64,000 nt of DNA from Dyella sp. ASV24. GTDB taxonomy: Bacteria > Pseudomonadota > Gammaproteobacteria > Xanthomonadales > Rhodanobacteraceae. The translations under genes and the position numbers were made by a program. Each line of letters starts with the position of its first letter. Position 1 is the stretch's first letter. Positions 1 to 64,000 of the stretch are shown here, in pieces. The stretch spans positions 62,001 through 126,000 of the forward strand of contig NZ_JAELTQ010000001.1 of NCBI RefSeq assembly GCF_016428905.1, given 5' to 3'. Below the pieces are notes generated by a model. The model was not told where the DNA came from. It did not search any database and was given only the letters and a program-made list of their open reading frames with translations.

Positions 1-139
1 CATCGAGCACGCTGACCAGATCGCCGTGATGGATCATGGTCGCGTCGTCGAGCGCGGTACCCATGCCGAACTGTTGGCCCAGGGCGGGCAGTACGCGGCC
101 CTGCATCGCATGCAGTTCCATAGCCAGCCCGGCGACTGA
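1..139 (+). CDS. msbA: MsbA lipid A export ABC transporter, C-terminal end only
   Basis: The first 45 codons visible before a TGA at 137-139 read [21 protein letters not shown] and continue to [12 protein letters not shown]. This is the end of an ABC ATPase domain after Walker B: the AD.I.VMD.G.VVERGTH stretch with the switch region. It resembles the MsbA C-terminus, including the LHxMQF ending. MsbA flips lipid A-core across the inner membrane. The following lpxK gene, 9 nt downstream, gives the classic msbA-lpxK pair and supports the assignment. The gene is truncated only by the window edge. Confidence 0.88.
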
Positions 140-148
140 GGCCGTCGC

Positions 149-1129
149 GTGACGCTGGCCGAACGACTCGAGTTGGCGTGGTACGGCACAGCGCGCGCGC
201 CGTGGTGGACCGCGCCACTCTCGTGGCTCTATGGCGCGTTGACGGCCTGTCGGCGTGGGCTGTATCGCTTGGGCGTGCTGCGCAGCGTGCGCCTACCGGT
301 ACCCGTGGTAGTCATCGGTAATCTGAGCGTCGGTGGCACGGGCAAGACGCCGCTGACCATTGCCCTGGCCGAGGCGTTGCGCAAGCGCGGCTATACGCCG
401 GGCGTGGTGAGCCGTGGCTATGGTGGCTCGCAGAGAGAGCCCCTGTTGCTGGATGGCACGCTGAATCCTTCGCAGGTCGGCGACGAGCCTTGCCTCATTC
501 GTGCGAGCGGCGTGCCGGTAGCGGTAGGCCGAGATCGTCCTGCGGCGGCGAAGCTGTTGCTTGCGGCGGGTTGCGACCTGGTGATTGCTGACGATGGTCT
601 GCAGCATTACGCGTTGGCTCGCGATCTGGAAATCTGTGTCATTGATGGTGTGCGTCGCTTCGGTAACGGTCGACTGCTGCCGGCTGGCCCGCTACGCGAG
701 CCGATGTCGCGTCTGCAGAAGGTGAGTTACCGCGTCTGCAACGGCGGTGTGGTGGCGCCAGGCGATGTGCCGATGGAGCTTCGTGGCGGCACCGTTCGCG
801 CACTGGTTGACGACCACGCGAAGCCGCTGACGGAGTTCGCCGGACAGACCGTACACGCGGTGGCCGCGATCGGGCATCCGGTGCGCTTCTTCGCAAGCCT
901 GCGCTCCCAAGGGCTGCAGGTGATCGAGCATGCCTTTCCCGACCACCACGCGTTCGTGCCGGGTGATCTTTCGTTTGGCGATGATCGGCCGGTACTGATG
1001 ACGGAGAAAGACGCGGTGAAGTGCCGGGCTTTCGCTCAGCCCCACTGGTGGTCAGTGCCGGTGCGCGCGGTATTGCCGCCTGCCTTCTTCGACGACATCG
1101 AGATGCGCCTGCGACGTGCCGGGCGTTGA
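149..1129 (+). CDS. lpxK: Tetraacyldisaccharide 4'-kinase LpxK
   Basis: LpxK phosphorylates the 4' position of the lipid A disaccharide precursor at the cytoplasmic face of the inner membrane. The 326-residue product has the family's usual length. It carries an N-terminal hydrophobic helix region, the P-loop GNLSVGGTGKTP at residues 57-68 and the DDGLQH motif at 148-153, both typical of LpxK. Translation starts at a GTG (149), 9 nt after the msbA stop, so the two are probably cotranscribed. A bidirectional terminator follows at 1142-1171. This is a confident family call. Confidence 0.95.
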   Translation: MTLAERLELAWYGTARAPWWTAPLSWLYGALTACRRGLYRLGVLRSVRLPVPVVVIGNLSVGGTGKTPLTIALAEALRKRGYTPGVVSRGYGGSQREPLLLDGTLNPSQVGDEPCLIRASGVPVAVGRDRPAAAKLLLAAGCDLVIADDGLQHYALARDLEICVIDGVRRFGNGRLLPAGPLREPMSRLQKVSYRVCNGGVVAPGDVPMELRGGTVRALVDDHAKPLTEFAGQTVHAVAAIGHPVRFFASLRSQGLQVIEHAFPDHHAFVPGDLSFGDDRPVLMTEKDAVKCRAFAQPHWWSVPVRAVLPPAFFDDIEMRLRRAGR

Positions 1130-1141
1130 TCGCCGGATATG

Positions 1142-1171
1142 AAAAAAGCCGACCCAAGGGTCGGCTTTTTT
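1142..1171. terminator. Bidirectional intrinsic terminator between lpxK and the glycine-zipper gene
   Basis: A perfect 8-bp GC-rich stem (1148-1155 with 1158-1165, AA in the loop) is flanked by six A on the left and six T on the right. It can therefore end transcripts from lpxK on the plus strand and from the convergent gene on the minus strand. Confidence 0.85.
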
Positions 1172-1191
1172 GTTGGGCATCGGCCTGCGGC

Positions 1192-1659
1192 TTACTGGAT
1201 GCGGGCGATGTTGCCCTGCGGGTCAATCTGCACCATGTCGCCCACGCGGATGGCGCTGGCGTCGGGCACCGTCACGTTGCTGTAGCCGCCATTGCCCATG
1301 CGGATGCGCAAGGTGTAGCTGGCATTCGGGCGGCCGCTGTTCGCGCCAATGCGGTTACCGGCGTAACCGCCGCCGACCGCGCCTGCCACGGTGGCGAGGG
1401 TATTGCCCTTGCCCTTGCCAACCTGGTTGCCCAGCACGCCACCGGCGATGCCGCCGATGATGGTGCCAGCCATACTGTGATCGTTGCCCTGGGTAATGTT
1501 CTGGTCGATAGCTTCCACCGTGCCGCACTGGTCACAGCGGAGATAGATGCCGTCGTTGCGGACCAGTACGCCGTTGCGCGAGGACTGGGCGCTAGCGGCA
1601 AACGGGCTGGCGGCCAGCAGAGCTGCCAGCGACAACACGGCGAGGCGGGGGGTGAACAT
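1192..1659 (-). CDS. Secreted glycine-zipper 2TM-domain protein, function unknown
   Basis: The 155-residue product begins with a Sec signal peptide (residues 1-24, likely cleavage after ASA). A CxxC pair sits at 42-45 and a glycine-zipper hydrophobic segment rich in GxxxG at about 64-101, as in the rickettsial 17-kDa antigen-like family. A short beta-rich tail follows. The ATG at 1659 is preferred over upstream in-frame starts because a GGAGAG ribosome site precedes it and the signal peptide starts there. The protein probably sits in the outer membrane or periplasm. Lacking a lipobox, it is not an obvious lipoprotein. The exact role is unknown. Confidence 0.8.
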   Translation of the reverse strand: MFTPRLAVLSLAALLAASPFAASAQSSRNGVLVRNDGIYLRCDQCGTVEAIDQNITQGNDHSMAGTIIGGIAGGVLGNQVGKGKGNTLATVAGAVGGGYAGNRIGANSGRPNASYTLRIRMGNGGYSNVTVPDASAIRVGDMVQIDPQGNIARIQ

Positions 1660-1819
1660 GGACTCTCTCTCCAATGGGAAAATGTTGCGGTACCAGTCTA
1701 GCGGGGAAGGCTGAATGACGGACTGAATGATCGAGCGATACGCCTTATCATGAGGCCTTTCTCGGTAGGCCGTCGTGACGGGTATGTCACCGGACAACTT
1801 TTCCTTTTTCGGAGTTCCC

Positions 1820-2218
1820 ATGAGCCTTATCCAAGTTCCGGTTTCCTACGGCGAGCTGATCGACAAGATCACCATTCTGGAAATCAAGTCCAAGCAGATC
1901 ACCGACGCCGCGAAGCTGGCCAATGTGCGCACCGAGCTGGATCTGCTCAACACGACCTGGGCCGGCCACCCGGCATCGGCCACGGATATTTCCGCCGAGC
2001 GCGCCCGCCTGCTTGCCGTCAATGAAACGCTGTGGGACATCGAAGACCGCATCCGGCTCAAGGAAAAGGCGCAGGCCTTCGACGCCGAGTTCATCGAACT
2101 GGCTCGCTCGGTGTATTTCGAGAACGACGAGCGCGCTGCGGTGAAGCGCGAGATCAACGTCAAGCTGGGTTCGCAATTGGTCGAAGAGAAGTCCTACCAG
2201 GACTACCGCGCGAAGTAA
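1820..2218 (+). CDS. DUF6165-like small protein, function unknown
   Basis: This 132-residue soluble, charged protein starts MSLIQVPVSYGELIDKITILE and is predicted to be mostly helical, with long Lys/Glu-rich segments. The ITILEIKSKQI block resembles the DUF6165 family, known only as a conserved hypothetical often near glycosyltransferase or LPS genes. The ATG at 1820 is chosen because a CGGAG site sits at 1810-1814; an in-frame upstream extension would lack one. It converges on the GT9 gene. The family assignment is from memory and no function is claimed. Confidence 0.75.
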   Translation: MSLIQVPVSYGELIDKITILEIKSKQITDAAKLANVRTELDLLNTTWAGHPASATDISAERARLLAVNETLWDIEDRIRLKEKAQAFDAEFIELARSVYFENDERAAVKREINVKLGSQLVEEKSYQDYRAK

Positions 2219-2232
2219 CCGGCTGGATACCA

Positions 2233-2260
2233 GGCAGGAGCGTACATTCGCGCTCCTGCC
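2233..2260. repeat. Short perfect hairpin between convergent genes
   Basis: GGCAGGAGCG at 2233-2242 pairs perfectly with CGCTCCTGCC at 2251-2260 around an 8-nt loop. There is no T-tract, so it is a poor classical terminator. It resembles the REP-type GGAGCGyAC motif also seen at 8174-8302. It lies between the stops of the DUF6165 gene and the GT9 gene, where such elements often sit. Confidence 0.6.
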
Positions 2261-2268
2261 ACATAGGG

Positions 2269-3312
2269 TCAGGCCAGGCCGAGGTGGGCGGCGCACGCCT
2301 CAAATCGGTCCACCGCGTCGTCGACGGTGATCAGATCCATCACGCCGGGCTTCTCGATCTTGGCGCCCCACGGAATCTCGCTCGAAGGCTTGCCCAGGAA
2401 GGCTAGCGAGGCTTCGTCGTACTTGTTTACGCACCAGCGCCGATCGGAATAGGGGCCGGAACGGTTCGGGTTGCTGGCCGCATGCAGGCCCAGCACCTTG
2501 CAACCCACCGCGTTCGCCATGTGCATCGGCCCGGAATCGGGTGTCAGCAGCATGGGTGCGCGCACCAGCATGGCCATCATCTTCTTCAGGGTGTCCTTGC
2601 CCGTGAGGTCGAGGGGGGCGTGGCGGCACGCGGCAAGGACGGCATCAGCCATGCTGCGTTCCATGGTGGACGGGCCACCCACCAGCACCACGCGCCAGCC
2701 GCGCGTAGCGGCATGGTCCATGACCGCGGCATAGCGATCGGGGCGCCAGTTACGCAGCGCGTGGCTCGAGGTCGGGCTCACCAGTAGCGTGGGCTGTTCG
2801 CCCGGCAACTGCTCGGCAGCCCAGGTATGCGCTTCCTCGGGAATCGGAATATCCCAGCGCACCTGTGTCTGCTTCAGGCCAAGCGGTTCGCAGAAGCTGC
2901 CCATGGCATCCAGTACGTGTTCGCCAGTGCGCGCAGGGATGCGCTCATGGATCACCAGTCCGTGCCCATCCTTGGCCCGCGCCTTGTCGTAGCCAATGCG
3001 CTGCCGGGCTTTGACGAACAGGCTGAGCAGGTTGGAGCGCAGGGCGACCTGCATTTGCAGCAAAGCATCGAAGCGCTGATGGTTGAGTGCATCGCCAACC
3101 GCGCGCATGCCGGCGAAACCGGCGCCCTTGTCGAAGGTGACGAAGTTGACGCCAGGAAGGTCGCCGACCAGGCGGCGCTCCAGCTTGCCCACGATCCAGG
3201 TGAGTTCGACCTGGGGCCATGCCGCCTGCAGCGTTCGCACCAGTGGCACGACGTGGGTTACGTCGCCGATGGCGGACGTGCGCAAGATGCAGATGGAGGC
3301 AGGTGTAGGCAT
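2269..3312 (-). CDS. Family 9 glycosyltransferase (ADP-heptose:LPS heptosyltransferase-like)
   Basis: The product is a GT-B fold sugar transferase of the heptosyltransferase family, expected to add a sugar to LPS core at the inner membrane. The 347-residue protein starts CILRTSAIGDVTHVVPLVRTL, the GT9 N-terminal motif (acceptor-domain loop). It later has the donor-site motif TPDSGPMHMANAVG. The start at 3312 places the beta strand near the N-terminus, but no good ribosome site precedes it, and an upstream GTG at 3369 is possible. It is divergent from kdkA; together these look like an LPS inner-core locus. The donor sugar cannot be told from sequence alone. Confidence 0.85.
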   Translation of the reverse strand: MPTPASICILRTSAIGDVTHVVPLVRTLQAAWPQVELTWIVGKLERRLVGDLPGVNFVTFDKGAGFAGMRAVGDALNHQRFDALLQMQVALRSNLLSLFVKARQRIGYDKARAKDGHGLVIHERIPARTGEHVLDAMGSFCEPLGLKQTQVRWDIPIPEEAHTWAAEQLPGEQPTLLVSPTSSHALRNWRPDRYAAVMDHAATRGWRVVLVGGPSTMERSMADAVLAACRHAPLDLTGKDTLKKMMAMLVRAPMLLTPDSGPMHMANAVGCKVLGLHAASNPNRSGPYSDRRWCVNKYDEASLAFLGKPSSEIPWGAKIEKPGVMDLITVDDAVDRFEACAAHLGLA

Positions 3313-3405
3313 GGAGGGTGTTGGTCGATGTGGCGGCGTGGATTCGGGACTGCCCTCGGCTAGAATCACGGCACTTGGGCCTCAGGGCGGACGTCTGACG
3401 TACAG

Positions 3406-4137
3406 ATGGCGATGCAGGAACGAATTCGCGAAGGCGCCACGGGGGCGATTCTGTTCGACGCCGCGGTGTCGCCACAAGTCGAGGACGACTGGTTCGAGCC
3501 GGAGGCGTGGCGCGAACGGGGGGCGCTGCGTCAGCAGTCGGGTGGTCGTGGCGGCGTCGCCATCATCGACACGCCGGCCGGCGAATGCGTGCTGCGCCAT
3601 TATCGGCGTGGCGGCATGGTGGCAAAGCTGATGGGCGATCGCTACCTCTGGAGCGGCGCGGATCACACCCGTAGCTTCATGGAGTTCCGCCTGCTTGCGC
3701 GCATCGCTGCGCTCGGGTTGCCAAGCGCGCTGCCCGTCGCCTGCCGCTATCGCCGGCATGGACTGTTCTATTCGGCCGACCTCATTACCCGCCGCATCAC
3801 CCATGCCCAAACGTTGGCCGAGTGCCTGGCGTCGGGGCGGCTGGACGGTGAAATGGCGGAGTTGGTGGGGGCATTGGTGGCGCGATTCCATCGCGAGGGC
3901 ATTTGGCACGCCGATCTCAACGCCCACAATGTGCTGGTGACGGACGACGAGCTTTACCTGATCGATTTCGACCGCGGTCGCCAACGCGAACCCGCCGACA
4001 GCTGGCAGCAGGCCAATCTGCTGCGCTTGCGCCGTTCGCTGGTGAAGCTGGGCGCAGCCTCACAGGGTGAGGCGGTGTTCGAGGAGCAGCTGTGGAAACC
4101 CTTGGTCTATCGCTATGAGCGTACCCTGAGAGCATGA
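3406..4137 (+). CDS. kdkA: 3-deoxy-D-manno-octulosonic acid (Kdo) kinase KdkA
   Basis: KdkA phosphorylates Kdo in the LPS inner core. Organisms such as Haemophilus and xanthomonads carry it together with a single Kdo residue. The 243-residue protein has the small kinase fold: catalytic loop HADLNAHN at 168-175 and the metal-binding IDFDR at 186-190. Family members share this arrangement and length. A weak -10 (TAGAAT, 3361-3366) lies in the short spacer to the divergent GT9 gene. The stop overlaps the next start as ATGA (4134-4137), implying translational coupling to the metallo-hydrolase. Confidence 0.88.
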   Translation: MAMQERIREGATGAILFDAAVSPQVEDDWFEPEAWRERGALRQQSGGRGGVAIIDTPAGECVLRHYRRGGMVAKLMGDRYLWSGADHTRSFMEFRLLARIAALGLPSALPVACRYRRHGLFYSADLITRRITHAQTLAECLASGRLDGEMAELVGALVARFHREGIWHADLNAHNVLVTDDELYLIDFDRGRQREPADSWQQANLLRLRRSLVKLGAASQGEAVFEEQLWKPLVYRYERTLRA

Positions 4138-4892
4138 ACTGGTCCCTGCATTTCCTGGGTGTCGGCGCGGCGCATGCCGTGGAACTGGGCTCCTCGGCCG
4201 TTGTACTGGAGCGTGACGGCAAACCGTTGCTGCTGATCGATTGCGGCCCGGACACGCTGGACCGCTACATCGCCGCCTACGGCGAGCCCCCGCACGCGCT
4301 GTACATCACGCACACCCACATGGACCACATCGGTGGGATGGAGCGGTTGTTCTTCCGGCTGTGGTTCGACGACGCATGGCGCGGGCGCACCAAGGTGTTC
4401 GTGCATGCCGGGTTGATGCCGTGGCTGCAAGCGCGCGTGGCGGATTACCCCAATGTGCTGGCCGAAGGTGGCGTCAATTTTTGGGAAGCCTTCCGCTTGG
4501 TGCCTTGCACGCGGGGATTCTGGCTGGACGGCTTGTGGTTCGACGTCTTCGGCACGCGTCACCACATGGCCGGTACGTCCTACGGCGTGGCCTTGGCGGG
4601 CAGCTTTGCCTATACCGGCGATACACGTCCGATTCCGGAGGTGCTTGCACGGGTGGCAGCTGGTGCCGAATTCATCGCCCATGATTGCGGGTTGGTGGGA
4701 AATCCCTCGCACACGGGCATCGACGATATCGAGCGTGAGTATCCGGAATTGTGGTGGCCCCGCTTGCGTCTGTACCACTACGGCAGCGAAGCCGACGGAC
4801 AGGTATTGGCATCGCGCGGCTATGCGGTCGCCCGTCCGGGTGAACGCTTGACGCTCCCGGAGCCGGCACTGCCTCGCCCCGACGCCGGTTGA
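4134..4892 (+). CDS. Metallo-beta-lactamase-fold hydrolase coupled to kdkA
   Basis: The 252-residue MBL-fold protein has the zinc motif THTHMDH at 59-65, then DCG at about 196 and a late His (LYHYG) as expected for the fold. It has no signal peptide, so it should be cytoplasmic. It is closer to the RNase Z/phosphodiesterase-like branch than to antibiotic-cleaving enzymes, judged by the HxHxDH motif and GxGxxH-like beginning. Its ATG lies inside the kdkA stop (ATGA), so it is co-translated with the Kdo kinase and may act on a related sugar phosphate. The substrate is unknown. Confidence 0.8.
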   Translation: MNWSLHFLGVGAAHAVELGSSAVVLERDGKPLLLIDCGPDTLDRYIAAYGEPPHALYITHTHMDHIGGMERLFFRLWFDDAWRGRTKVFVHAGLMPWLQARVADYPNVLAEGGVNFWEAFRLVPCTRGFWLDGLWFDVFGTRHHMAGTSYGVALAGSFAYTGDTRPIPEVLARVAAGAEFIAHDCGLVGNPSHTGIDDIEREYPELWWPRLRLYHYGSEADGQVLASRGYAVARPGERLTLPEPALPRPDAG

Positions 4893-4919
4893 CGTCTTTC
4901 ACTGCGGATTCCGAACACC

Positions 4920-5423
4920 ATGTCCACGCCTTATCTCCAGAAACTGTTGCGTTACCGGGACTGGGCCGACCAGCTGACCTACACGGCGGTCGCAGCGCTG
5001 CCCGAGGGAGCCTCGACGGCTCCGCGTGCCACCGTCTTCGGCAACATGCTGCGTACGCTCAGCCATAGCTGGGTTGTCGACGACATTTTTCAGGCGCACC
5101 TGCAGGGGCGGGCCCACGGGCACACCAGTCGCAACACGCCCGAGCCGCTGCCGTTTGACGAGCTGTGGGCGAAGCAGCAGGCGATGAATGCGTGGTACCA
5201 GGGCTATGCCTCGACGCTTACGCCAGCACAGGCGGCCGAGGTGGTCACCTTCCAGTTCATCGGAGGCGGGGAAGGGCGGATGACTCGCGAGGAGATGATC
5301 CTCCACGTGGTCAACCACGCCACTTACCACCGGGGTTTCGTGGCAGATATGTTCTACCAGGTGCCGGCCAGGCCGCCGGCAACGGACTTCCCTGTGTTCC
5401 TGCGGGACGTGCCGCAGGAGTGA
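4920..5423 (+). CDS. DinB-family four-helix metalloprotein
   Basis: This 167-residue protein has the DinB fold signature. A first metal His lies in the LSHSWVVDDIF helix and a pair of His in the HVVNHATYHRGFV helix near the C-terminus. DinB-like proteins include thiol-dependent transferases, and many have no known reaction. The start at 4920 is an ATG 27 nt after the MBL gene stop, so it may be the last gene of that transcript. It precedes tRNA-Ser. The fold is fairly sure; the substrate is not. Confidence 0.82.
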   Translation: MSTPYLQKLLRYRDWADQLTYTAVAALPEGASTAPRATVFGNMLRTLSHSWVVDDIFQAHLQGRAHGHTSRNTPEPLPFDELWAKQQAMNAWYQGYASTLTPAQAAEVVTFQFIGGGEGRMTREEMILHVVNHATYHRGFVADMFYQVPARPPATDFPVFLRDVPQE

Positions 5424-5444
5424 GCGAGACCAGCGCGCGCTATC

Positions 5445-5473
5445 TTGTGTGAACGGGCGCATCCCGCTATCCT
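5445..5473 (+). promoter_or_regulatory. Probable sigma70 promoter of tRNA-Ser
   Basis: TTGTGT (5445-5450) and TATCCT (5468-5473) are separated by 17 nt, placing the start of transcription near 5480, about 44 nt before the tRNA. A GC-rich discriminator follows, as expected for stable RNA genes. Confidence 0.5.
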
Positions 5474-5523
5474 TTCGCCTCTTTGCCGGGACGTGAGTCC
5501 CTGGCGAGCGGTTTCACCATTGC

Positions 5524-5616
5524 GGAGAGGTGTCCGAGTGGTTGAAGGAGCACGCCTGGAAAGTGTGTATACGGCTTATCCCCGTATCGCGGGTTCGAAT
5601 CCCGCCCTCTCCGCCA
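5524..5616 (+). tRNA. tRNA-Ser (anticodon GGA)
   Basis: The acceptor stem GGAGAGG (5524-5530) pairs with CCTCTCC (5606-5612). Discriminator G and an encoded CCA follow (5614-5616). The D-loop contains GTGGTTGAAGGAG, and the anticodon loop reads CTGGAAA with GGA, which decodes UCC/UCU. A long class II variable arm and GGTTCGAATC T-loop complete it. The sequence is close to the enterobacterial tRNA-Ser(GGA). Confidence 0.96.
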
Positions 5617-5668
5617 GTGAGTGAAACCGGGCGACGGTACTGAACCGACGCAACATGTACGTCTCTAT

Positions 5669-5778
<110 letters not shown>

Positions 5779-5818
5779 GCCTTTTCAGGGGTCCGATCGG
5801 CAACTGCTGCAGGCGTTA

Positions 5819-5847
5819 CTGACTTGCCGCGGTCGACTTGGCACAAT
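5819..5847 (+). promoter_or_regulatory. Possible dnaX promoter upstream of the structured repeat
   Basis: CTGACT (5819-5824) and CACAAT (5842-5847) are 17 nt apart, each matching four of six sigma70 consensus bases. If real, transcription would start near 5854 and the whole element at 5866-6136 would form the dnaX leader. This is weak evidence from position and two hexamers. Confidence 0.35.
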
Positions 5848-5865
5848 CCATGTTCGCCCCAAGGT

Positions 5866-6136
5866 TTAGAGCCTGCTTATGGCATTCCAGCAGCCCGCGT
5901 TGTTTCGCTTAGCCTGTCAGGTGGTAGGGTGCAGTGCTGGCCAGGGTGGTGCCCTGGCCAAGCTGCGCGCTGCCGCATGGCGGGCTAAGCGAAACAACCC
6001 TTCGGGCCGGATCTGTTTGCCCGCAGGCCGGCGTCATTACTCGGTCGTGTATCGACATACACTCCCTCGTTCTTCCTTGTCCTGCGCGCAAACAGATTCC
6101 GGCGCGGGCTACTGGAATGCCAAAAGCAGGCTCTAA
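5866..6136 (+). repeat. Large structured repeat element, copy 1 (unknown family)
   Basis: Terminal inverted repeats of 34 nt (5866-5899 and 6103-6136) match at 32 positions. Inside are three nested or branching structures. A 15-bp stem (5900-5914 with 5983-5997) encloses a 9-bp hairpin (5938-5946 with 5952-5960). A right arm pairs GCCGG-ATCTGTTTGC (6006-6020) with 6088-6103. A small hairpin GTGTAT-CGAC-ATACAC sits at 6047-6062. A second copy lies at 30912-31122 with the same layout and orientation. No ORF is convincing inside. The element ends 3 nt before the dnaX start codon. Confidence 0.85.
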
Positions 6137-6139
6137 CGC

Positions 6140-7822
6140 ATGTCTTATCAGGTACTCGCGCGCAAATGGCGCCCTCGCAAGTTCGCTGAACTCGTTGGGC
6201 AAGAGCACGTCGTGCGCGCGCTCACCAATGCGCTCGACACGGGCCGCATGCACCATGCCTACCTGTTCACCGGTACGCGCGGTGTAGGCAAGACCACGAT
6301 TGCCCGCATCTTCGCCAAGTCGCTTAACTGCGAGCGTGGCGAATCGGCCGATCCGTGCGGTGAATGCGCCGTCTGCACCGCGGTGGACGCAGGCCGTTTC
6401 GTCGACCTGCTTGAGATCGACGCGGCCAGCAACACGGGTGTGGACGACGTGCGCGAGGTGATCGAGAACGCGCAGTACGCGCCCGCCCGGGGGCGCTTCA
6501 AGGTGTACCTGGTCGACGAGGTGCACATGCTTTCCAAGCCGGCCTTCAACGCGCTGCTGAAAACGCTGGAAGAGCCGCCGCCGCACGTGAAGTTCCTGCT
6601 GGCCACCACCGATCCGCAGAAGCTGCCGGTGACGGTGCTGTCGCGCTGTCTGAAGTTCAACCTGAAGCGCCTGTTGCCGGAACAGATCTCCGGGCAGATG
6701 CGCCACATCCTGGGCGCGGAGAACATTCCGTATGAGGACGCGGCCATCGCTGAGCTGGCGCGTGGTGCGGATGGTTCGCTGCGTGACGGCCTGTCGCTGC
6801 TGGATCAGGCCATCGCCTATGGTGGTGGCTCGCTTCGCGTGGATGACGTGCGCGCCATGCTGGGCAGCGTCGCTCGCGGTCAGGTGCTGGGTCTCCTGCA
6901 GGCGCTGACGGAGGGCAGCGGCGAAGCACTGATGGCTGAGTGCACACGCATTGCATCCTTCTCACCTGATTTCGGCGGCGTGCTGGACGACCTGGCCAGC
7001 GTGCTCCATCGCATCCAGCTGACCCAGCTCGTACCGGGTTATCGGCCGGAGCAGGACGATAGCGACGGTGACGTCTTGGCCGGGCTCGCCGGGCAATTGG
7101 CGCCGGAAGACGTGCAGTTGTACTACCAGATCGCCACCACGGGCCGCCGCGATCTCGCACTCGCGCCGGATGCCCGCACAGGCTTTGAAATGGCCATGTT
7201 GCGCATGCTCGCGTTTCGCCCTGCCGAAGGCGGTGGTTCACACGTCGAGCGTGCAGTCACCAGCGCCGCGCCGCGCGCGCCGGCACCACCACCACGCGCC
7301 TCGGCCCCGGTGGCCAATGAGCGTATGCATATGGCCAGCGTGGCGGAACCTTCGCCGGTGCGCGCCGCTCCCGCTCCGGTGGCGCCACCCGCTGCGGCAC
7401 CTGCGCCGCGCATGCCGATTGCGAAGGACGCGCGGGGTCTGCCGCACTGGGACAGCCTGATCGAGCAAGCGAACCTGCGCGGCCCTCTGGGCCAGCTCGC
7501 CCAGAATGCGGCGCTGCGTGATCGCGAAGGTCACACCCTGGTCTTGGCCCTGCAGCCCATGCACATGCATCTGGCCGTCGAGCCCATGGTCAGTCAGATG
7601 GAAGAGCGCATCAGCCAGGCACTAGGTGAACGGGTAAAGCTTCGTTTTATCGAAGAACGCGGCGCGTCGGGCGAAACTCCGGCAGCGCGTGCGGCCAATG
7701 CACGCGAAGCCGCGCAGTCGGCTGCCGAACAGGCCATCGAGGAAGATCCCCTGGTGCAGTCGCTCAAGCGCGAATTCGGCGCGCGTGTGGTGCCCCAGTC
7801 GATCAAACCGTTTGAAAACTGA
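6140..7822 (+). CDS. dnaX: DNA polymerase III subunit gamma/tau
   Basis: The product is the clamp-loader ATPase. The 560-residue protein has Walker A GTRGVGKT at 45-52, a zinc site formed by Cys64, 73, 76 and 79, and Walker B/DEVH at 126-129. A proline/alanine-rich linker (about 375-430) leads to the tau-specific C-terminal domain that contacts polymerase and helicase. I see no A-rich slippery sequence of the E. coli type, so a short gamma form by frameshifting is not evident. The ATG at 6140 lies just after the structured repeat; the only ribosome-site candidate (AGG, 6128-6130) is inside its right terminal repeat. Confidence 0.95.
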   Translation: MSYQVLARKWRPRKFAELVGQEHVVRALTNALDTGRMHHAYLFTGTRGVGKTTIARIFAKSLNCERGESADPCGECAVCTAVDAGRFVDLLEIDAASNTGVDDVREVIENAQYAPARGRFKVYLVDEVHMLSKPAFNALLKTLEEPPPHVKFLLATTDPQKLPVTVLSRCLKFNLKRLLPEQISGQMRHILGAENIPYEDAAIAELARGADGSLRDGLSLLDQAIAYGGGSLRVDDVRAMLGSVARGQVLGLLQALTEGSGEALMAECTRIASFSPDFGGVLDDLASVLHRIQLTQLVPGYRPEQDDSDGDVLAGLAGQLAPEDVQLYYQIATTGRRDLALAPDARTGFEMAMLRMLAFRPAEGGGSHVERAVTSAAPRAPAPPPRASAPVANERMHMASVAEPSPVRAAPAPVAPPAAAPAPRMPIAKDARGLPHWDSLIEQANLRGPLGQLAQNAALRDREGHTLVLALQPMHMHLAVEPMVSQMEERISQALGERVKLRFIEERGASGETPAARAANAREAAQSAAEQAIEEDPLVQSLKREFGARVVPQSIKPFEN

Positions 7823-7843
7823 AAGAGATAGCGGAGTCAAATC

Positions 7844-8167
7844 ATGAGAGGACAGATCGGTCAGCTGATGCAGCAGGCCCAGCGCATGCAGGAAGAAATG
7901 AAGCGTGCGCAGGAAGAGATCGCCAAGCTGGAAGTCACTGGCAGTGCCGGCGGTGGTCTCGTCACTGTTGTCATGACGGGGGTGCACGAGGTTCGCCGCG
8001 TACAGATCGACCGCAAGCTTTTCGCTGATGACCCGGAGATGGCAGAGGATCTGGTCGCCGCCGCGGTCAACGACGCAGTCAACAAGGTGGCGGACGTCAG
8101 CAAGAACAAGCTCGGCGGCGTGACTTCCGGCTTGAATCTTCCGCCCGGCTTCAAGATGCCATTCTGA
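7844..8167 (+). CDS. YbaB/EbfC nucleoid-associated protein
   Basis: The 107-residue product matches the YbaB/EbfC family in length and pattern. An N-terminal coiled-coil helix ([25 protein letters not shown]) precedes a small beta domain with [19 protein letters not shown], and the tail contains [12 protein letters not shown]. Homologues bind DNA as dimers and are encoded between dnaX and recR in many bacteria, as here. It lies 21 nt after dnaX, so the two are cotranscribed. Confidence 0.93.
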
Positions 8168-8173
8168 GGCACT

Positions 8174-8302
8174 TCTGTAGGGCGCACTTGGTGTGCGATT
8201 TCCTGATGGGGCGGAGATGCCGTTGCACTACAGAGGCGTAAGCCGCTAATGAAAGCCACGATGCACCTCCCCGCTTGTGCGCAGGGTGCGCTCCTACAGT
8301 GA
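8174..8302. repeat. REP-like inverted pair in the ybaB-recR gap
   Basis: CTGTAGGGCGCAC near 8174-8187 and GTGCGCTCCTACAG near 8287-8300 are inverted copies, identical apart from a one-base indel and the adjacent position. Each has a small internal hairpin of its own. About 100 nt separates them. This is the layout of bacterial REP pairs (BIME-like). The right copy ends about 12 nt before the recR start codon. Confidence 0.6.
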
Positions 8303-8312
8303 TATTCGATTC

Positions 8313-8906
8313 ATGAGCAAGCTTCTTACTGATCTCGTCGAAGCATTGCGCTGCCTACCCGGCGTGGGTGGCAAGAGCGCGCAGCGCATGGCCTTCCATT
8401 TGCTCGAACGCGACCGCGAGCGTGGGCAACGCCTGGCGGTAGTGCTGGCTCAGGCCATGCGTGAGATCGGGAATTGCTCGCGCTGCCGCAACTTCAGTGA
8501 AACGCCGGTATGCGCGTTGTGTTCTGGCAGCAGCCGTGATCGCCATGTGCTGTGCGTGGTGGAGTCACCGACGGATCTGGCGGCCATCGAGCAGGCCACT
8601 GGATATCGTGGCCAGTACTTCGTGTTGCTGGGGCGCCTGTCACCGCTGGATGGGTTGGGCCCCGAAGAGCTGGGTCTCGATCAACTGGTTGAGCGATTGG
8701 GTGAAGGCGAGATCGAGGAAATGATCATCGCCACCAATCCCACCGTGGAAGGCGAGGCGACTGCGCACTATCTCGCGCAACTTGCGCGTGCGGCCAACGT
8801 GCGTCCGACCCGGCTGGCGCACGGCGTGCCCCTGGGCGGTGAGTTGGAGTACGTCGATCGCGGCACGTTGGCCCACGCTTTCGGCAGTCGACAGTCAGTG
8901 GATTGA
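8313..8906 (+). CDS. recR: Recombination protein RecR
   Basis: RecR helps RecF/RecO load RecA at gaps. The 197-residue protein has the N-terminal helix-hairpin-helix ([13 protein letters not shown], 15-27), the C4 zinc finger (Cys55, 58, 67, 70) and the TOPRIM domain starting [12 protein letters not shown]. It ends with the Walker-like [26 protein letters not shown] segment. The ATG at 8313 is chosen because it gives the usual family N-terminus; the longer frame would run into the REP-like sequence. The gene order dnaX-ybaB-recR is conserved. Confidence 0.95.
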
Positions 8907-8910
8907 CGCA

Positions 8911-9318
8911 ATGGAGCCGATCCTGACCTTCGAGATTCCCGGTAACGAGGAGTACCGCACGCTGCGTGCGGCGGCCGGCCTCAGCGTGATGTCCGAGCAG
9001 GGCGCGGCGGTGGGCCTTCCTGCAAGCTGGAGCGCTGTTTGCGTGCGCTTTGACGGCGCGCTGGTTGGCATGGGGCGTGTGGTGGGCGACGGCGGCCTGT
9101 TCCTATTCGTGGTCGACATCGCGGTGGTGCCTGCCTGGCAAGGCAAGGGCCTTGGTCGGCGCATCATGCAGGCCTTGATGGACGATCTGCATGCGCGTGC
9201 GCCGGTGCGCACCATGGTCGCGCTGATCGCCGACGGCACAGCGCACGAGCTTTACGCGAAATTTGGATTCAAGCTCGTGGCACCGGGTGCACAGGGTATG
9301 CTGCTGCGTCTGACATAA
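8911..9318 (+). CDS. GNAT-family N-acetyltransferase
   Basis: The 135-residue protein has the acetyl-CoA motif VVPAWQGKGLGRRIM (73-86, with QGKGLG at 77-82) and the later ELYAKFGFK segment, both typical of small GNAT enzymes. The ATG at 8911, 4 nt after the recR stop, is preferred; the open frame extends upstream over recR but without family sequence. Its proximity suggests cotranscription with recR and the HIT gene. The acceptor substrate is unknown. Confidence 0.85.
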   Translation: MEPILTFEIPGNEEYRTLRAAAGLSVMSEQGAAVGLPASWSAVCVRFDGALVGMGRVVGDGGLFLFVVDIAVVPAWQGKGLGRRIMQALMDDLHARAPVRTMVALIADGTAHELYAKFGFKLVAPGAQGMLLRLT

Positions 9319-9335
9319 CGGTTGAGGAATCAGTC

Positions 9336-9680
9336 ATGGGCGACACCATCTTCGGCAAGATCATCCGACGGGAAATTCCCGCTGACATCGTTTATGAAGA
9401 CGATGACGTGCTGGCGTTCCGCGACCTCAATCCGCAAGCGCCGGTGCACGTGCTGTTTGTTCCGAAGAAGCCCATTGCGACGCTTGATGGCGCGACCGCT
9501 GGCGACGCGGAATTGCTCGGCAAGTTGCAGCTTGCGGCGGCTGCCTATGCACGGCGCGAGGGTCTAGCCGATCAGGGTTATCGCACGGTGATCAATTGCA
9601 ACGAGCACGGCGGGCAGACCGTGTTTCATCTGCACCTGCACCTGTTGGCTGGTCGTCAGATGCACTGGCCGCCCGGCTGA
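9336..9680 (+). CDS. HIT-family nucleotide hydrolase (HinT-like)
   Basis: This 114-residue histidine-triad protein has the signature HLHLH at 98-102 within TVFHLHLHLLAGRQMHW. It opens with the DTIFGKIIRREIPADIVYEDD block typical of the HinT branch. HinT enzymes hydrolyse purine nucleoside phosphoramidates and acyl-adenylates. It is 17 nt after the GNAT gene and is followed by a bidirectional terminator, so it ends the recR-side transcript. Confidence 0.93.
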   Translation: MGDTIFGKIIRREIPADIVYEDDDVLAFRDLNPQAPVHVLFVPKKPIATLDGATAGDAELLGKLQLAAAAYARREGLADQGYRTVINCNEHGGQTVFHLHLHLLAGRQMHWPPG

Positions 9681-9710
9681 GCACTGAACGGCACACGGCA
9701 CGAACACGAT

Positions 9711-9741
9711 AAAAAAACGCCGGCTTTCGCCGGCGTTTTTT
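9711..9741. terminator. Bidirectional terminator between HIT gene and Slp-like gene
   Basis: ACGCCGGC (9717-9724) pairs with GCCGGCGT (9729-9736) around TTTC. Seven A precede the stem and six T follow, so it serves both converging transcripts. Confidence 0.88.
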
Positions 9742-9750
9742 CATGATCGA

Positions 9751-10350
9751 TCAGCGGCGCGACGGAGGCGGGCGGACGATCACGCGAGTCGGGTAGTAAC
9801 CACCCCAGGCACCCCAACCACCCCACGGGCCCCACGGCCCCCAGCCTGGACCCCAATACGGGCCCCAGTAGGGGTCGTACCAGCCCGGCCCGTAGTTCAC
9901 CGCGACGCGCTTGGGCCACAGGTAAACGACGTTGGCTTCCACGCGCGGATAGGCGTAGTTGTAATCGCCAATTTTCTCCGACATGTTGCCCTGGATGACA
10001 CCAACCACCGTGATGTCGCGGCCACGGGTGAACACTTCCGGGTCATAGAAGCCAGCGCGGCAGGCTACAAAGCGGCCCTGCGTTTCACTGTCGCTGCTCC
10101 CTTCTTTCGGACGGGCCTGGTCATCCAGCGGACGCTGGAGCACGTAGAAGCAGGTTTCCTGGGGGCCCGGTTCGGTCTTGATGATCTGGCCGCCCCAGCG
10201 GACTTGGGCGCCGCTTGCTCCGTTGCTTTCCTGCTGTGCGGAAACGGACGTGACCTGGGTGTACGTGCCCTGCAGCGGTTGCGGCACCGTTGCGCAGGCC
10301 GCCAGCGTGGCCACCGCGGTCGCGAGAATCAACGGCTTGTACATGGACAT
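9751..10350 (-). CDS. Slp-family outer-membrane lipoprotein with Trp/Gly/Pro-rich tail
   Basis: The 199-residue product carries a lipoprotein signal with lipobox LAAC (Cys19). It should be anchored in the outer membrane, since Ser rather than Asp follows nowhere near +2 and Ala is at +2. The middle (QVRWGGQIIKTEPG, ETCFYVLQRPL, FYDPEVFTRGRDITVVG) matches the Slp/starvation lipoprotein domain. The C-terminal 40 residues are repeats of WGP/WGG with Tyr. The ATG at 10350 is chosen for its GGAGA ribosome site. It lies downstream of tgpA on the same strand. Function in the family is poorly known. Confidence 0.85.
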   Translation of the reverse strand: MSMYKPLILATAVATLAACATVPQPLQGTYTQVTSVSAQQESNGASGAQVRWGGQIIKTEPGPQETCFYVLQRPLDDQARPKEGSSDSETQGRFVACRAGFYDPEVFTRGRDITVVGVIQGNMSEKIGDYNYAYPRVEANVVYLWPKRVAVNYGPGWYDPYWGPYWGPGWGPWGPWGGWGAWGGYYPTRVIVRPPPSRR

Positions 10351-10400
10351 GACGCTTTTCTCCATCGTTTTGGTGGATGCGATGCATCCACGGTTCACTG

Positions 10401-12374
10401 TCATTTGAACACGCGACGCGGCCGAAAGTCCCGCGTGGCCTGTCGAAAGTTTTTTAGCAGGTCAGTTGGCGGTTCGTCGTGTGCATAGCGCAGTTCGAGA
10501 TATGTCCTCATCAATTGCTCCAGCTCGGCGCGCTGGTTGGGGAGGGCCCGCGCGGCGCGGCTGAGGTAATGCTGCGGTCCTTCGCTGCGTCGGCGGGCCA
10601 CGCCTGCCGCAGCCAGTCGTTTCTCCAGCAACTGCATCGCCGCGCGCGCTTGATCCCTGTCAGGGCGCTTCCACAGCGCCCACCACAGGCCAAGCATCGC
10701 AAGCAGCGAACCACCGATGGCGAGCACCAACCCCAACATGCCCACGCTGGGGTCGCGCACTCCAAACGGCGTCAACAGCCCGTGTTGTCGAAGCGAGTTG
10801 AAACCGATAACGCCTTGGTTCCACCACTGGTTGACGATATCCCATCGATTACGCCATCCCAGCCACCAATGATTGGGCGACCAGTCAGCTGTCGCGGCAT
10901 TGGCTGCCGCGGATCCCTGACTGATGCGCGTGGGGCGCACGGCGGCCGTAGGATCAAGGCGTACCCAGCCACGCTGTGGCAGCCAGACTTCGCTCCAGGC
11001 ATGGGCGTCGGCCTGGCGCACGAGCAGATAGTTGCCCATGGTGTTCCAGTAGCCGCCCTGGTAGCCGGTCACCACTCGCGCTGGAATGCCTGCGGCGCGC
11101 ATGAGCACGGTGAAAGAAGATGCATAGTGTTCGCAAAACCCTTCGTGTGTGCCGAACAGGAAGTCATCGACGGCGTTGGTACCCAGCGGGGCAGGGGCAA
11201 GCGTGTAGCTGAAGCCGCCGTCGTGGAACAGGCCCATGGCCGCCTGGATGATGGCCGCGTCGTTGCTGCCGTACTGAGTTCGCCAGCGTGCGCCGAGTGC
11301 GCGGGCGCGTGGATCAAATCCTGCCGGCAATTGCAGGGCATTGCTTCGATCACGATCGCTCAGCTGCGTTTGCAGGTGATAGCCGGGCGCCGAGCCGAGC
11401 CGATAGGTGACGGGGTCGTTGACGGGGTTGTCGGCGCGCAGTTCCCGATCCGGACCTAGCTGCGCGTTGGCTGTCGCCTCGACAGGGATGTCCAGGGCAG
11501 GCAATACGCGTTGGCCTGTTGCTTCGAGGCTGACGGTGTAGTGGATGACAGGACCGTGCTCTTCGGCGGCGGTCGTACCTGCGCGCGGCAATGAGCGCCA
11601 GGTGCGGCCGTCGTAGTTTCCCAGCACGTAGGCGCGGAAGTAACGCTGCTCGTTGGGCGGCGGGGTGCCTTCGAACGTCACGCGCATGGCGGGACGATCG
11701 TCCAACAACACTTCCCCGAAATTGCCAGGCGACATATCTGGACTCAGGCCCGGACGCGACTGCGCTGCATTGGGGGCGCCCCACAGTGGCGAGCTCAGGC
11801 GTGGCAAGAAGAGGAATGCGACCAGCGCCAGCGGCAAGGACGCACCCAGCAGGCCCAGGGCAGGCAGCAAATCGCGTGGCAGCGTGGTGGATTTAGGGTG
11901 TGCAGGCTCAAGTGCTCGCAGGGTAGCGATGGCAGGCAAGAGGCCAAGTGCTACCAGCGAGGTAGCGACCAGACTCTGGTCGAACAGCAGAGCAGACATC
12001 AGGGCGAAGCAGGCGAATGCGGTGCCGACGCGAGCGTCTCTTGCTGTTTCCGTTTCCAGCAGCTTCAGGACCATGAGGCCGGCGACCAACGCGGCTCCCG
12101 GCTCACGCCCAAACAGGGTGTCGTAGTGAAACACCACGGCGCCCACCAGCAGCGCCACCAGCGGAAGCTTGAGATAGGACGGCGCGTGCCCCATGCGCTG
12201 GTGACGTTGCCGCCAACGCAGCCATAGCGTGGCCGCCAAGGGCAGCGTCAGCCACCAGGGAATGTGCGGCGCGTGCACGCCGAGCACCACAACGATGGTG
12301 ATGCAGAGCAGGTCGAAGGGACGCTGTTCAAGTGGAGGCTGCGACTTGCGACGAAACAGCGGCCAGCGAATCAC
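10401..12374 (-). CDS. TgpA-like transglutaminase membrane protein (DUF3488)
   Basis: The 657-residue protein has an N-terminal block of about five membrane segments (DUF3488) and a periplasmic transglutaminase domain. Its catalytic triad is Cys414 (GFCEHYASSF), His458 (DAHAWSEVW) and Asp474 (RLDPTAA). A further membrane helix and a C-terminal DUF4129-like region (QHYLSRAARALP) follow. The family includes the essential Pseudomonas TgpA, whose true substrate is unclear. GTG at 12374 overlaps the DUF58 stop as GTGA, giving translational coupling in the moxR-DUF58-tgpA unit. Confidence 0.92.
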   Translation of the reverse strand: MIRWPLFRRKSQPPLEQRPFDLLCITIVVVLGVHAPHIPWWLTLPLAATLWLRWRQRHQRMGHAPSYLKLPLVALLVGAVVFHYDTLFGREPGAALVAGLMVLKLLETETARDARVGTAFACFALMSALLFDQSLVATSLVALGLLPAIATLRALEPAHPKSTTLPRDLLPALGLLGASLPLALVAFLFLPRLSSPLWGAPNAAQSRPGLSPDMSPGNFGEVLLDDRPAMRVTFEGTPPPNEQRYFRAYVLGNYDGRTWRSLPRAGTTAAEEHGPVIHYTVSLEATGQRVLPALDIPVEATANAQLGPDRELRADNPVNDPVTYRLGSAPGYHLQTQLSDRDRSNALQLPAGFDPRARALGARWRTQYGSNDAAIIQAAMGLFHDGGFSYTLAPAPLGTNAVDDFLFGTHEGFCEHYASSFTVLMRAAGIPARVVTGYQGGYWNTMGNYLLVRQADAHAWSEVWLPQRGWVRLDPTAAVRPTRISQGSAAANAATADWSPNHWWLGWRNRWDIVNQWWNQGVIGFNSLRQHGLLTPFGVRDPSVGMLGLVLAIGGSLLAMLGLWWALWKRPDRDQARAAMQLLEKRLAAAGVARRRSEGPQHYLSRAARALPNQRAELEQLMRTYLELRYAHDEPPTDLLKNFRQATRDFRPRRVFK

Positions 12375-13327
12375 GGCAGGCGCGCCAACGCATTCATGCA
12401 ATGCGCATAGTGACTACGGCCATGGCCAAGGCTGATATCTTCGCTGGGTAGCCACAAGCTGGTTGGGCGGCCAACCGCCTCGGCTTCGCCAAGCCAGCGC
12501 GCCAGTCGTTCGATGCGCATCTCGGGAACCAGTTGGGAAAGTTGCCGCCAATCGAGCAGCCATTCCTCTTGGGCTTCAGGTTGTTCGAAGTCCTTCACGA
12601 GCAGGCTCTCGTGGCGCGCGCTGTGTTTCCAGGCGATGTGTCGCTGAGGATCACCCGCCCGGTACGCGCGCAAGGCGGCAATGTCCTCACCATGATGCAA
12701 TCGTTGCTGCTTGCCATCCTGGGCGGGCATGGCAGGGGGCGGGCCGCCGGTTTCAGGGTGCGGCCACACCAGTACGGACTGGTCCGGATGGATCCAGCTC
12801 CACGCATGGAACAGGCCCAGTGGCCAGTTGCTCCAGAGTTTGATGCGCGGCAAGGGCTGCCAGCCGCGATGTTCGGTGGGCAAGTTCATCGAGACCACGA
12901 CTTCACCTTGCGCCGTCACGGCAAAGGCTTCGATCTGACCGTCCATTTCCGCATGGATGGACGCGTGCGCATGGTCTCCGCCAGCGAAGACCAGTTGCAG
13001 CACCATGGGCTCGCCGGCAATCGCGTGTCCGTGCCGCACATTGGTCAAGCGCAATCCGTTGAGGCTACGGAATGCCACCAGCATGCTTGCCGACGCGGAT
13101 GCACCGAGCATGCAGGTCAGCATCAAGGCGGCATTGTTGGAGTAGTTGAGCGCACCGGTCAGCATGATCAGCAGCAGCACAGTGAATGCGCCGCCGAAGG
13201 CGGTAGGTACGATGTAGATGCGCCGCTGGTGCAGCAGGATCGGAAGACTTTCCGGGCGTCGATAGCGCGTGAGTGCCGGCAGGCGTCGTTCCGCCCAGTG
13301 CCGGAAGCGGCGAAGCGCTTCTTGCAT
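12371..13327 (-). CDS. DUF58 (vWA-like) membrane protein
   Basis: The 318-residue protein has two adjacent N-terminal membrane helices (IVPTAFGGAFTVLLLIML and the next, ending near residue 80). The DUF58 signature YRAGDPQRHIAWKHSARH follows, in the C-terminal half. It partners MoxR ATPases and TgpA in a conserved three-gene set. The start at 13327 overlaps the moxR stop as TGATG, and the stop overlaps tgpA. An upstream in-frame extension is only the shadow of moxR. The biochemical role is unproven in the family. Confidence 0.9.
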   Translation of the reverse strand: MQEALRRFRHWAERRLPALTRYRRPESLPILLHQRRIYIVPTAFGGAFTVLLLIMLTGALNYSNNAALMLTCMLGASASASMLVAFRSLNGLRLTNVRHGHAIAGEPMVLQLVFAGGDHAHASIHAEMDGQIEAFAVTAQGEVVVSMNLPTEHRGWQPLPRIKLWSNWPLGLFHAWSWIHPDQSVLVWPHPETGGPPPAMPAQDGKQQRLHHGEDIAALRAYRAGDPQRHIAWKHSARHESLLVKDFEQPEAQEEWLLDWRQLSQLVPEMRIERLARWLGEAEAVGRPTSLWLPSEDISLGHGRSHYAHCMNALARLP

Positions 13328-14274
13328 CAATCCACCGCGACGTCGGCGAGCAGGCTGCGGGCAAGGCTGTCGCCGCTTGCGCCGCGCGTGGTGACCAAGC
13401 GGTGGGCGGCCAGCGGTACAAACAGGGCCTGGATGTCTTCCGGCAAGACATGTTGGCGGCCGCTCAGCAGCGCCCACGCGCGCGCAGCGCTGAGCAGCGC
13501 GAGGCCGGCGCGTGGCGAGAGGCCTACGCGTACATCCGCGTGGCGGCGGCTCGCCGCCAGCAGGGCTTGCAGGTAATCGAGCAAGGCGGAGCTGGCGGTG
13601 ACCGATTGCGCCTGACGCGCCAGCGCTGCCAATCCGGCGGCATCCAGTTGCGGCGTGAGTTGCGCAAGCAGATCGCGTCGGTCGCTACCCGTGAGCAGGG
13701 CGCGTTCGGCGGCGGCATCCGGGTAGTCGAGCGAGACACGCAGCATGAAGCGATCGAGCTGCGAGTCGGGCAGGGGAAACGTGCCGGCAAGATCCAACGG
13801 ATTCTGGGTGGCGACGACAAAGAAGGGTTGCGACAGCGTGTGCGTCTGGCCGTCCACCGTCACCTGGCCTTCCGCCATGGACTCCAACAGCGCACTCTGT
13901 GTTTTTGGCGTGGCGCGGTTGATTTCGTCGGCGAGCAGCAGACCGGTGAAGATCGGGCCGGGGTGGAAGCGGAACTGCCCCGTCTCGCGCTCGTAGACGC
14001 TGACGCCGATAATATCCGACGGCAGCAGGTCGCTGGTGAATTGCACGCGCTGGAAATCCAGTGCGAAGCTGGCGGCCAAGGCGTGTGCCAGTGTGGTCTT
14101 GCCAACGCCCGGTACGTCCTCCAACAGAAGATGGCCGCCCGCCAACAGGCAGGCAAAGGCCAATTTGACCTGGCGTGGTTTGCCCAACAACACGCGATTG
14201 ACCTGGGCCATGGCGGCATCCAGGCGCGTGCGTAGAGATTCATCGTGCAGCGGAGTAATGGCGGACATGGGCAT
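13327..14274 (-). CDS. MoxR-family AAA+ ATPase
   Basis: The 315-residue ATPase has Walker A PGVGKTT (55-61), Walker B LLADEINR (113-120), a sensor-1 ATQNP and the late GLSPRAGLALLSAARAWALL segment typical of MoxR. Family members act as chaperone-like ATPases that activate or insert cofactors with a vWA partner, here the coupled DUF58 protein. Two in-frame ATGs (14274 and 14268) lack a clear ribosome site; the first is listed. Only 35 nt separate it from the divergent GT39 gene. Confidence 0.92.
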   Translation of the reverse strand: MPMSAITPLHDESLRTRLDAAMAQVNRVLLGKPRQVKLAFACLLAGGHLLLEDVPGVGKTTLAHALAASFALDFQRVQFTSDLLPSDIIGVSVYERETGQFRFHPGPIFTGLLLADEINRATPKTQSALLESMAEGQVTVDGQTHTLSQPFFVVATQNPLDLAGTFPLPDSQLDRFMLRVSLDYPDAAAERALLTGSDRRDLLAQLTPQLDAAGLAALARQAQSVTASSALLDYLQALLAASRRHADVRVGLSPRAGLALLSAARAWALLSGRQHVLPEDIQALFVPLAAHRLVTTRGASGDSLARSLLADVAVD

Positions 14275-14309
14275 GTGGCAGCGGCGAGGGGTGGGGCAAG
14301 GCGGGACGC

Positions 14310-15902
14310 ATGCGTGACCCTCGCAGTGTAGCCGTGGGTCTTTGGCGCTGGCGAGCCATCTTCGTGATCGCCTTCGCGATCCTTTGCGTGGCCAAGCTGA
14401 TGCTTGCCGCAACGCTGTCGCCGTTTGGTGACGAGGCATTCTATTGGCAGGAGAGCCGGCACCTCGCCTGGGGTTACAGCGATCTGCCACCACTGACGGC
14501 GCTGCTGATCCGTCTTGGTGAAAGCGTGGCGGGTCACAGTGTGCTGGGAATGCGCTGGCCTTTCCTTTTGATCGGTAGCGCCTTGCCATGGCTGGTCCGT
14601 TGCTTCGCCCGCGAAGCGTTCGATGAGCGTACGGGTTGGCAGGCGGCCCTGCTTTGCCTTGCCTTGCCACTCGGAGGCAGCCTGGGTGTGTTGGCATTGC
14701 CGGACGTGCCGCTCACCGTGGCGATCATGGGGGCGCTAGTGGCGTTGATGCGTGCGCTGCATCGTGAGCGCATCGTGGATTGGCTGCTGCTTGGCCTGGC
14801 GTTGGCCGTGTGCTGGCTAACCCATTATCGCGCGGCGATGGTCATGCTCGCGGGACTGCTGTTTTGCATGCTGACATCGCGCGGACGCGCGCAATGGCGG
14901 CGTCCCGGCCTGTGGCTCGCTTTGGGTGTGGCGACACTGGGCCTGATCCCTCTGGTGATTTCCAACTGGCAGCAACATGGTGCGGGTGTTCTGTTCCAGG
15001 CGGTGGGGCGCAACCCGTGGAGCTTTCACGCCGACGCGCTGGTGCAGCCTTTGGAACAAGCCGTGGCGTGCACGCCCTTGCTGTACGCGCTGTTGCTTTG
15101 GGCCGCATGGCGCTGTTGGTCCCTCCGTCGGGACGGACAGCCTTGGGACCTGATCGCCATCGTCTCCGGTAGCTTCATCGTTGGCTACTTCGTGCTTGGT
15201 TTGTTCGCGGACGATTTGCGGTTTCGCGCACATTGGCCTTTGCCCGGATATCTACCGCTGTTAGCGGCGCTCCCGGTGCTGGTGCGCGAGCGAATGCCGT
15301 GGCGTCGCGGTTGGCTGGTGGCTGCTTTTGCACTCGCCGTGGCAGGCCAGTTGCTTGGATTTGCGTATCTTGGACTGGCGGCCAGCGACGATGGTGCGCG
15401 TGTGCTCGCCGGTTTCAAGGCGTTTCCCGCGCGCTTCGTGGGCTGGCGTGAGAGCGGTGATACGGCGCGGCGGTTGCTCATCGAGCATCCCAGCGTAATG
15501 GTGGCGGACAACTTCATGCTCGCCGCCGAGATCGATTTCCAACTGGATGGCCGCGTACCGGTTTATACGCTGGATAGTCCGCTCAACGTCAAACATGGTC
15601 GTGCGCCGCAATTGGCCATCTGGCAGCGTGACGAGACAGCGCTACGGCAGCGGCATGCGGGCGAGCCGATGTTGCTCGCCGTGGACGAAAAAGCGTTGCG
15701 CGTGCATGAGCGCAGGAATTGGCTTGGCGCGCTATGCGGTCGCATCGACGCCGTCACGCCCTTGGCGCGACTGGACCTGTTCGACGGTCGCCGGCGCATC
15801 GCCTTCTATGCAGGGCAGGTGCCCACCATCGCGCCGCTTGCCGGGGGGAGTGATGATTGCCTCATTTGGCGTCGAGCCGTAGAGGCGGAAGCCGCGCACT
15901 GA
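14310..15902 (+). CDS. GT39/ArnT-like membrane glycosyltransferase
   Basis: The 530-residue polytopic protein has about ten hydrophobic segments. The GT-C acidic pair DE (Asp41-Glu42) lies in GDEAFYWQESRHLAWGY, the first periplasmic loop signature of PMT/ArnT enzymes, followed by DLPPLTALL. These transferases use undecaprenyl-linked sugars outside the inner membrane. It starts with ATG 35 nt from the divergent moxR and converges on yceF with a 6-nt gap. A second GT39-type protein is at 27872. Acceptor and sugar are unknown. Confidence 0.85.
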   Translation: MRDPRSVAVGLWRWRAIFVIAFAILCVAKLMLAATLSPFGDEAFYWQESRHLAWGYSDLPPLTALLIRLGESVAGHSVLGMRWPFLLIGSALPWLVRCFAREAFDERTGWQAALLCLALPLGGSLGVLALPDVPLTVAIMGALVALMRALHRERIVDWLLLGLALAVCWLTHYRAAMVMLAGLLFCMLTSRGRAQWRRPGLWLALGVATLGLIPLVISNWQQHGAGVLFQAVGRNPWSFHADALVQPLEQAVACTPLLYALLLWAAWRCWSLRRDGQPWDLIAIVSGSFIVGYFVLGLFADDLRFRAHWPLPGYLPLLAALPVLVRERMPWRRGWLVAAFALAVAGQLLGFAYLGLAASDDGARVLAGFKAFPARFVGWRESGDTARRLLIEHPSVMVADNFMLAAEIDFQLDGRVPVYTLDSPLNVKHGRAPQLAIWQRDETALRQRHAGEPMLLAVDEKALRVHERRNWLGALCGRIDAVTPLARLDLFDGRRRIAFYAGQVPTIAPLAGGSDDCLIWRRAVEAEAAH

Positions 15903-15908
15903 GCTTGG

Positions 15909-16493
15909 TCAGGGCAGAGAGATGCCCGCTTCCCGCAACATCCGGGTGAGTGCGATCAACGGCAGGCCGATCAGTGCGGAAGGATCCTCGTTGTCGATTC
16001 GTTCGAACAGGGCGATGCCCAAACCTTCGCACTTGAAGCTGCCTGCGCAATCCAGCGGCTGCTCCCGTTCGATATAGCGATCGATCTCTTGCGCGCTCAG
16101 GCTGCGGAACATGACCACCGTGTGATCGACGTGCACGCGATCCTGTCCAGTGCGAGTGTCATGTAGGCACAGTGCCGTATGGAAGTGCACTTCGCGGCCG
16201 GAGCTGGCGGCTAGCTGCGCGTGAGCGCGCTCCCGTGTTCCAGGCTTGTCCAGCACTGTGCCGGCCAATTCGGCGACTTGGTCCGAGCCAATGACCAGGG
16301 CGTCATCCAGGCCTTCCGCTGCCGCGCGGGCTTTGGCAATGGCCAGTCGCAGAGCGCGATCGCTTGGTGTTTCTTGGGGAAGCGGCGCTTCGTCCGTGCC
16401 GGGTGCCCGCTGTTCGAATTCGGCATAGACGCGGCGAAGTAGCTCGGCCCGATAACGCGAGGTGGAGCCCAGAACCAGGGTAGGCAAGCTCAC
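15909..16493 (-). CDS. yceF: Maf-family nucleotide pyrophosphatase, YceF type
   Basis: Maf-fold house-cleaning enzyme; the YceF subgroup hydrolyses 7-methyl-GTP. The 194-residue product opens LVLGSTSRYRAELLRRV, carries the catalytic-base region IGSDQ (Asp71), and has the YceF-type block DCAGSFKCEGLGIALFERI near residues 148-166. This separates it from YhdE (dTTP-type) Maf. It begins with GTG overlapping the stop of the upstream small membrane gene as GTGA, so both are coupled. In E. coli yceF also sits beside yceD-rpmF, as here. Confidence 0.93.
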   Translation of the reverse strand: MSLPTLVLGSTSRYRAELLRRVYAEFEQRAPGTDEAPLPQETPSDRALRLAIAKARAAAEGLDDALVIGSDQVAELAGTVLDKPGTRERAHAQLAASSGREVHFHTALCLHDTRTGQDRVHVDHTVVMFRSLSAQEIDRYIEREQPLDCAGSFKCEGLGIALFERIDNEDPSALIGLPLIALTRMLREAGISLP

Positions 16494-16945
16494 GCGTCAT
16501 GCTCCCGGCGCAGGTGTTCGCGCATGGCGCTGTCCAGATCGTGCTGGGCGCGGTCCAGGGCGGCCAGCAAGGGGCGGAGGCGGTCTCGTGTATCATTCAT
16601 TGACGAGACGGCGTCGTCCAGTTCGTTCTGGGCGGCTCGTGGAGCCTTGTCGCGGATCCATATACGTTGCTGCAGAAGGGAGCGCAGCCCCGCATCGATC
16701 GCGTGCCTGGCCTCCTGCTCGCTGCTGGCGGGGAGGTCTGGGTTGAGCGACATCACCGCATGAGCCTGCTGGAGCCCAGCTCGGCAGGTCTTGAGGTCGC
16801 CCTCAAGTTTGTCGGCCAGTTCCAACAGCTGATGCAGGCTGGTGGCCCGGCGATCGGCGCGTCGCCGATAAGCGATCGTTGCACCGACCAGGGCTGCCGC
16901 AAGGACTGCCAAGGCGGTAAGGCCAAGGATCAGGTAGGCATTCAC
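16490..16945 (-). CDS. Small membrane-anchored coiled-coil protein, unknown function
   Basis: The 151-residue protein has one N-terminal membrane helix (residues 4-26, ILGLTALAVLAAALVGATI) followed by basic residues. A long charged helical region with heptad character (HQLLELADKLEGDLKTCRAG, later LDRAQHDLDSAMREHLRR) follows, so the bulk is cytoplasmic. I do not recognise a family. Its stop overlaps the yceF start, suggesting co-translation, and it is divergent from the yceD-rpmF promoter at 17042. It could be an envelope or division scaffold, but nothing shows this. Confidence 0.7.
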   Translation of the reverse strand: MNAYLILGLTALAVLAAALVGATIAYRRRADRRATSLHQLLELADKLEGDLKTCRAGLQQAHAVMSLNPDLPASSEQEARHAIDAGLRSLLQQRIWIRDKAPRAAQNELDDAVSSMNDTRDRLRPLLAALDRAQHDLDSAMREHLRREHDA

Positions 16946-17041
16946 GGAGGGCTGGCTCGCAAAAAGAATGTCCGAAGTCTGCCGTACCGACGTCGTTCAG
17001 GCAAAATGGTGGCCCAGGGTTGTCGCAGTGCTGCTAACCCG

Positions 17042-17070
17042 TTGACTTCAACACGTTGTAATCCTATGAT
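17042..17070 (+). promoter_or_regulatory. Strong sigma70 promoter of yceD-rpmF
   Basis: TTGACT (17042-17047) and TATGAT (17065-17070) with a 17-nt spacer make the best consensus promoter in the window. The predicted start of transcription (about 17077-17080) falls at the yceD ATG (17080), so the mRNA would have little or no leader. Confidence 0.8.
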
Positions 17071-17079
17071 TTCGCGTCT

Positions 17080-17598
17080 ATGTCCGTGACACTGCCAGAG
17101 TCCGTGGACGCTTGGCGCATGGTCTCGGCGCGGCGTTCGTTCCAGGGGGAATTGCCCGTGGTCGCCATGAAGCGACTGGGCGAGGCCCTGGCCGGTACGG
17201 AAGGAACAGCGCAATACGAGCTGGATTTTGGTCGGGACGAGTTTGGTACGGCGTACCTCGATGTCCGAGTCCAGGTTCCGCTCACGCTGACTTGCCAGCG
17301 CTCCTTGGAGCCGTTTGTACTGCCTGTGACGGTCAACAGCCGGCTCGGGTTGATCCGCTCCGAGCGCGAAGAAGCGGCCTTGCCGCCGGATGTCGAGCCG
17401 CTGCTGATCGCTGATGACGCCAAGCTGAGTTTGCTGGACGTCATCGAAGACGAATTGTTGTTGGCGTTGCCGCTGATCCCCATCAATCCGGACAGCACGC
17501 TGCCAGAAGAAGTAGTAGGTCCCGAGCCGGAGGAATCTTCCAGTGAGGGGCGTCCCGATAACCCGTTCGCGGTTTTGCGCGAACTCAAGAAACATTGA
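17080..17598 (+). CDS. yceD: YceD (DUF177), large-subunit rRNA accumulation protein
   Basis: The 172-residue protein belongs to the YceD/DUF177 family, implicated in 23S rRNA accumulation and nearly always next to rpmF. Family marks are LTCQRSLEPF near 89 (usually CxxC; here the second Cys is Ser), the acidic DVIEDELLLALPLIPI block and the C-terminal NPFAVLRELKKH. The ATG at 17080 agrees with homologue N-termini. No Shine-Dalgarno precedes it, and the promoter position suggests leaderless translation. rpmF follows after 18 nt. Confidence 0.93.
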   Translation: MSVTLPESVDAWRMVSARRSFQGELPVVAMKRLGEALAGTEGTAQYELDFGRDEFGTAYLDVRVQVPLTLTCQRSLEPFVLPVTVNSRLGLIRSEREEAALPPDVEPLLIADDAKLSLLDVIEDELLLALPLIPINPDSTLPEEVVGPEPEESSSEGRPDNPFAVLRELKKH

Positions 17599-17616
17599 TT
17601 TAGCTGGAGACTCGCC

Positions 17617-17811
17617 ATGGCCGTTGCCAAGAGCCGCAAGACCCCGTCCACCCGCGGCATGCGTCGTTCGCACGATGCGCTGAAGACCGTGCAGCTGGCC
17701 ACCGATCCGACCAGTGGCGAGGTGCACCTGCGCCATCACGTCACCAAGGATGGCTACTACCGCGGTAAGAAGGTCATCGACACCAATACCTCGGTGGTCG
17801 AAGAGGATTGA
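17617..17811 (+). CDS. rpmF: 50S ribosomal protein L32
   Basis: This 64-residue basic protein starts [23 protein letters not shown], the L32 signature, and ends [17 protein letters not shown] with an acidic tail. It lacks the zinc Cys pairs of some L32 variants, so it is a zinc-free form. It is cotranscribed with yceD. A short perfect stem-loop follows at 17842-17861. Confidence 0.97.
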
Positions 17812-17841
17812 TCGTTCCCGCAAGGGATACGGTTCCGCATG

Positions 17842-17870
17842 GCGGCGCGATTTCGCGCCGCTTTGCGTTT
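17842..17870 (+). terminator. Hairpin after rpmF, weak terminator or attenuator
   Basis: GCGGCGCG (17842-17849) pairs with CGCGCCGC (17854-17861) around ATTT. It is followed by TTTGCGTTT, a broken T-tract, so it may only partly stop yceD-rpmF transcripts before fabH. Confidence 0.55.
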
Positions 17871-17960
17871 ATGCGATCACCCACGTAACGTTGGCGGTTT
17901 GGAAGCCGGTCCAGGTCCGTTTCAGAGCTGTTCCGTCCCAACCCGTCGCATGGAAAGTTA

Positions 17961-18935
17961 ATGGCCCAGATCTATGCCCGCATCACCGGCACCGGCAGCG
18001 CGCTGCCCGAGCGTGTGGTGACCAACGCCGATCTCGAGAAGATCGTCGAGACCAGTGACGAATGGATTCGCTCCCGTACCGGCATTCAGCGCCGCCATAT
18101 TGCCGCTGATGGCCAGACCACCGGCGATCTCGCCACCGAAGCCGCGGAGCGCGCCCTCGAGGCCGCCGGCGTCAAGGCATCCGAGCTTGACCTGATCGTG
18201 CTGGGCACGACCACGCCCGATATCATTTTCCCGTCCACTGCTTGCCTCGTTCAGCATCGCCTGGGCGCCAACGGTTGCGCGGCATTTGACGTCAATGCGG
18301 CTTGCTCGGGCTTCGTTTATGCCCTGGGCATCGCCGATAAGTTCATCCGTAGCGGCCAGTCCAAAAAGGTGCTGGTGATCGGCGCGGAAACGCTGACCCG
18401 TATGATCGACTGGAACGAGCGCGAGACCTGCGTGTTGTTCGGCGACGGCGCGGGTGCTGTGGTGCTGGAGGCCTCGGAAGAGCCTGGCATCTACGCCACG
18501 CTGTTGCACGCCGATGGCGGCTTCAAGCACCTGTTGTACAACCCGGTTGGCGTGTCCGCAGGCTTCAAGGACGAGCCGAATCATGGTGTGCGCATCAACA
18601 TGTCCGGTCGCGAAGTGTTCAAGGTCGCGGTGAAAACGCTGGACTCGCTGGTTGACGAGACGCTGCAGGCGGCTGGTATGGAGGCCTCGCAGATCGACTG
18701 GCTGATTCCGCACCAAGCAAACCTGCGCATCATCGAGGCGACGGCCAAGCGCCTGAACATGCCGATGGAGCAGGTCATCGTGACTGTGCAGGAGCATGCC
18801 AATACGTCGTCAGGTTCGGTGCCGCTGGCATTGGATTACGCCGTTCGCACGGGCAAGGTGCAGCGTGGTCAGAACTTGCTGCTGGAAGCCTTCGGTGGCG
18901 GCTTTACCTGGGCGTCGGCGCTGCTGCGTTACTGA
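17961..18935 (+). CDS. fabH: Beta-ketoacyl-ACP synthase III
   Basis: FabH starts fatty acid synthesis by condensing acetyl-CoA with malonyl-ACP. The 324-residue protein has the catalytic triad Cys115 (NAACSGF), His251 (IPHQANLRI) and Asn281 (HANTSSGS), and the C-terminal LLEAFGGGFTWASALLRY. It begins 149 nt after rpmF. In E. coli plsX lies in this position; here there is no room for it. A terminator at 18956-18987 ends the transcript before fabD. Confidence 0.97.
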   Translation: MAQIYARITGTGSALPERVVTNADLEKIVETSDEWIRSRTGIQRRHIAADGQTTGDLATEAAERALEAAGVKASELDLIVLGTTTPDIIFPSTACLVQHRLGANGCAAFDVNAACSGFVYALGIADKFIRSGQSKKVLVIGAETLTRMIDWNERETCVLFGDGAGAVVLEASEEPGIYATLLHADGGFKHLLYNPVGVSAGFKDEPNHGVRINMSGREVFKVAVKTLDSLVDETLQAAGMEASQIDWLIPHQANLRIIEATAKRLNMPMEQVIVTVQEHANTSSGSVPLALDYAVRTGKVQRGQNLLLEAFGGGFTWASALLRY

Positions 18936-18955
18936 TCGCAGCGCGTCTGGTGCTG

Positions 18956-18987
18956 AAAGATGCCGCCCAAAAGGCGGCATCTTTTTT
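18956..18987 (+). terminator. Intrinsic terminator after fabH
   Basis: GATGCCGCC (18959-18967) pairs with GGCGGCATC (18973-18981), loop CAAAA, then six T (18982-18987). It is strong and close to the fabH stop. Confidence 0.9.
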
Positions 18988-19276
18988 GTTCGTCGTTCCA
19001 GCGTACCCACAACAGGGGCAAGGACCGGGGGCTTCACAAGAGCGAAGCTGGTCATCCGGCGGCGGTTACGCAAGGTTTTCGCAGATCAGTCAGTGCCTCC
19101 CGGCAATCGGTCATTGTCGCCCCCCGGATTCCGGCATGTGCCGGAATGGCGCGCGAAAACTGCGGCTTCCGTCGCCTCAGGCGGCGAGTTGAGCCTCATT
19201 TCCAACCGAATACAGCTGCGTATGGCGCGCAATGCTGGCACCATTCCGTTTTTGGTTTTCGGGCACCCCCTTATCC
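18988..19276. other. Non-coding spacer before fabD with one short palindrome
   Basis: Nothing coding is supported in this 289-nt gap. ATTCCGGCA directly abuts TGCCGGAAT near 19128-19147, forming a palindrome like those in dispersed intergenic repeats. The rest looks like degenerate repeat sequence. Since fabH ends in a terminator, the fabD promoter must lie here, but no clear hexamers stand out. Confidence 0.5.
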
Positions 19277-20224
19277 ATGACGCATATTGCCGCCAACCTC
19301 GCTTTTGTTTTCCCGGGCCAGGGTTCGCAATCCATTGGCATGCAGGCCGAGCTGGCTGGCGTGCATCCGGAAGTGAAGGCCACGTTCGACGAAGCTTCGC
19401 AGGGCGCGGGTGTCGACTTGTGGGCGCTTAGCCAGCATGGGCCGGAAGAGGATCTCAATCGCACGGAAAATACGCAGCCGGCGCTGCTGGCCGGTAGCGT
19501 GGCCGTGTGGCGTGTATGGCAGAAGCTGGGTGGTGTGCAGCCGGCACAGATGTCCGGCCACAGCCTTGGCGAATACAGTGCGCTGGTGTGCGCGGGTGCC
19601 TTGTCGCTGCATGATGCGGCCGCACTGGTGGCTGAGCGTGGTCGTCTGATGCAGGCCGCCGTACCGCCGGGCGTGGGCGCCATGGCCGCTATCCTGGGTG
19701 GTGACGATGCACAGATCGCCGCCGTGTGCGAAGAGGTGGCACAGGGGCAGGTCGTGTCGCCAGCCAACTTCAATTCCCCAGGTCAGCTCGTTATCGCGGG
19801 CAATGCAGAGGCAGTGGATCGAGCGCTTGCCAAGCTGGCGGAGCAGGGCGTTAAAAAAGCTATCAAGCTGGCCGTCTCGGTGCCTTCGCACTGTGCGCTG
19901 ATGCGCGATGCGGCGGATCGTCTGGGCGAGCGCATGGCTTCCATCCAGTGGTCGTTGCCGATCATCCCTGTTGTGCAGAACGCTGAGGCTCGCGCCTACG
20001 GCACGCTGGACGATATTCGCGGTGCGCTGCAGCGCCAGCTGTACCTGCCAGTGCGCTGGACGGAATGCGTGCAGGCGTTGGTCGCAGGCGGTGCGACGCG
20101 CATGGCTGAAGCTGGCCCGGGCAAGGTGCTCTCCGGCCTGATCAAGCGCATCGACAAGAGCGTCGAGGCTCGCGCCATCGGTACGCCGGTGGAGTTGGAT
20201 GCCGCCCGTACTGAATGGGCGTAA
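19277..20224 (+). CDS. fabD: Malonyl-CoA:ACP transacylase
   Basis: FabD loads malonyl groups onto ACP. The 315-residue product has FVFPGQGSQ near the start, nucleophile Ser96 in GHSLGEYSAL and catalytic His205 in PSHCALM. The ATG at 19277 gives the standard N-terminus; an upstream in-frame extension has no family sequence. fabG follows after 63 nt. Confidence 0.97.
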   Translation: MTHIAANLAFVFPGQGSQSIGMQAELAGVHPEVKATFDEASQGAGVDLWALSQHGPEEDLNRTENTQPALLAGSVAVWRVWQKLGGVQPAQMSGHSLGEYSALVCAGALSLHDAAALVAERGRLMQAAVPPGVGAMAAILGGDDAQIAAVCEEVAQGQVVSPANFNSPGQLVIAGNAEAVDRALAKLAEQGVKKAIKLAVSVPSHCALMRDAADRLGERMASIQWSLPIIPVVQNAEARAYGTLDDIRGALQRQLYLPVRWTECVQALVAGGATRMAEAGPGKVLSGLIKRIDKSVEARAIGTPVELDAARTEWA

Positions 20225-20287
20225 GGCGTCAAACGAATTCAAGCGGATTGGACCGATTGACGTCCAGCCATCCAAAGGGAAATACAG

Positions 20288-21031
20288 ATGAGCAAGATTC
20301 TGCAAGGTGAGATCGCCCTCGTCACGGGCGCTAGCCGCGGCATCGGTGCCGCCATTGCCGACGAGCTGGCTGAACTCGGCGCCACCGTCATCGGTACCGC
20401 CACCAGCGAAAGCGGTGCTGCGGCGATTGGCGAGCGTCTTGCTGCGCACGGCGGCCATGGCCGCGTACTCAACGTGACCGAAGCAACGTCTATCGAGACC
20501 CTGATCGACGGCATCGCCAAGGAATTCGGCCCGGTGTCGATCCTGGTCAACAACGCCGGCATCACGCGCGACCAGCTCCTGATGCGCATGCGCGACGAAG
20601 ATTGGCAAGCCATCCTCGATACTAACCTCACGTCCGTGTATCGCGCCTCCAAGGCGGTCATGCGCGGCATGATGAAGGCGCGCAAGGGGCGCATCATTTC
20701 GATCGCTTCGGTCGTTGGTGTCACTGGTAATCCGGGGCAGGCCAACTACGCGGCGGCCAAGGCCGGCATCATTGCGTTCTCCAAGTCGCTGGCGCGCGAG
20801 ATCGGTTCGCGAGGCATCACCGTGAATGTGGTGGCGCCGGGCTTCATCGATACCGACATGACACGTGCGCTTCCCGAAGATGCACGCCAGGCGCTGTTGG
20901 GCCAGATCGCCCTGGGTCATCTGGGCCAGGCGTCCGATATCGCGAAGGCGGTGGCCTTCCTGGCGTCTCCGTCCGCCGCTTACATCACGGGCGAGACCCT
21001 GCATGTCAATGGCGGCATGTACATGCCGTAA
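20288..21031 (+). CDS. fabG: 3-oxoacyl-ACP reductase
   Basis: FabG is an NADPH-dependent short-chain reductase of the elongation cycle. The 247-residue protein has the Rossmann TGASRGIG (13-20), NNAG (88-91) and the catalytic set Ser141, Tyr154 and Lys158 in SVVGVTGNPGQANYAAAKAG. The C-terminus ends GETLHVNGGMYMP. A 300-nt spacer separates it from acpP. Confidence 0.97.
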   Translation: MSKILQGEIALVTGASRGIGAAIADELAELGATVIGTATSESGAAAIGERLAAHGGHGRVLNVTEATSIETLIDGIAKEFGPVSILVNNAGITRDQLLMRMRDEDWQAILDTNLTSVYRASKAVMRGMMKARKGRIISIASVVGVTGNPGQANYAAAKAGIIAFSKSLAREIGSRGITVNVVAPGFIDTDMTRALPEDARQALLGQIALGHLGQASDIAKAVAFLASPSAAYITGETLHVNGGMYMP

Positions 21032-21331
21032 GGCGTGAAGAAAGGGTGCCAAACCCTTCTTCTGTCCTTCATTGTTTGAAACGGCCGGGCCGTCTCCAGT
21101 ACCGCTGGAGGGGTGCCCGGTGCGCCGGCACGGGCCGGCTTAACAAGGAGTTGTCGCAAGCTCCATCGTTTTAGGCGACAATTGCTTCTTTCGCGCCGGT
21201 CCCGTGGCCTGCGTTTAACGACAGCTGGCGGATCATGGCGGCCTTGCGGCTTAGCCACTACAATCCGCCGGCCATATGCCGGCCACAGGCCGGTGTTGAC
21301 AGGTAACTACTCCTTGGGAGGTATTGGCAAC
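21032..21331 (+). promoter_or_regulatory. fabG-acpP spacer with stacked hairpins and probable acpP promoter
   Basis: No gene fits here. An interrupted hairpin pairs CCGGGC (21085-21090) with GCCCGG (21115-21120) and CTCCAG (21094-21099) with CTGGAG (21105-21110). Near the stop of fabG, GAAGAAAGGGT and ACCCTTCTTC can pair. A -10-like TACAAT lies at 21259-21264, but its -35 is poor. GC-rich palindromes around 21268-21293 precede the GGGAGG ribosome site of acpP. Confidence 0.45.
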
Positions 21332-21571
21332 ATGAGCACCATCGAAGAGCGCGTCAAGAAAATCGTCATCGAGCAGCTGGGCGTGAAGGAAGAGGAAGTC
21401 ACGGCGAACGCTTCGTTCGTGGACGATCTGGGCGCTGATTCGCTGGACACCGTCGAACTGGTGATGGCTCTCGAGGAAGAGTTCGAGACCGAAATTCCGG
21501 ACGAAGAAGCCGAAAAGATCACCACGGTGCAGCAGGCTGTCGATTACATCAAGGCCCACACCAAGGAGTGA
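21332..21571 (+). CDS. acpP: Acyl carrier protein
   Basis: The 79-residue acidic protein carries the phosphopantetheine site Ser37 in [13 protein letters not shown]. It matches AcpP nearly end to end ([15 protein letters not shown] at the start, [11 protein letters not shown] at the end). A strong GGGAGG ribosome site precedes the ATG at 21332. It supplies the carrier for FabD, FabG, FabH and FabF encoded around it, and for lipid A enzymes. Confidence 0.98.
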
Positions 21572-21783
21572 TCGCTCCGGCGGCCGATGCATCCACTGAT
21601 GCGTCAGTCCATAGCGATACCGGAAGCTGCGCCACATTGGCGCAGTTTTCGTTTCTGCATTTTGCAACGTCCGATCCCGTATGGTGCGCACGGCGTGCCA
21701 CGCGGTACGGATGACGTGGCCGCGGAAGACGCAGACCGCCTGTCGCCAACGACAGCGCCACGGAAACTCGAGGGAAGATCAGC

Positions 21784-23022
21784 ATGAGCAAACGACGTGT
21801 GGTTGTAACCGGCCTCGGCATTATTTCGCCGGTCGGCAACGATATCGCGACCGCCTGGGACAACATTCTCAAAGGCGTGAGCGGCATTGGCGCGGTTACC
21901 CATTTCGACGCTACCGCCTATGCCACGCGCATCGCCGGTCAGGTACGTGATTTCGACCCGGCGCAGTGGATTGCCCCGAAAGAGATCAAGAAGATGGATC
22001 CGTTCATCCATTACGGCATCGCCGCGGGCACGCAAGCCCTGCGTGATTCCGGCCTGGAAGTGACGGAAGCGAACGCGCCGCGCATTGGCGTGGCCGTGGC
22101 GGCCGGTATCGGCGGCCTGCATACCATCGAGCACACATCGATCGAACTGCACGACAAGGGCCCGCGGCGCGTGTCGCCGTTCTTCGTGCCGTCTTCGATC
22201 ATCAACATGGTTTCCGGCCACCTGTCGATCATGAACGGCCTGAAGGGCCCGAATATCGCCTGCGTGACCGCGTGCACCACGGGCACGCACAACATTGGCC
22301 TGGCTGCGCGCATGATTCAGTACGGCGATGCCGACGTGATGATTGCCGGTGGTGCCGAGTTCGCCACCACGGGTACGGCAATGGCGGGCTTCTGCTCGGC
22401 CAAGGCCATGTCCACCCGCAACGACGAGCCGACCAAGGCCAGCCGTCCGTGGGACAAGGATCGTGATGGCTTCGTGCTGTCCGACGGCGCTGGCGTGCTG
22501 GTGCTGGAAGAGTATGAACATGCCAAAGCGCGCGGCGCGAAGATCTACGCCGAACTCGTCGGCTTCGGCATGAGTGGCGATGCGTACCACATCACTGCGC
22601 CCAGCGAGGGCGGTGAGGGTGCGGCGCGCAGCATGGACACGGCACTGAAAGACGGTCACCTCAACCCGACCGACGTGCAGTACGTCAACGCACACGGTAC
22701 CTCGACGCCACTGGGTGATCTGGGCGAAGTGCTGGCCGCCAAGCGCGTGTTCGGCGATCACGCCTACAAGCTGGCCATGAGCTCGACCAAGTCGGCAACC
22801 GGTCACTTGCTGGGTGCGGCGGGCGGTGTGGAAGCGATCTTCACCATCCTCGCGCTGCGCGACCAGGTGATGCCGCCGACGATCAACCTTGACGAGCCGG
22901 GCGAAGGGTGCGATCTCGATTTCGTGCCGCACACTGCACGTGAGGCCAAGTTCGACGTGGCTATCTCCAACTCGTTCGGCTTTGGTGGCACCAACGGTAC
23001 GCTCGCATTCCGTCGCGTGTGA
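21784..23022 (+). CDS. fabF: Beta-ketoacyl-ACP synthase II
   Basis: FabF elongates acyl-ACP. The 412-residue KAS II has nucleophile Cys164 ([11 protein letters not shown]), the catalytic His residues in [11 protein letters not shown] and [12 protein letters not shown], and the terminal [17 protein letters not shown]. It is 212 nt after acpP, with no other gene between. Its stop overlaps the pabB GTG start (GTGTGA junction), so pabB translation is probably coupled. Confidence 0.97.
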
Positions 23023-24371
23023 CCTCGTTCCATCGACGTACCTTGCACGGCCGGCGCGATCTGCTCGCGCCGGCCGCTGCGTTTCCGGGGCGCTATCCGG
23101 GGCTGTTGCAGAGCGTGACCCATGGCACGCCGCAGTCGCGTTACGACATCCTGTTTGCGTTTCCTCAGGAGTCGCTGACCCTGTTTGCCGATGGCCGGCT
23201 TGAGGACGGACAGGGTCGCCCGCAACAAGGTCGTTTTCTCGATGCGCTCGACGATGCGTGGCGCGCAGAGCGCCTGCCTCGCGATGCCTCAAGCGATCTG
23301 CCGTTCCATGGTGGATGGTTGTTGCTGCTGGCTTATGAGCTGGTTGGCGAGATCGAGACGCGCCTGCGTCTTCGTCCCTCTGATCCGTTGCCGACCGCGG
23401 TGGCGTTGCGTTGTCCGGCGGCCGTGATCGTTGATCATGCCCGCGGATGCACGGTGCTGGTCGCCGAGACTGCGCATCGTGATTTGCTCGATGCGCTGGA
23501 GGCCGATCTCGACGCACCGATTGATGTGCCCGCCTTGCCTGCGCCGGATGGCTGCGGAGAAGACGATCCCGCGCTGTTCCTCGAGGGTGTGGCCCGCATT
23601 CATGAGCATCTGCATGCGGGCGATATCTTCCAGGTGAATCTCTCGCGGGCATGGCATGCGCATTACGCGATGCCGCCTAGTCCGGCCCAGTTGTATCAAT
23701 CACTGCGGCAAGCCAATCCCGCGCCGTTCGCCGGCCTGTTCCAGCAGCCCGGATGGGCGGTGGTGAGCTCGTCGCCCGAACGCTTGGTGGAAGTGCGCGG
23801 CGGTCTGGCGCAAACGCGCCCGATTGCGGGCACGCGTCCGCGCACGCCGGGTGACGACGATGTCGCGCGTATCCGCGAACTCAGCACGCATCCGAAGGAG
23901 CGAGCCGAGCACGTCATGCTGATCGATCTGGAGCGCAACGACCTCGGGCGCGTCTGTGAGCCGGGGACGGTCGAAGTCAACGAGCTGATGGTGGTCGAGA
24001 GTTACGCGCACGTGCATCACATTGTCTCGAACGTGCGCGGCCGCCTGCGCGACGATGTGACGCCAGGCGAGGTCATCGCGGCTACGTTCCCCGGGGGCAC
24101 CATCACGGGGTGCCCCAAGGTTCGTTGTATGGAGATCATCGCCGCGCTGGAGCACGCGCCGCGTGGCGCGTATACGGGGGCGATGGGTTATCTGGATCGC
24201 AATGGCGATCTTGATCTGAATATCCTCATTCGTACCTTCACGCTGATGGGCTCGGACGTCACCTTGCGCGCAGGCGCTGGCATCGTGGCCGACTCCGTGG
24301 CAGAGAAAGAGTTGGATGAAACGCGTGCCAAGGCACGCGGCTTGCTCCGTGCGCTGGGAGTGCAGGATTGA
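23019..24371 (+). CDS. pabB: Aminodeoxychorismate synthase component I
   Basis: PabB converts chorismate and ammonia to 4-amino-4-deoxychorismate for folate synthesis. The 450-residue chorismate-binding enzyme has [26 protein letters not shown] and the C-terminal block [18 protein letters not shown]. At 268-272 the motif is PIAGT, not the PIKGT that provides the nucleophilic lysine in E. coli PabB. Gene context (GTGA with fabF, TGATG with pabC) supports PabB over TrpE. The glutaminase partner PabA is not in the window. Confidence 0.9.
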
Positions 24372-25195
24372 TGGCTGGCCGCGTGCTGGTCAACGGCGTA
24401 TCGGCGACCACGGTTTCCGTATTCGACCGTGGGTTGTCCTATGGGGATGGCCTGTTTGAAACGATTCGTTTCGTGCAAGGCGCGGCACCGCTATGGCTGC
24501 GCCACATGGAGCGCCTGGGTGACGGTTGCCGCCGTTTGCGGTTGCCGCCGCCCGATGTTGCGACGCTGTTGAGCGAGGCTGGGATCGTCGCCAAGGGCAT
24601 GGACCAGGCGGTGGTGCGGATCACCATCACGCGTGGCATGGGCGAGCGTGGCTATGCGCCACCGTCTTCGCCCGTGGCAACCCGCATCGTCGCTGGATTC
24701 GAAGCACCAGGCATGAGTGGTGACGTGTACACCTCCGGGCTGCGCGCGCGCTGGTGTGAAACGCGGTTGGCTCCCCAGCCATTGCTAGCGGGCTTGAAGC
24801 ATCTCAACCGGTTGGAGCAGGTGCTGGCGCGTGCTGAATGGTCGGATCCCTCGGTGGGTGAGGGCTTGGTATGCGATATCGATGGCCACGTGATTTCCGG
24901 CACCATGACCAACCTGTTCGCCGTGCTTGACGACCACCTCGTGACGCCGGCGCTGGATCGCTGCGGTGTTGCAGGGGTGGCCCGGGCCGAAATCCTGGCG
25001 ACCGTGCCGGATGCGCGTGTCATACCGCTGTGCCCGGAGGATATTGAAGGGGCCAGTGAGGTCTTCCTCAGTTCGAGCGTCCGGGGCATTCTGCCGGTTC
25101 AGGCCGTGGGCGATACCGTGTATGGTCCCGGCCCGGTGATCCGCGCTTTGCAACAGCATTGGCGCGGCCTGGGTTTCCCGATGGAGCAGGCATGA
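24371..25195 (+). CDS. pabC: Aminodeoxychorismate lyase
   Basis: PabC releases pyruvate from aminodeoxychorismate to give p-aminobenzoate. The 274-residue fold-type IV PLP enzyme has FDRGLSYGDGLFETIR at 18-33 and the PLP Lys143 in LKHLNRLEQ, followed by DGHVISGTMTNLF. The ATG at 24371 shares its A with the pabB stop (TGATG), and its stop overlaps mltG as ATGA. It is fed directly by PabB. Confidence 0.95.
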   Translation: MAGRVLVNGVSATTVSVFDRGLSYGDGLFETIRFVQGAAPLWLRHMERLGDGCRRLRLPPPDVATLLSEAGIVAKGMDQAVVRITITRGMGERGYAPPSSPVATRIVAGFEAPGMSGDVYTSGLRARWCETRLAPQPLLAGLKHLNRLEQVLARAEWSDPSVGEGLVCDIDGHVISGTMTNLFAVLDDHLVTPALDRCGVAGVARAEILATVPDARVIPLCPEDIEGASEVFLSSSVRGILPVQAVGDTVYGPGPVIRALQQHWRGLGFPMEQA

Positions 25196-26229
25196 GTCGA
25201 TACAAGATGCAGGGGCGGGCGTTCTGGCGTGTCCTGATCGTGTTGGTATTGCTGGCGGTGGCTGGCGGCCTCGTCTACGGCTGGATGGATTACCAGCGAT
25301 TCGCTGGCGCACCGTTGACGGTATCGGCGCAAACCCCGGGCATCGACGTAGCCAAGGGCAGCAACTTGCGTGACGTGGTCGGCCAGTTGCACGAGCAGCA
25401 TGTGACGAACACCGGGCCGCTGTACTGGCGCTTGCTGGCCGAGCAGCTGCGTGTCGCGGGCCGCCTGCATGCGGGCGAATACGCTCTGACCAGTGGCATG
25501 ACGCCGCGCGACTTGTTGCTCAACATGGCGGCGGGCAAGGTCGTGCAGCGCAACTTCACCATTGTCGATGGCTGGAATTTTCGCGATCTGCGCCAGGCGT
25601 TGGCCAAGGCCGACAAACTTCGGCAGGACGACGCGGCGCTTGATGACGCGGACCTGATGACGAAGATCGGCGCGCCCGGCGAGATGCCTGAAGGGCAATT
25701 CCTTCCGGAGACCTATGCTTACGTGAAGGGCGACAGCGACCTGGACATTCTGCGTCGTGCACACGTCGCGATGAAGAAAATGCTCGACACGTTGTGGACG
25801 CAGCGCGACAAGGACTTGCCGCTCGCGACGCCTTACGACGCGCTGATCCTCGCGTCGATCGTGGAGAAGGAAACCGGGCGTGCGGACGAACGGCCACGCA
25901 TTGCCGGAGTCTTCATTCGTCGCCTGCAAACCCATATGTTGCTGCAGACCGACCCCACGGTGATTTATGGCATGGGTGATGCGTACGCCGGCAACATTCA
26001 CAAGTCCGATCTCACCACGGACACGCCGTACAACACCTATACCCGCCAAGGCCTGCCGCCCACGCCCATCGCCATGCCGGGCAAGCCGGCTATCCTGGCT
26101 GCTCTGCATCCGGCGTCGGGCACGGAGCTGTATTTTGTCGCGCGCGGCGACGGCACCCATGTGTTCTCCAGTACGCTGGATGAGCACAATCGCAACGTCG
26201 CCTGCTATCAGTTGAAGCACTGCCAATGA
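25192..26229 (+). CDS. mltG: Endolytic murein transglycosylase MltG
   Basis: MltG cuts nascent glycan strands at the periplasmic face of the inner membrane. The 345-residue protein has one N-terminal membrane helix (12-31), a LysM-like region, and the YceG catalytic segment ILASIVEKETGR with the expected Glu225. DPTVIYGMG and the TYTRQGLPPTPIAMPG-like stretch follow. ATG at 25192 overlaps the pabC stop, and the stop overlaps tmk (ATGA). The pabC-mltG-tmk-holB order is conserved in gammaproteobacteria. Confidence 0.95.
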   Translation: MSRYKMQGRAFWRVLIVLVLLAVAGGLVYGWMDYQRFAGAPLTVSAQTPGIDVAKGSNLRDVVGQLHEQHVTNTGPLYWRLLAEQLRVAGRLHAGEYALTSGMTPRDLLLNMAAGKVVQRNFTIVDGWNFRDLRQALAKADKLRQDDAALDDADLMTKIGAPGEMPEGQFLPETYAYVKGDSDLDILRRAHVAMKKMLDTLWTQRDKDLPLATPYDALILASIVEKETGRADERPRIAGVFIRRLQTHMLLQTDPTVIYGMGDAYAGNIHKSDLTTDTPYNTYTRQGLPPTPIAMPGKPAILAALHPASGTELYFVARGDGTHVFSSTLDEHNRNVACYQLKHCQ

Positions 26230-26858
26230 AACGAGGCAAACTCATTACGCTCGAAGGCGGCGAAGGCGCCGGCAAGAGCACATTGCTCGCTGGCCTGCAG
26301 AAACACCTGTTGGCGCAAGGCGTGGACCTCGTGCAAACGCGCGAGCCGGGTGGCACGCCGCTGGGCGAGGCGGTGCGGGCCATCGTGCTCGATCCCGCGC
26401 ATCGCGATATGAGTGCGGAATCCGAATTGCTGCTGATGTTCGCGTCGCGCGCGCAGCTGGTGCGCGAGTGCATCGAGCCGGCACTCGCGGCTGGGCGGTG
26501 GGTGCTATGTGATCGGTTCACCGACGCCAGCTATGCCTATCAGGGTGGCGGCCGCGGTGTGCCAACGGAACGCATTGCGCTGTTGGAGCAATGGGCCACG
26601 CACAGTCTGACGCCCGACCTGACTTTGTTGCTCGACCTGCCGGTGGCCACGGGGCGTGCGCGTGCGGCTGGGCGCGGCGAGGCAGATCGCATCGAGGTGG
26701 AAGGCGACAACTTCTTCGAGCGCGTACGTGCAGCCTATCGCGGGCGCGCTGCCGCGGAACCGTCGCGGTTCCGCATCATCGATGCCACGCAGACGCCGCC
26801 TGAGGTGTTGGCGGCAGCGATCGACGCTACCCGTCATCTGTTTGGAGCCGTAGCATGA
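26226..26858 (+). CDS. tmk: Thymidylate kinase
   Basis: Tmk makes dTDP from dTMP. The 210-residue kinase has P-loop EGGEGAGKST (10-19), the REPGGTPLGE substrate loop, CDRFTDASYAYQGGGRG and a lid region with AAGRGEADRIE. Starts and stops overlap mltG and holB by ATGA, so it is embedded in one translational chain. Confidence 0.97.
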   Translation: MKRGKLITLEGGEGAGKSTLLAGLQKHLLAQGVDLVQTREPGGTPLGEAVRAIVLDPAHRDMSAESELLLMFASRAQLVRECIEPALAAGRWVLCDRFTDASYAYQGGGRGVPTERIALLEQWATHSLTPDLTLLLDLPVATGRARAAGRGEADRIEVEGDNFFERVRAAYRGRAAAEPSRFRIIDATQTPPEVLAAAIDATRHLFGAVA

Positions 26859-27790
26859 GCGCCATGCCCTGGCACGCTGAGCACTGGGCCCGATTGCAGG
26901 CTCGCCGTGCGCGTGATGCCATGCCTCATGCCTTGCTGTTGTGTGGACCGGCGGGGCTGGGCAAGCGGGATTTCATGCGCCGCTTCGCCGAAGGTCTCTT
27001 GTGCCAGCAGCCGCAGGATGGCGAACCCTGCGGTCGGTGTCGTAGCTGCCTGTTGTTTGCCGCCGGGACGCACCCGGATTTTGCTGTGCTGAGTTTCGGC
27101 TTGCGCAAGGATGGCGTGCAACGCAGCGAGATCGTGGTCGACCAGGTCCGTGAGTTATCGGCACGTCTGGCCATGGCGAGCCAGTTTGGCGGATGGCAGA
27201 TCATCTGTATCGATCCGGCTGATGCCATGAACGGAGCCGCGGCCAACGCCTTGCTCAAGACGCTCGAAGAGCCTTCGCCGCAAACCTTGCTGTTGCTGGT
27301 AGCCGATGCGCCGTGGCGTTTGCCGCAGACCATCCGGAGTCGATGTCAGCGCATCGAGTTCCACCTGCCGCCGCGTGAAGACGCTTTGTCCTGGTTGCAG
27401 CAGCAGGGCGTCAAGGACGCCGCCGCCGCGCTTGACGCTGCCGGTGGCAACCCAGGCATGGCATATGCCTGGGTTGAACAGGGTGCACTGGCTCGCCGGC
27501 AGGAGGTGCGCAAGGATCTTGGCGCATTGGCGGCAGGGCGAAGCGAGGCGATGGAAGTGGCCAAGCGCTGGCTCGACAACGAGCCAGAGCAGCGGTTGTG
27601 GTTTGCCGCGCAGGCGGCCGCCGACGAAATGAAGGCACGTGCCGCTGCGGGGCAGGGGCCATTGGCCAGCCAACTCGACGCCGAGGGACTGGATCAGTGG
27701 TACATGGCGGCGAACCGCACGCGCGATTCCTTGCGCGGTCCGTTGCGAGGCGATCTGTTGTTGCTGGAGTTGCTCGCCCGCTGGCATTGA
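26855..27790 (+). CDS. holB: DNA polymerase III subunit delta prime
   Basis: Delta prime is the ATPase-dead stator of the clamp loader. The 311-residue protein has a degenerate P-loop GPAGLGKRD (31-39), a zinc site (Cys50, 59, 62, 65), and LLKTLEEPSPQTLLLLVAD with sensor IRSRCQRIEF. It pairs with the DnaX protein encoded at 6140. In xanthomonads pilZ normally follows; here two other genes intervene. Confidence 0.95.
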   Translation: MSAMPWHAEHWARLQARRARDAMPHALLLCGPAGLGKRDFMRRFAEGLLCQQPQDGEPCGRCRSCLLFAAGTHPDFAVLSFGLRKDGVQRSEIVVDQVRELSARLAMASQFGGWQIICIDPADAMNGAAANALLKTLEEPSPQTLLLLVADAPWRLPQTIRSRCQRIEFHLPPREDALSWLQQQGVKDAAAALDAAGGNPGMAYAWVEQGALARRQEVRKDLGALAAGRSEAMEVAKRWLDNEPEQRLWFAAQAAADEMKARAAAGQGPLASQLDAEGLDQWYMAANRTRDSLRGPLRGDLLLLELLARWH

Positions 27791-27871
27791 GCGGGCCTTG
27801 ACGCCCTCGTTGTCACCCTCAGCCTTCCTTCGGGAAAGCCCGCTGACAGGCCGTCTACCTACGCTTCCCTG

Positions 27872-29494
27872 ATGACGTTTTCCTCTCAACGCCACATCCC
27901 CGTCTGGCCGTGGATCACACTCCTTTTCCTGCTGGTTCTCCGACTGGCATGGCTTAATGCGTACACGCTCAACTCAGACGAGGCGCAGCACGCGCACGTG
28001 GCGTGGGCGTGGACGCAGGGATTGTTGCCGTACCGCGACGTTTTCGATAATCACGGCCCGTTGTTTGGCTGGTTGCACTCGCCGTTGCTGCGATGGCTCG
28101 ACAACCGGCCTGACGTATTGACCTGGCTGCGCCTGGCGATGCAGTTCTGGTACGTCGTTGCGCTCGGTTCCGCCGGTTGGGTAGCACGCCGCCTCTACGG
28201 TTGGCGCACCGCCGTGGTGGTCGTGCTGGTGGCAGGTTTGTTTCCGCGTTTCTTCATCGTCAGCGGACAGTTCCGCACAGACGATATGTGGATGGCGATG
28301 TGGCTGCTGGGGTTGGCTTTCATTGCCGGTGCGCCGCCGCGAGCCTGGCGTTATTTCCTTGCTGGACTCGCTTTTGGTTGCGCGTTGTCCGTTTCGCAGA
28401 AGACGCTGGTGTTGCTGGTGACCTCACTGGTGGCTGCGGGCGTTGTCCGCCTGCTGCGTCCCGCGGGCGCGCCGCGTGCTGGTGTGCGCTGTTGGCTGGC
28501 TGCGCTGCTGGGTCTGCTGCTCGTTCCCGCCATCTTCTTGACCTGGTTGGCCACACATGGCTTGTTGACTGAGGCTTGGTACGGCCTTGCCGGCTACAAC
28601 GTGGGCGGTGCCAATAAGCGGCATGCCGCGCAGCAGGGTTTGTGGTTCATCCTGCTGGCGGTGGCCTTGATCGCCCTCTGCGTGCGTGTGGCGCGCCAGC
28701 GTTCCGAGCAGGGTTTCGACTGGCCCGTATTCTTCTTGTTGCAGGGCGGCCTGTACCTGTTCCTGATCTGGTTTATCTGGCCGCTCATCACCAAGCAGGA
28801 TTTCCTGCCAGTACTGCCCACGCTGGCCATCGCGTTGACCAGTTGGGTGTCGGCCTGGGCCTGGCTTGGGGCTCGTCCGCGCCTGCAGGCCGGGCTACTG
28901 GTGTTTGTCGTGGTGGCGGAATTGGCGACCTTGATCGCCTACGCGCCGCCATGGCAGGACAGCCTTGCTGACCAGCGTGCCGAGTTGTCGACCGTGCTTC
29001 GCTATACGGATGAAACGGACACGGTGATGGATGCGAAGGGCGATAGCATCTTCCGCATGCGCCCTTACTACCCGGTGCTGGAAAGTCTGGCCATGCGGCG
29101 CTTGCGCCGTGGCCAGATGGTGGACACCATCGTTGACGACCTCATCAACCACAAGACCATGATGGTGATCATTCGTCGCCTGCCGCCATCGAGCGCGCGC
29201 TTCGTCATGCTCAATTATGTGCAGGCCGGTGACGACCTCTGGGTGGCGGGCCATGGGTTGCCCGACCATCAGCTCAATCAGACGATCGACGTGAAGATGC
29301 CTGGGGACTATGTCGTGACCGACGGCCATCGCCGTCTGAACGGCAGCCTGGATGGCGGCCCGGTGGCGGACCACTGGTTCCTCGATCGTGGAATTCACCA
29401 TCTGGTCGTGAGCGAGGGTACGCCCGTGGCCTATGTGTGGTCGCAAGCATTTGATCGCGGTTGGCGTCCAGCGCCTCCTGTCACAGGGGGTTAA
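27872..29494 (+). CDS. GT39/ArnT-like membrane glycosyltransferase, second copy type
   Basis: The 540-residue polytopic protein has the GT-C acidic pair Asp36-Glu37 in LNSDEAQHAHVAWAW, followed by DNHGPLFGWLHSPLLR. About nine hydrophobic segments follow and then a soluble C-terminal domain of roughly 150 residues. This suggests a polyprenyl-sugar dependent transferase acting in the periplasm. It sits 81 nt after holB and 1 nt before a PIG-L deacetylase, so the two probably act in one glycan pathway. It is not closely similar by eye to the 14310 gene. Acceptor unknown. Confidence 0.82.
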   Translation: MTFSSQRHIPVWPWITLLFLLVLRLAWLNAYTLNSDEAQHAHVAWAWTQGLLPYRDVFDNHGPLFGWLHSPLLRWLDNRPDVLTWLRLAMQFWYVVALGSAGWVARRLYGWRTAVVVVLVAGLFPRFFIVSGQFRTDDMWMAMWLLGLAFIAGAPPRAWRYFLAGLAFGCALSVSQKTLVLLVTSLVAAGVVRLLRPAGAPRAGVRCWLAALLGLLLVPAIFLTWLATHGLLTEAWYGLAGYNVGGANKRHAAQQGLWFILLAVALIALCVRVARQRSEQGFDWPVFFLLQGGLYLFLIWFIWPLITKQDFLPVLPTLAIALTSWVSAWAWLGARPRLQAGLLVFVVVAELATLIAYAPPWQDSLADQRAELSTVLRYTDETDTVMDAKGDSIFRMRPYYPVLESLAMRRLRRGQMVDTIVDDLINHKTMMVIIRRLPPSSARFVMLNYVQAGDDLWVAGHGLPDHQLNQTIDVKMPGDYVVTDGHRRLNGSLDGGPVADHWFLDRGIHHLVVSEGTPVAYVWSQAFDRGWRPAPPVTGG

Positions 29495-29495
29495 C

Positions 29496-30434
29496 GTGGC
29501 CTTGACCCTGAATGCCGGGACGCGCCTTCTGGTCGTGGCCCCCCACCCGGATGACGAATCCATTGCCACTGGCGAGTTGATCCAGCAGGTACGACTGGCT
29601 GGCGGTGAAGTGCAAATCCTGTTGCTGACCAATGGCGACAACAACCCATGGCCGCAGCGGTGGGTGGAGCGACGCGTTCGTATCGGGTCGGAGGAGCGCC
29701 GCCGATGGGGCGAGCGCCGCCGGTCCGAAGTAGGGGAGGCCCTGACCCAGCTGGGTGTGGATGCCCAGGCCTTGCGGCCGCAGGGATGGCCCGACATGGG
29801 CGTGACCGCTCGCTTGCGCGATGCGCTGGACGCCAGCCTGGCCATTCTCCTGGACCGCCTGGATGATTTCAGTCCAACCGTGGTGGCGCTGCCCGCACTG
29901 GGCGATCGCCATCCGGACCACAGTGCGGCCCATGTTTTGACCCGATTGGCGGTGGCTCGCTGGGGACGGCAGGCGCCGGAGATGCTTTCCTACCTCGTCC
30001 ATGGCCATGAGGTCGGCACGGGAGGAAAGGTGAAGCTCGATTCCTCCGTGGGGCTGCACGCTACCAAGATGGCGGCGCTTGCATGCCATCGCAGCCAGAT
30101 GGCGCTCAGCGGCAAGCGCATGCGCCGCCTGGCGGATCGGGCTGAGCGTTATCAGTGGACCCCGGGGCGGTCTGTCACCGCAGATTCGGCCGTATTGCCA
30201 TGGGAGCCATCGCCGCTGCTGCAGCGTTGGCTGCACCTGAGCCTGGTCGACGGGCAGGGCGTCCGCCAATGGTCCTGGCGTGAGGCCCCTTTGGCTGCGG
30301 ATGGGCAAGGGCGTCATGTGTTGCACGGGCTGGATCCCACCGTGGAGGGCCCCCGTTTCGTGAAGCTGCATATGAATGTGCCGTCCCCCTGGATCTTTGA
30401 TCGCTGGGGTTGGTGCGAGCTCCATGCCGGTTAA
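29496..30434 (+). CDS. PIG-L/LmbE-family deacetylase
   Basis: The 312-residue protein has the zinc motif APHPDDE (15-21) and the second metal motif HPDH (139-142). These are diagnostic of PIG-L enzymes that remove N-acetyl groups from GlcNAc-type substrates. A C-terminal region of about 90 residues has unclear function. GTG at 29496, one base after the GT39 stop, has an AGGGGG site at 29485-29490 inside the upstream gene; the longer frame from 29433 lacks support. It most likely modifies the sugar handled by its neighbour. Confidence 0.85.
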   Translation: MALTLNAGTRLLVVAPHPDDESIATGELIQQVRLAGGEVQILLLTNGDNNPWPQRWVERRVRIGSEERRRWGERRRSEVGEALTQLGVDAQALRPQGWPDMGVTARLRDALDASLAILLDRLDDFSPTVVALPALGDRHPDHSAAHVLTRLAVARWGRQAPEMLSYLVHGHEVGTGGKVKLDSSVGLHATKMAALACHRSQMALSGKRMRRLADRAERYQWTPGRSVTADSAVLPWEPSPLLQRWLHLSLVDGQGVRQWSWREAPLAADGQGRHVLHGLDPTVEGPRFVKLHMNVPSPWIFDRWGWCELHAG

Positions 30435-30548
30435 GTCCGTCAGGGCGTTGGTCTCGTCACAATCCGTCGACATCTTGCTTGTCCCTATGCCGTGGCGGTC
30501 GCTACGATGGGGCGAGGGGCGCCGCCGCAGCGGCGTACAGGAGTAGTC

Positions 30549-30905
30549 ATGAATCCGGTCATCGCCGCCCGCCAGGGCATTATTTCGTTGAAGATCAAGG
30601 ACGCGGCGTCGCTTTATAACGCCTACATGCCTTATCTGAAGAACGGTGGCCTGTTTGCGCCCACCGCCCAGAAGTATTCACTGGGTGACGAGGTGGTGCT
30701 GCTGATCAACCTCACTGACGAAGGGGAGCGCCTGTCGGTGGCCGGCAAGGTCGTCTGGGTCACCCCGATTGGCGCGCAGGGCAATCGCACGGCCGGCATC
30801 GGTGTGCAGTTCAACGAATCCGTCGATGGCGGCGCTGCCCGCACCCGTATCGAGAACATCCTGGCCGGGATGGCCGGTTCCGAGCGTCCCACGCACACCA
30901 TGTGA
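30549..30905 (+). CDS. pilZ: PilZ-domain type IV pilus protein
   Basis: The 118-residue protein resembles the stand-alone PilZ of Pseudomonas and Xanthomonas needed for type IV pilus assembly. Features are ARQGIISLKIKD, YMPYLKNGGLFAPT, LPDEGERL-like TDEGERLSVAGKVVWVTP and the ending ERPTHTM. It lacks the RxxxR c-di-GMP motif, as those orphans do. The ATG at 30549 has an AGGAG site. In relatives holB-pilZ-tatD are adjacent; here pilZ is two genes away from holB and tatD is missing. Confidence 0.9.
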   Translation: MNPVIAARQGIISLKIKDAASLYNAYMPYLKNGGLFAPTAQKYSLGDEVVLLINLTDEGERLSVAGKVVWVTPIGAQGNRTAGIGVQFNESVDGGAARTRIENILAGMAGSERPTHTM

Positions 30906-30911
30906 GCCCAC

Positions 30912-31122
30912 AGAGCCTGTTCACGGCCTCCGCATAGCCCGCGTTGTTTTAGAGTGGCTGCCTGGCTGCAGCCACTCTAAAACAACCCTCCGGGCCGGGT
31001 CTGATTGCCCCCAGTCCGGCGTCATCACTCAGTCGTGTACAGACGTACACTCCCTCACTCTTCCTTGTCCTGCGCGCAATCGGCTCCCGGCGAGGGCCAT
31101 GCGGAGACCGTGAACAGGCTCT
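30912..31122 (+). repeat. Large structured repeat element, copy 2
   Basis: Terminal inverted repeats of 32 nt (30912-30943 and 31091-31122) match at 29 positions. A perfect 18-bp stem lies at 30944-30961 with 30968-30985 (6-nt loop). A right arm pairs parts of 30994-31008 with 31076-31091. The hairpin GTGTAC-AGAC-GTACAC is at 31035-31050. Segments outside stems, such as CTTCCTTGTCCTGCGCGCAA, are the same as in copy 1. It lies 6 nt after the pilZ stop and upstream of the nuo promoter. Confidence 0.85.
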
Positions 31123-31404
31123 TAGACCTTGGTCGTGTGCATGCGCCAGTCGCACCGCAAGATCCCTTTTTAAGTCGCCTGCAGCGTCTTCCAGATACCG
31201 GTCAAGGCTTGTTGTTGTTAAGCGCGCTGATACAATGTCGCGATTCCCGACTCTGATCGTGGAAAGTCGCACGTTCGCTGCTGCGCAAGCATCGTGATCG
31301 TGGTGCACAACCCATGGCCTTCACCGGTCATGCCGAATCCGGTTCCGGACCGTTTCCCCGACGGTCACTGATGCGCCAAAGAAGGCGCGGAGGTACGTTT
31401 CACC
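31123..31404 (+). other. nuo leader region
   Basis: No gene is supported between the repeat and nuoA. The region holds the promoter at 31209-31236 and an untranslated leader of about 160 nt. The secG gene and tRNA-Leu that precede nuoA in some xanthomonads are absent. Confidence 0.6.
31209..31236 (+). promoter_or_regulatory. Probable sigma70 promoter of the nuo operon
   Basis: TTGTTG (31209-31214), a 16-nt spacer and TACAAT (31231-31236) predict a start near 31243. This is the only good match upstream of nuoA. Confidence 0.6.
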
Positions 31405-31751
31405 GTGCTTGCCGAATATTGGCCCATTCTGTTGTTCATCGGCGTCGCCGCCGGCCTTGGCGTGGTCCTGCTGGTCATTGGCCTGCTGGCCGGCCCGCGT
31501 CGTCCCGAAGCAGACAAGCTCTCGCCCTACGAGTGCGGCTTCGAAGCCTTCGAAGACGCCCGCATGCGCTTCGACGTGCGGTACTACCTGCTGGCGATCC
31601 TGTTCATCATCTTCGACCTGGAAATCGCCTTCCTGTTCCCGTGGGCAGTGGTGTTCCAGAAGATCGGCATCATCGCGCTGATTGAAATGGCGCTGTTCCT
31701 GCTGCTCCTTGTCATTGGTTTTGCTTACGTGTGGAAGAAGGGAGCACTGGA

Positions 31752-31761
<10 letters not shown>
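31405..31761 (+). CDS. nuoA: NADH-quinone oxidoreductase subunit A
   Basis: NuoA is a three-helix membrane subunit at the junction of complex I arms. The 118-residue protein has [36 protein letters not shown]-type loop and helix 2, with the conserved Cys and acidic residues near the quinone site. Translation starts at a GTG (31405) with GGAGG about 11 nt upstream. Its stop overlaps nuoB by 10 nt. Confidence 0.95.
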
Positions 31762-32309
<548 letters not shown>

Positions 32310-32327
32310 TAAAGGCGCAGCAAAGTT

Positions 32328-33056
32328 ATGACCGATACACCGATCAACTCGCTGGCCGAGCGCCTCTCCGCGCGATTCGGCGACACGCTGAAGATCAGCG
32401 TTGTCCGCAACGAAGTCACCGCCGAAGTGGCCGCCGCCGACCTGCTCGCGGTGGCTACCGCGCTGCGTGATGAAGCCCCGTTCCGTTTCGGCGTGCCGAT
32501 CGACGTCTGCGGCGTCGACTACATGAGCTACGGCCAGACCGAGTGGGACACGGAAACCGTGTCCGGTACCGGCTTCTCGCGTGGTGTGGAAGGCGAGGCC
32601 GTAGGCCGCTTCACGTGGTCCGACCGCCCGCGTGCCGATACGCTGCCGAACCGTTTCGCATCCGTCGTGCACCTGCTGTCGCTGGAAAACAACCAGCGTC
32701 TGCGTTTGCGTGTGTTCTGCGAAGACGACACGCTGCCGATGGTGCCTTCACTGACTGGCATCTACCCGGGCGTGAACTGGTTCGAACGTGAGTCGTTCGA
32801 CCTGTATGGCATCGTCTACGAAGGCCACCCGGATCTGCGTCGCATCCTCACCGACTATGGCTTCGTGGGGCATCCGTTCCGCAAGGATTTCCCGCTGATC
32901 GGTAACGTCGAAGTGCGCTACGACCCCGAGCAGAAGCGCGTGGTGTACGAACCCGTGTCGATCGAACCGCGCGTGCTCGTGCCGCGCGTCATCCGTGACG
33001 ACGCCGACCTGCTGCAGGCCAAGGCCGAAGCGGCCGACAACTGGCGGAACAACTGA
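32328..33056 (+). CDS. nuoC: NADH-quinone oxidoreductase subunit C
   Basis: This hydrophilic connecting-arm subunit is separate from NuoD here, unlike the E. coli NuoCD fusion. The 242-residue protein carries the 30-kDa signature [20 protein letters not shown] and [15 protein letters not shown]. It lies 18 nt after nuoB and 2 nt before nuoD. Confidence 0.96.
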
Positions 33057-33058
33057 TC

Positions 33059-34312
33059 ATGCAAGAGATCCGCAACTACACGATGAACTTCGGCCCGCAG
33101 CATCCCGCTGCGCACGGCGTGCTCCGCCTGGTGCTGGAGATGGACGGTGAAACCATCGTCCGCGCCGATCCGCACGTGGGCTTGCTCCACCGCGGTACGG
33201 AAAAGCTGGCCGAGTCGAAGCCGTTCAATCAGTCGATCGGCTACATGGATCGTCTCGACTATGTGTCGATGATGTGCAACGAGCACGCCTACGTGCGCGC
33301 CATCGAGACCCTGATGGGTATCGAGGTGCCGGAGCGTGCCCAGTACATCCGCACCATGTTCGACGAGATCACCCGCATCCTGAACCACCTTATGTGGATC
33401 GGCTCCAACGCGCTCGACCTGGGCGCGATGGCGGTGTTCCTGTACGCGTTCCGCGAGCGCGAGGAACTGATGGACGTCTACGAGGCGGTGTCGGGCGCGC
33501 GCATGCACGCCACGTACTACCGTCCGGGTGGCGTCTACCGCGACCTGCCGGATCACATGTCGCAGTACCGCGAATCGCCTTGGCACAAGGGTAAGGACCT
33601 CAAGCGCCTCAACAGCTGGCGCGAAGGCTCCATGCTCGACTATCTGGAAGCGTTCACCAGCGACTTCCCGACCAAGGTGGACGAGTACGAGGAACTGCTG
33701 ACCAATAACCGCATCTGGAAGCAGCGTACCGTCGGCATCGGCGTGATTCCGCCGGAAAAGGCGCAGGCCTGGGGCATGACGGGTGTGATGCTGCGCGGCT
33801 CGGGTATTGCCTGGGATCTGCGCAAGAAGCAGCCGTACGCCAAATACGCCGAGGTGGATTTCGACATCCCGGTGGGCGTGGGCGGCGACTGCTATGACCG
33901 TTACCTGGTTCGCGTCGAAGAGATGCGCCAGTCCAACCGCATCATCCAGCAGTGCGTGAAGTGGCTGAAGGCCAACCCCGGCCCGGTCATCGTGCAGAAC
34001 TACAAGGTCGCTCCGCCTCATCGTGAAAACATGAAGGAGGACATGGAAGCACTGATCCACCACTTCAAGCTGTTTACCGAAGGCTACGGCGTGCCGGCAG
34101 GCGAGACGTATGCGGCGGTGGAAGCACCGAAGGGTGAGTTCGGTTGCTACCTCGTGTCCGATGGCGCGAACAAGCCGTTCCGCGTGCACCTGCGCGCGCC
34201 GGGCTTCGCCCATCTCTCCTCGATGGACGCCATCGTGCGTGGCCACATGCTGGCTGACGTGGTGGCGATGATCGGTACCTACGACCTCGTGTTCGGCGAA
34301 GTCGATCGCTGA
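33059..34312 (+). CDS. nuoD: NADH-quinone oxidoreductase subunit D
   Basis: The 49-kDa subunit forms the quinone pocket with NuoB. The 417-residue protein starts with [18 protein letters not shown] (quinone-site His loop), has GLLHRGTEK and ends with the family's DLVFGEVDR. No fusion to NuoC is present. It is spaced normally within the operon. Confidence 0.97.
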
Positions 34313-34330
34313 GCCCACGGGAGCCATTGA

Positions 34331-34858
34331 ATGAAAGCCACCGGAAATTACGAGCAGGTCAAGAACGTTGACCCGCTCGTTGTACTCAACGAACACACTC
34401 GTCATCACATTGAAGAGTGGGTTGCCCGTTTCCCGCCCGATCGCAAGCGTTCGGCGCTGATCCAGGCGCTGTTTGCCGCGCAGGAACAGAACCAGGGCTT
34501 CCTTACCGACGAGCTGATCACCGCGGTTGCCAAATATCTCGAACTGCCCGCCGTGTGGGCGTACGAGGTTGCCAGCTTCTACTCGATGCTCGAGACCAAG
34601 CCGGTTGGCCGCAACAACGTCGCCATCTGCACCAATATCTCGTGCTGGCTCAATGGCGCCGAGGATCTGGTGAAACATTGCGAGCAGAAACTGGGCATCA
34701 AGCTCGGTGAAAGCACCGCCGATGGCCGCGTGTACCTCAAGCGCGAAGAAGAATGCATCGCCGCCTGCGCCAGCGCGCCGGCGATGACCGTCAATGGTCA
34801 TTACCACGAGCGTCTGTCGATCCAAAAGATCGACGAGATTCTCGACGGTCTCAAGTAA
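34331..34858 (+). CDS. nuoE: NADH-quinone oxidoreductase subunit E
   Basis: The 24-kDa subunit binds the N1a 2Fe-2S cluster. The 175-residue thioredoxin-fold protein has Cys100 and Cys105 (CTNISC), then Cys142 and Cys146 (ECIAAC), the expected four ligands. It lies between nuoD and nuoF, its partner in the NADH-dehydrogenase module. Confidence 0.96.
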   Translation: MKATGNYEQVKNVDPLVVLNEHTRHHIEEWVARFPPDRKRSALIQALFAAQEQNQGFLTDELITAVAKYLELPAVWAYEVASFYSMLETKPVGRNNVAICTNISCWLNGAEDLVKHCEQKLGIKLGESTADGRVYLKREEECIAACASAPAMTVNGHYHERLSIQKIDEILDGLK

Positions 34859-34870
34859 GGGCAGGGCGCC

Positions 34871-36181
34871 ATGGCATACGGTCCGGCACCGCAAGAACAT
34901 CAGGTCGTCTACACCACGCTGCATTTCGACAAGCCGTGGGCGATGGACAGCTATACCCAGGTAGGTGGCTATGAAGCGTGGAAGAAGATCCTCGCCGAGA
35001 AGCCCGATCCGAACGCTCTGATCGAAGAGATCAAGAAGAGCAACCTGCGCGGCCGTGGCGGCGCGGGCTTCCCGACGGGTTTGAAGTGGTCCTTCATGCC
35101 GAAGGGCGACATGCAGAAGTACATCCTCTGCAACTCCGACGAGTCGGAGCCGGGTACCTGCAAGGATCGCGACATCCTGCGCTTCAACCCGCATGCGGTG
35201 ATCGAAGGCATGGCGATCGCGTGCTATTGCACGGGCTCGACCGTTGCCTACAACTATCTGCGCGGCGAATTCCATCATGAACCCTTCGAGCACTTCGAAG
35301 AGGCGTTGAAGGAAGCCTATGCGGCCGGCCTGCTGGGCAAGAACATCCAGGGCACCGGCCTCAATGTGGACATCTATGGCGCACTCGGCGCCGGTGCCTA
35401 CATCTGCGGTGAAGAAACTGCGCTGATGGAGTCGCTGGAAGGCAAGAAGGGCCAGCCGCGCTTCAAGCCGCCGTTCCCGGCCAACTTCGGCCTGTACGGC
35501 AAGCCCAGCACGATCAACAACACCGAAACCTACGCCTCGGTGCCGGCCATTCTGCGCAAGGGTGCGGATTGGTTCCTGGCGCAGAGCAAGACCAAGAACG
35601 GCGGACCGAAGATCTTTTCGGTCTCTGGTTGCGTGCAGAAGGGCGGCAATTTCGAAGTGCCGCTGGGTACCACCTTTGACGAGCTGCTGGAAATGGCCGG
35701 TGGCCTGCGTCCGGGGCGCACGCTGAAGGGTGCGGTTCCGGGTGGTGTGTCCATGCCAGTGCTGCGTGCCGAGCAGCTCAAGGGCCTGCCGTTCGACTAC
35801 GACACTCTGCGTGATCTCAAGACGGGCCTGGGCTCGGGCGCCATCGTGGTGCTTGACGACACCGTCTGCACGGTCCGCTTTACCCGCCGCATCTCGCAGT
35901 TCTTCCATAAGGAAAGCTGCGGCCAGTGCACGCCGTGCCGCGAAGGTACCGGCTGGATGCACCGCGTGCTGGATCGCATCGTGGCCGGGCAGGGCACGAT
36001 GGACGACCTGCACCGCCTGAAGGCCATTGCCGGCCAGATCGAAGGCCACACCATCTGCGCGTTCGGCGAAGCCGCCGCGTGGCCGGTGCAGGGCTTCCTG
36101 CGTCAGTTCTGGGATGAATTCGAGTACTACATCGTCAACGGTCGTTCCATCGTCGACGACAAGCTTGGAGCCGCCGCATGA
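34871..36181 (+). CDS. nuoF: NADH-quinone oxidoreductase subunit F (NADH/FMN)
   Basis: NuoF takes electrons from NADH through FMN. The 436-residue protein has the nucleotide loop [10 protein letters not shown] (61-70), [14 protein letters not shown] and the N3 cluster ligands [12 protein letters not shown] with a later TICAFG Cys. Its stop overlaps nuoG as ATGA. Confidence 0.97.
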
Positions 36182-38499
36182 GTGCGCAGCCCGCCACCCC
36201 TCATCTCGACCTCGTGAACATCGAGGTCGATGGCAAGCCCACGCAGATCCGCAAGGGCGCCATGATCATCGAGGCGGCTGATGCCATCGGCATCAACATT
36301 CCTCGCTTCTGCTACCACCGCAAGCTTCCCATCGCCGCCAACTGCCGCATGTGCCTGGTGGAAGTGGAAATGGGCGGCAAGCCTATGCCCAAGCCGCAGC
36401 CGGCTTGCGCCACCCCGGTGGCCGAAGGCATGAAGGTGAAGACCCGTACCGACGTCGCTCTGAAGTATCAGAAGGACGTCATGGAATTCCTGCTGATCAA
36501 TCACCCGCTGGATTGCCCGATCTGTGATCAGGGCGGCGAGTGTGAGCTGCAGGACGTGGCGCTGGGCTACGGCCGCAGCGTGTCGCGCTACACCGAGCGC
36601 AAGCGCACCATCGCGGACGAGAACCTCGGTCCGCTGGTTGCCACCGAGATGACCCGCTGCATCCAGTGCACGCGCTGTGTGCGCTTCACCAGCGAAATCG
36701 CCGGCACCTACGAGTTGGGCGGCATGAGCCGTGGTGACAATCTGCAGATTGGCACCTACATCGGCAAGACCATCGAAACGGAACTGTCGGGCAATATCAT
36801 CGACGTCTGCCCGGTGGGTGCGCTTACCAACAAGCCGTTCCAGTTCCAGGCCCGCGCCTGGGAGTTGGTCGCCAAGCCGTCCATCGCCTATCACGATGCG
36901 CTGGGCTCCAACCTGTGGCTGCATACGCGCCGCGGTGAGGTGCTGCGCACGGTGCCGCGCGACAACGAATCGGTCAACGAGTGCTGGCTGTCGGACCGCG
37001 ACCGTTACAGCCATCAGGGTCTGTATGCCGCGGATCGTGTCCATGCGCCGCAGGTCAAGCGCAATGGCCAGTGGGTCACCACCACGTGGGACGACGCGCT
37101 GGGTGTCGCCGCCGAATCGCTGAAGGCTGTGCCGGGCAGCGAGCTGGGTGTGCTGGTGCATGCCGCCGCCACCAATGAAGAAGGCGATCTGCTGGTCCGT
37201 CTCGCGCGCGGCCTCGGCAGCGCACATATCGACCATCGCGTGCGTCAGCTCGACTTCGCCGACAACGCCGTGGCGACGACGTTCGCCACGCCGGTGGCTG
37301 AGCTCGACAAGGTAAAGGCCGCGCTGCTGGTTGGCTCCGATCTGCGCCACGAGCTTCCGCTCGTCAATCACCGCATCCATCAGGCGGTGAAGAAGGGCGC
37401 CAAGGTCTACGCCGTCAATCCGGCGAGCTTCAACTTCAATTACCACCTGGCTGGCGAAGCCATCGTGGCGCCGCAGGCGATGGTTGATGCGCTGCTGGCG
37501 CTGGCCAAGGCTGCTGTTGATGCGGGTGCTGCCGCGCCGAGCGCGCTGGCCGATGCGATCAACGGCGCCACGTCTGATCAGGGCGACAAGGACGCGATCA
37601 CTCATCTCAAGAGCGGTAGCGCCGTTGTCATTCTGGGCGAAGCTGCGGTCACTCATCCGCAGGCCTCATGGCTGCGTGCCGTGGCGCAGTTCATCGCGCA
37701 AGCGACGGGTGCGGGCTACAACGAACTGCCGGTCGGTGCGAATGCCGTGGGCCTGGGCCGTGTCGGTGTGCTGCCGGGCAACGGTGGTCTCGATGCGCAG
37801 GCCATGCTCGCGCAGCCGCGCAAGGGTTATGTGCTGTACGGCGTCGAGCCGCAGGACGTGGCCGATGGCGCGGCCTTCCTGAAGGCGCTGAAGGGCGCCC
37901 AGAAAGTGGTTGCGTTCTCGGCTTACGCCAGCGATGCGCTGCGCGACGTGGCCGACGTGATTCTGCCGATCGGCTTGCTGCCGGAGATCGACGGCACGCT
38001 GGTCAATGTCGACGGCCTGTCGCAGAGCGTGGCTGCGGGCGCCAAGGCGCCCGGCGATGCACGTCCGGGCTGGAAGGTGCTGCGTGCACTGGGTGGTGTC
38101 CTCAAGGTCGCCGGGTTCGAGTTCGACGATCTGGCGGGTCTGCGCGAGGGCATCAGCGAGCGGGCACACCAGCCGCGCGCCGAACTGGCTTCGCGCCCGG
38201 CAGCGGGTGGCTTGAGCCGCTTGGCTACCTGGCCGATCTACCGCACCGATGCCGTACTCCGTCGCGCTACGGCGCTCAGCAAGCACCCGCTCAACCGTGC
38301 ACCGGCGGTCCGCATCAATGCGGACGAAGCCAAGCGCCAGGGCCTGGGCGAGGGTGATGCCGTGCGCGTTGCCGATGCGGTACTGCCGCTGGTGATCGAT
38401 GTGACCGTGCCGGACGGCGCGGCGTGGATCGAAGCCGCGCATGAAGACACTGTCACGCTGCCGCCTTACGGCGCAGCCCTCACCCTGAGCAAGGCGTAA
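36178..38499 (+). CDS. nuoG: NADH-quinone oxidoreductase subunit G
   Basis: This is the largest hydrophilic subunit (773 residues) and the main iron-sulfur wire. Its N-terminal part has a 2Fe-2S ferredoxin domain ([17 protein letters not shown], then CATP), the [18 protein letters not shown] His/Cys cluster and [11 protein letters not shown] molybdopterin-oxidoreductase-like domain without cofactor function follows. ATG at 36178 overlaps nuoF. Confidence 0.96.
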
Positions 38500-38503
38500 G
38501 CAC

Positions 38504-39532
38504 ATGGGCGAACAGCTAATCAACCAGGTTCTCTGGCCCGTTCTGGGCATCCTGGCCATCGTCCTGCCGCTGGTGATCACGGTGGCGCTGTACGTGTGGT
38601 GGGAACGCAAGGTGCTCGGCTGGATGCACGTGCGCATGGGGCCCAACAAGGTCGGTCCCTTCGGCCTCCTGCAGGCCTTCGCTGACGTGACCAAGCTGCT
38701 GCTGAAGGAAGTGATCCTTCCGACCAGCGCAAACAAGGTGCTGTACTACCTGGCACCGTTGATTGCCCTGGTCCCGGCACTGGCGGCATGGGCGGTGATC
38801 CCGTTCAACGACAAGCTGGTGCTGGCCAACGTCAACGCAGGCCTGCTGTACCTGCTGGCGATGACCTCGCTGGGTGTGTACGGCATCATCCTCGCCGGCT
38901 GGGCCTCCAACTCGCGCTACGCGCTGCTGGGTGCGATGCGTTCCGCTGCGCAGGTGATCTCGTACGAACTGGCCATGGGCCTGTGCCTGGTCTGCGTGCT
39001 GGTGCTGGCGGGTTCGCTGAACCTTACCGACATCGTGCATGCCCAGGCGGGTAAAAAGGGCATCTTCGAGTGGTTCATGTGGCCGCTGCTGCCGGTCTTC
39101 GTCATCTACTTCATCTCGGGCGTGGCTGAAACCAACCGCGCACCGTTCGACGTGGCGGAAGGCGAATCGGAAATCGTTGCCGGCTTCCACGTGGAATACT
39201 CCGGCTCGGCGTTCGCTCTGTTCTTCCTGGCGGAATACGCCAACATGATCCTGGTCAGCTTCCTGGCTTCGATCCTGTTCATGGGTGGCTGGCTGTCGCC
39301 GTTCCCCGCTTCGTGGGGTTTCCTCGGCGCCGACAGCATCCTGTGGCTGTTCGCCAAGGTGTTCGTGTTCGCATTCCTCTTCCTGTGGTTCCGCGCCAGC
39401 TTCCCGCGTTACCGCTATGACCAGATCATGCGTCTGGGCTGGAAGGTGTTCATTCCCATCACCATCGTCTGGGTCCTCGTCGCCGGCTGCATGAAGTATT
39501 TCGGCTGGGTCACCGTCGGCACGGGAGGCTGA
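38504..39532 (+). CDS. nuoH: NADH-quinone oxidoreductase subunit H
   Basis: NuoH is a membrane subunit of 342 residues forming the quinone entry channel. About eight helices are visible, along with the acidic loop [20 protein letters not shown] that couples quinone chemistry to proton movement, and [20 protein letters not shown] near the start. It ends 8 nt before nuoI. Confidence 0.97.
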
Positions 39533-39540
39533 AGAAAACC

Positions 39541-40032
39541 ATGTCCCGCGTTACTCACTATTTCAAGAGCCTGCTGCTCCTCGAGCTGTTCAAGGGCTTG
39601 GGCCTGACCATGCGATACATGTTCAGCCCGAAGTACACGATGCGCTACCCGATGGAGCACATCCCCAAGTCCAACCGCTTCCGCGGCCTGCATGCCCTGC
39701 GTCGTTACGCCAACGGCGAAGAACGTTGCATCGCGTGCAAGCTGTGCGAGGCGGTGTGCCCAGCCTTGGCCATCACCATCGATTCGGCCCCGCGTGAAAG
39801 CGATGGCCAGCGCCGCACCACGCGTTACGACATCGACCTGTTCAAGTGCATCTTCTGCGGATTTTGCGAAGAGAGCTGCCCGGTCGACTCGATCGTCGAG
39901 ACCCATATCCACGAGTATCACTTCGAGCAGCGTGGCGAGAACGTGGTGACGAAGCCGCAGTTGCTCGCCATCGGCGATCGCTTCGAAGCCGAGATCGCGG
40001 CCAACCGCGCTCAAGACGCCGCGTATCGCTGA
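39541..40032 (+). CDS. nuoI: NADH-quinone oxidoreductase subunit I
   Basis: This 163-residue ferredoxin-like subunit has two 4Fe-4S motifs, [12 protein letters not shown] and [12 protein letters not shown], for clusters N6a and N6b. An amphipathic N-terminal segment rests on the membrane. It bridges NuoG and NuoB electron transfer. Confidence 0.97.
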
Positions 40033-40044
40033 GGACGGGACATC

Positions 40045-40704
40045 ATGATTGATTCGAACATGTTCCAACTCGTGTGCTTCTACGCCTTCGCGGCCGTCAC
40101 CGTGGTGGCCGCACTGGGCGTGATCACGCTGCGCAACTCGGTGCATGCCGTGTTGTCGCTGGTGCTCACCTTTTTCAGCACCGCCTGCATCTGGCTGCTT
40201 GCCGAAGCGGAATTCCTTGCCATTGCCCTCATCGTGGTCTATGTAGGCGCGGTGATGGTGCTCTTCCTGTTCGTGGTGATGATGCTCGACATCAAGCAGG
40301 AGCAGGTGAGGGAAGGTTTCATCAAGTACCTGCCGGTCGGCATCATCGTGGCTCTGGTCATGCTGGGCGAAATGCTTGGTCTGATCGGTGTGCGCGCCAT
40401 GCACGAGACGGTGATGGGCGCCAATCCGGCTGCGCTGAATGGCGTGCCGGTGTCCAACACCGAATGGCTGGGGCATGCGCTCTACACTCAATTCCTGCTG
40501 CCGTTCGAAATCGCTGCGCTGATCCTTACGGTGGGCGTGGTGGCTGCGGTTGTTCTGACTCTGCGTCAGCGCACCGGTGTGCGCCACCAGCAGGCTTCGC
40601 AGCAGGTCCGCGTCAATGCGCGTGACCGCGTACGTGTGGTGAAGATGGCGGCGGAAGTTCCCGTCGCGCCGCAGCCGGCACCGGGCAAGGAGACCACTCC
40701 ATGA
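40045..40704 (+). CDS. nuoJ: NADH-quinone oxidoreductase subunit J
   Basis: This 219-residue membrane subunit has five hydrophobic helices, the third including [18 protein letters not shown] typical of NuoJ. It then has a basic, Pro/Ala-rich cytoplasmic tail (from about 175). The stop overlaps nuoK (ATGA). A second ATG five codons in is an alternative start. Confidence 0.95.
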
Positions 40705-41006
40705 TCACGCTTTCGCACTTTATCGTGCTCGGCGCGGTGCTCTTCTGCATCGCTCTGGCCAGCCTCTTCATCAACCGCAAGAACGTCATCGTGCTGTTGA
40801 TGTCGATCGAGCTGATGCTGCTGGCGGTGAACATCAACTTCGTTGCGTTCTCGCGTTTCTATAACGACGTGGCGGGGCAGGTGTTCGTGTTCTTCATCCT
40901 TACCGTGGCCGCGGCGGAAACCGCCATTGGCCTGGCGATCCTGGTCCTGCTGTTCCGTAACCGCAGCACCATCAATGTCGCCGAAATCGACAGCATGAAG
41001 GGCTGA
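40701..41006 (+). CDS. nuoK: NADH-quinone oxidoreductase subunit K
   Basis: This short three-helix subunit (101 residues) has the two membrane glutamates in [19 protein letters not shown] and [18 protein letters not shown], which relay protons. It is coupled to nuoJ by ATGA. Confidence 0.97.
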
Positions 41007-41010
41007 CCTC

Positions 41011-43092
41011 GTGGAACTCTCTACCTCCATTCTGCTGACCATTGCCCTTGCACCGCTCGTCGGATGCGTCCTGGCGGGTTTCTTTGGTCGCTTCATCGGC
41101 CGAGCCGGCTCGCACACCGTAACCATTCTCGGCGTGGCGGTCGCGTGCGGCCTGTCGTTCTACGTGCTGTACCAGATCACCGCGGGCGGTGCGCCGGTCT
41201 ATAACCAGAACATCTACACCTGGTTCGATATCGGTAACTACAGCGCCCACGTCGGCTTCATGATCGACCGCCTCACCGCCATGATGATGGTGGTGGTGAC
41301 CTTCGTGTCGCTGCTGGTGCACATCTACACCATCGGCTACATGGCCGAGGATCCGGGTTACCAGCGCTTCTTCAGCTACATCTCGCTGTTCACCTTCTCG
41401 ATGTTGATGCTCGTGATGAGCAACAACTTCATGCAGCTGTTCTTCGGCTGGGAAGCGGTGGGTCTGGTGTCGTACTTGCTGATCGGCTTCTGGTACAAGC
41501 GTCCGACGGCCATCTTCGCCAACCTCAAGGCCTTCCTGGTCAACCGAGTGGGTGACTTCGGTTTCCTGCTGGGTATCGCTGGCGTGCTGTACTTCCTGGG
41601 TACGCTGGACTACGCCACCGCGTTTGCCGCCGCGCCGACCCTGGCAGGCAAGACCCTGCAGATCACGCAGAACACGCATTGGGACGCTGCTACGGTCATC
41701 TGCATCCTGCTGTTCATCGGTGCGATGGGTAAGTCGGCTCAGGTGCCGTTGCACGTATGGCTGCCGGATTCGATGGAAGGCCCGACCCCGATTTCGGCAC
41801 TGATCCATGCCGCGACGATGGTGACCGCCGGCATCTTCATGGTGGCGCGCATGTCGCCGTTCTTCGAGCTGTCGGAGACTGCGCTCAGCTTCGTGATGAT
41901 CATCGGCGCCACGGGTGCGCTGTTCACCGGCCTGATCGGCATCGTGCAGAACGACATCAAGCGTGTCGTCGCGTACTCCACGCTGTCGCAGCTGGGCTAC
42001 ATGACGGTGGCGCTGGGTGTGTCGGCTTATGCCGGCGCCGTGTTCCACCTGATGACCCATGCTTTCTTCAAGGCGCTGCTGTTCCTGGGTGCGGGCTCGG
42101 TCATCATCGCCATGCACCATGAGCAGGACATGCGCTACATGGGCGGCCTACGCAAGTACATGCCGATTACCTGGATCACCATGTGGATCGGTTCGCTGGC
42201 GCTGTGCGGCGTGCCGTTCTTCGCGGGCTTCTACTCGAAGGACGCGATCATCGAAGCGGTGGGCGAGTCGCATCGCGCTGGCGCCAGCTACGCCTACTTC
42301 TGCGTGATGGCCGGTGCGTTCGTCACCGCGCTGTACACCTTCCGCCAGATGTACCTGACCTTCCATGGCAAGGAGCGTTTTGTGGTGGTGCACGATCATG
42401 GCCACGGTCATGGTCACGACGACCACGGTCATGCGCACGCCGATCACGACGAGCATCATCACGTCTCGCACAAGGATGACCACGGCCATCACGAGCAGGG
42501 CATCATGCACGAGACGCCGAAGGAGTCGCCGTGGGTGGTGACGCTGCCGCTGATCTTGCTCGCGATTCCGTCGGTCATCGTTGGTGCTCTAGCGGTCAAG
42601 CCGATGCTCTTTGGCGACTGGTTCGGTTCCGCCATCCACGTCAACGAAGCGAACAACGTGCTTGGTGAGCTGGGCAAGGATTTCGACACGTGGTTGACCG
42701 CCGGCCTGCATGGCTTTGGCCAGCTGCCGTTCTGGCTCGTTGCCGCGGCGTTCGCCATCCAGACCTATATCTACCTGTTCAACCCGGCCTTGGCGGATCG
42801 CATCAAGAATGCGCTGAAGCCGATCTATAACGTGCTCAACCACAAGTACTGGTTCGACGCGGTGTACTACATCGTCTTTGCCCGCGGCGGCATGGCGTTG
42901 GGTCGCGCCCTCTGGAAGGGTGGCGATGCCACGATCATCGACGGTGTGCTGATCAATGGTTCGGCGAGCCTGGTTGACCGTATCGCGGGTGGCGTGCGTC
43001 GCCTGCAGTCCGGTTACCTCTATCACTATGCCTTCGCGATGATCCTTGGCCTTATCCTGCTGCTTGGCGGGTATTGGCTGGTCGGGCAATAA
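41011..43092 (+). CDS. nuoL: NADH-quinone oxidoreductase subunit L with His-rich loop
   Basis: This is a distal proton-pumping antiporter-like subunit of 693 residues, starting at GTG (41011). Conserved parts include FFGWEAVGLVSYLLIGFWY, VPLHVWLPDSMEGPTPISALIHAATMV-type helix 7/8 and the long lateral C-terminal helix. Between the last antiporter helices and that lateral helix, nucleotides of about 42390-42510 encode a loop with 17 His in 40 residues. E. coli NuoL lacks such a loop. The spacing and operon position are otherwise normal. Confidence 0.97.
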   Translation: MELSTSILLTIALAPLVGCVLAGFFGRFIGRAGSHTVTILGVAVACGLSFYVLYQITAGGAPVYNQNIYTWFDIGNYSAHVGFMIDRLTAMMMVVVTFVSLLVHIYTIGYMAEDPGYQRFFSYISLFTFSMLMLVMSNNFMQLFFGWEAVGLVSYLLIGFWYKRPTAIFANLKAFLVNRVGDFGFLLGIAGVLYFLGTLDYATAFAAAPTLAGKTLQITQNTHWDAATVICILLFIGAMGKSAQVPLHVWLPDSMEGPTPISALIHAATMVTAGIFMVARMSPFFELSETALSFVMIIGATGALFTGLIGIVQNDIKRVVAYSTLSQLGYMTVALGVSAYAGAVFHLMTHAFFKALLFLGAGSVIIAMHHEQDMRYMGGLRKYMPITWITMWIGSLALCGVPFFAGFYSKDAIIEAVGESHRAGASYAYFCVMAGAFVTALYTFRQMYLTFHGKERFVVVHDHGHGHGHDDHGHAHADHDEHHHVSHKDDHGHHEQGIMHETPKESPWVVTLPLILLAIPSVIVGALAVKPMLFGDWFGSAIHVNEANNVLGELGKDFDTWLTAGLHGFGQLPFWLVAAAFAIQTYIYLFNPALADRIKNALKPIYNVLNHKYWFDAVYYIVFARGGMALGRALWKGGDATIIDGVLINGSASLVDRIAGGVRRLQSGYLYHYAFAMILGLILLLGGYWLVGQ

Positions 43093-43105
43093 GGGAACCT
43101 GCTCC

Positions 43106-44614
43106 ATGTTCAATCATTTGCTCAGCCTGCTGATCTGGCTTCCCATTCTGGGCGCCATCCCCGTGCTGCTTGCCGGTTCCGGTCGCCCCAACGCGGCGCG
43201 CTGGATCTCGCTGCTGGTAGCCATCGCGACGTTCGTAGCCAGTCTTTGCTTGCTGCCGCAGTTCAACGCGGCCGATGGTGCGAAGCAGTTGCTCGAAAAC
43301 CACGTGTGGATCTCCTCGCTTGGGGTCAATTACGGTCTCGGTGTCGACGGCATCTCCGTCGCCCTGATTCTGTTGACCACTTTCGTCGGCATCCTTGTGA
43401 TCGTTGGTGCATGGGAAGTCATCCAGACCAACCCGCACCAATACATGGCCGCCATGCTGGTGCTCGAAGGCCTGATGATCGGCGTGTTCTGTGCCACGGA
43501 CGCGTTGCTGTTCTACGTGTTCTTCGAGGCCATGTTGATCCCGATGTTCATCCTCATCGGTGTCTGGGGTGGTCCGCGTCGCGTGTACGCCACGCTGAAG
43601 TTCTTCATCTACACGTTCTTCGGCTCCATCTTCATGCTGGTGGGTCTGATTTACCTGTACTTGCAAGCGCACACCTTCGATCTGGCGGCGCTGGCAAGCC
43701 TGCCGCTGTCGATGAAGGAGCAGACCTGGCTGTTCTTCGCGTTCCTTATCGCTTTCGCGGTGAAGGTGCCGATGGTGCCGGTGCATACCTGGCTTCCGGA
43801 CGCCCACGTGGAAGCGCCGACGGGCGGTTCGGTGGTGCTGGCCGCGGTGATGCTGAAGATCGGTGGCTACGGCTTCCTGCGCTTCTCGCTGCCCATTGTG
43901 CCGGACGCTGCTGACGCGTATGCCTGGGTGGTGATCGGCCTGAGCCTGGTTGCGGTGGTCTACATTGGCTACATCGCGCTGGTGCAGGAGGACATGAAGA
44001 AGCTGGTGGCGTACTCGTCCGTGGCTCACATGGGTTTCGTGACCCTGGGTATCTTCATCGCCTTCATGCTGGTGCGCGGCACCAACAACCTTGATGCCGC
44101 CAAGCTCGGCATGCAGGGTGCGATGGTGCAGATGATTTCGCACGGCTTTGTGTCGGGCGCGATGTTCTCGTGCATCGGTGTGATGTATGACCGTTTGCAC
44201 ACCCGCCAGATCAAGGACTACGGCGGCGTCATCAACGTGATGCCCTGGTTCGGCTTCTTCTACGTGTTGTTCGCCATGGCCAACAGCGGCCTGCCGGGCA
44301 CCAGTGGTTTCGTAGGCGAGTTCCAGGTGATCCTGGCGAGCTTCCAGGCCAATCCGTGGATTGCGTTCTTTGCCGCCTTCACCCTGATCATCGGCGCGGC
44401 CTACACGCTGTACATGGTCAAGCGTGTGCTGTGGGGTGATATCACCAACCCGCACGTGGCGGAGATGAAGGACATCAACGGCCGCGAGTGGTTTGTTCTG
44501 GGTGCCTTTGCCGCGGCCGTGCTGGCCCTGGGCATCTGGCCGCAGCCGCTGATCCACCTGATGGACGCTTCGGTGTCGCAGCTGGTGACGCAGCTTGGCA
44601 ATCACAAGATCTAA
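43106..44614 (+). CDS. nuoM: NADH-quinone oxidoreductase subunit M
   Basis: This antiporter-like proton pump subunit has 502 residues and about 14 helices. Typical segments are FYVFFEAMLIPMFILIGVWGG and VPVHTWLPDAHVEAPTGGSV, and a channel Lys follows in MLKIGGYGF. The ATG at 43106 with an AAGGGA site is chosen over the longer frame that runs back into nuoL. Confidence 0.97.
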   Translation: MFNHLLSLLIWLPILGAIPVLLAGSGRPNAARWISLLVAIATFVASLCLLPQFNAADGAKQLLENHVWISSLGVNYGLGVDGISVALILLTTFVGILVIVGAWEVIQTNPHQYMAAMLVLEGLMIGVFCATDALLFYVFFEAMLIPMFILIGVWGGPRRVYATLKFFIYTFFGSIFMLVGLIYLYLQAHTFDLAALASLPLSMKEQTWLFFAFLIAFAVKVPMVPVHTWLPDAHVEAPTGGSVVLAAVMLKIGGYGFLRFSLPIVPDAADAYAWVVIGLSLVAVVYIGYIALVQEDMKKLVAYSSVAHMGFVTLGIFIAFMLVRGTNNLDAAKLGMQGAMVQMISHGFVSGAMFSCIGVMYDRLHTRQIKDYGGVINVMPWFGFFYVLFAMANSGLPGTSGFVGEFQVILASFQANPWIAFFAAFTLIIGAAYTLYMVKRVLWGDITNPHVAEMKDINGREWFVLGAFAAAVLALGIWPQPLIHLMDASVSQLVTQLGNHKI

Positions 44615-44626
44615 GCAGGACCGATC

Positions 44627-46066
44627 ATGCCGAATCTCAATGACATTCTGATCCTGTTGCCGGAGTTCTATCTGGTAGCAGCGGCGTGCTTGCTGCTGCT
44701 GCTGGATGCCTTCATGAAGCCCGAGCAGCGTCCCATGCTGCACTGGCTGTCCATCGCTGTGCTGCTGGTGGCCATGTACCTGGTGGTGGCCGGCCAGCCG
44801 AGCCAGCCCGTGACCGCCTTCGGCGGCATGTTCATCCGCGATGGGGTATCCGAGATCCTCAAGGTCTTCGCGCTGCTGAGCACGGTGCTGGTGTTCGTTT
44901 ACGCCAAGCCTTACCTGCAGGACCGCAAACTGTTCGTGGGTGAGTTCTACACGCTGACCATCTTTGCAGTGATCGGCATCATGCTGCTGGTGTCGGCCGG
45001 CAACCTGATCATGGTGTATCTGGGCCTGGAACTGCTGACGCTGTCGTCCTACGCGCTGGTCGCATTGAACCGTGATTCGCGCCTGTCATCGGAAGCGGCC
45101 ATCAAGTACTTCGTGCTGGGTGCGCTGGCCTCGGGCATGCTGCTGTACGGTATGTCGATGGTGTACGGCGCCACTCAGACGCTGGATCTGGCCCACCTGC
45201 ATATGGCCGCCACGCATACGAACATGCCGCACCTGCTGGTGTTCGGCCTGATCTTTATGATCGTGGGTATCGGCTTCAAGCTGGGTGCCGCGCCGTTCCA
45301 CATGTGGATTCCGGACGTTTACCAGGGCTCGCCGACGGCGGTGACCATCTTCATCGGCTCCGCACCGAAGCTGGCTGCGTTCGGTATGGCGTATCGCTTG
45401 CTGGCTTCGGGCCTGGGTGACCTGTCCCAGCATTGGCAGCTCATGCTGGCCTGCCTGGCCGTGCTCTCGCTGGCGATCGGTAACATCGTTGCCCTTGTGC
45501 AGAGCAACCTGAAGCGATTGCTCGCCTATTCGACCATCTCGCACATGGGCTACCTGCTGGTCGGTCTGGTCAATGCCAGTCCAGAGGGTTATGCCGCCGC
45601 GCTGTTCTACGCCATCAGCTATGCGCTGACCGGCGCCGCTGCTTTCGGTGTGATCCTGGCCTTGGCTCGCGCAGGTTTCGAGTGCGAAGAGATCGACGAT
45701 CTCAAGGGGCTCAACCAGCGTTCACCGTGGGCCGCGTTCCTGATGATGCTGGTGATGTTCTCGCTCGCTGGCGTGCCGCCGCTGTTCGGCTTCTTCGGCA
45801 AGCTGCTGGTATTCCAGGCTGCGATCCACGCAGGATTCATGTGGCTGGCCATCGTGGGCGCCGTGTTCGCCATCATCGGTCTCTACTACTACCTGCGCGT
45901 CGTCAAGGTGATGTACTTCGACAAGCCGGTGGAGGGCGCCGAAGTGCACCTGCAGAAGGACGTGTCGGTTCGCCTGGTGCTGTCGTTGAACGTGCTGGCA
46001 CTGCTGGTGCTCGGCATCGTCTGGGGCCCGTTGTTTGGCTGGTGCCAGAGCGTTTTTGTCGGTTGA
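44627..46066 (+). CDS. nuoN: NADH-quinone oxidoreductase subunit N
   Basis: This is the third antiporter-like subunit, 479 residues, completing all 14 nuo genes. It has LELLTLSSYALVAL, GAAPFHMWIPDVYQGSPTAV and LLAYSTISHMGYLLVG. It ends the operon; a small hairpin (46076-46094) follows before the initiator tRNA promoter. Confidence 0.97.
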   Translation: MPNLNDILILLPEFYLVAAACLLLLLDAFMKPEQRPMLHWLSIAVLLVAMYLVVAGQPSQPVTAFGGMFIRDGVSEILKVFALLSTVLVFVYAKPYLQDRKLFVGEFYTLTIFAVIGIMLLVSAGNLIMVYLGLELLTLSSYALVALNRDSRLSSEAAIKYFVLGALASGMLLYGMSMVYGATQTLDLAHLHMAATHTNMPHLLVFGLIFMIVGIGFKLGAAPFHMWIPDVYQGSPTAVTIFIGSAPKLAAFGMAYRLLASGLGDLSQHWQLMLACLAVLSLAIGNIVALVQSNLKRLLAYSTISHMGYLLVGLVNASPEGYAAALFYAISYALTGAAAFGVILALARAGFECEEIDDLKGLNQRSPWAAFLMMLVMFSLAGVPPLFGFFGKLLVFQAAIHAGFMWLAIVGAVFAIIGLYYYLRVVKVMYFDKPVEGAEVHLQKDVSVRLVLSLNVLALLVLGIVWGPLFGWCQSVFVG

Positions 46067-46075
46067 AAACCATCA

Positions 46076-46094
46076 TGACGACCGCATGTCGTCA
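46076..46094 (+). terminator. Hairpin after nuoN, no clear T-tract
   Basis: TGACGAC (46076-46082) pairs with GTCGTCA (46088-46094) around CGCAT. No run of T follows, so it may be a 3'-end stabiliser or a weak terminator. Confidence 0.35.
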
Positions 46095-46137
46095 CGATGT
46101 CTTGTCAGTGAATGTGAAATTATTTTTGCGAAAAGGC

Positions 46138-46166
46138 TTGCAAGAATTCGGCCATCTCGCTAATAT
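46138..46166 (+). promoter_or_regulatory. Sigma70 promoter of tRNA-fMet and the nusA operon
   Basis: TTGCAA (46138-46143), a 17-nt spacer and TAATAT (46161-46166) predict a start near 46173, about 7 nt before the tRNA 5' end. Confidence 0.75.
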
Positions 46167-46179
46167 TTCTGGACTCTGA

Positions 46180-46256
<77 letters not shown>

Positions 46257-46274
46257 GATCTTTCTTAGAACAAG

Positions 46275-46298
46275 AAAGCCTCCTCGTGAGGCTTTTTT
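46275..46298 (+). terminator. Intrinsic terminator after tRNA-fMet
   Basis: AAAGCCTC (46275-46282) pairs with GAGGCTTT (46288-46295), loop CTCGT, with T from 46293 to 46298. Reading through it is needed to reach rimP unless another promoter exists. Confidence 0.85.
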
Positions 46299-46402
46299 GT
46301 TGGGCGCAAGGATGCGTCGCACGTGCGTCACAAGCCGCTTAGATGCTGGCTGCGCCCCAGGTGCCCCGAAAGAGTCTGGATGAGTCGGGACATCGGCGAA
46401 AC

Positions 46403-46447
46403 GCTCTTGTGAAAGAGCAGGGAATGGGCCGCTTGAGCCCATTTTTT
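46403..46447 (+). terminator. Second terminator/attenuator in the rimP leader
   Basis: A 6-bp hairpin GCTCTT-GTGA-AAGAGC (46403-46418) is followed by AATGGGC (46423-46429) pairing with GCCCATT (46437-46443) and a T-tract to 46447. It lies 31 nt before the rimP start. Two tandem terminators between initiator tRNA and rimP recall the E. coli metY-nusA leader. Confidence 0.75.
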
Positions 46448-46478
46448 GTTTCTGGCGATTGGTAACGATAGGCGAATC

Positions 46479-46994
46479 ATGGATACGCAGGCACTGGCTC
46501 AACGCTTCACGGAAGTTCTGGCCGACCTCGGGCTGGAATGTATCGGCGTGGAGTTCACCCCGTCGCAGGGGCAGAGTACCCTGCGCGTCTACCTCGACGC
46601 TGAAGGGCGCGAGGTCAACCTGGACGACTGCGAAGCGGCTAGCCGCGAGCTGTCCGCGATGTTGGACGTGGAAGATCCCATTCCAGGTCATTACGTACTG
46701 GAAGTTTCCTCGCCGGGCATTGATCGCCCGCTGTTCACGGCGGCGCAGTTCGCCAAGGTGGCGGGAACGGAAGTGAAGATTTTGCTGAAGGCGCCCCTGG
46801 AAGGACGTCGCCGCTTGCGCGGCAGGGTGGTGTCGGTAGATGGCGAGCGGATCTCGCTGGAGGCCGAGGGCAAGACCTTCGAGTTCGACCACGACGCCGT
46901 GGAAAGCGCGCGAGTGGTGCCGGATTGGATGGCGCTCGGTTACGTGCCGCAGCCCAAGCCGGGGAAAAAGCCGGGCAAGAAGGCCGCGAAGTAA
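46479..46994 (+). CDS. rimP: Ribosome maturation factor RimP
   Basis: RimP aids 30S assembly. The 171-residue protein has [24 protein letters not shown], the [11 protein letters not shown] motif (near 86-96) and a Lys/Pro-rich C-terminal tail. The ATG at 46479 gives the standard N-terminus; the open frame begins earlier without support. It lies 48 nt before nusA. Confidence 0.95.
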
Positions 46995-47042
46995 ATCAAT
47001 CGAAACCGATCGGGCGCCGGTGGCGTCTACGGAGTTGCTGCA

Positions 47043-48548
47043 ATGAGCAAAGAACTTTTGCTGGTGGTTGACGCGGTTGCCAATGAAAAGGGCGTACCGC
47101 GCGAAGTGATTTTCCAGGCGATGGAAGCGGCGCTCGCGTCCGCTGCCAAGAAGCGCTATCCGGACGAAGATCCGGACATTCGCGTGGTCATCGACCGCCA
47201 CACCGGCGACTATGAGACGTTCCGTCGTTGGGAAATCATCGCCGATGACGGCGAGATGGAATCGCCGTACCACCAGATCCGTCTGATGGATGCCGTCGAC
47301 GAGCGCGAAGGCGCCGAAGTTGGCGAATACATCGAGGCGCAGATCGAGAACGCGGAGTTCGGTCGCATCGCCGCGCAGGCTGCCAAGCAGGTCATCGTGC
47401 AGCGCGTTCGCGAAGCTGAGCGCATGCAGGTGGTGGACGCCTTCCGTGAGCGCGTGGGTGAGCTGGTTACCGGCATCGTCAAGCGCGTGGAGCGTGGCAA
47501 CGTCTACCTCGACCTGGGCAGCAACGCCGAAGCCTTCATTCCGCGCGACCGCACCATTCCGCGCGAGTCGGCACGTGTTGGCGACCGCGTCCGTGGCTAC
47601 CTCTACGAGGTTCGCTCGGAAGCTCGCGGCCCTCAGCTGTTCGTGTCGCGTGCGGCCCCGGAATTCATGATCGAGTTGTTCAAGCTCGAAGTGCCGGAAG
47701 TGGGCCAGGGTCTGGTCGAGATCAAGGGTTGCGCCCGTGATCCGGGTGATCGCGCCAAGATCGCCGTGGTCGCGCACGATTCGCGTACCGATCCCATCGG
47801 CGCCTGCATCGGCATGCGCGGTTCACGCGTGCAGGCCGTGTCCAACGAGCTCAATGGCGAGCGCGTGGACATCATCCTGTGGCACGAAAATCAGGCCCAG
47901 TACGTCATCAACGCGATGGCGCCGGCGGAAGTGCAGTCCATCATCATGGATGAGGAAAAGCACTCCATGGACATCGCCGTGGCTGAGGACAAGCTGTCCC
48001 AGGCCATCGGTCGCGGTGGCCAGAACGTGCGCCTTGCCAGCAAGCTCACCGGCTGGCAGCTCAACGTGATGACGCAGGACCAGGTCGCCGCCAAGAGCGA
48101 GGCCGAGCAGGAATCCGCACGCCAGCTGTTTATGGACAAGCTGGAAGTGGATCAGGAGATCGCCAGCATCCTCGTGCAGGAAGGCTTCTCCAGTGTTGAA
48201 GAAATCGCCTATGTGCCCAGCGCCGAGCTGCTGGCCGTGGAAGGTTTCGACGAGGACATCGTCGAGGAGCTCCGCGCCCGTGCCCGCGACGCGCTGCTCA
48301 CGGAGGCGCTGGCTGTGGAAGAAAGCATCGACGAGCACCAGCCGTCGGAAGAGCTCCTGCACTTGCCGGGTATGGACGAAGTCACTGCCTACGCGCTTGC
48401 TTCGCGTGAAGTGGTCTCGGTGGACGATCTGGCCGACCTCGCGGTTGACGACCTGATCGATATCGAAGGTATGGACGAAGAGCGTGCCGCTGCGCTGATC
48501 ATGGCTGCGCGCGCACCGATGATCGCGCGCCTGGAGAAGGGCGGCTAA
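47043..48548 (+). CDS. nusA: Transcription termination/antitermination factor NusA
   Basis: NusA binds RNA polymerase and controls pausing and termination. The 501-residue protein has the N-terminal polymerase domain, S1 (from about residue 135, [21 protein letters not shown]), KH1 and KH2 ([28 protein letters not shown]) and two acidic C-terminal repeats ([30 protein letters not shown]). NusA of this operon type often represses itself through leader terminators like those at 46275-46447. Confidence 0.97.
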
Positions 48549-48675
48549 CCGCGGGCGGCCGCGCCCTGGATGGGCGCGCCGAGGAGGGCCTCCGGGCCTT
48601 CCACCAAGGACGGTAGTGGCCGTGCAGGCAAAGCCGCACGGACGATAAGCGCGGGAATGGCGGAGAAAGAACACG

Positions 48676-51504
48676 ATGTCCGGTGAAACGATCAAACAAC
48701 TTGCCCAGAGCATGAAGGTGCCCGTCGACAGGCTGCTTACGCAGCTGAGTCAGGCTGGCATGTCCTTTTCGGACCCTGAGCAGATCATCAGCAGCACGGA
48801 AAAGATGAAGCTGCTTGGCTTCCTGCGTCGCAGCCATGGCAAAGATGCCCCGGCTGAAGGCGAGAGTGAGTCACCGCGTCAAATCACGCTCAAGCGCAGT
48901 ACTCGTGGCGAGCTGAAGCTGTCCACGCCGGGCGGCCGTGGTGCCACCGGCGGGGCCAAGACGGTCAACGTCGAAGTGCGCGCCAAGCGGACCTACGTCA
49001 AGCGCAGTGTCATTGCCGAGGAAGCGGGCACTGACGGTGTGCGCGAAGATGCCGTGCGTAAGCTGCAGGAATCCCAGGCGCAGCGCGACCACGAAGAGAA
49101 CGAGCGTCTCGAAGCGGACCGCCGTCGCGAGGAAGAAGCCCAGCAGCGCGCGGAAGATGCGCAGCGTCAGCGCGAGGCCGAGGAAGCTCGTCGTCGCGAG
49201 CAGGCCGAGGCTGAGGCTGCCGCGCGTGCGAAAGAGCAGCAGGAACGCCAGGCTGCCGAAGCCGTGGTTACCGAAGTGCCTGCTCCGGAGCCCACGCCTG
49301 CCGTGGCCGCGCCGGCCCCTGCCGAATCGGTCGAGAAGCCCGCACCGGCTGAGTCCACCGTGCAGAAGATTGTTGACCATAGCTCGTTCGGCATGATCTT
49401 GCCGCGCATCCATGAGCCACGTCGCCGTGAGAAGAAGGTGGTTGCACCTCCGGCTCCTGCGCCTGCACCGGCTCCCGCTGCTCCCGCTGCAGCTGCCGCG
49501 CCGGCCGCAGCAGCGGCTCCTGCCGCCGCCAATAAGACCCGTTACGCTCGTGAGCGCGACGAAGGTCCTGGTGGCAAGCGTTTTGCCGCTGGCGAGATGC
49601 ATCTCAGTGACGCCGATCGCGCGCGCCGCTCCAACAACAAGCGTGGCAAGCCTGGCCGTGGTGGCCCGAGCCGCGATACGTCGCGTCACAGCGGTCCTAC
49701 CTCCAGCGGCCCGCATGGCTTCACTCGTCCGACCGCCGCCGTCGTGCGTGAGGTCGTGGTGGGCGATAGCAACGTGGTCGCCGATCTTGCGAACAAGATG
49801 GCGGTCAAGGGTTCGGAAGTGGTCAAGGCGCTCTTCAAGATGGGCGTGATGGCCACCATCAACCAGACCATCGACCACGATACCGCCGTGCTGGTGGTGG
49901 AAGAGCTCGGTCATACGCCGGTGGCGGTGAGTGAGAACAACGCCGAAGCCGCGCTGGCTGCCCACACGCAGAACGCAGAGCTGGATGGCGAGAGGAAGCC
50001 GCGTCCGCCGGTGGTCACCATCATGGGCCATGTCGACCACGGCAAGACCTCGACGCTCGACTACATCCGTCGCACCAAGGTTGCGTCGGGTGAGGCGGGT
50101 GGTATCACACAGCACATTGGCGCCTACCACGTGGAAACGCCCAAGGGCGTCATCACGTTCCTCGACACCCCGGGCCACGCGGCGTTCACGTCCATGCGTG
50201 CCCGCGGCGCCCAGTCCACCGACATCGTGGTGCTGGTGGTGGCGGCCGACGATGGCGTCATGCCGCAGACGGCCGAAGCCGTGCAGCATGCGCGTGCCGC
50301 CAAGGTGCCGCTGATCGTGGCGCTCAACAAGATGGACAAGTCCGACGCCAACCCGGACCACGTCAAGCAGGGTCTCGGCAATCTGGAAGTGATTCCGGAA
50401 GAGTGGGGCGGCGATACACCGTTCGTGCCGATCTCGGCCAAGACTGGCATGGGCATCGACGATCTGCTCGACGCCATCCTGGTTCAGGCCGAAGTGATGG
50501 AACTGACTGCGGTCGAAGATGGCCCCGCGTCGGGTGTGGTGATCGAATCCAGTCTGGATCGCGGTCGCGGCCCGGTGGCGACGGTGCTGGTGCAGCAGGG
50601 CACGCTCAAGCGCGGCGACTTCGTCGTCTGCGGTATCGAGTATGGCCGCATGCGTGCGCTCATCGACGAGAACGGCAAGACGGTGCAGGAAGCAGGTCCG
50701 TCGATTCCGGTGCAGGTGCTCGGTCTGTCCGGTGTGCCAGAGGCCGGCGACGACTTCGTGGTGGTGGCTGATGAGCGCCTCGCCCGTGAAGTGGCTGCCG
50801 AGCGTCAGCTCAAGCGCCGCGAAACGCGTATGGTCAGCAAGGCCAACCGCCTTGAGGACATCATGGCCCAGATGGCTCAGGGTGCCGAGCAGCAGACGCT
50901 CAATATCCTGGTCAAGGCCGACGTGCAGGGTTCGGTGCAGGCGTTGCGTGAGTCGCTCAGCCAGATCGGCAACGAGAACGTGAAGGTCAACGTGATCGCG
51001 GCCGGCGTCGGTGGCATCACCGAGTCCGACGCCACGCTGGCAGCCGCATCCAAGGCACTGGTCATCGGCTTCAACGTCCGTGCCGATGCCTCGGCGCGTA
51101 AGGTGATCGATACCTCGGGCCTCGACGTTCGCTACTTCTCGATCATCTACGACGTGATCGACCAGGTGAAACAGGCGGCTTCCGGCCTGCTGGGCAAGGA
51201 AGTGCGCGAAGAGATCATCGGCGTCGCTCAGGTGCGCGAGGTCTTCCGCAGCTCCAAGTTCGGTGCAGTCGCTGGCTGTATGGTCGTCGAAGGTACAGTC
51301 AAGCGCAGCAAGCCGATCCGTGTGTTGCGCGACAACACAGTGGTCTTCCAGGGCGAACTGGAGTCGCTGCGTCGCTTCAAGGAGCTGGTCGACGAAGTGC
51401 GTAACGGCATGGAGTGCGGTATCGCCGTGAAGCAGTACAACGACGTCAAGGTCGGCGACCAGATCGAATGCTTCGAGCGTATCGAGGTGGCCCGCACGCT
51501 GTAA
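48676..51504 (+). CDS. infB: Translation initiation factor IF-2
   Basis: This GTPase brings fMet-tRNA to the 30S subunit. The 942-residue protein has an IF2N domain at 1-52 and a second near 370-420. Between them lies a long charged then Pro/Ala-rich linker (about 110-310). The G domain follows with GHVDHGKT (451-458), DTPGHAAF and NKMDK, then the C-terminal fMet-binding domains. No clear internal start for a short form stands out. Linker length is similar to other proteobacteria. Confidence 0.97.
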
Positions 51505-51683
51505 TGGTGCATGGCTCGAACATCGGGCCGTCACCCCAGCGGTGGTTTTATCGGCGGGCGGTGTGGATACCCACATCGCTCGCTTCGTTTTTGGGACCCA
51601 CCATCATTTGAACAGTGCAGCCATGGATGGCCGCTTTTTGATCCCCGCGTTCATGGATGAACGCAAAAACCAAGGAGTGCGTC

Positions 51684-52079
51684 ATGCCTTCTCGCGATTT
51701 CAAGCGTACCGACCGTGTCGGCGCCGAGCTGCGTCGTGAACTGGGTCTGCTGGTCCACGCCGCCGTGCGCGAGCACGGCTTGCCCCTGATGAGCGTGTCC
51801 GACGTGGAAGTGACCCGTGACCTGGATTGGGCCACGGTCTGGATTACTGCGTTGCAGCCGGAACGTTCCGCCGAGGCCATGAAGGCGCTCAAGGAGCTGG
51901 CGGTGGAATTTCGCCGCGAGCTGTCCCGCTCTATGCGCCTGCGCCGCGTGCCGGAGTTGCGTTTCAAGTACGACGACTCGGTCGATAAGGGTGAGCGCAT
52001 CGAAAGCCTGCTGCGGCAGGAGGCCGAGCGTCATCCGGTGTCGTCCAAGGACGAGGCCGAGGATGCTGCCGAGGACTGA
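51684..52079 (+). CDS. rbfA: Ribosome-binding factor A
   Basis: RbfA is a KH-like 30S assembly factor for 16S rRNA 5' processing. The 131-residue protein has DRVGAELRRELGLLVHAAV, VTRDLDWATVWIT and VPELRFKYDDSVDKGERIESLL. An AAGGAG ribosome site supports the ATG at 51684. The 179-nt gap from infB shows no gene. Confidence 0.95.
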   Translation: MPSRDFKRTDRVGAELRRELGLLVHAAVREHGLPLMSVSDVEVTRDLDWATVWITALQPERSAEAMKALKELAVEFRRELSRSMRLRRVPELRFKYDDSVDKGERIESLLRQEAERHPVSSKDEAEDAAED

Positions 52080-52121
52080 GGGTGTGTCTAGCGAGATGGC
52101 CCATGTTGCTGGGGCAGGGAA

Positions 52122-53069
52122 ATGGGCCTGCGAAACCTCATGAGTAAGAAGAAAAGCCACATCCGTTTTCGCGACCTGCACGGCATCGTGCTGTTGGACA
52201 AGCCGCTGGGGTTGAGCTCCAACGCGGCCTTACAAGTCGTTCGCAAAAGCATCTTTCGGGCGGAGAAGGGCGGCCACACCGGCGCGCTCGATCCGCTGGC
52301 TACCGGTCTGTTGCCGCTGTGTTTTGGTGAGGCCACCAAGCTGGCCGGCATGCTGCTTGGCTCGCGTAAGGCCTATCTGGCTGAATGCAAGCTGGGTGTC
52401 ACCACCAGTACCGCCGATCTCGAGGGCGAGATCATGCGGGAGCGTCCGGTGCCTGCGTTCTCTGACGCGACCATCGAAGCCTCGTTGGCCAAGCTGCGCG
52501 GGCGCATCACTCAGGTGCCCCCCGTTTATTCCGCGATCAAGCGGGATGGCGAGCGGCTTTACGTCAAGGCGCGGCGAGGTGAGGCGGTCGATGTGCCGCC
52601 GCGAGAGGTCGAGGTGTACAAGCTGGACGTAGTTTCCCGCTCGAACGATAGCCTCACCCTTCACGTCGAATGCGGCTCAGGTACCTACATCCGCAGCTTG
52701 GCCGTGGATCTGGGTGAAGACCTGGGCTGTGGCGCCCATCTGACGGCCCTGCGCCGCCTGTGGGTGGAGCCGTTCAGGGAGCCAGCCATGGTGACGGTCG
52801 AGCAGCTTCAGGCGGCGGCGGAGCAGGGTGACAACGCCCTGCTGGCGCACTTGCTGCCGGTGTCGGCAGGGTTGGCCGGCCTGCCAACCCTGCGATTGGA
52901 TGCGGAGCAAACCCTGGCTGTCTCACAGGGGCAGCAGATTCCGCTTGACCCCTCCCTGAGTGGGCAAATGGCCGTGTTTGCGGAAGACGGCCGGTTGCTG
53001 GTTCTGGGCGAGGCGGAGGGTGGAAAGCTGCACATTGTGCGGGGTTTCAACCTGCCCCCGACCGCTTAG
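52122..53069 (+). CDS. truB: tRNA pseudouridine-55 synthase TruB
   Basis: TruB makes the T-loop pseudouridine in tRNA. The 315-residue protein has GIVLLDKPLGLSSN, the catalytic Asp57 in GGHTGALDPLATGLL, VPPVYSAIKRDGERLY and GTYIRSLAVDLG. The first ATG at 52122 has a GGGGCAGGG purine stretch just upstream; a second ATG at 52140 is possible. It sits between rbfA and rpsO as expected. Confidence 0.96.
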   Translation: MGLRNLMSKKKSHIRFRDLHGIVLLDKPLGLSSNAALQVVRKSIFRAEKGGHTGALDPLATGLLPLCFGEATKLAGMLLGSRKAYLAECKLGVTTSTADLEGEIMRERPVPAFSDATIEASLAKLRGRITQVPPVYSAIKRDGERLYVKARRGEAVDVPPREVEVYKLDVVSRSNDSLTLHVECGSGTYIRSLAVDLGEDLGCGAHLTALRRLWVEPFREPAMVTVEQLQAAAEQGDNALLAHLLPVSAGLAGLPTLRLDAEQTLAVSQGQQIPLDPSLSGQMAVFAEDGRLLVLGEAEGGKLHIVRGFNLPPTA

Positions 53070-53092
53070 CATCGCAGTTGACCATGACGGTC

Positions 53093-53122
53093 TTGTTGTC
53101 ATAGGGCTCCGGTCGCTACAAT
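53093..53122 (+). promoter_or_regulatory. Probable promoter of rpsO-pnp
   Basis: TTGTTG (53093-53098), an 18-nt spacer and TACAAT (53117-53122) predict a start near 53129, so the large hairpin at 53156-53200 would be in the leader. Confidence 0.55.
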
Positions 53123-53155
53123 ACGGAGCTTGTTCCAGACTTTTCATTCATCTAG

Positions 53156-53211
53156 GCGAAGCTTGCGCAACGTCATCGCGTGACGTTGCGCAAGCTTCGC
53201 ACCGTTTTTTT
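53156..53211 (+). promoter_or_regulatory. Perfect 20-bp stem-loop with T-tract in the rpsO leader
   Basis: Bases 53156-53175 and 53181-53200 are perfect inverted complements around TCGCG. ACCG and seven T (53205-53211) follow, then the AGGAAGA ribosome site directly and the rpsO ATG at 53225. It can act as a terminator/attenuator, or as a double-stranded RNase III target for control of rpsO-pnp. Confidence 0.85.
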
Positions 53212-53224
53212 AGGAAGAGATCAC

Positions 53225-53494
53225 ATGTCCCTTACCGCAGAACAGACCGGCAAGATCATCGCTGACTTCGGCCGCGTGCCGAACGACACGGGTTCGCCGG
53301 AAGTGCAGGTCGCCCTGCTGTCGGCCCGCATCGACCACCTCACCGGCCACTTCAAAGAGCACAAGCAGGATCATCACTCCCGCCGTGGTCTGCTGAAGCT
53401 GGTCAACCAGCGCAAGCGCCTGCTGGCGTACCTGAAGGATCGTGACCTGGCTCGGTACCAGAGCATCATTGAGCGCCTCGGCCTCCGTCGCTAA
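53225..53494 (+). CDS. rpsO: 30S ribosomal protein S15
   Basis: The 89-residue primary 16S-binding protein has [38 protein letters not shown] and the ending [12 protein letters not shown], all S15 hallmarks. In E. coli S15 represses its own translation through its leader; the leader here is unusual (see 53156-53211). pnp follows after only 20 nt. Confidence 0.98.
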
Positions 53495-53514
53495 TCCCTC
53501 AAAGGAACAACAAA

Positions 53515-55620
53515 GTGGCGAAAGTAACCAAGTCATTCCAGTTCGGTAATCACGAAGTCACACTGGAGACGGGCGAAATCGCCCGCCAGGCTTCCGGTGC
53601 CGTCATGGTCAGCATGGGCGGCACCGTCGTGCTGGTCACCGTGGTGGCCAATGCCAAGGCGAAGGAAGGTCAGGACTTCTTCCCGCTCACCGTCGACTAC
53701 GTCGAGAAGTTCTACTCCGCGGGTCGCATCCCGGGTGGCTTCTTCAAGCGCGAAGGTCGCCCGACGGAGAAGGAGACGCTCACCTCGCGTCTGATCGACC
53801 GCCCGGTGCGTCCGCTGTTCCCGGAAGAGTTCAAGAACGAAGTGCAGGTCATCGCACAGGTCGTGTCGCTGAACCCGGAAATCGACGGTGACATCCCGGC
53901 CATGCTGGGTGCCTCCGCTGCGCTGAGCCTCGCCGGCATCCCGTTCAAGGGGCCGATCGGCGCTGCTCGCGTTGGTTACGCCAACGGCAAGTACTTGCTG
54001 AACCCGACTGCCACCGAGCTGAAGGCCTCCGAGCTCGACCTCGTCGTCGCCGGTACGTCCAACGCCGTGCTGATGGTGGAATCGGAAGCCAAGCTGTTGT
54101 CCGAGGAAGTGATGCTCGGCGCCGTGGTGTTCGGTCACCAGCAGTTGCAGGTCGCCATCCGCGCCATCGCCGAGCTGGCCACCGAGGCGGCTCGTCCGTC
54201 CATGGCATGGTCTGCTCCGGCCCGCAACGAGTCGCTGATCGCTGCCCTCACCGGCGCTGTCGGCAACCAGTTGGAAACCGCCTTCCAGGTGCGCGACAAG
54301 CTGCAGCGCCGTGACGCCATCTCCGCCATCAAGAGTGACGTGCTCGCTTCGCTGGCTGCCGACGTCGAAGCCAAGGGCTGGGACAAGGCCGAGCTGTCGA
54401 AAGAATTCGCCGAGCTCGAATACCGCACCATGCGCGACGGCGTCCTCAAGACGAAGATTCGCATCGACGGTCGCAACCTGGATGACGTCCGTCCGATCTC
54501 CATCCGTGTCGGCGTGCTGCCGCGCACGCATGGTTCGGCGCTGTTCACCCGTGGCGAAACGCAGGCGCTGGTCGTGACCACGCTGGGCACCACCCGTGAT
54601 GCGCAGATCATCGATGCGCCGGAAGGCGAGTCGAAGGATCCGTTCCTGTTCCACTACAACTTCCCGCCGTTCTCGGTGGGTGAGGCCGGTCGCTTCGGCG
54701 CGCCGAAGCGTCGCGAAATCGGCCACGGCCGTCTCGCCAAGCGCGGCGTGCAGGCCGTCAAGCCGACCATCGAAGAATTCCCGTACGTGGTGCGCGTGGT
54801 CTCGGAAATCACCGAGTCCAACGGTTCCTCGTCGATGGCTTCGGTGTGCGGTTCGTCGCTCGCCATGATGGACGCCGGCGTTCCGCTCAAGGCTCCGGTG
54901 GCGGGTATCGCCATGGGCCTGGTGAAGGAAGGCAACGACTTCGTCGTGCTGTCGGACATCCTGGGTGACGAAGATCACCTCGGCGACATGGACTTCAAGG
55001 TGGCCGGTAGCGCCGATGGCATCTCCGCGCTGCAGATGGACATCAAGATCGACGGCATCACCGAAGAGATCATGAAGGTGGCGCTGGAACAGGCCAAGCG
55101 TGGTCGTCTGCACATCCTCGGCGAAATGGCCAAGGTGATCAGCACTGCCCGCACCGAGATGAGCGAGTTCGCCCCGCGCCTGCTCACCATCAAGATCCAT
55201 CCGGACAAGATCCGCGAAGTGATCGGCAAGGGTGGCGCCACCATCCGTTCGATCACCGAAGAGACCGGCACCACCATCGACATCAGCGATGACGGCACCG
55301 TCATTATCGCTTCGGTCAATCGCGAAGCCGCCAATGCCGCCAAGGCGCGCATTGAGCAGATCGTTTCCGACGTCGAGCCGGGCCGCATCTACGAAGGCAA
55401 GGTTGCCAAGCTGATGGATTTCGGCGCGTTCGTGACCATCATGCCGGGCAAGGACGGCCTGGTGCACGTCTCGCAGATTTCCAGCGAGCGCGTGGAGAAG
55501 GTCTCCGACAAGCTGAAGGAAGGCGACATCGTCAAGGTCAAGGTGCTGGAAGTGGACAAGCAGGGCCGTATCCGCCTGTCCATGAAGGCAGTGACCGAGG
55601 ACGAGGGCGCAGGTGCCTAA
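53515..55620 (+). CDS. pnp: Polyribonucleotide nucleotidyltransferase (PNPase)
   Basis: PNPase degrades RNA 3' to 5' with phosphate. The 701-residue protein has two RNase PH domains (second with [20 protein letters not shown]), then KH ([17 protein letters not shown] near 569) and S1 ([18 protein letters not shown] near 625). It starts at GTG 53515. Only 20 nt separate it from rpsO; the long RNase III-processed leader known in E. coli has no room here. Confidence 0.97.
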
Positions 55621-55642
55621 GTCGTCGATCTGACGTAATGAT

Positions 55643-55668
55643 AAAAGCCCGGCGAAAGCCGGGCTTTT
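55643..55668 (+). terminator. Intrinsic terminator after pnp
   Basis: An 11-bp stem (55643-55653 with 55658-55668) is capped by a GAAA tetraloop and ends in TTTTGTTTTG. It closes the nusA-pnp block. Confidence 0.9.
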
Positions 55669-55798
55669 GTTTTGTGTATGAGTGGCAGCTGATGCTGCGT
55701 CGCAATATTGCGGATTATTCGTCGGGGACTAATACGCTTTTTGCGTCTCCCGCAACATGCTTTTGCTACGATGGCCCGAGCATCATGAGGAAGCGGGC

Positions 55799-56860
55799 AT
55801 GGCTGAGCAGGCGAATGATTTTCTGAAGGATTACCAGGCGATGGCACAGCAATCGTGGGATGCCTGGACCCGCTACCTGCAGCAGAACAGCCCCTCATCG
55901 AATCCTTTCGGCGGCGGCGCGTCTCCCTTCGGTTCGTCCAGCACCGGTGATGACTTCATGGCGCGCAGCATGGCGGCCCTCAAGGGATACGGTGACTGGC
56001 TCCAGGGCGCGGCGAGCAGCGGTCTGGGGCAAGGCCCGGCCGACTGGCAGCAGTCCCTACAGAATCTGTTCTCCAACCTGGGCGGCCAACCGTTCGCGAA
56101 CGCCTTCGCCAGCATCGACAGCGAGGCCGCAAAAAGTTTCGGGCAGTTGTGGCAATCCTGGTTCCAGGCGAACCCTCCGGGTGCGCCGGGCATGAAGTTC
56201 GATGTCGAGCACTTCGCTGCTTTCGGTTACACGCGTGAAAAGCAGCGCCTGCAGCAGGCGCTGACGGCGGCCATGCAGAACTACACGGAATGGGCTGGCA
56301 AGTACCAGACCCTTATCCAGCGTGCAAATACCGAAGGCTTCGAGCGGTTGCAGGGCAAGCTCGCCGACTTGACCGATTCGTCCAAACAGATCGAATCACT
56401 CAAGGCGCTTTACGATTTATGGGTAGACGCGGCGGAAGAGGCCTATGGAAAAATTGCCCTGTCCGAAGAATTCCGCCACGCCTATGGCGAAATGGTGAAC
56501 GCGCAGGGTCGTGTGCGCCAGCTGCAACAATCGCAGCTCGATGCGTGGTGTCGTGACTTGGGACTGCCCACGCGCAGCGAAGTCACCGCGCTCGGCAAGC
56601 GCATGCACGAACTGCGACGTGAGGTACGCGGGCAGCGCGGCGCTCAGGACAACGATGAAATCGCCAATCTGCGTGCCGAAGTGGCCGCGCTGAAGCGGCA
56701 GCTCGCCGACAAACCGCGGCCGGCGAAATCGGCGGAGAAGAAAGTACCGTCGCGTAGCGGCAAGCGCGCAACGGATGACGTAGTCGCTGTGCGCCGTCCC
56801 AAGGCAGCACCCGCGGTCGCCGCCCGCAAATCCGTAGCCCGCGGCGTCAAGCGCAAGTAA
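55799..56860 (+). CDS. phaE: Class III PHA synthase subunit PhaE
   Basis: PhaE is the regulatory partner of class III polyhydroxyalkanoate synthase. The 353-residue protein has the helical PhaE region (WFQANPPGAPGMKFD, FGYTREKQRLQQALTAAMQNY, ALYDLWVDAAEEAYGKIALSEEF), a coiled-coil part (about 255-300), and a Lys/Arg/Ala-rich tail that could bind DNA or granules. The ATG at 55799 has a GAGGAAG site. It is 9 nt before phaC, so the two form an operon. Confidence 0.88.
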   Translation: MAEQANDFLKDYQAMAQQSWDAWTRYLQQNSPSSNPFGGGASPFGSSSTGDDFMARSMAALKGYGDWLQGAASSGLGQGPADWQQSLQNLFSNLGGQPFANAFASIDSEAAKSFGQLWQSWFQANPPGAPGMKFDVEHFAAFGYTREKQRLQQALTAAMQNYTEWAGKYQTLIQRANTEGFERLQGKLADLTDSSKQIESLKALYDLWVDAAEEAYGKIALSEEFRHAYGEMVNAQGRVRQLQQSQLDAWCRDLGLPTRSEVTALGKRMHELRREVRGQRGAQDNDEIANLRAEVAALKRQLADKPRPAKSAEKKVPSRSGKRATDDVVAVRRPKAAPAVAARKSVARGVKRK

Positions 56861-56869
56861 GGAGTTCTC

Positions 56870-57937
56870 ATGTATCCACCGCTTCGCCTCGACCCGGCTG
56901 CGTTGATGGGCGAGATTTCCGCTTTCCAGCGCAAGCTGACGGCGGGCATGGACAACCTCAAGCATCAGCTTGAGCCTGAGTATGCGAATACGCCGCGCGA
57001 GCTGGTGTATCGCGAGGACAAGCTGTCAGTCTGGCGCATGAAGGGGCAGGGTAAGCCGACGGCGAAAACGCCGACGCTGATCGTCTACGCGCTGGTCAAT
57101 ACGGTGTGGATGACGGACCTGCAAGAGGATCGCTCCATGGTCCGCAACCTGCTCGAACAGGGTGAAGACATCTACCTGCTCGACTGGGGCTATCCCGACG
57201 CCGTCGATCGCTGGCTTACCCTGGACGATTACATCAACGGTTACCTCGACCGTTGCGTGGATGCGGTGCGCAAGGCGGCGGGCGCCGACGCGATCAACCT
57301 GCTGGGCATCTGCCAGGGCGGCACGTTCTCGCTCTGTTACACCGCGACGCACGGTGAGAAGGTCCGGAACCTGATCACCATGGTGACGCCGGTGGACTTC
57401 CAGACACCGGACAACATGTTGTCGAGCTGGTCGCAGCAAATGAACGTCGACCTGTTCGTCGACTCCATGGGCAATATTCCCGCGGAGTTGCTCAACTGGG
57501 TTTATCTCACCTTGAAGCCGGTTCGCCTGAACCAACAGAAATACGTGGGCTTGGTCGACATCCTCGACAACCCCAAAGAGCTGCAGAACTTCCTGCGCAT
57601 GGAGCGCTGGATCTTCGATTCGCCGGACCAGGCGGGTGAAGCTTTCCGCGAGTTCATCAAGGAGTTCTATCAGCAGAACAAGCTGATCAAGGGTGAGCTG
57701 ATCATTGGCGGCAAGCCGGTGGATCTGGGCATGATCACGCAGCCGGTATTGAATATCTTTGCGGAGCAGGATCACCTGGTTCCGCCCGATGCCTCGCGCG
57801 CACTGGGTCGTCACGTCGGTACCACTGACTACACGCAGTTGGCGTTCAAGGGCGGTCACATCGGCATCTATGTGTCGAGTCGCGCCCAGCGCGAGGTGCC
57901 GCCGGCCATCCACCAGTGGCTCAGTACGCGAAACTGA
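56870..57937 (+). CDS. phaC: Class III PHA synthase catalytic subunit PhaC
   Basis: PhaC polymerises hydroxyacyl-CoA into polyester granules. The 355-residue alpha/beta-hydrolase protein has the triad Cys148 in GICQGG (lipase-like box), Asp301 in AEQDHLVPP and His330 in GGHIGIYV. These positions and the short length fit class III rather than class I enzymes. It requires PhaE, encoded just upstream. Confidence 0.95.
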   Translation: MYPPLRLDPAALMGEISAFQRKLTAGMDNLKHQLEPEYANTPRELVYREDKLSVWRMKGQGKPTAKTPTLIVYALVNTVWMTDLQEDRSMVRNLLEQGEDIYLLDWGYPDAVDRWLTLDDYINGYLDRCVDAVRKAAGADAINLLGICQGGTFSLCYTATHGEKVRNLITMVTPVDFQTPDNMLSSWSQQMNVDLFVDSMGNIPAELLNWVYLTLKPVRLNQQKYVGLVDILDNPKELQNFLRMERWIFDSPDQAGEAFREFIKEFYQQNKLIKGELIIGGKPVDLGMITQPVLNIFAEQDHLVPPDASRALGRHVGTTDYTQLAFKGGHIGIYVSSRAQREVPPAIHQWLSTRN

Positions 57938-57972
57938 GCCTTCTACACGATCATCAAGGTAGGGGCAGGGGC

Positions 57973-58158
57973 ATGGAAAAACGTCTGCATCGGTCGCTCA
58001 CGGACAGGAAGATCGCTGGTGTCTGTGGCGGTGTAGCCGAGTACCTGGGATGGGATCCGACGCTGGTTCGCCTGCTGTGGGTGATCCTTACTCTGCTGGG
58101 TGGTTCTGGCGTGCTGATCTACATGGTGTTGTGGATCGTGATGCCCGAAGGCGTCTGA
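57973..58158 (+). CDS. PspC-domain small membrane protein
   Basis: The 61-residue protein starts with [30 protein letters not shown] and ends in one membrane helix, a complete stand-alone PspC domain. PspC proteins sense envelope stress in the Psp system, but no pspA is nearby. The ATG at 57973 follows a GGGGCAGGGG purine stretch. Confidence 0.9.
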
Positions 58159-58220
58159 ACATACGGCTGGCGCGTTGCCGCGTCGCTACTTTTCTTTCAT
58201 CGCATCAACCAAAGTTGTTT

Positions 58221-59234
58221 ATGGACTACGACCGTTACGACCGCATCCGTGCCGTGCAATGGCAGGGTGACCACCTTCGTCTACTCGATCAGCGCCTGCT
58301 TCCGCAGGAAGAGCGTTGGATCGACTGCACCAGTGCTGCTCAGGTCACGCAGGCCATCAAAGACCTCGCTGTACGCGGCGCGCCAGCCATCGGCATCGCC
58401 GCCGCCTGGGGCGTGGTGTTGGCTGCGAAGCAAGGTGAGGCGTTGGAGCCAGCGCTTGCCATGCTCCGCGCTGCGCGTCCCACGGCCGTCAACCTGATGT
58501 GGGCGCTGGATCGCATGAAGGCGCGGATCACCGCAGGCGCCGATGCCGCTGCGCTGGAGCGCGAGGCCCAGGCGATCCAGGACGAAGACCTGGCCGCCAA
58601 TCGTCATATGGGTGAGCTCGGCGCCGGGCTTATTGCTCCGCGCTCGGGCGTGCTGACTCACTGCAATACGGGTTCGCTCGCAACCGCCGGTTTTGGTACG
58701 GCGCTTGGTGTGATCCGCGCGGGCGTCGCCGGTGGCCGCATCGAGCAGGTGTATGCCGGCGAGACGCGCCCGTGGCAGCAGGGTGCGCGCCTCACCATGT
58801 GGGAACTGGTGCGCGATGGCATTCCCGCCAAGCTCATCGCTGATTCCGCCGCCTCGCACCTGATGCGCTCCGGCGAAGTGCAATGGGTAATCGTCGGAGC
58901 CGATCGCATTGCCGCCAACGGTGACACCGCCAACAAGATCGGTACCTACCAGCTCGCCATCGCGGCACGCCACCACGGCGTGAAGTTCATGGTCGTGGCA
59001 CCGTCGTCCACGGTCGACATGGCTACGGCATCGGGTGCGGATATCGAGATTGAGTTGCGCGACCCAGCCGAACTGCTGGCCGTAGCGGGCCGCCGTACGG
59101 TGGTGGAGGGCGCCGAAGCCTGGAATCCTGTGTTCGACGTGACGCCGGCCGAGCTGATCGATGCCATCGTCACCGAGCGTGGCGTTATCGAGCGCCCGAC
59201 CACGCAGGCCATGCAAGCTCTGTTTGGTACATGA
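58221..59234 (+). CDS. mtnA: S-methyl-5-thioribose-1-phosphate isomerase
   Basis: MtnA isomerises methylthioribose-1-phosphate in the methionine salvage pathway. The 337-residue eIF2B-like protein has the catalytic Cys148 in [10 protein letters not shown] and Asp228 in [18 protein letters not shown]. The ATG at 58221 gives the family N-terminus. The stop overlaps gtrA as ATGA. In xanthomonads mtnA lies beside gyrA. Confidence 0.95.
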
Positions 59235-59641
59235 AGCTCTCGCGCCAGTTCTTTCTTTTCATGATCGGCGGCGTGATCGGCTTTGTGGTCGACGCTGGCG
59301 TGGCGCAGGCACTGGTCACCTGGGGTGACTGGAGCGCGTACTACTCGCGCCTGGTCTCCATTCCGCTAGCCGCTACCGTCACGTGGTGGTGGAACCGCCG
59401 GCAGACATTTGCCAGCCATGAAAGCGGGCGGGGACTGTTCTCCGAATGGCTGCACTGGATGGCGCTGATGGGCGTGGGTGCCATAGTGAACTACGGTACC
59501 TACGTCATCCTGCTGATCGTGTTTCCCATGTTGCATCGGTGGCCTGCTATCGCCACAGCCGGGGGCTCTGTTGTCGCCGCGGTGTTCAATTTTTCGACAG
59601 CTCGCCTGATGCTTTTCAAGGACGCCAAAACGTCCGCGTAA
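59231..59641 (+). CDS. GtrA-family four-helix membrane protein
   Basis: This 136-residue protein has four membrane helices and the GtrA pattern [32 protein letters not shown] and [13 protein letters not shown]. GtrA-like proteins help move polyprenyl-linked sugars across membranes; nothing here tells the sugar. It is coupled to mtnA by ATGA, an odd partner for a lipid-sugar carrier. Confidence 0.9.
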
Positions 59642-59667
59642 CTCATTGATTGGCATGGTGAAAATTC

Positions 59668-59696
59668 TGTGAATCCCGCGCTGGACGTGGTACACT
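59668..59696 (+). promoter_or_regulatory. Possible gyrA promoter
   Basis: TGTGAA (59668-59673) and TACACT (59691-59696) are 17 nt apart, upstream of an 80-nt leader. The -35 is weak. Confidence 0.4.
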
Positions 59697-59780
59697 TCAC
59701 AGGTTGTCTCCAGGCTGCCCGCGCCTACGTTTCAGGGGAGCGCGCAGGAGCCGTTTTTCTTAGATCAGGGAAGCCGATTG

Positions 59781-62375
59781 ATGGCAGAACTCGCCAAAGA
59801 AGTCATTCGCGTCAACATCGAAGACGAGATGCGTCAGAGCTACCTCGATTACGCCATGAGCGTGATCGTGGGACGCGCCCTTCCAGATGTCCGCGATGGC
59901 TTGAAGCCGGTGCACCGCCGCGTTCTGTTCGCCATGAACGAACTCGGCAATGCATGGAACAAGCCCTATAAGAAATCGGCCCGCGTGGTCGGTGACGTCA
60001 TCGGTAAATACCACCCGCACGGCGATTCGTCTGTCTATGACGCCATCGTGCGCATGGCGCAGCCGTTCTCGCTGCGCTACATGTTGGTCGATGGTCAGGG
60101 TAACTTCGGTTCGGTCGACGGCGATAACGCCGCTGCGATGCGATACACCGAAGTTCGCATGTCGCGCCTCACGCAGGAACTGCTTGCCGATATCGACAAG
60201 GACACCGTCGACTTCGGCCCTAACTACGACGAAAGCGAGCACGAGCCGCTGGTGTTGCCCACCCGCGTGCCGAACCTGCTGATCAATGGTTCGGCAGGTA
60301 TCGCGGTAGGTATGGCCACCAACGTGCCGCCGCACAACCTCACTGAAGTTGTGTCCGCTGTCATCGCCCTGATCGACGAACCATCGCTGTCGATCGATGA
60401 CCTGATGCACTACATCCCCGGTCCGGATTTCCCGACCGCCGGCATCATCAATGGCTCGTCCGGCATCATCGAGGCCTATCGCACCGGTCGCGGTCGCATC
60501 CTGGTGCGTGCGCGTACCGAGATCGAAACCGAATCCAACGGCCGCGAGACGATCCTCGTCCATGAGCTGCCGTACCAGGTAAACAAGGCTCGCCTGATCG
60601 AGAAGATCGCTGAGCTGGTCAAAGAAAAGAAGCTCGAAGGTATCAGCGAGCTGCGTGACGAGTCCGACAAGGACGGCATGCGCGTAGTCATCGAAATCCG
60701 TCGCGATTCGATGGCCGATGTCGTGCTCAACAACCTGTTCCAGCAGACGCAGTTGCAGGTCACGTTCGGCATCAACATGGTCGCCCTGTTGGATGGCCAG
60801 CCGCGCTTGCTGAACCTCAAGGACATCCTCGAGGCATTCATCCGTCACCGTCGCGAAGTGGTGACTCGCCGCACCATCTTCGATCTGCGCAAGGCTCGTG
60901 CTCGCGCGCACATCCTGGAAGGCCTGACGGTCGCGCTCGCCAACATCGACGAGATGATCGAGCTGATCCGCACCTCGCCGTCGCCGCAGGAAGCACGTGA
61001 ACGCATGCTTGCACGCAAGTGGGAGCCGGGCATGGTGTCCGCGCTGCTCGCTGCATCCGGTGCCGAGGCGTCGCGTCCAGAAGACATGGATCCGCGTGAT
61101 GGTCTGAAGGCCGACGGTTACCAACTGTCCGAAGTGCAGGCCCAGGAAATCCTGCAGATGCGCCTGCATCGCCTGACTGGCCTCGAGCAGGACAAGCTGT
61201 CGGACGAATATCGCCAGGTGCTCGAGACCATTCGTGGCCTCATCGAGATCCTGGAAGATCCTGCGCGTCTGCTCTCCGTGATCCGCGAAGAGTTGACGGC
61301 AGTGAAGGACGAGTTCGGCGACGAGCGTCGCACCGAAATCCAGCACTCGCAGGAAGATCTCAACGTACTTGACCTGATCGCGCCGGAAGACGTCGTGGTC
61401 ACGCTGTCGCACACCGGTTACGTGAAGCGCCAGCCGGCCAGCACGTATCGTGCGCAGCGGCGTGGTGGCAAGGGCCGTTCGGCGTCCGCGCTGAAGGACG
61501 AGGATTTCGTCGAACAGCTGTGGGTGGTCAACACCCATGACACGTTGCTTACGTTCACCAGCACCGGCCGCGTGTACTGGCTCAACGTGTATCAGATGCC
61601 GGAATCGGGTCCCAACGCGCGTGGCAAGCCGATGGTGAACCTGCTGCCGCTGGGTGAGGGCGAGAAGGTGCAGGCGGTGCTGCCGGTGCGTGAATACACC
61701 GAAGACCAGTTTGTGTTCTTCGCCACCAAGCAGGGCACGGTGAAGAAGACGCCGCTGACCGAGTTCGCCTTCCAACTGCAGAAGGGCAAGATCGCCATCA
61801 ACCTCGACGAGGGCGATGCACTAGTCAATGTCGCGCTCACTGGCGGCAACAGCGACGTGCTGCTGTTCGCCTCCAACGGCAAGACAGTGCGCTTTGACGA
61901 ATCCGAAGTGCGTTCGATGGGCCGCACGGCAACCGGCGTGCGTGGCATGAAGTTGGCGGACGGCGCCGAGGTGGTCTCGCTGATCGTGGCGGCGGAGGGC
62001 GATATCCTCACCGCGACGGAACGTGGCTACGGCAAGCGCACCGTGCTCGACGAGTTCCCGAAAAAGGGGCGCGGCACGCAGGGCGTCATCGGCATTCAGT
62101 GTTCCGAGCGCAATGGTGCGCTGGTCGCTGCAATTCAGGCCACCGAAGCTCACGAGCTCATGCTGATCTCCGACCAGGGCACGCTGGTGCGTACTCGCGT
62201 GGCGGAAGTTTCACAGCTCAGCCGCAACACCCAGGGCGTCACGCTGATCCGCCTGCCAGCCGACGAAAAGCTGGTGAGCGTGGTGCGTCTCGATGCGGAA
62301 GCGGAGAACAGTGAAGGCGAGGGTGACGGTGGTGGCGACGGCCAAATATCGCCAGAGCAAGACGAACAGGTGTGA
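59781..62375 (+). CDS. gyrA: DNA gyrase subunit A
   Basis: GyrA cuts and rejoins DNA for negative supercoiling. The 864-residue protein has the catalytic Tyr122 in MRYTEVRM, a GyrA-box QRRGGKG and the six-bladed C-terminal wrapping domain with an acidic tail. Positions 83 and 87 (GDSSVYD) are Ser and Asp, the usual unmutated residues. ATG 59781 gives E. coli-equal numbering. A strong terminator follows. Confidence 0.97.
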
Positions 62376-62412
62376 AGCCGGTTCTTGTTAACGTGGCAAA
62401 CACGGCAAGAGG

Positions 62413-62444
62413 AAAAAGGGCAGACATCTAGTCTGCCCTTTTTT
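62413..62444. terminator. Bidirectional terminator between gyrA and the sedolisin gene
   Basis: A 13-bp stem (62413-62425 with 62431-62443, loop ATCTA) has A on its left and T on its right, serving both converging genes. Confidence 0.9.
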
Positions 62445-62478
62445 GTCACCGTTGCCCTTGGCTATCAGACGCGTCCTG

Positions 62479-64000
62479 TCATTTCCAGGGAGCAAGAACG
62501 GATGGCGTCTGATTGCCGGATTGCATGATCCAAGGATTCAGATTGAGGAAGGAGTTGAAATTCCCCACGTCGAGGCTACCCCAACCTGTCGTGGCGTCCC
62601 ATCCCTTGGCCGCGGTGTAGAGGCCGTTGTTGCCGCTTTGAATGTCATGCAGTACCGACGAAAACTCCGCATTCATGGCCCAACCCAGCAAGGTTGTTTG
62701 AGGTATCGCTGAGTAGTAGATCATCGGCGCGGCGAAGCCGAGCTGATTGTTGTGCGCGCTCTGCAGTCGTGCCCACGCACCGACAAACAACGGCGACGCC
62801 AGGCTGGTTCCACCATTCGCCGTTTTTGTACCGTCCGCGTTGTAAATGCTCATGGGAGAGTTGACCCAATCCGCGTCAAAGGCGACGTCTGGTACTTGTC
62901 GGTACTGTCCCGTCAGGTTGCTCTGCCAAAATGGAATGAGTTCCGAGCTACTGATACCGCCGCCACTGTACGGCCACACTGTCTCGTTGGCGTATTTGTC
63001 AATTTGAAGCGGCCATAGCGACAGGGCAGTTGTAAGCGTAGTGCCTCCTACAGCGACGACATAAGGTGAGCTGGCTGGATAGCCAGCTGTAGGGTGGGTC
63101 TTCGAGCCATAGTTTCCATTGGCCGCGCCAAGCCCTACTTCAATCGGCCCCCAAGGCTGCACATCGGGTGTGAAAAAGCACGGGTAGGCGCCGCTATCGC
63201 CGGATGCGGCCACAAATGTCTGTCCCTGGACCACACCAAGTTCGAACACCGGATCGGCAAAGTTCAGATCTGAATCGCTACTTCCCGGTACGTTCGAAGT
63301 TGATGGGCATTCGCCCTCGCCAAAGGACATATTGATCACCTGGGCCGTGTTGTCGCTTACCGCGCCATTGATAGCCTGCAGGAGCGCTCCGTCGTCTGGA
63401 GCAGCGGCGCCCATAAGCGCCGGCAGCAGTGATGACCAGTCGTTCACAGGGTTACTCGTTCCTGGCGCAAATATATTATTCATCAGCACGTTGTAGACAT
63501 CAGTGTTGATGAAGTCGGTGAGATTTGTGTAGGCACTGTAGAACGTGAGCTTCTTTACTCCGCCAGTCATGCCCACTATGGCTTGGGCATCCATCTGGAA
63601 CTCCATCTCTTCCGCGCCGTTGCCACCATCTGTTTTGGAACTCGGATTGCCGTACACCTTGACTTCGGTGGGTACGGCGGGAATGTTCAAAGCCTTTTCC
63701 ATGGTAGCCAGAGCGCTAACGGGCTGTGTCATGTCACCCCAGCCAATAATGGCGACTTCGGTGTTATTGGCAGACGGCAGCCCGTCTGCACCATAAGTCT
63801 GCGCTAGCCCTGTCGGAGAAATGCCACCGTTGAGAAGGTCGACGATGTTGTTGCTCGAGTTGGACGACGGGGGCGCGTGAAAAGTGTGCATCCGATTCAG
63901 GGTTTGCAGCCCCAATACTTGATCAATGATTGCGACGAGCTCCGCAGGTACTTGCACGCTTTGCGTGTTGGCAAGTCCATTGATAAGGCCGTTGGACGCG
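62479..64000 (-). CDS. Sedolisin (S53) serine-carboxyl protease, N-terminal part outside window
   Basis: This secreted acid protease of the S53 family is open to the right edge; codons continue past 63957 with no start visible. The end of the pro-domain (AELVAIIDQVLGLQTLNRM) and the whole catalytic domain are present. The Glu/Asp pair lies in EEMEFQMDAQAIVG, the oxyanion Asp in FVAASGDSGAYPC and the nucleophile Ser in GGTSLASPLFVG. The C-terminal GNNGLYTAAKGWDATTGWGSLD fits the calcium loop. It converges on gyrA and probably has its own promoter outside. Confidence 0.93.
   Translation of the reverse strand, partial: ASNGLINGLANTQSVQVPAELVAIIDQVLGLQTLNRMHTFHAPPSSNSSNNIVDLLNGGISPTGLAQTYGADGLPSANNTEVAIIGWGDMTQPVSALATMEKALNIPAVPTEVKVYGNPSSKTDGGNGAEEMEFQMDAQAIVGMTGGVKKLTFYSAYTNLTDFINTDVYNVLMNNIFAPGTSNPVNDWSSLLPALMGAAAPDDGALLQAINGAVSDNTAQVINMSFGEGECPSTSNVPGSSDSDLNFADPVFELGVVQGQTFVAASGDSGAYPCFFTPDVQPWGPIEVGLGAANGNYGSKTHPTAGYPASSPYVVAVGGTTLTTALSLWPLQIDKYANETVWPYSGGGISSSELIPFWQSNLTGQYRQVPDVAFDADWVNSPMSIYNADGTKTANGGTSLASPLFVGAWARLQSAHNNQLGFAAPMIYYSAIPQTTLLGWAMNAEFSSVLHDIQSGNNGLYTAAKGWDATTGWGSLDVGNFNSFLNLNPWIMQSGNQTPSVLAPWK

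Follow-up and report, generated by a model that had tools for sequence, protein, structure and literature searches.

The gene that we take, from its protein sequence, to be dnaX is separated from its promoter in Dyella sp. ASV24 by a long structured element, and the question raised by this locus is how ribosomes reach the dnaX start codon. The window analyzed here is a stretch of 64,000 nucleotides, in which the element before dnaX is a 265-nt MITE with a three-way junction, lying between the dnaX promoter and the ATG at 6140. We propose that this MITE was inserted between the Shine-Dalgarno candidate AAGG and the dnaX ATG and is tolerated as a terminate-reinitiate translational relay, a reading that, from comparison of the site and of the element family, we hold to be slightly on the probable side. 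The features on which the argument draws, numbered by position in the window, are as follows.

5677 to 5773: SRP RNA (Rfam match); the element sits between it and dnaX.
5819 to 5847, plus strand: dnaX promoter, CTGACT (5819-5824), 17-nt spacer, CACAAT (5842-5847), with boxes common to 20/20 congeners.
5861 to 5864, plus strand: native Shine-Dalgarno candidate AAGG upstream of the insertion, from congener comparison.
5866 to 5868, no strand: left flanking TTA, the target-site copy, not identical to the right TAA (family target C-TNA-G).
5869 to 6133, plus strand: MITE of the GA end type (GAGCCTG...CAGGCTC), 265 nt, sense to dnaX.
5869 to 5899, plus strand: 5' arm of the outer stem, pairing with 6103-6133; 22 of the 30 pairs of helix 1 are changed on both sides.
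5879 to 6136, plus strand: proposed relay ORF of 85 codons, from an ATG at element position 11 to the stop TAA; open in the window genome (G000) and in G010.
5899 to 5998, plus strand: hairpin H2/H3 of the three-way junction, from the fold and family covariation.
6011 to 6097, plus strand: hairpin H5 with the conserved core, containing a small hairpin (6047-6062) with a CGAC loop.
6103 to 6133, plus strand: 3' arm of the outer stem, from the inverted-repeat search.
6127 to 6130, plus strand: CAGG in the 3' terminus of the element, a rival candidate ribosome site, with a like-placed CAGG in other genera without the element.
6134 to 6136, plus strand: TAA, the right flanking target copy and stop codon of the proposed relay ORF; the right flank is the stop in 10 of 18 relay copies.
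6140 to 7822, plus strand: dnaX, clamp loader subunit, 560 aa; the first 167 aa are 99-100% identical in 20 congeners.
30912 to 31122, plus strand: second, shorter copy of the family, 211 nt, from a sequence match within the window.

The inverted arms of the dnaX element, taken with their flanks, are 34 nt long (5866-5899 and 6103-6136) and 94% complementary, and two inner hairpins lie between them. Positions 5866 to 6145 fold as RNA to -191.4 kcal/mol, compared with a mean of -109.6 kcal/mol for shuffled sequences (z -15.6), and none of 200 shuffles folded as well. The preliminary description of this DNA, made from its letters alone, had a structured element abutting dnaX, which agrees with this fold and with an element that ends at 6133 (6136 with the flanking TAA). 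Identity with a known Rfam RNA family was rejected, as none fits: no family exceeded the gathering cut-off for the element, the SRP RNA and two tRNAs were the only Rfam families found in the window, and the best subthreshold match within 5800-6200 had an E value of 0.04.

Copies of the element are short, dispersed, and numerous, with terminal inverted repeats and no transposase gene, as is characteristic of bacterial MITEs. The window genome has 32 family matches, 3 of which are the arms of the dnaX copy read backwards, and matches were found in 29 of 61 sampled genomes. The exact core pattern occurs in at least 105 stretches, from Dyella, Rhodanobacter, Rhodanobacteraceae, or a few MAGs, and a covariance model of the 3' module was found in 22 of 151 genomes of the order (12 genomes of the same bacterial family and 10, with weaker matches, of other families). 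Two IMG/VR viral contigs (L194 and L195) contain the core pattern. Copy length ranges from 160 to 313 nt (87 copies). The cleaned set used for the site counts was made from 263 kept hits, of which 179 were full and 176 were used, giving 133 sites, after 55 overlapping hits, 3 full copies without a sense core, and hits without both ends had been dropped; it supersedes earlier context counts on 135 sites that held some copies on both strands.

Two end types were distinguished, GAGCCTG with TNA flanks (GA, 100 sites) and GGGCCTG with TA flanks (GG, 33 sites). At GA sites the 3-nt flanks are identical in 31 of 100 cases, against 13.9 in shuffles (maximum of 23 in 1000), and empty sites are seen at dnaX, tolR, yqeY, and parB, which together show target duplication for the family, with differing flanks (TTA and TAA) at dnaX. 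The GG type shares TA at 26 of 33 sites, and its shuffles share TA at 25.2, so that it carries no information on target duplication. The GG sites have the same core as the GA type and lack its start-codon preference, as if two transposases moved one core. We assume, from the ends and the TNA target, that an IS5-like transposase probably moves the MITE in trans. No autonomous IS partner was recognized among end pairs 700-2600 nt apart in the collected loci or around nine solo ends of the window genome. Of these solo ends, the one at C38 belongs to a hairpin remnant some 50 nt long. A phage or plasmid origin was rejected, there being no blastn match in either collection.

The fold is strongly maintained across the family. 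In 69 full-length copies, 97.8% of cells are paired and 67 of 101 pairs change on both sides, double-sided changes numbering 932, compared with 223 after shuffling; in slid controls the paired share drops to 34-42%. G-U pairs outnumber A-C mismatches 262 to 18 in hairpin H2 (114 to 18 without the columns where G-U is commonest), whereas the counts are 21 and 26 in the outer stem, 9 and 9 in H5, and 4 and 8 in the core hairpin. Because G-U far exceeds A-C in H2 and not in the outer stem, the comparison suggests that H2 is kept as RNA of the sense strand; the outer arms look as if kept as DNA or through copying between arms. The sequence comparisons thus give good support to a family of structured MITEs, known in kind, whose relation to translation starts is unusual.

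Among known systems, ERIC, NEMIS/Correia, RUP, and CIR elements are likewise small and multi-copy with long paired RNA, and mostly have terminal inverted repeats and short target duplications, and ERIC effects on mRNA are described as depending on orientation (PMC2229807). The Dyella family differs from all four in its three-way junction of about 265 nt, its extreme covariation, its two end types with TNA and TA flanks, and its GA-type copies, which gather in sense immediately ahead of start codons and contain matched ORFs. The palindromic elements of Rickettsia are mobile too and carry an open frame; they are known for in-frame fusions inside genes with a conserved peptide (PMC10969869), whereas the Dyella ORF mostly ends at the next start. 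Assignment to that group was rejected: 9 of the 13 differences between the two dnaX-site copies change the peptide, and 18 of 26 copies near a start end their frame at the start codon.

The dnaX site was compared in 20 congeneric genomes, 18 of which lack the element. Both promoter boxes, read by eye, occur at the same place upstream of dnaX in all 20, in keeping with the weak promoter that the preliminary description had placed at 5819-5847; the site has 8 of 12 consensus bases and lies below the cut-off of the pattern scan. Since the congeners have this same promoter, which in the window lies ahead of the element, the view that the element makes up most of the dnaX leader is supported. In the 18 element-free congeners just 25-27 nt separate GGCACAATC from the dnaX ATG. 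AAGG stands 9 nt before the ATG in 10 of them, CAGG or TAGG stands nearer the ATG in 7, and 1 has neither, so not all of them rely on AAGG, which is missing in 8; congener G013 has no clear Shine-Dalgarno before dnaX. In G010, as in the window genome, the element follows AAGG, and in the window the gap from AAGG to the dnaX ATG is 275 nt.

Because the promoter, the 5' leader, and AAGG are kept and element-free congeners show the short gap, we conclude from the comparison that the insertion split the dnaX leader between AAGG and ATG; replacement of the original leader, which had been suggested earlier, is not supported. The same comparison removes the earlier claim that AGG at 6128-6130 offers the only Shine-Dalgarno-like bases, since AAGG at 5861-5864 corresponds to the AAGG of 10 congeners. 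The AGG does lie inside the outer stem, as described, with an unpaired probability of about 0 in the folded leader.

The copies at the dnaX sites of the window genome and G010 are 95.1% identical, with 13 differences and no indel. Six of the changes, at paired positions of H1 and H2, preserve standard pairs, and one more turns a mismatch into a pair in G010, but where pairs of H5 and the core are changed, they are broken. Fourfold sites of dnaX differ between the two genomes at 82 of 205 positions, and another orthologous element copy is 87.6% identical. The 5' junction of the insertion differs by one T, and G002 and G003, which are closer to the window genome in dnaX than G010 is, have no element there. 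Vertical descent with losses, transfer, or two insertions may each account for the dnaX copy, all being compatible with these sequences.

The chain at dnaX runs from AAGG (5861-5864) over 14 nt to ATG 5879, through 85 codons to TAA 6134-6136, and over 3 nt to ATG 6140. In the proposed relay across the inserted MITE of about 265 nt, ribosomes would load at AAGG, start at ATG 5879 in the 5' arm before the 3' arm is transcribed, and cross the element over 85 codons, which would prevent the fold from closing, and they would then terminate at the TAA, the right-hand target copy, and reinitiate 3 nt further on at the dnaX ATG. At operon sites, where the left target copy is often the stop codon of the upstream gene, the relay ORF would inherit stop-start coupling. 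That ribosomes translate the 85-codon ORF and go on to dnaX by reinitiation is inferred, and so, by the order in which the arms are transcribed, is a loading early enough to hold the outer stem apart. The preliminary description had dnaX translation depend on opening of the fold: this is plausible, and dnaX translation may hinge on how the element RNA is opened, but by a route other than exposure of a hidden AGG, since the 85-codon ORF passes across the fold, and the family statistics given below favor relay ORFs. Of the absence from close relatives with equal expression, which that description had set against such dependence, the absence is what we find in 18 of 20 congeners.

Stop and start codons within a few nucleotides of each other, the arrangement of termination-reinitiation, are found at dnaX (3 nt) and, with stops at -15 to +20, in 18 of the 26 near copies. 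According to two studies, reinitiation requires overlaps or very short distances and is nearly abolished by about 20 nt (PMC10666635), and ribosomes on an upstream ORF can, in addition, open structure that covers a downstream start (PMC12548453). As in the overlapping genes described there (PMC10666635, PMC12548453), stop and start lie within a few nucleotides, and Dyella copies also overlap by 4 or 1 nt; the upstream partner in that system is a gene, whereas in Dyella it is a mobile element. The spacing of 14 nt between AAGG and ATG 5879 is above the ideal and counts against the relay. In the folded leader of the window genome AAGG is partly paired (unpaired probability of 0.15-0.63), and in G010 the value for AAG is 0.83-0.90. 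The codon score of the 85-codon ORF is negative, yet the best among the frames compared. A coding function of this ORF was rejected, since its peptide is not conserved.

The relation to translation starts was examined over the 133 sites, with gene starts from a simple codon-score gene caller written for the analysis. GA-type copies have an ATG within 25 nt of their 3' end at 30 of 100 sites and of their 5' end at 4 (two-sided binomial, 6e-6), whereas the GG type has 1 of each among 33. With thresholds for frame, ATG, and relay window picked after inspection of the data, 18 of the 20 sense copies that have a start within 12 nt can be read in a sense frame from end to end, versus 34 of the 80 remaining GA copies (p 1e-4), such a frame contains an ATG at element positions 9-14 in 13 of 20 versus 11 of 80 (p 1e-5), and the through-ORF stops within -15 to +20 of the start in 15 of the 20 near copies, compared with 21 of 96 frames at other starts by a like rule.

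We defined a relay as an ATG or GTG at element positions 9-14 with a stop within -15 to +20 nt of the gene start; 18 of the 26 copies within 12 nt of a start qualify (14 of 20 in the discovery set and 4 of 6 held out). When 77 other copies were swapped into the 26 sites, a mean of 1.3 and a maximum of 6 relays resulted, and none of 2000 trials reached 18. Permutation of the same 26 elements among their own sites gave a mean of 12.2 and a maximum of 17, and since the observed 18 exceeds this maximum, the match of element frame to site is site specific. With the start-codon condition removed, 19 of 26 copies qualify, whereas swaps give 6.3 on average (maximum of 14). Of the 18 relay starts, 15 are preceded at 4-16 nt by a Shine-Dalgarno or lie within 20 nt of the stop of an upstream gene, the latter being so in 12. 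The right-hand flanking codon serves as relay stop in 10 of 18; where the TNA target is a stop codon, its two copies can close the upstream gene and the relay in turn. Eight of the 26 near copies are not relays of the defined form, and 4 of these instead continue in frame into the gene but have no start codon close to the left end; in all, the frame reads on into the downstream gene in 5 of the 26. Copies 13-25 nt from a start are relays in 6 of 15 cases.

A held-out test with criteria fixed beforehand covered 80 regions (about 70 had been planned; more of G023, and G036, were included) and 10 loci, yielding 93 hits, 29 of them full, and 20 new sites. Sense copies outnumbered antisense copies 8 to 1 among 18 GA sites (two-sided binomial, 0.04); the frame was open in 5 of 6 near copies versus 7 of 12 others (one-sided p 0.31), an ATG in the open frame was present in 4 of 6 versus 2 of 12 (p 0.057), and the relay stop lay near the start in 4 of 6. 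All directions were as in the discovery set, orientation alone being significant.

Empty sites place the element between a native Shine-Dalgarno candidate and the start also at tolR (G004 and G005), yqeY (G019), and parB (G036). Homologues were inspected for dnaX, tolR, yqeY, parB, and leuS only. An AGGAG- or GAGG-type motif was read by eye before tolR in 11 of 12 homologues (of 18), AAGGA or GAGGA before yqeY in 16 of 16 (of 19), and AGGAGTAAGC-ATG at parB in 7 of 7 (22 loci tried). The tolQ-tolR junction of Dyella sp. SG609 (L152) has a separate insertion at a different position, and mreC is preceded by copies at different positions in two genomes. The names dnaX, tolR, parB, yqeY, leuS, nuoF, tamA, hemE, ccmC, mreC, kdpE, and cheZ are those that we presume from recognition of the protein sequences. 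A split ribosome site at leuS was rejected, as the insertion lies after the native start and the called leuS start is not native. At L104 (hemE-like), L197, L294 (leuS-like), L435, and one frame of L036, the open frame through the element runs on into the gene, a possible N-terminal extension of the gene by the element.

These split sites also bear on another explanation, in which the closed outer stem would join AAGG 5861-5864 to ATG 6140, with one U before the stem and CGC after it, and the 30S subunit would bind across the base of the helix. The model is T4 genes 38 and 25, where structure likewise lies between the Shine-Dalgarno and the start and cuts spacings of 22 nt to 5 and 27 nt to 11 (PMC3014915); that structure is a small native hairpin, far smaller than the 265-nt mobile insert of Dyella. 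Beyond the placement of the element at dnaX, tolR, yqeY, and parB, this explanation is favored by the Shine-Dalgarno-like 4-6-mers that occur in the 8 nt ahead of the element in 8 of 14 sense copies whose start is within 8 nt, versus 1 of 20 whose start is 9-25 nt away (p 0.001), and by yqeY, whose copy has no ATG at positions 9-14, so that the plain relay fails there. Insertion into the gap would, however, leave an upstream Shine-Dalgarno whatever the mechanism, and one is also present at 14 of the 67 GA sites that are not close to a start. A closed stem gives no reason for open frames, matched ORF ends, or sense orientation, the two strands folding nearly equally (mean of -193 kcal/mol for plus and -188 for minus, plus being better in 111 of 169 of an uncleaned set with some copies on both strands). 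We consider a T4-like ribosome site assembled across the stem unlikely.

Closest to the preliminary description is initiation from the element's own CAGG at 6127-6130, 9 nt from the dnaX ATG, when the stem opens. The strongest support found for the AGG of that description comes from other genera without the element, whose dnaX leaders carry a like-placed CAGG at the same spacing, with CAGGCTCCAACGC (G073, G087, G100, and G125) or CAGGCTCTAACGC (G061) directly before the ATG. The CAGG or TAGG of seven element-free congeners and the nearly invariant CAGG(C) of the family ends point the same way. Against this, the CAGG offers three to four pairs only and is fully paired in the folded leader, and it is present at both ends, which predicts no orientation bias where 30 versus 4 was observed; open frames are unpredicted as well. 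Shine-Dalgarno-like 5-mers left unpaired number 0 per copy in sense and 1.08 in antisense (first 40 of 96 copies, uncleaned set). We think it quite unlikely that this CAGG serves dnaX. At dnaX itself, the relay, the site joined across the stem, and the terminal CAGG are not separated by sequence alone, the latter two being possible there.

A neutral MITE, with dnaX transcribed from a further start within the element or beyond it, or else initiated weakly, and with sense bias and open frames reflecting subfamilies with a target preference, gains from G013, where weak initiation can evidently suffice, and from an underpowered tree-controlled test (its pairs lean toward the relay, with an average of 2.5 same versus 0.2 opposite, among only 6 supported pairs, and 0.05 is not reached), but is improbable given that a scan of 5600-6300 found no promoter-like site (it misses the native promoter too), that near-start copies require at least 14 state changes on a tree of 92 copies and are therefore not one subfamily, and that the observed match was not attained in any permutation of the near-start elements among their sites.

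The relay reading can be extended from dnaX to the family. In this tentative extension, which falls somewhat short of an even chance, a transposon family would sustain host genes by being translated, its length, left-end start codon, and stop-like TNA duplication forming a relay cassette in one orientation only; placed at a stop-start junction or between a Shine-Dalgarno and its start, the cassette would carry ribosomes over 265 nt of hairpin and deliver them to the displaced gene. Such a cassette would let the family colonize the leaders of dnaX, tolR, and parB, whose expression would depend on ribosome flow through a mobile RNA, and clamp-loader synthesis would come under the control of ribosome traffic. 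Insertion between a Shine-Dalgarno and a start should silence a gene, so that persistence at several genes in one orientation would point to a general route of tolerance for selfish DNA in compact operons, and the copies would be natural experiments on reinitiation and split ribosome sites. Titles and abstract openings of open-licence literature contained no description of the element family or of a MITE as a relay.

Contigs of the window genome's own assembly (L015, L017, L018, L021, and L026) end near element copies, with adapter-like and poly-C/G ends, and 10 of the 32 match rows of this genome are no more than about 310 nt from where a contig ends, probably because sequencing or assembly halts at the hairpin. 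At two dnaX loci of other genomes (L399 and L400, from G100 and G073, respectively), upstream of the SRP RNA, the 5' part of a tRNA-Ser gene was not seen and other sequence adjoins the conserved 3' end, a pattern that resembles integration of an island into the tRNA-Ser gene.
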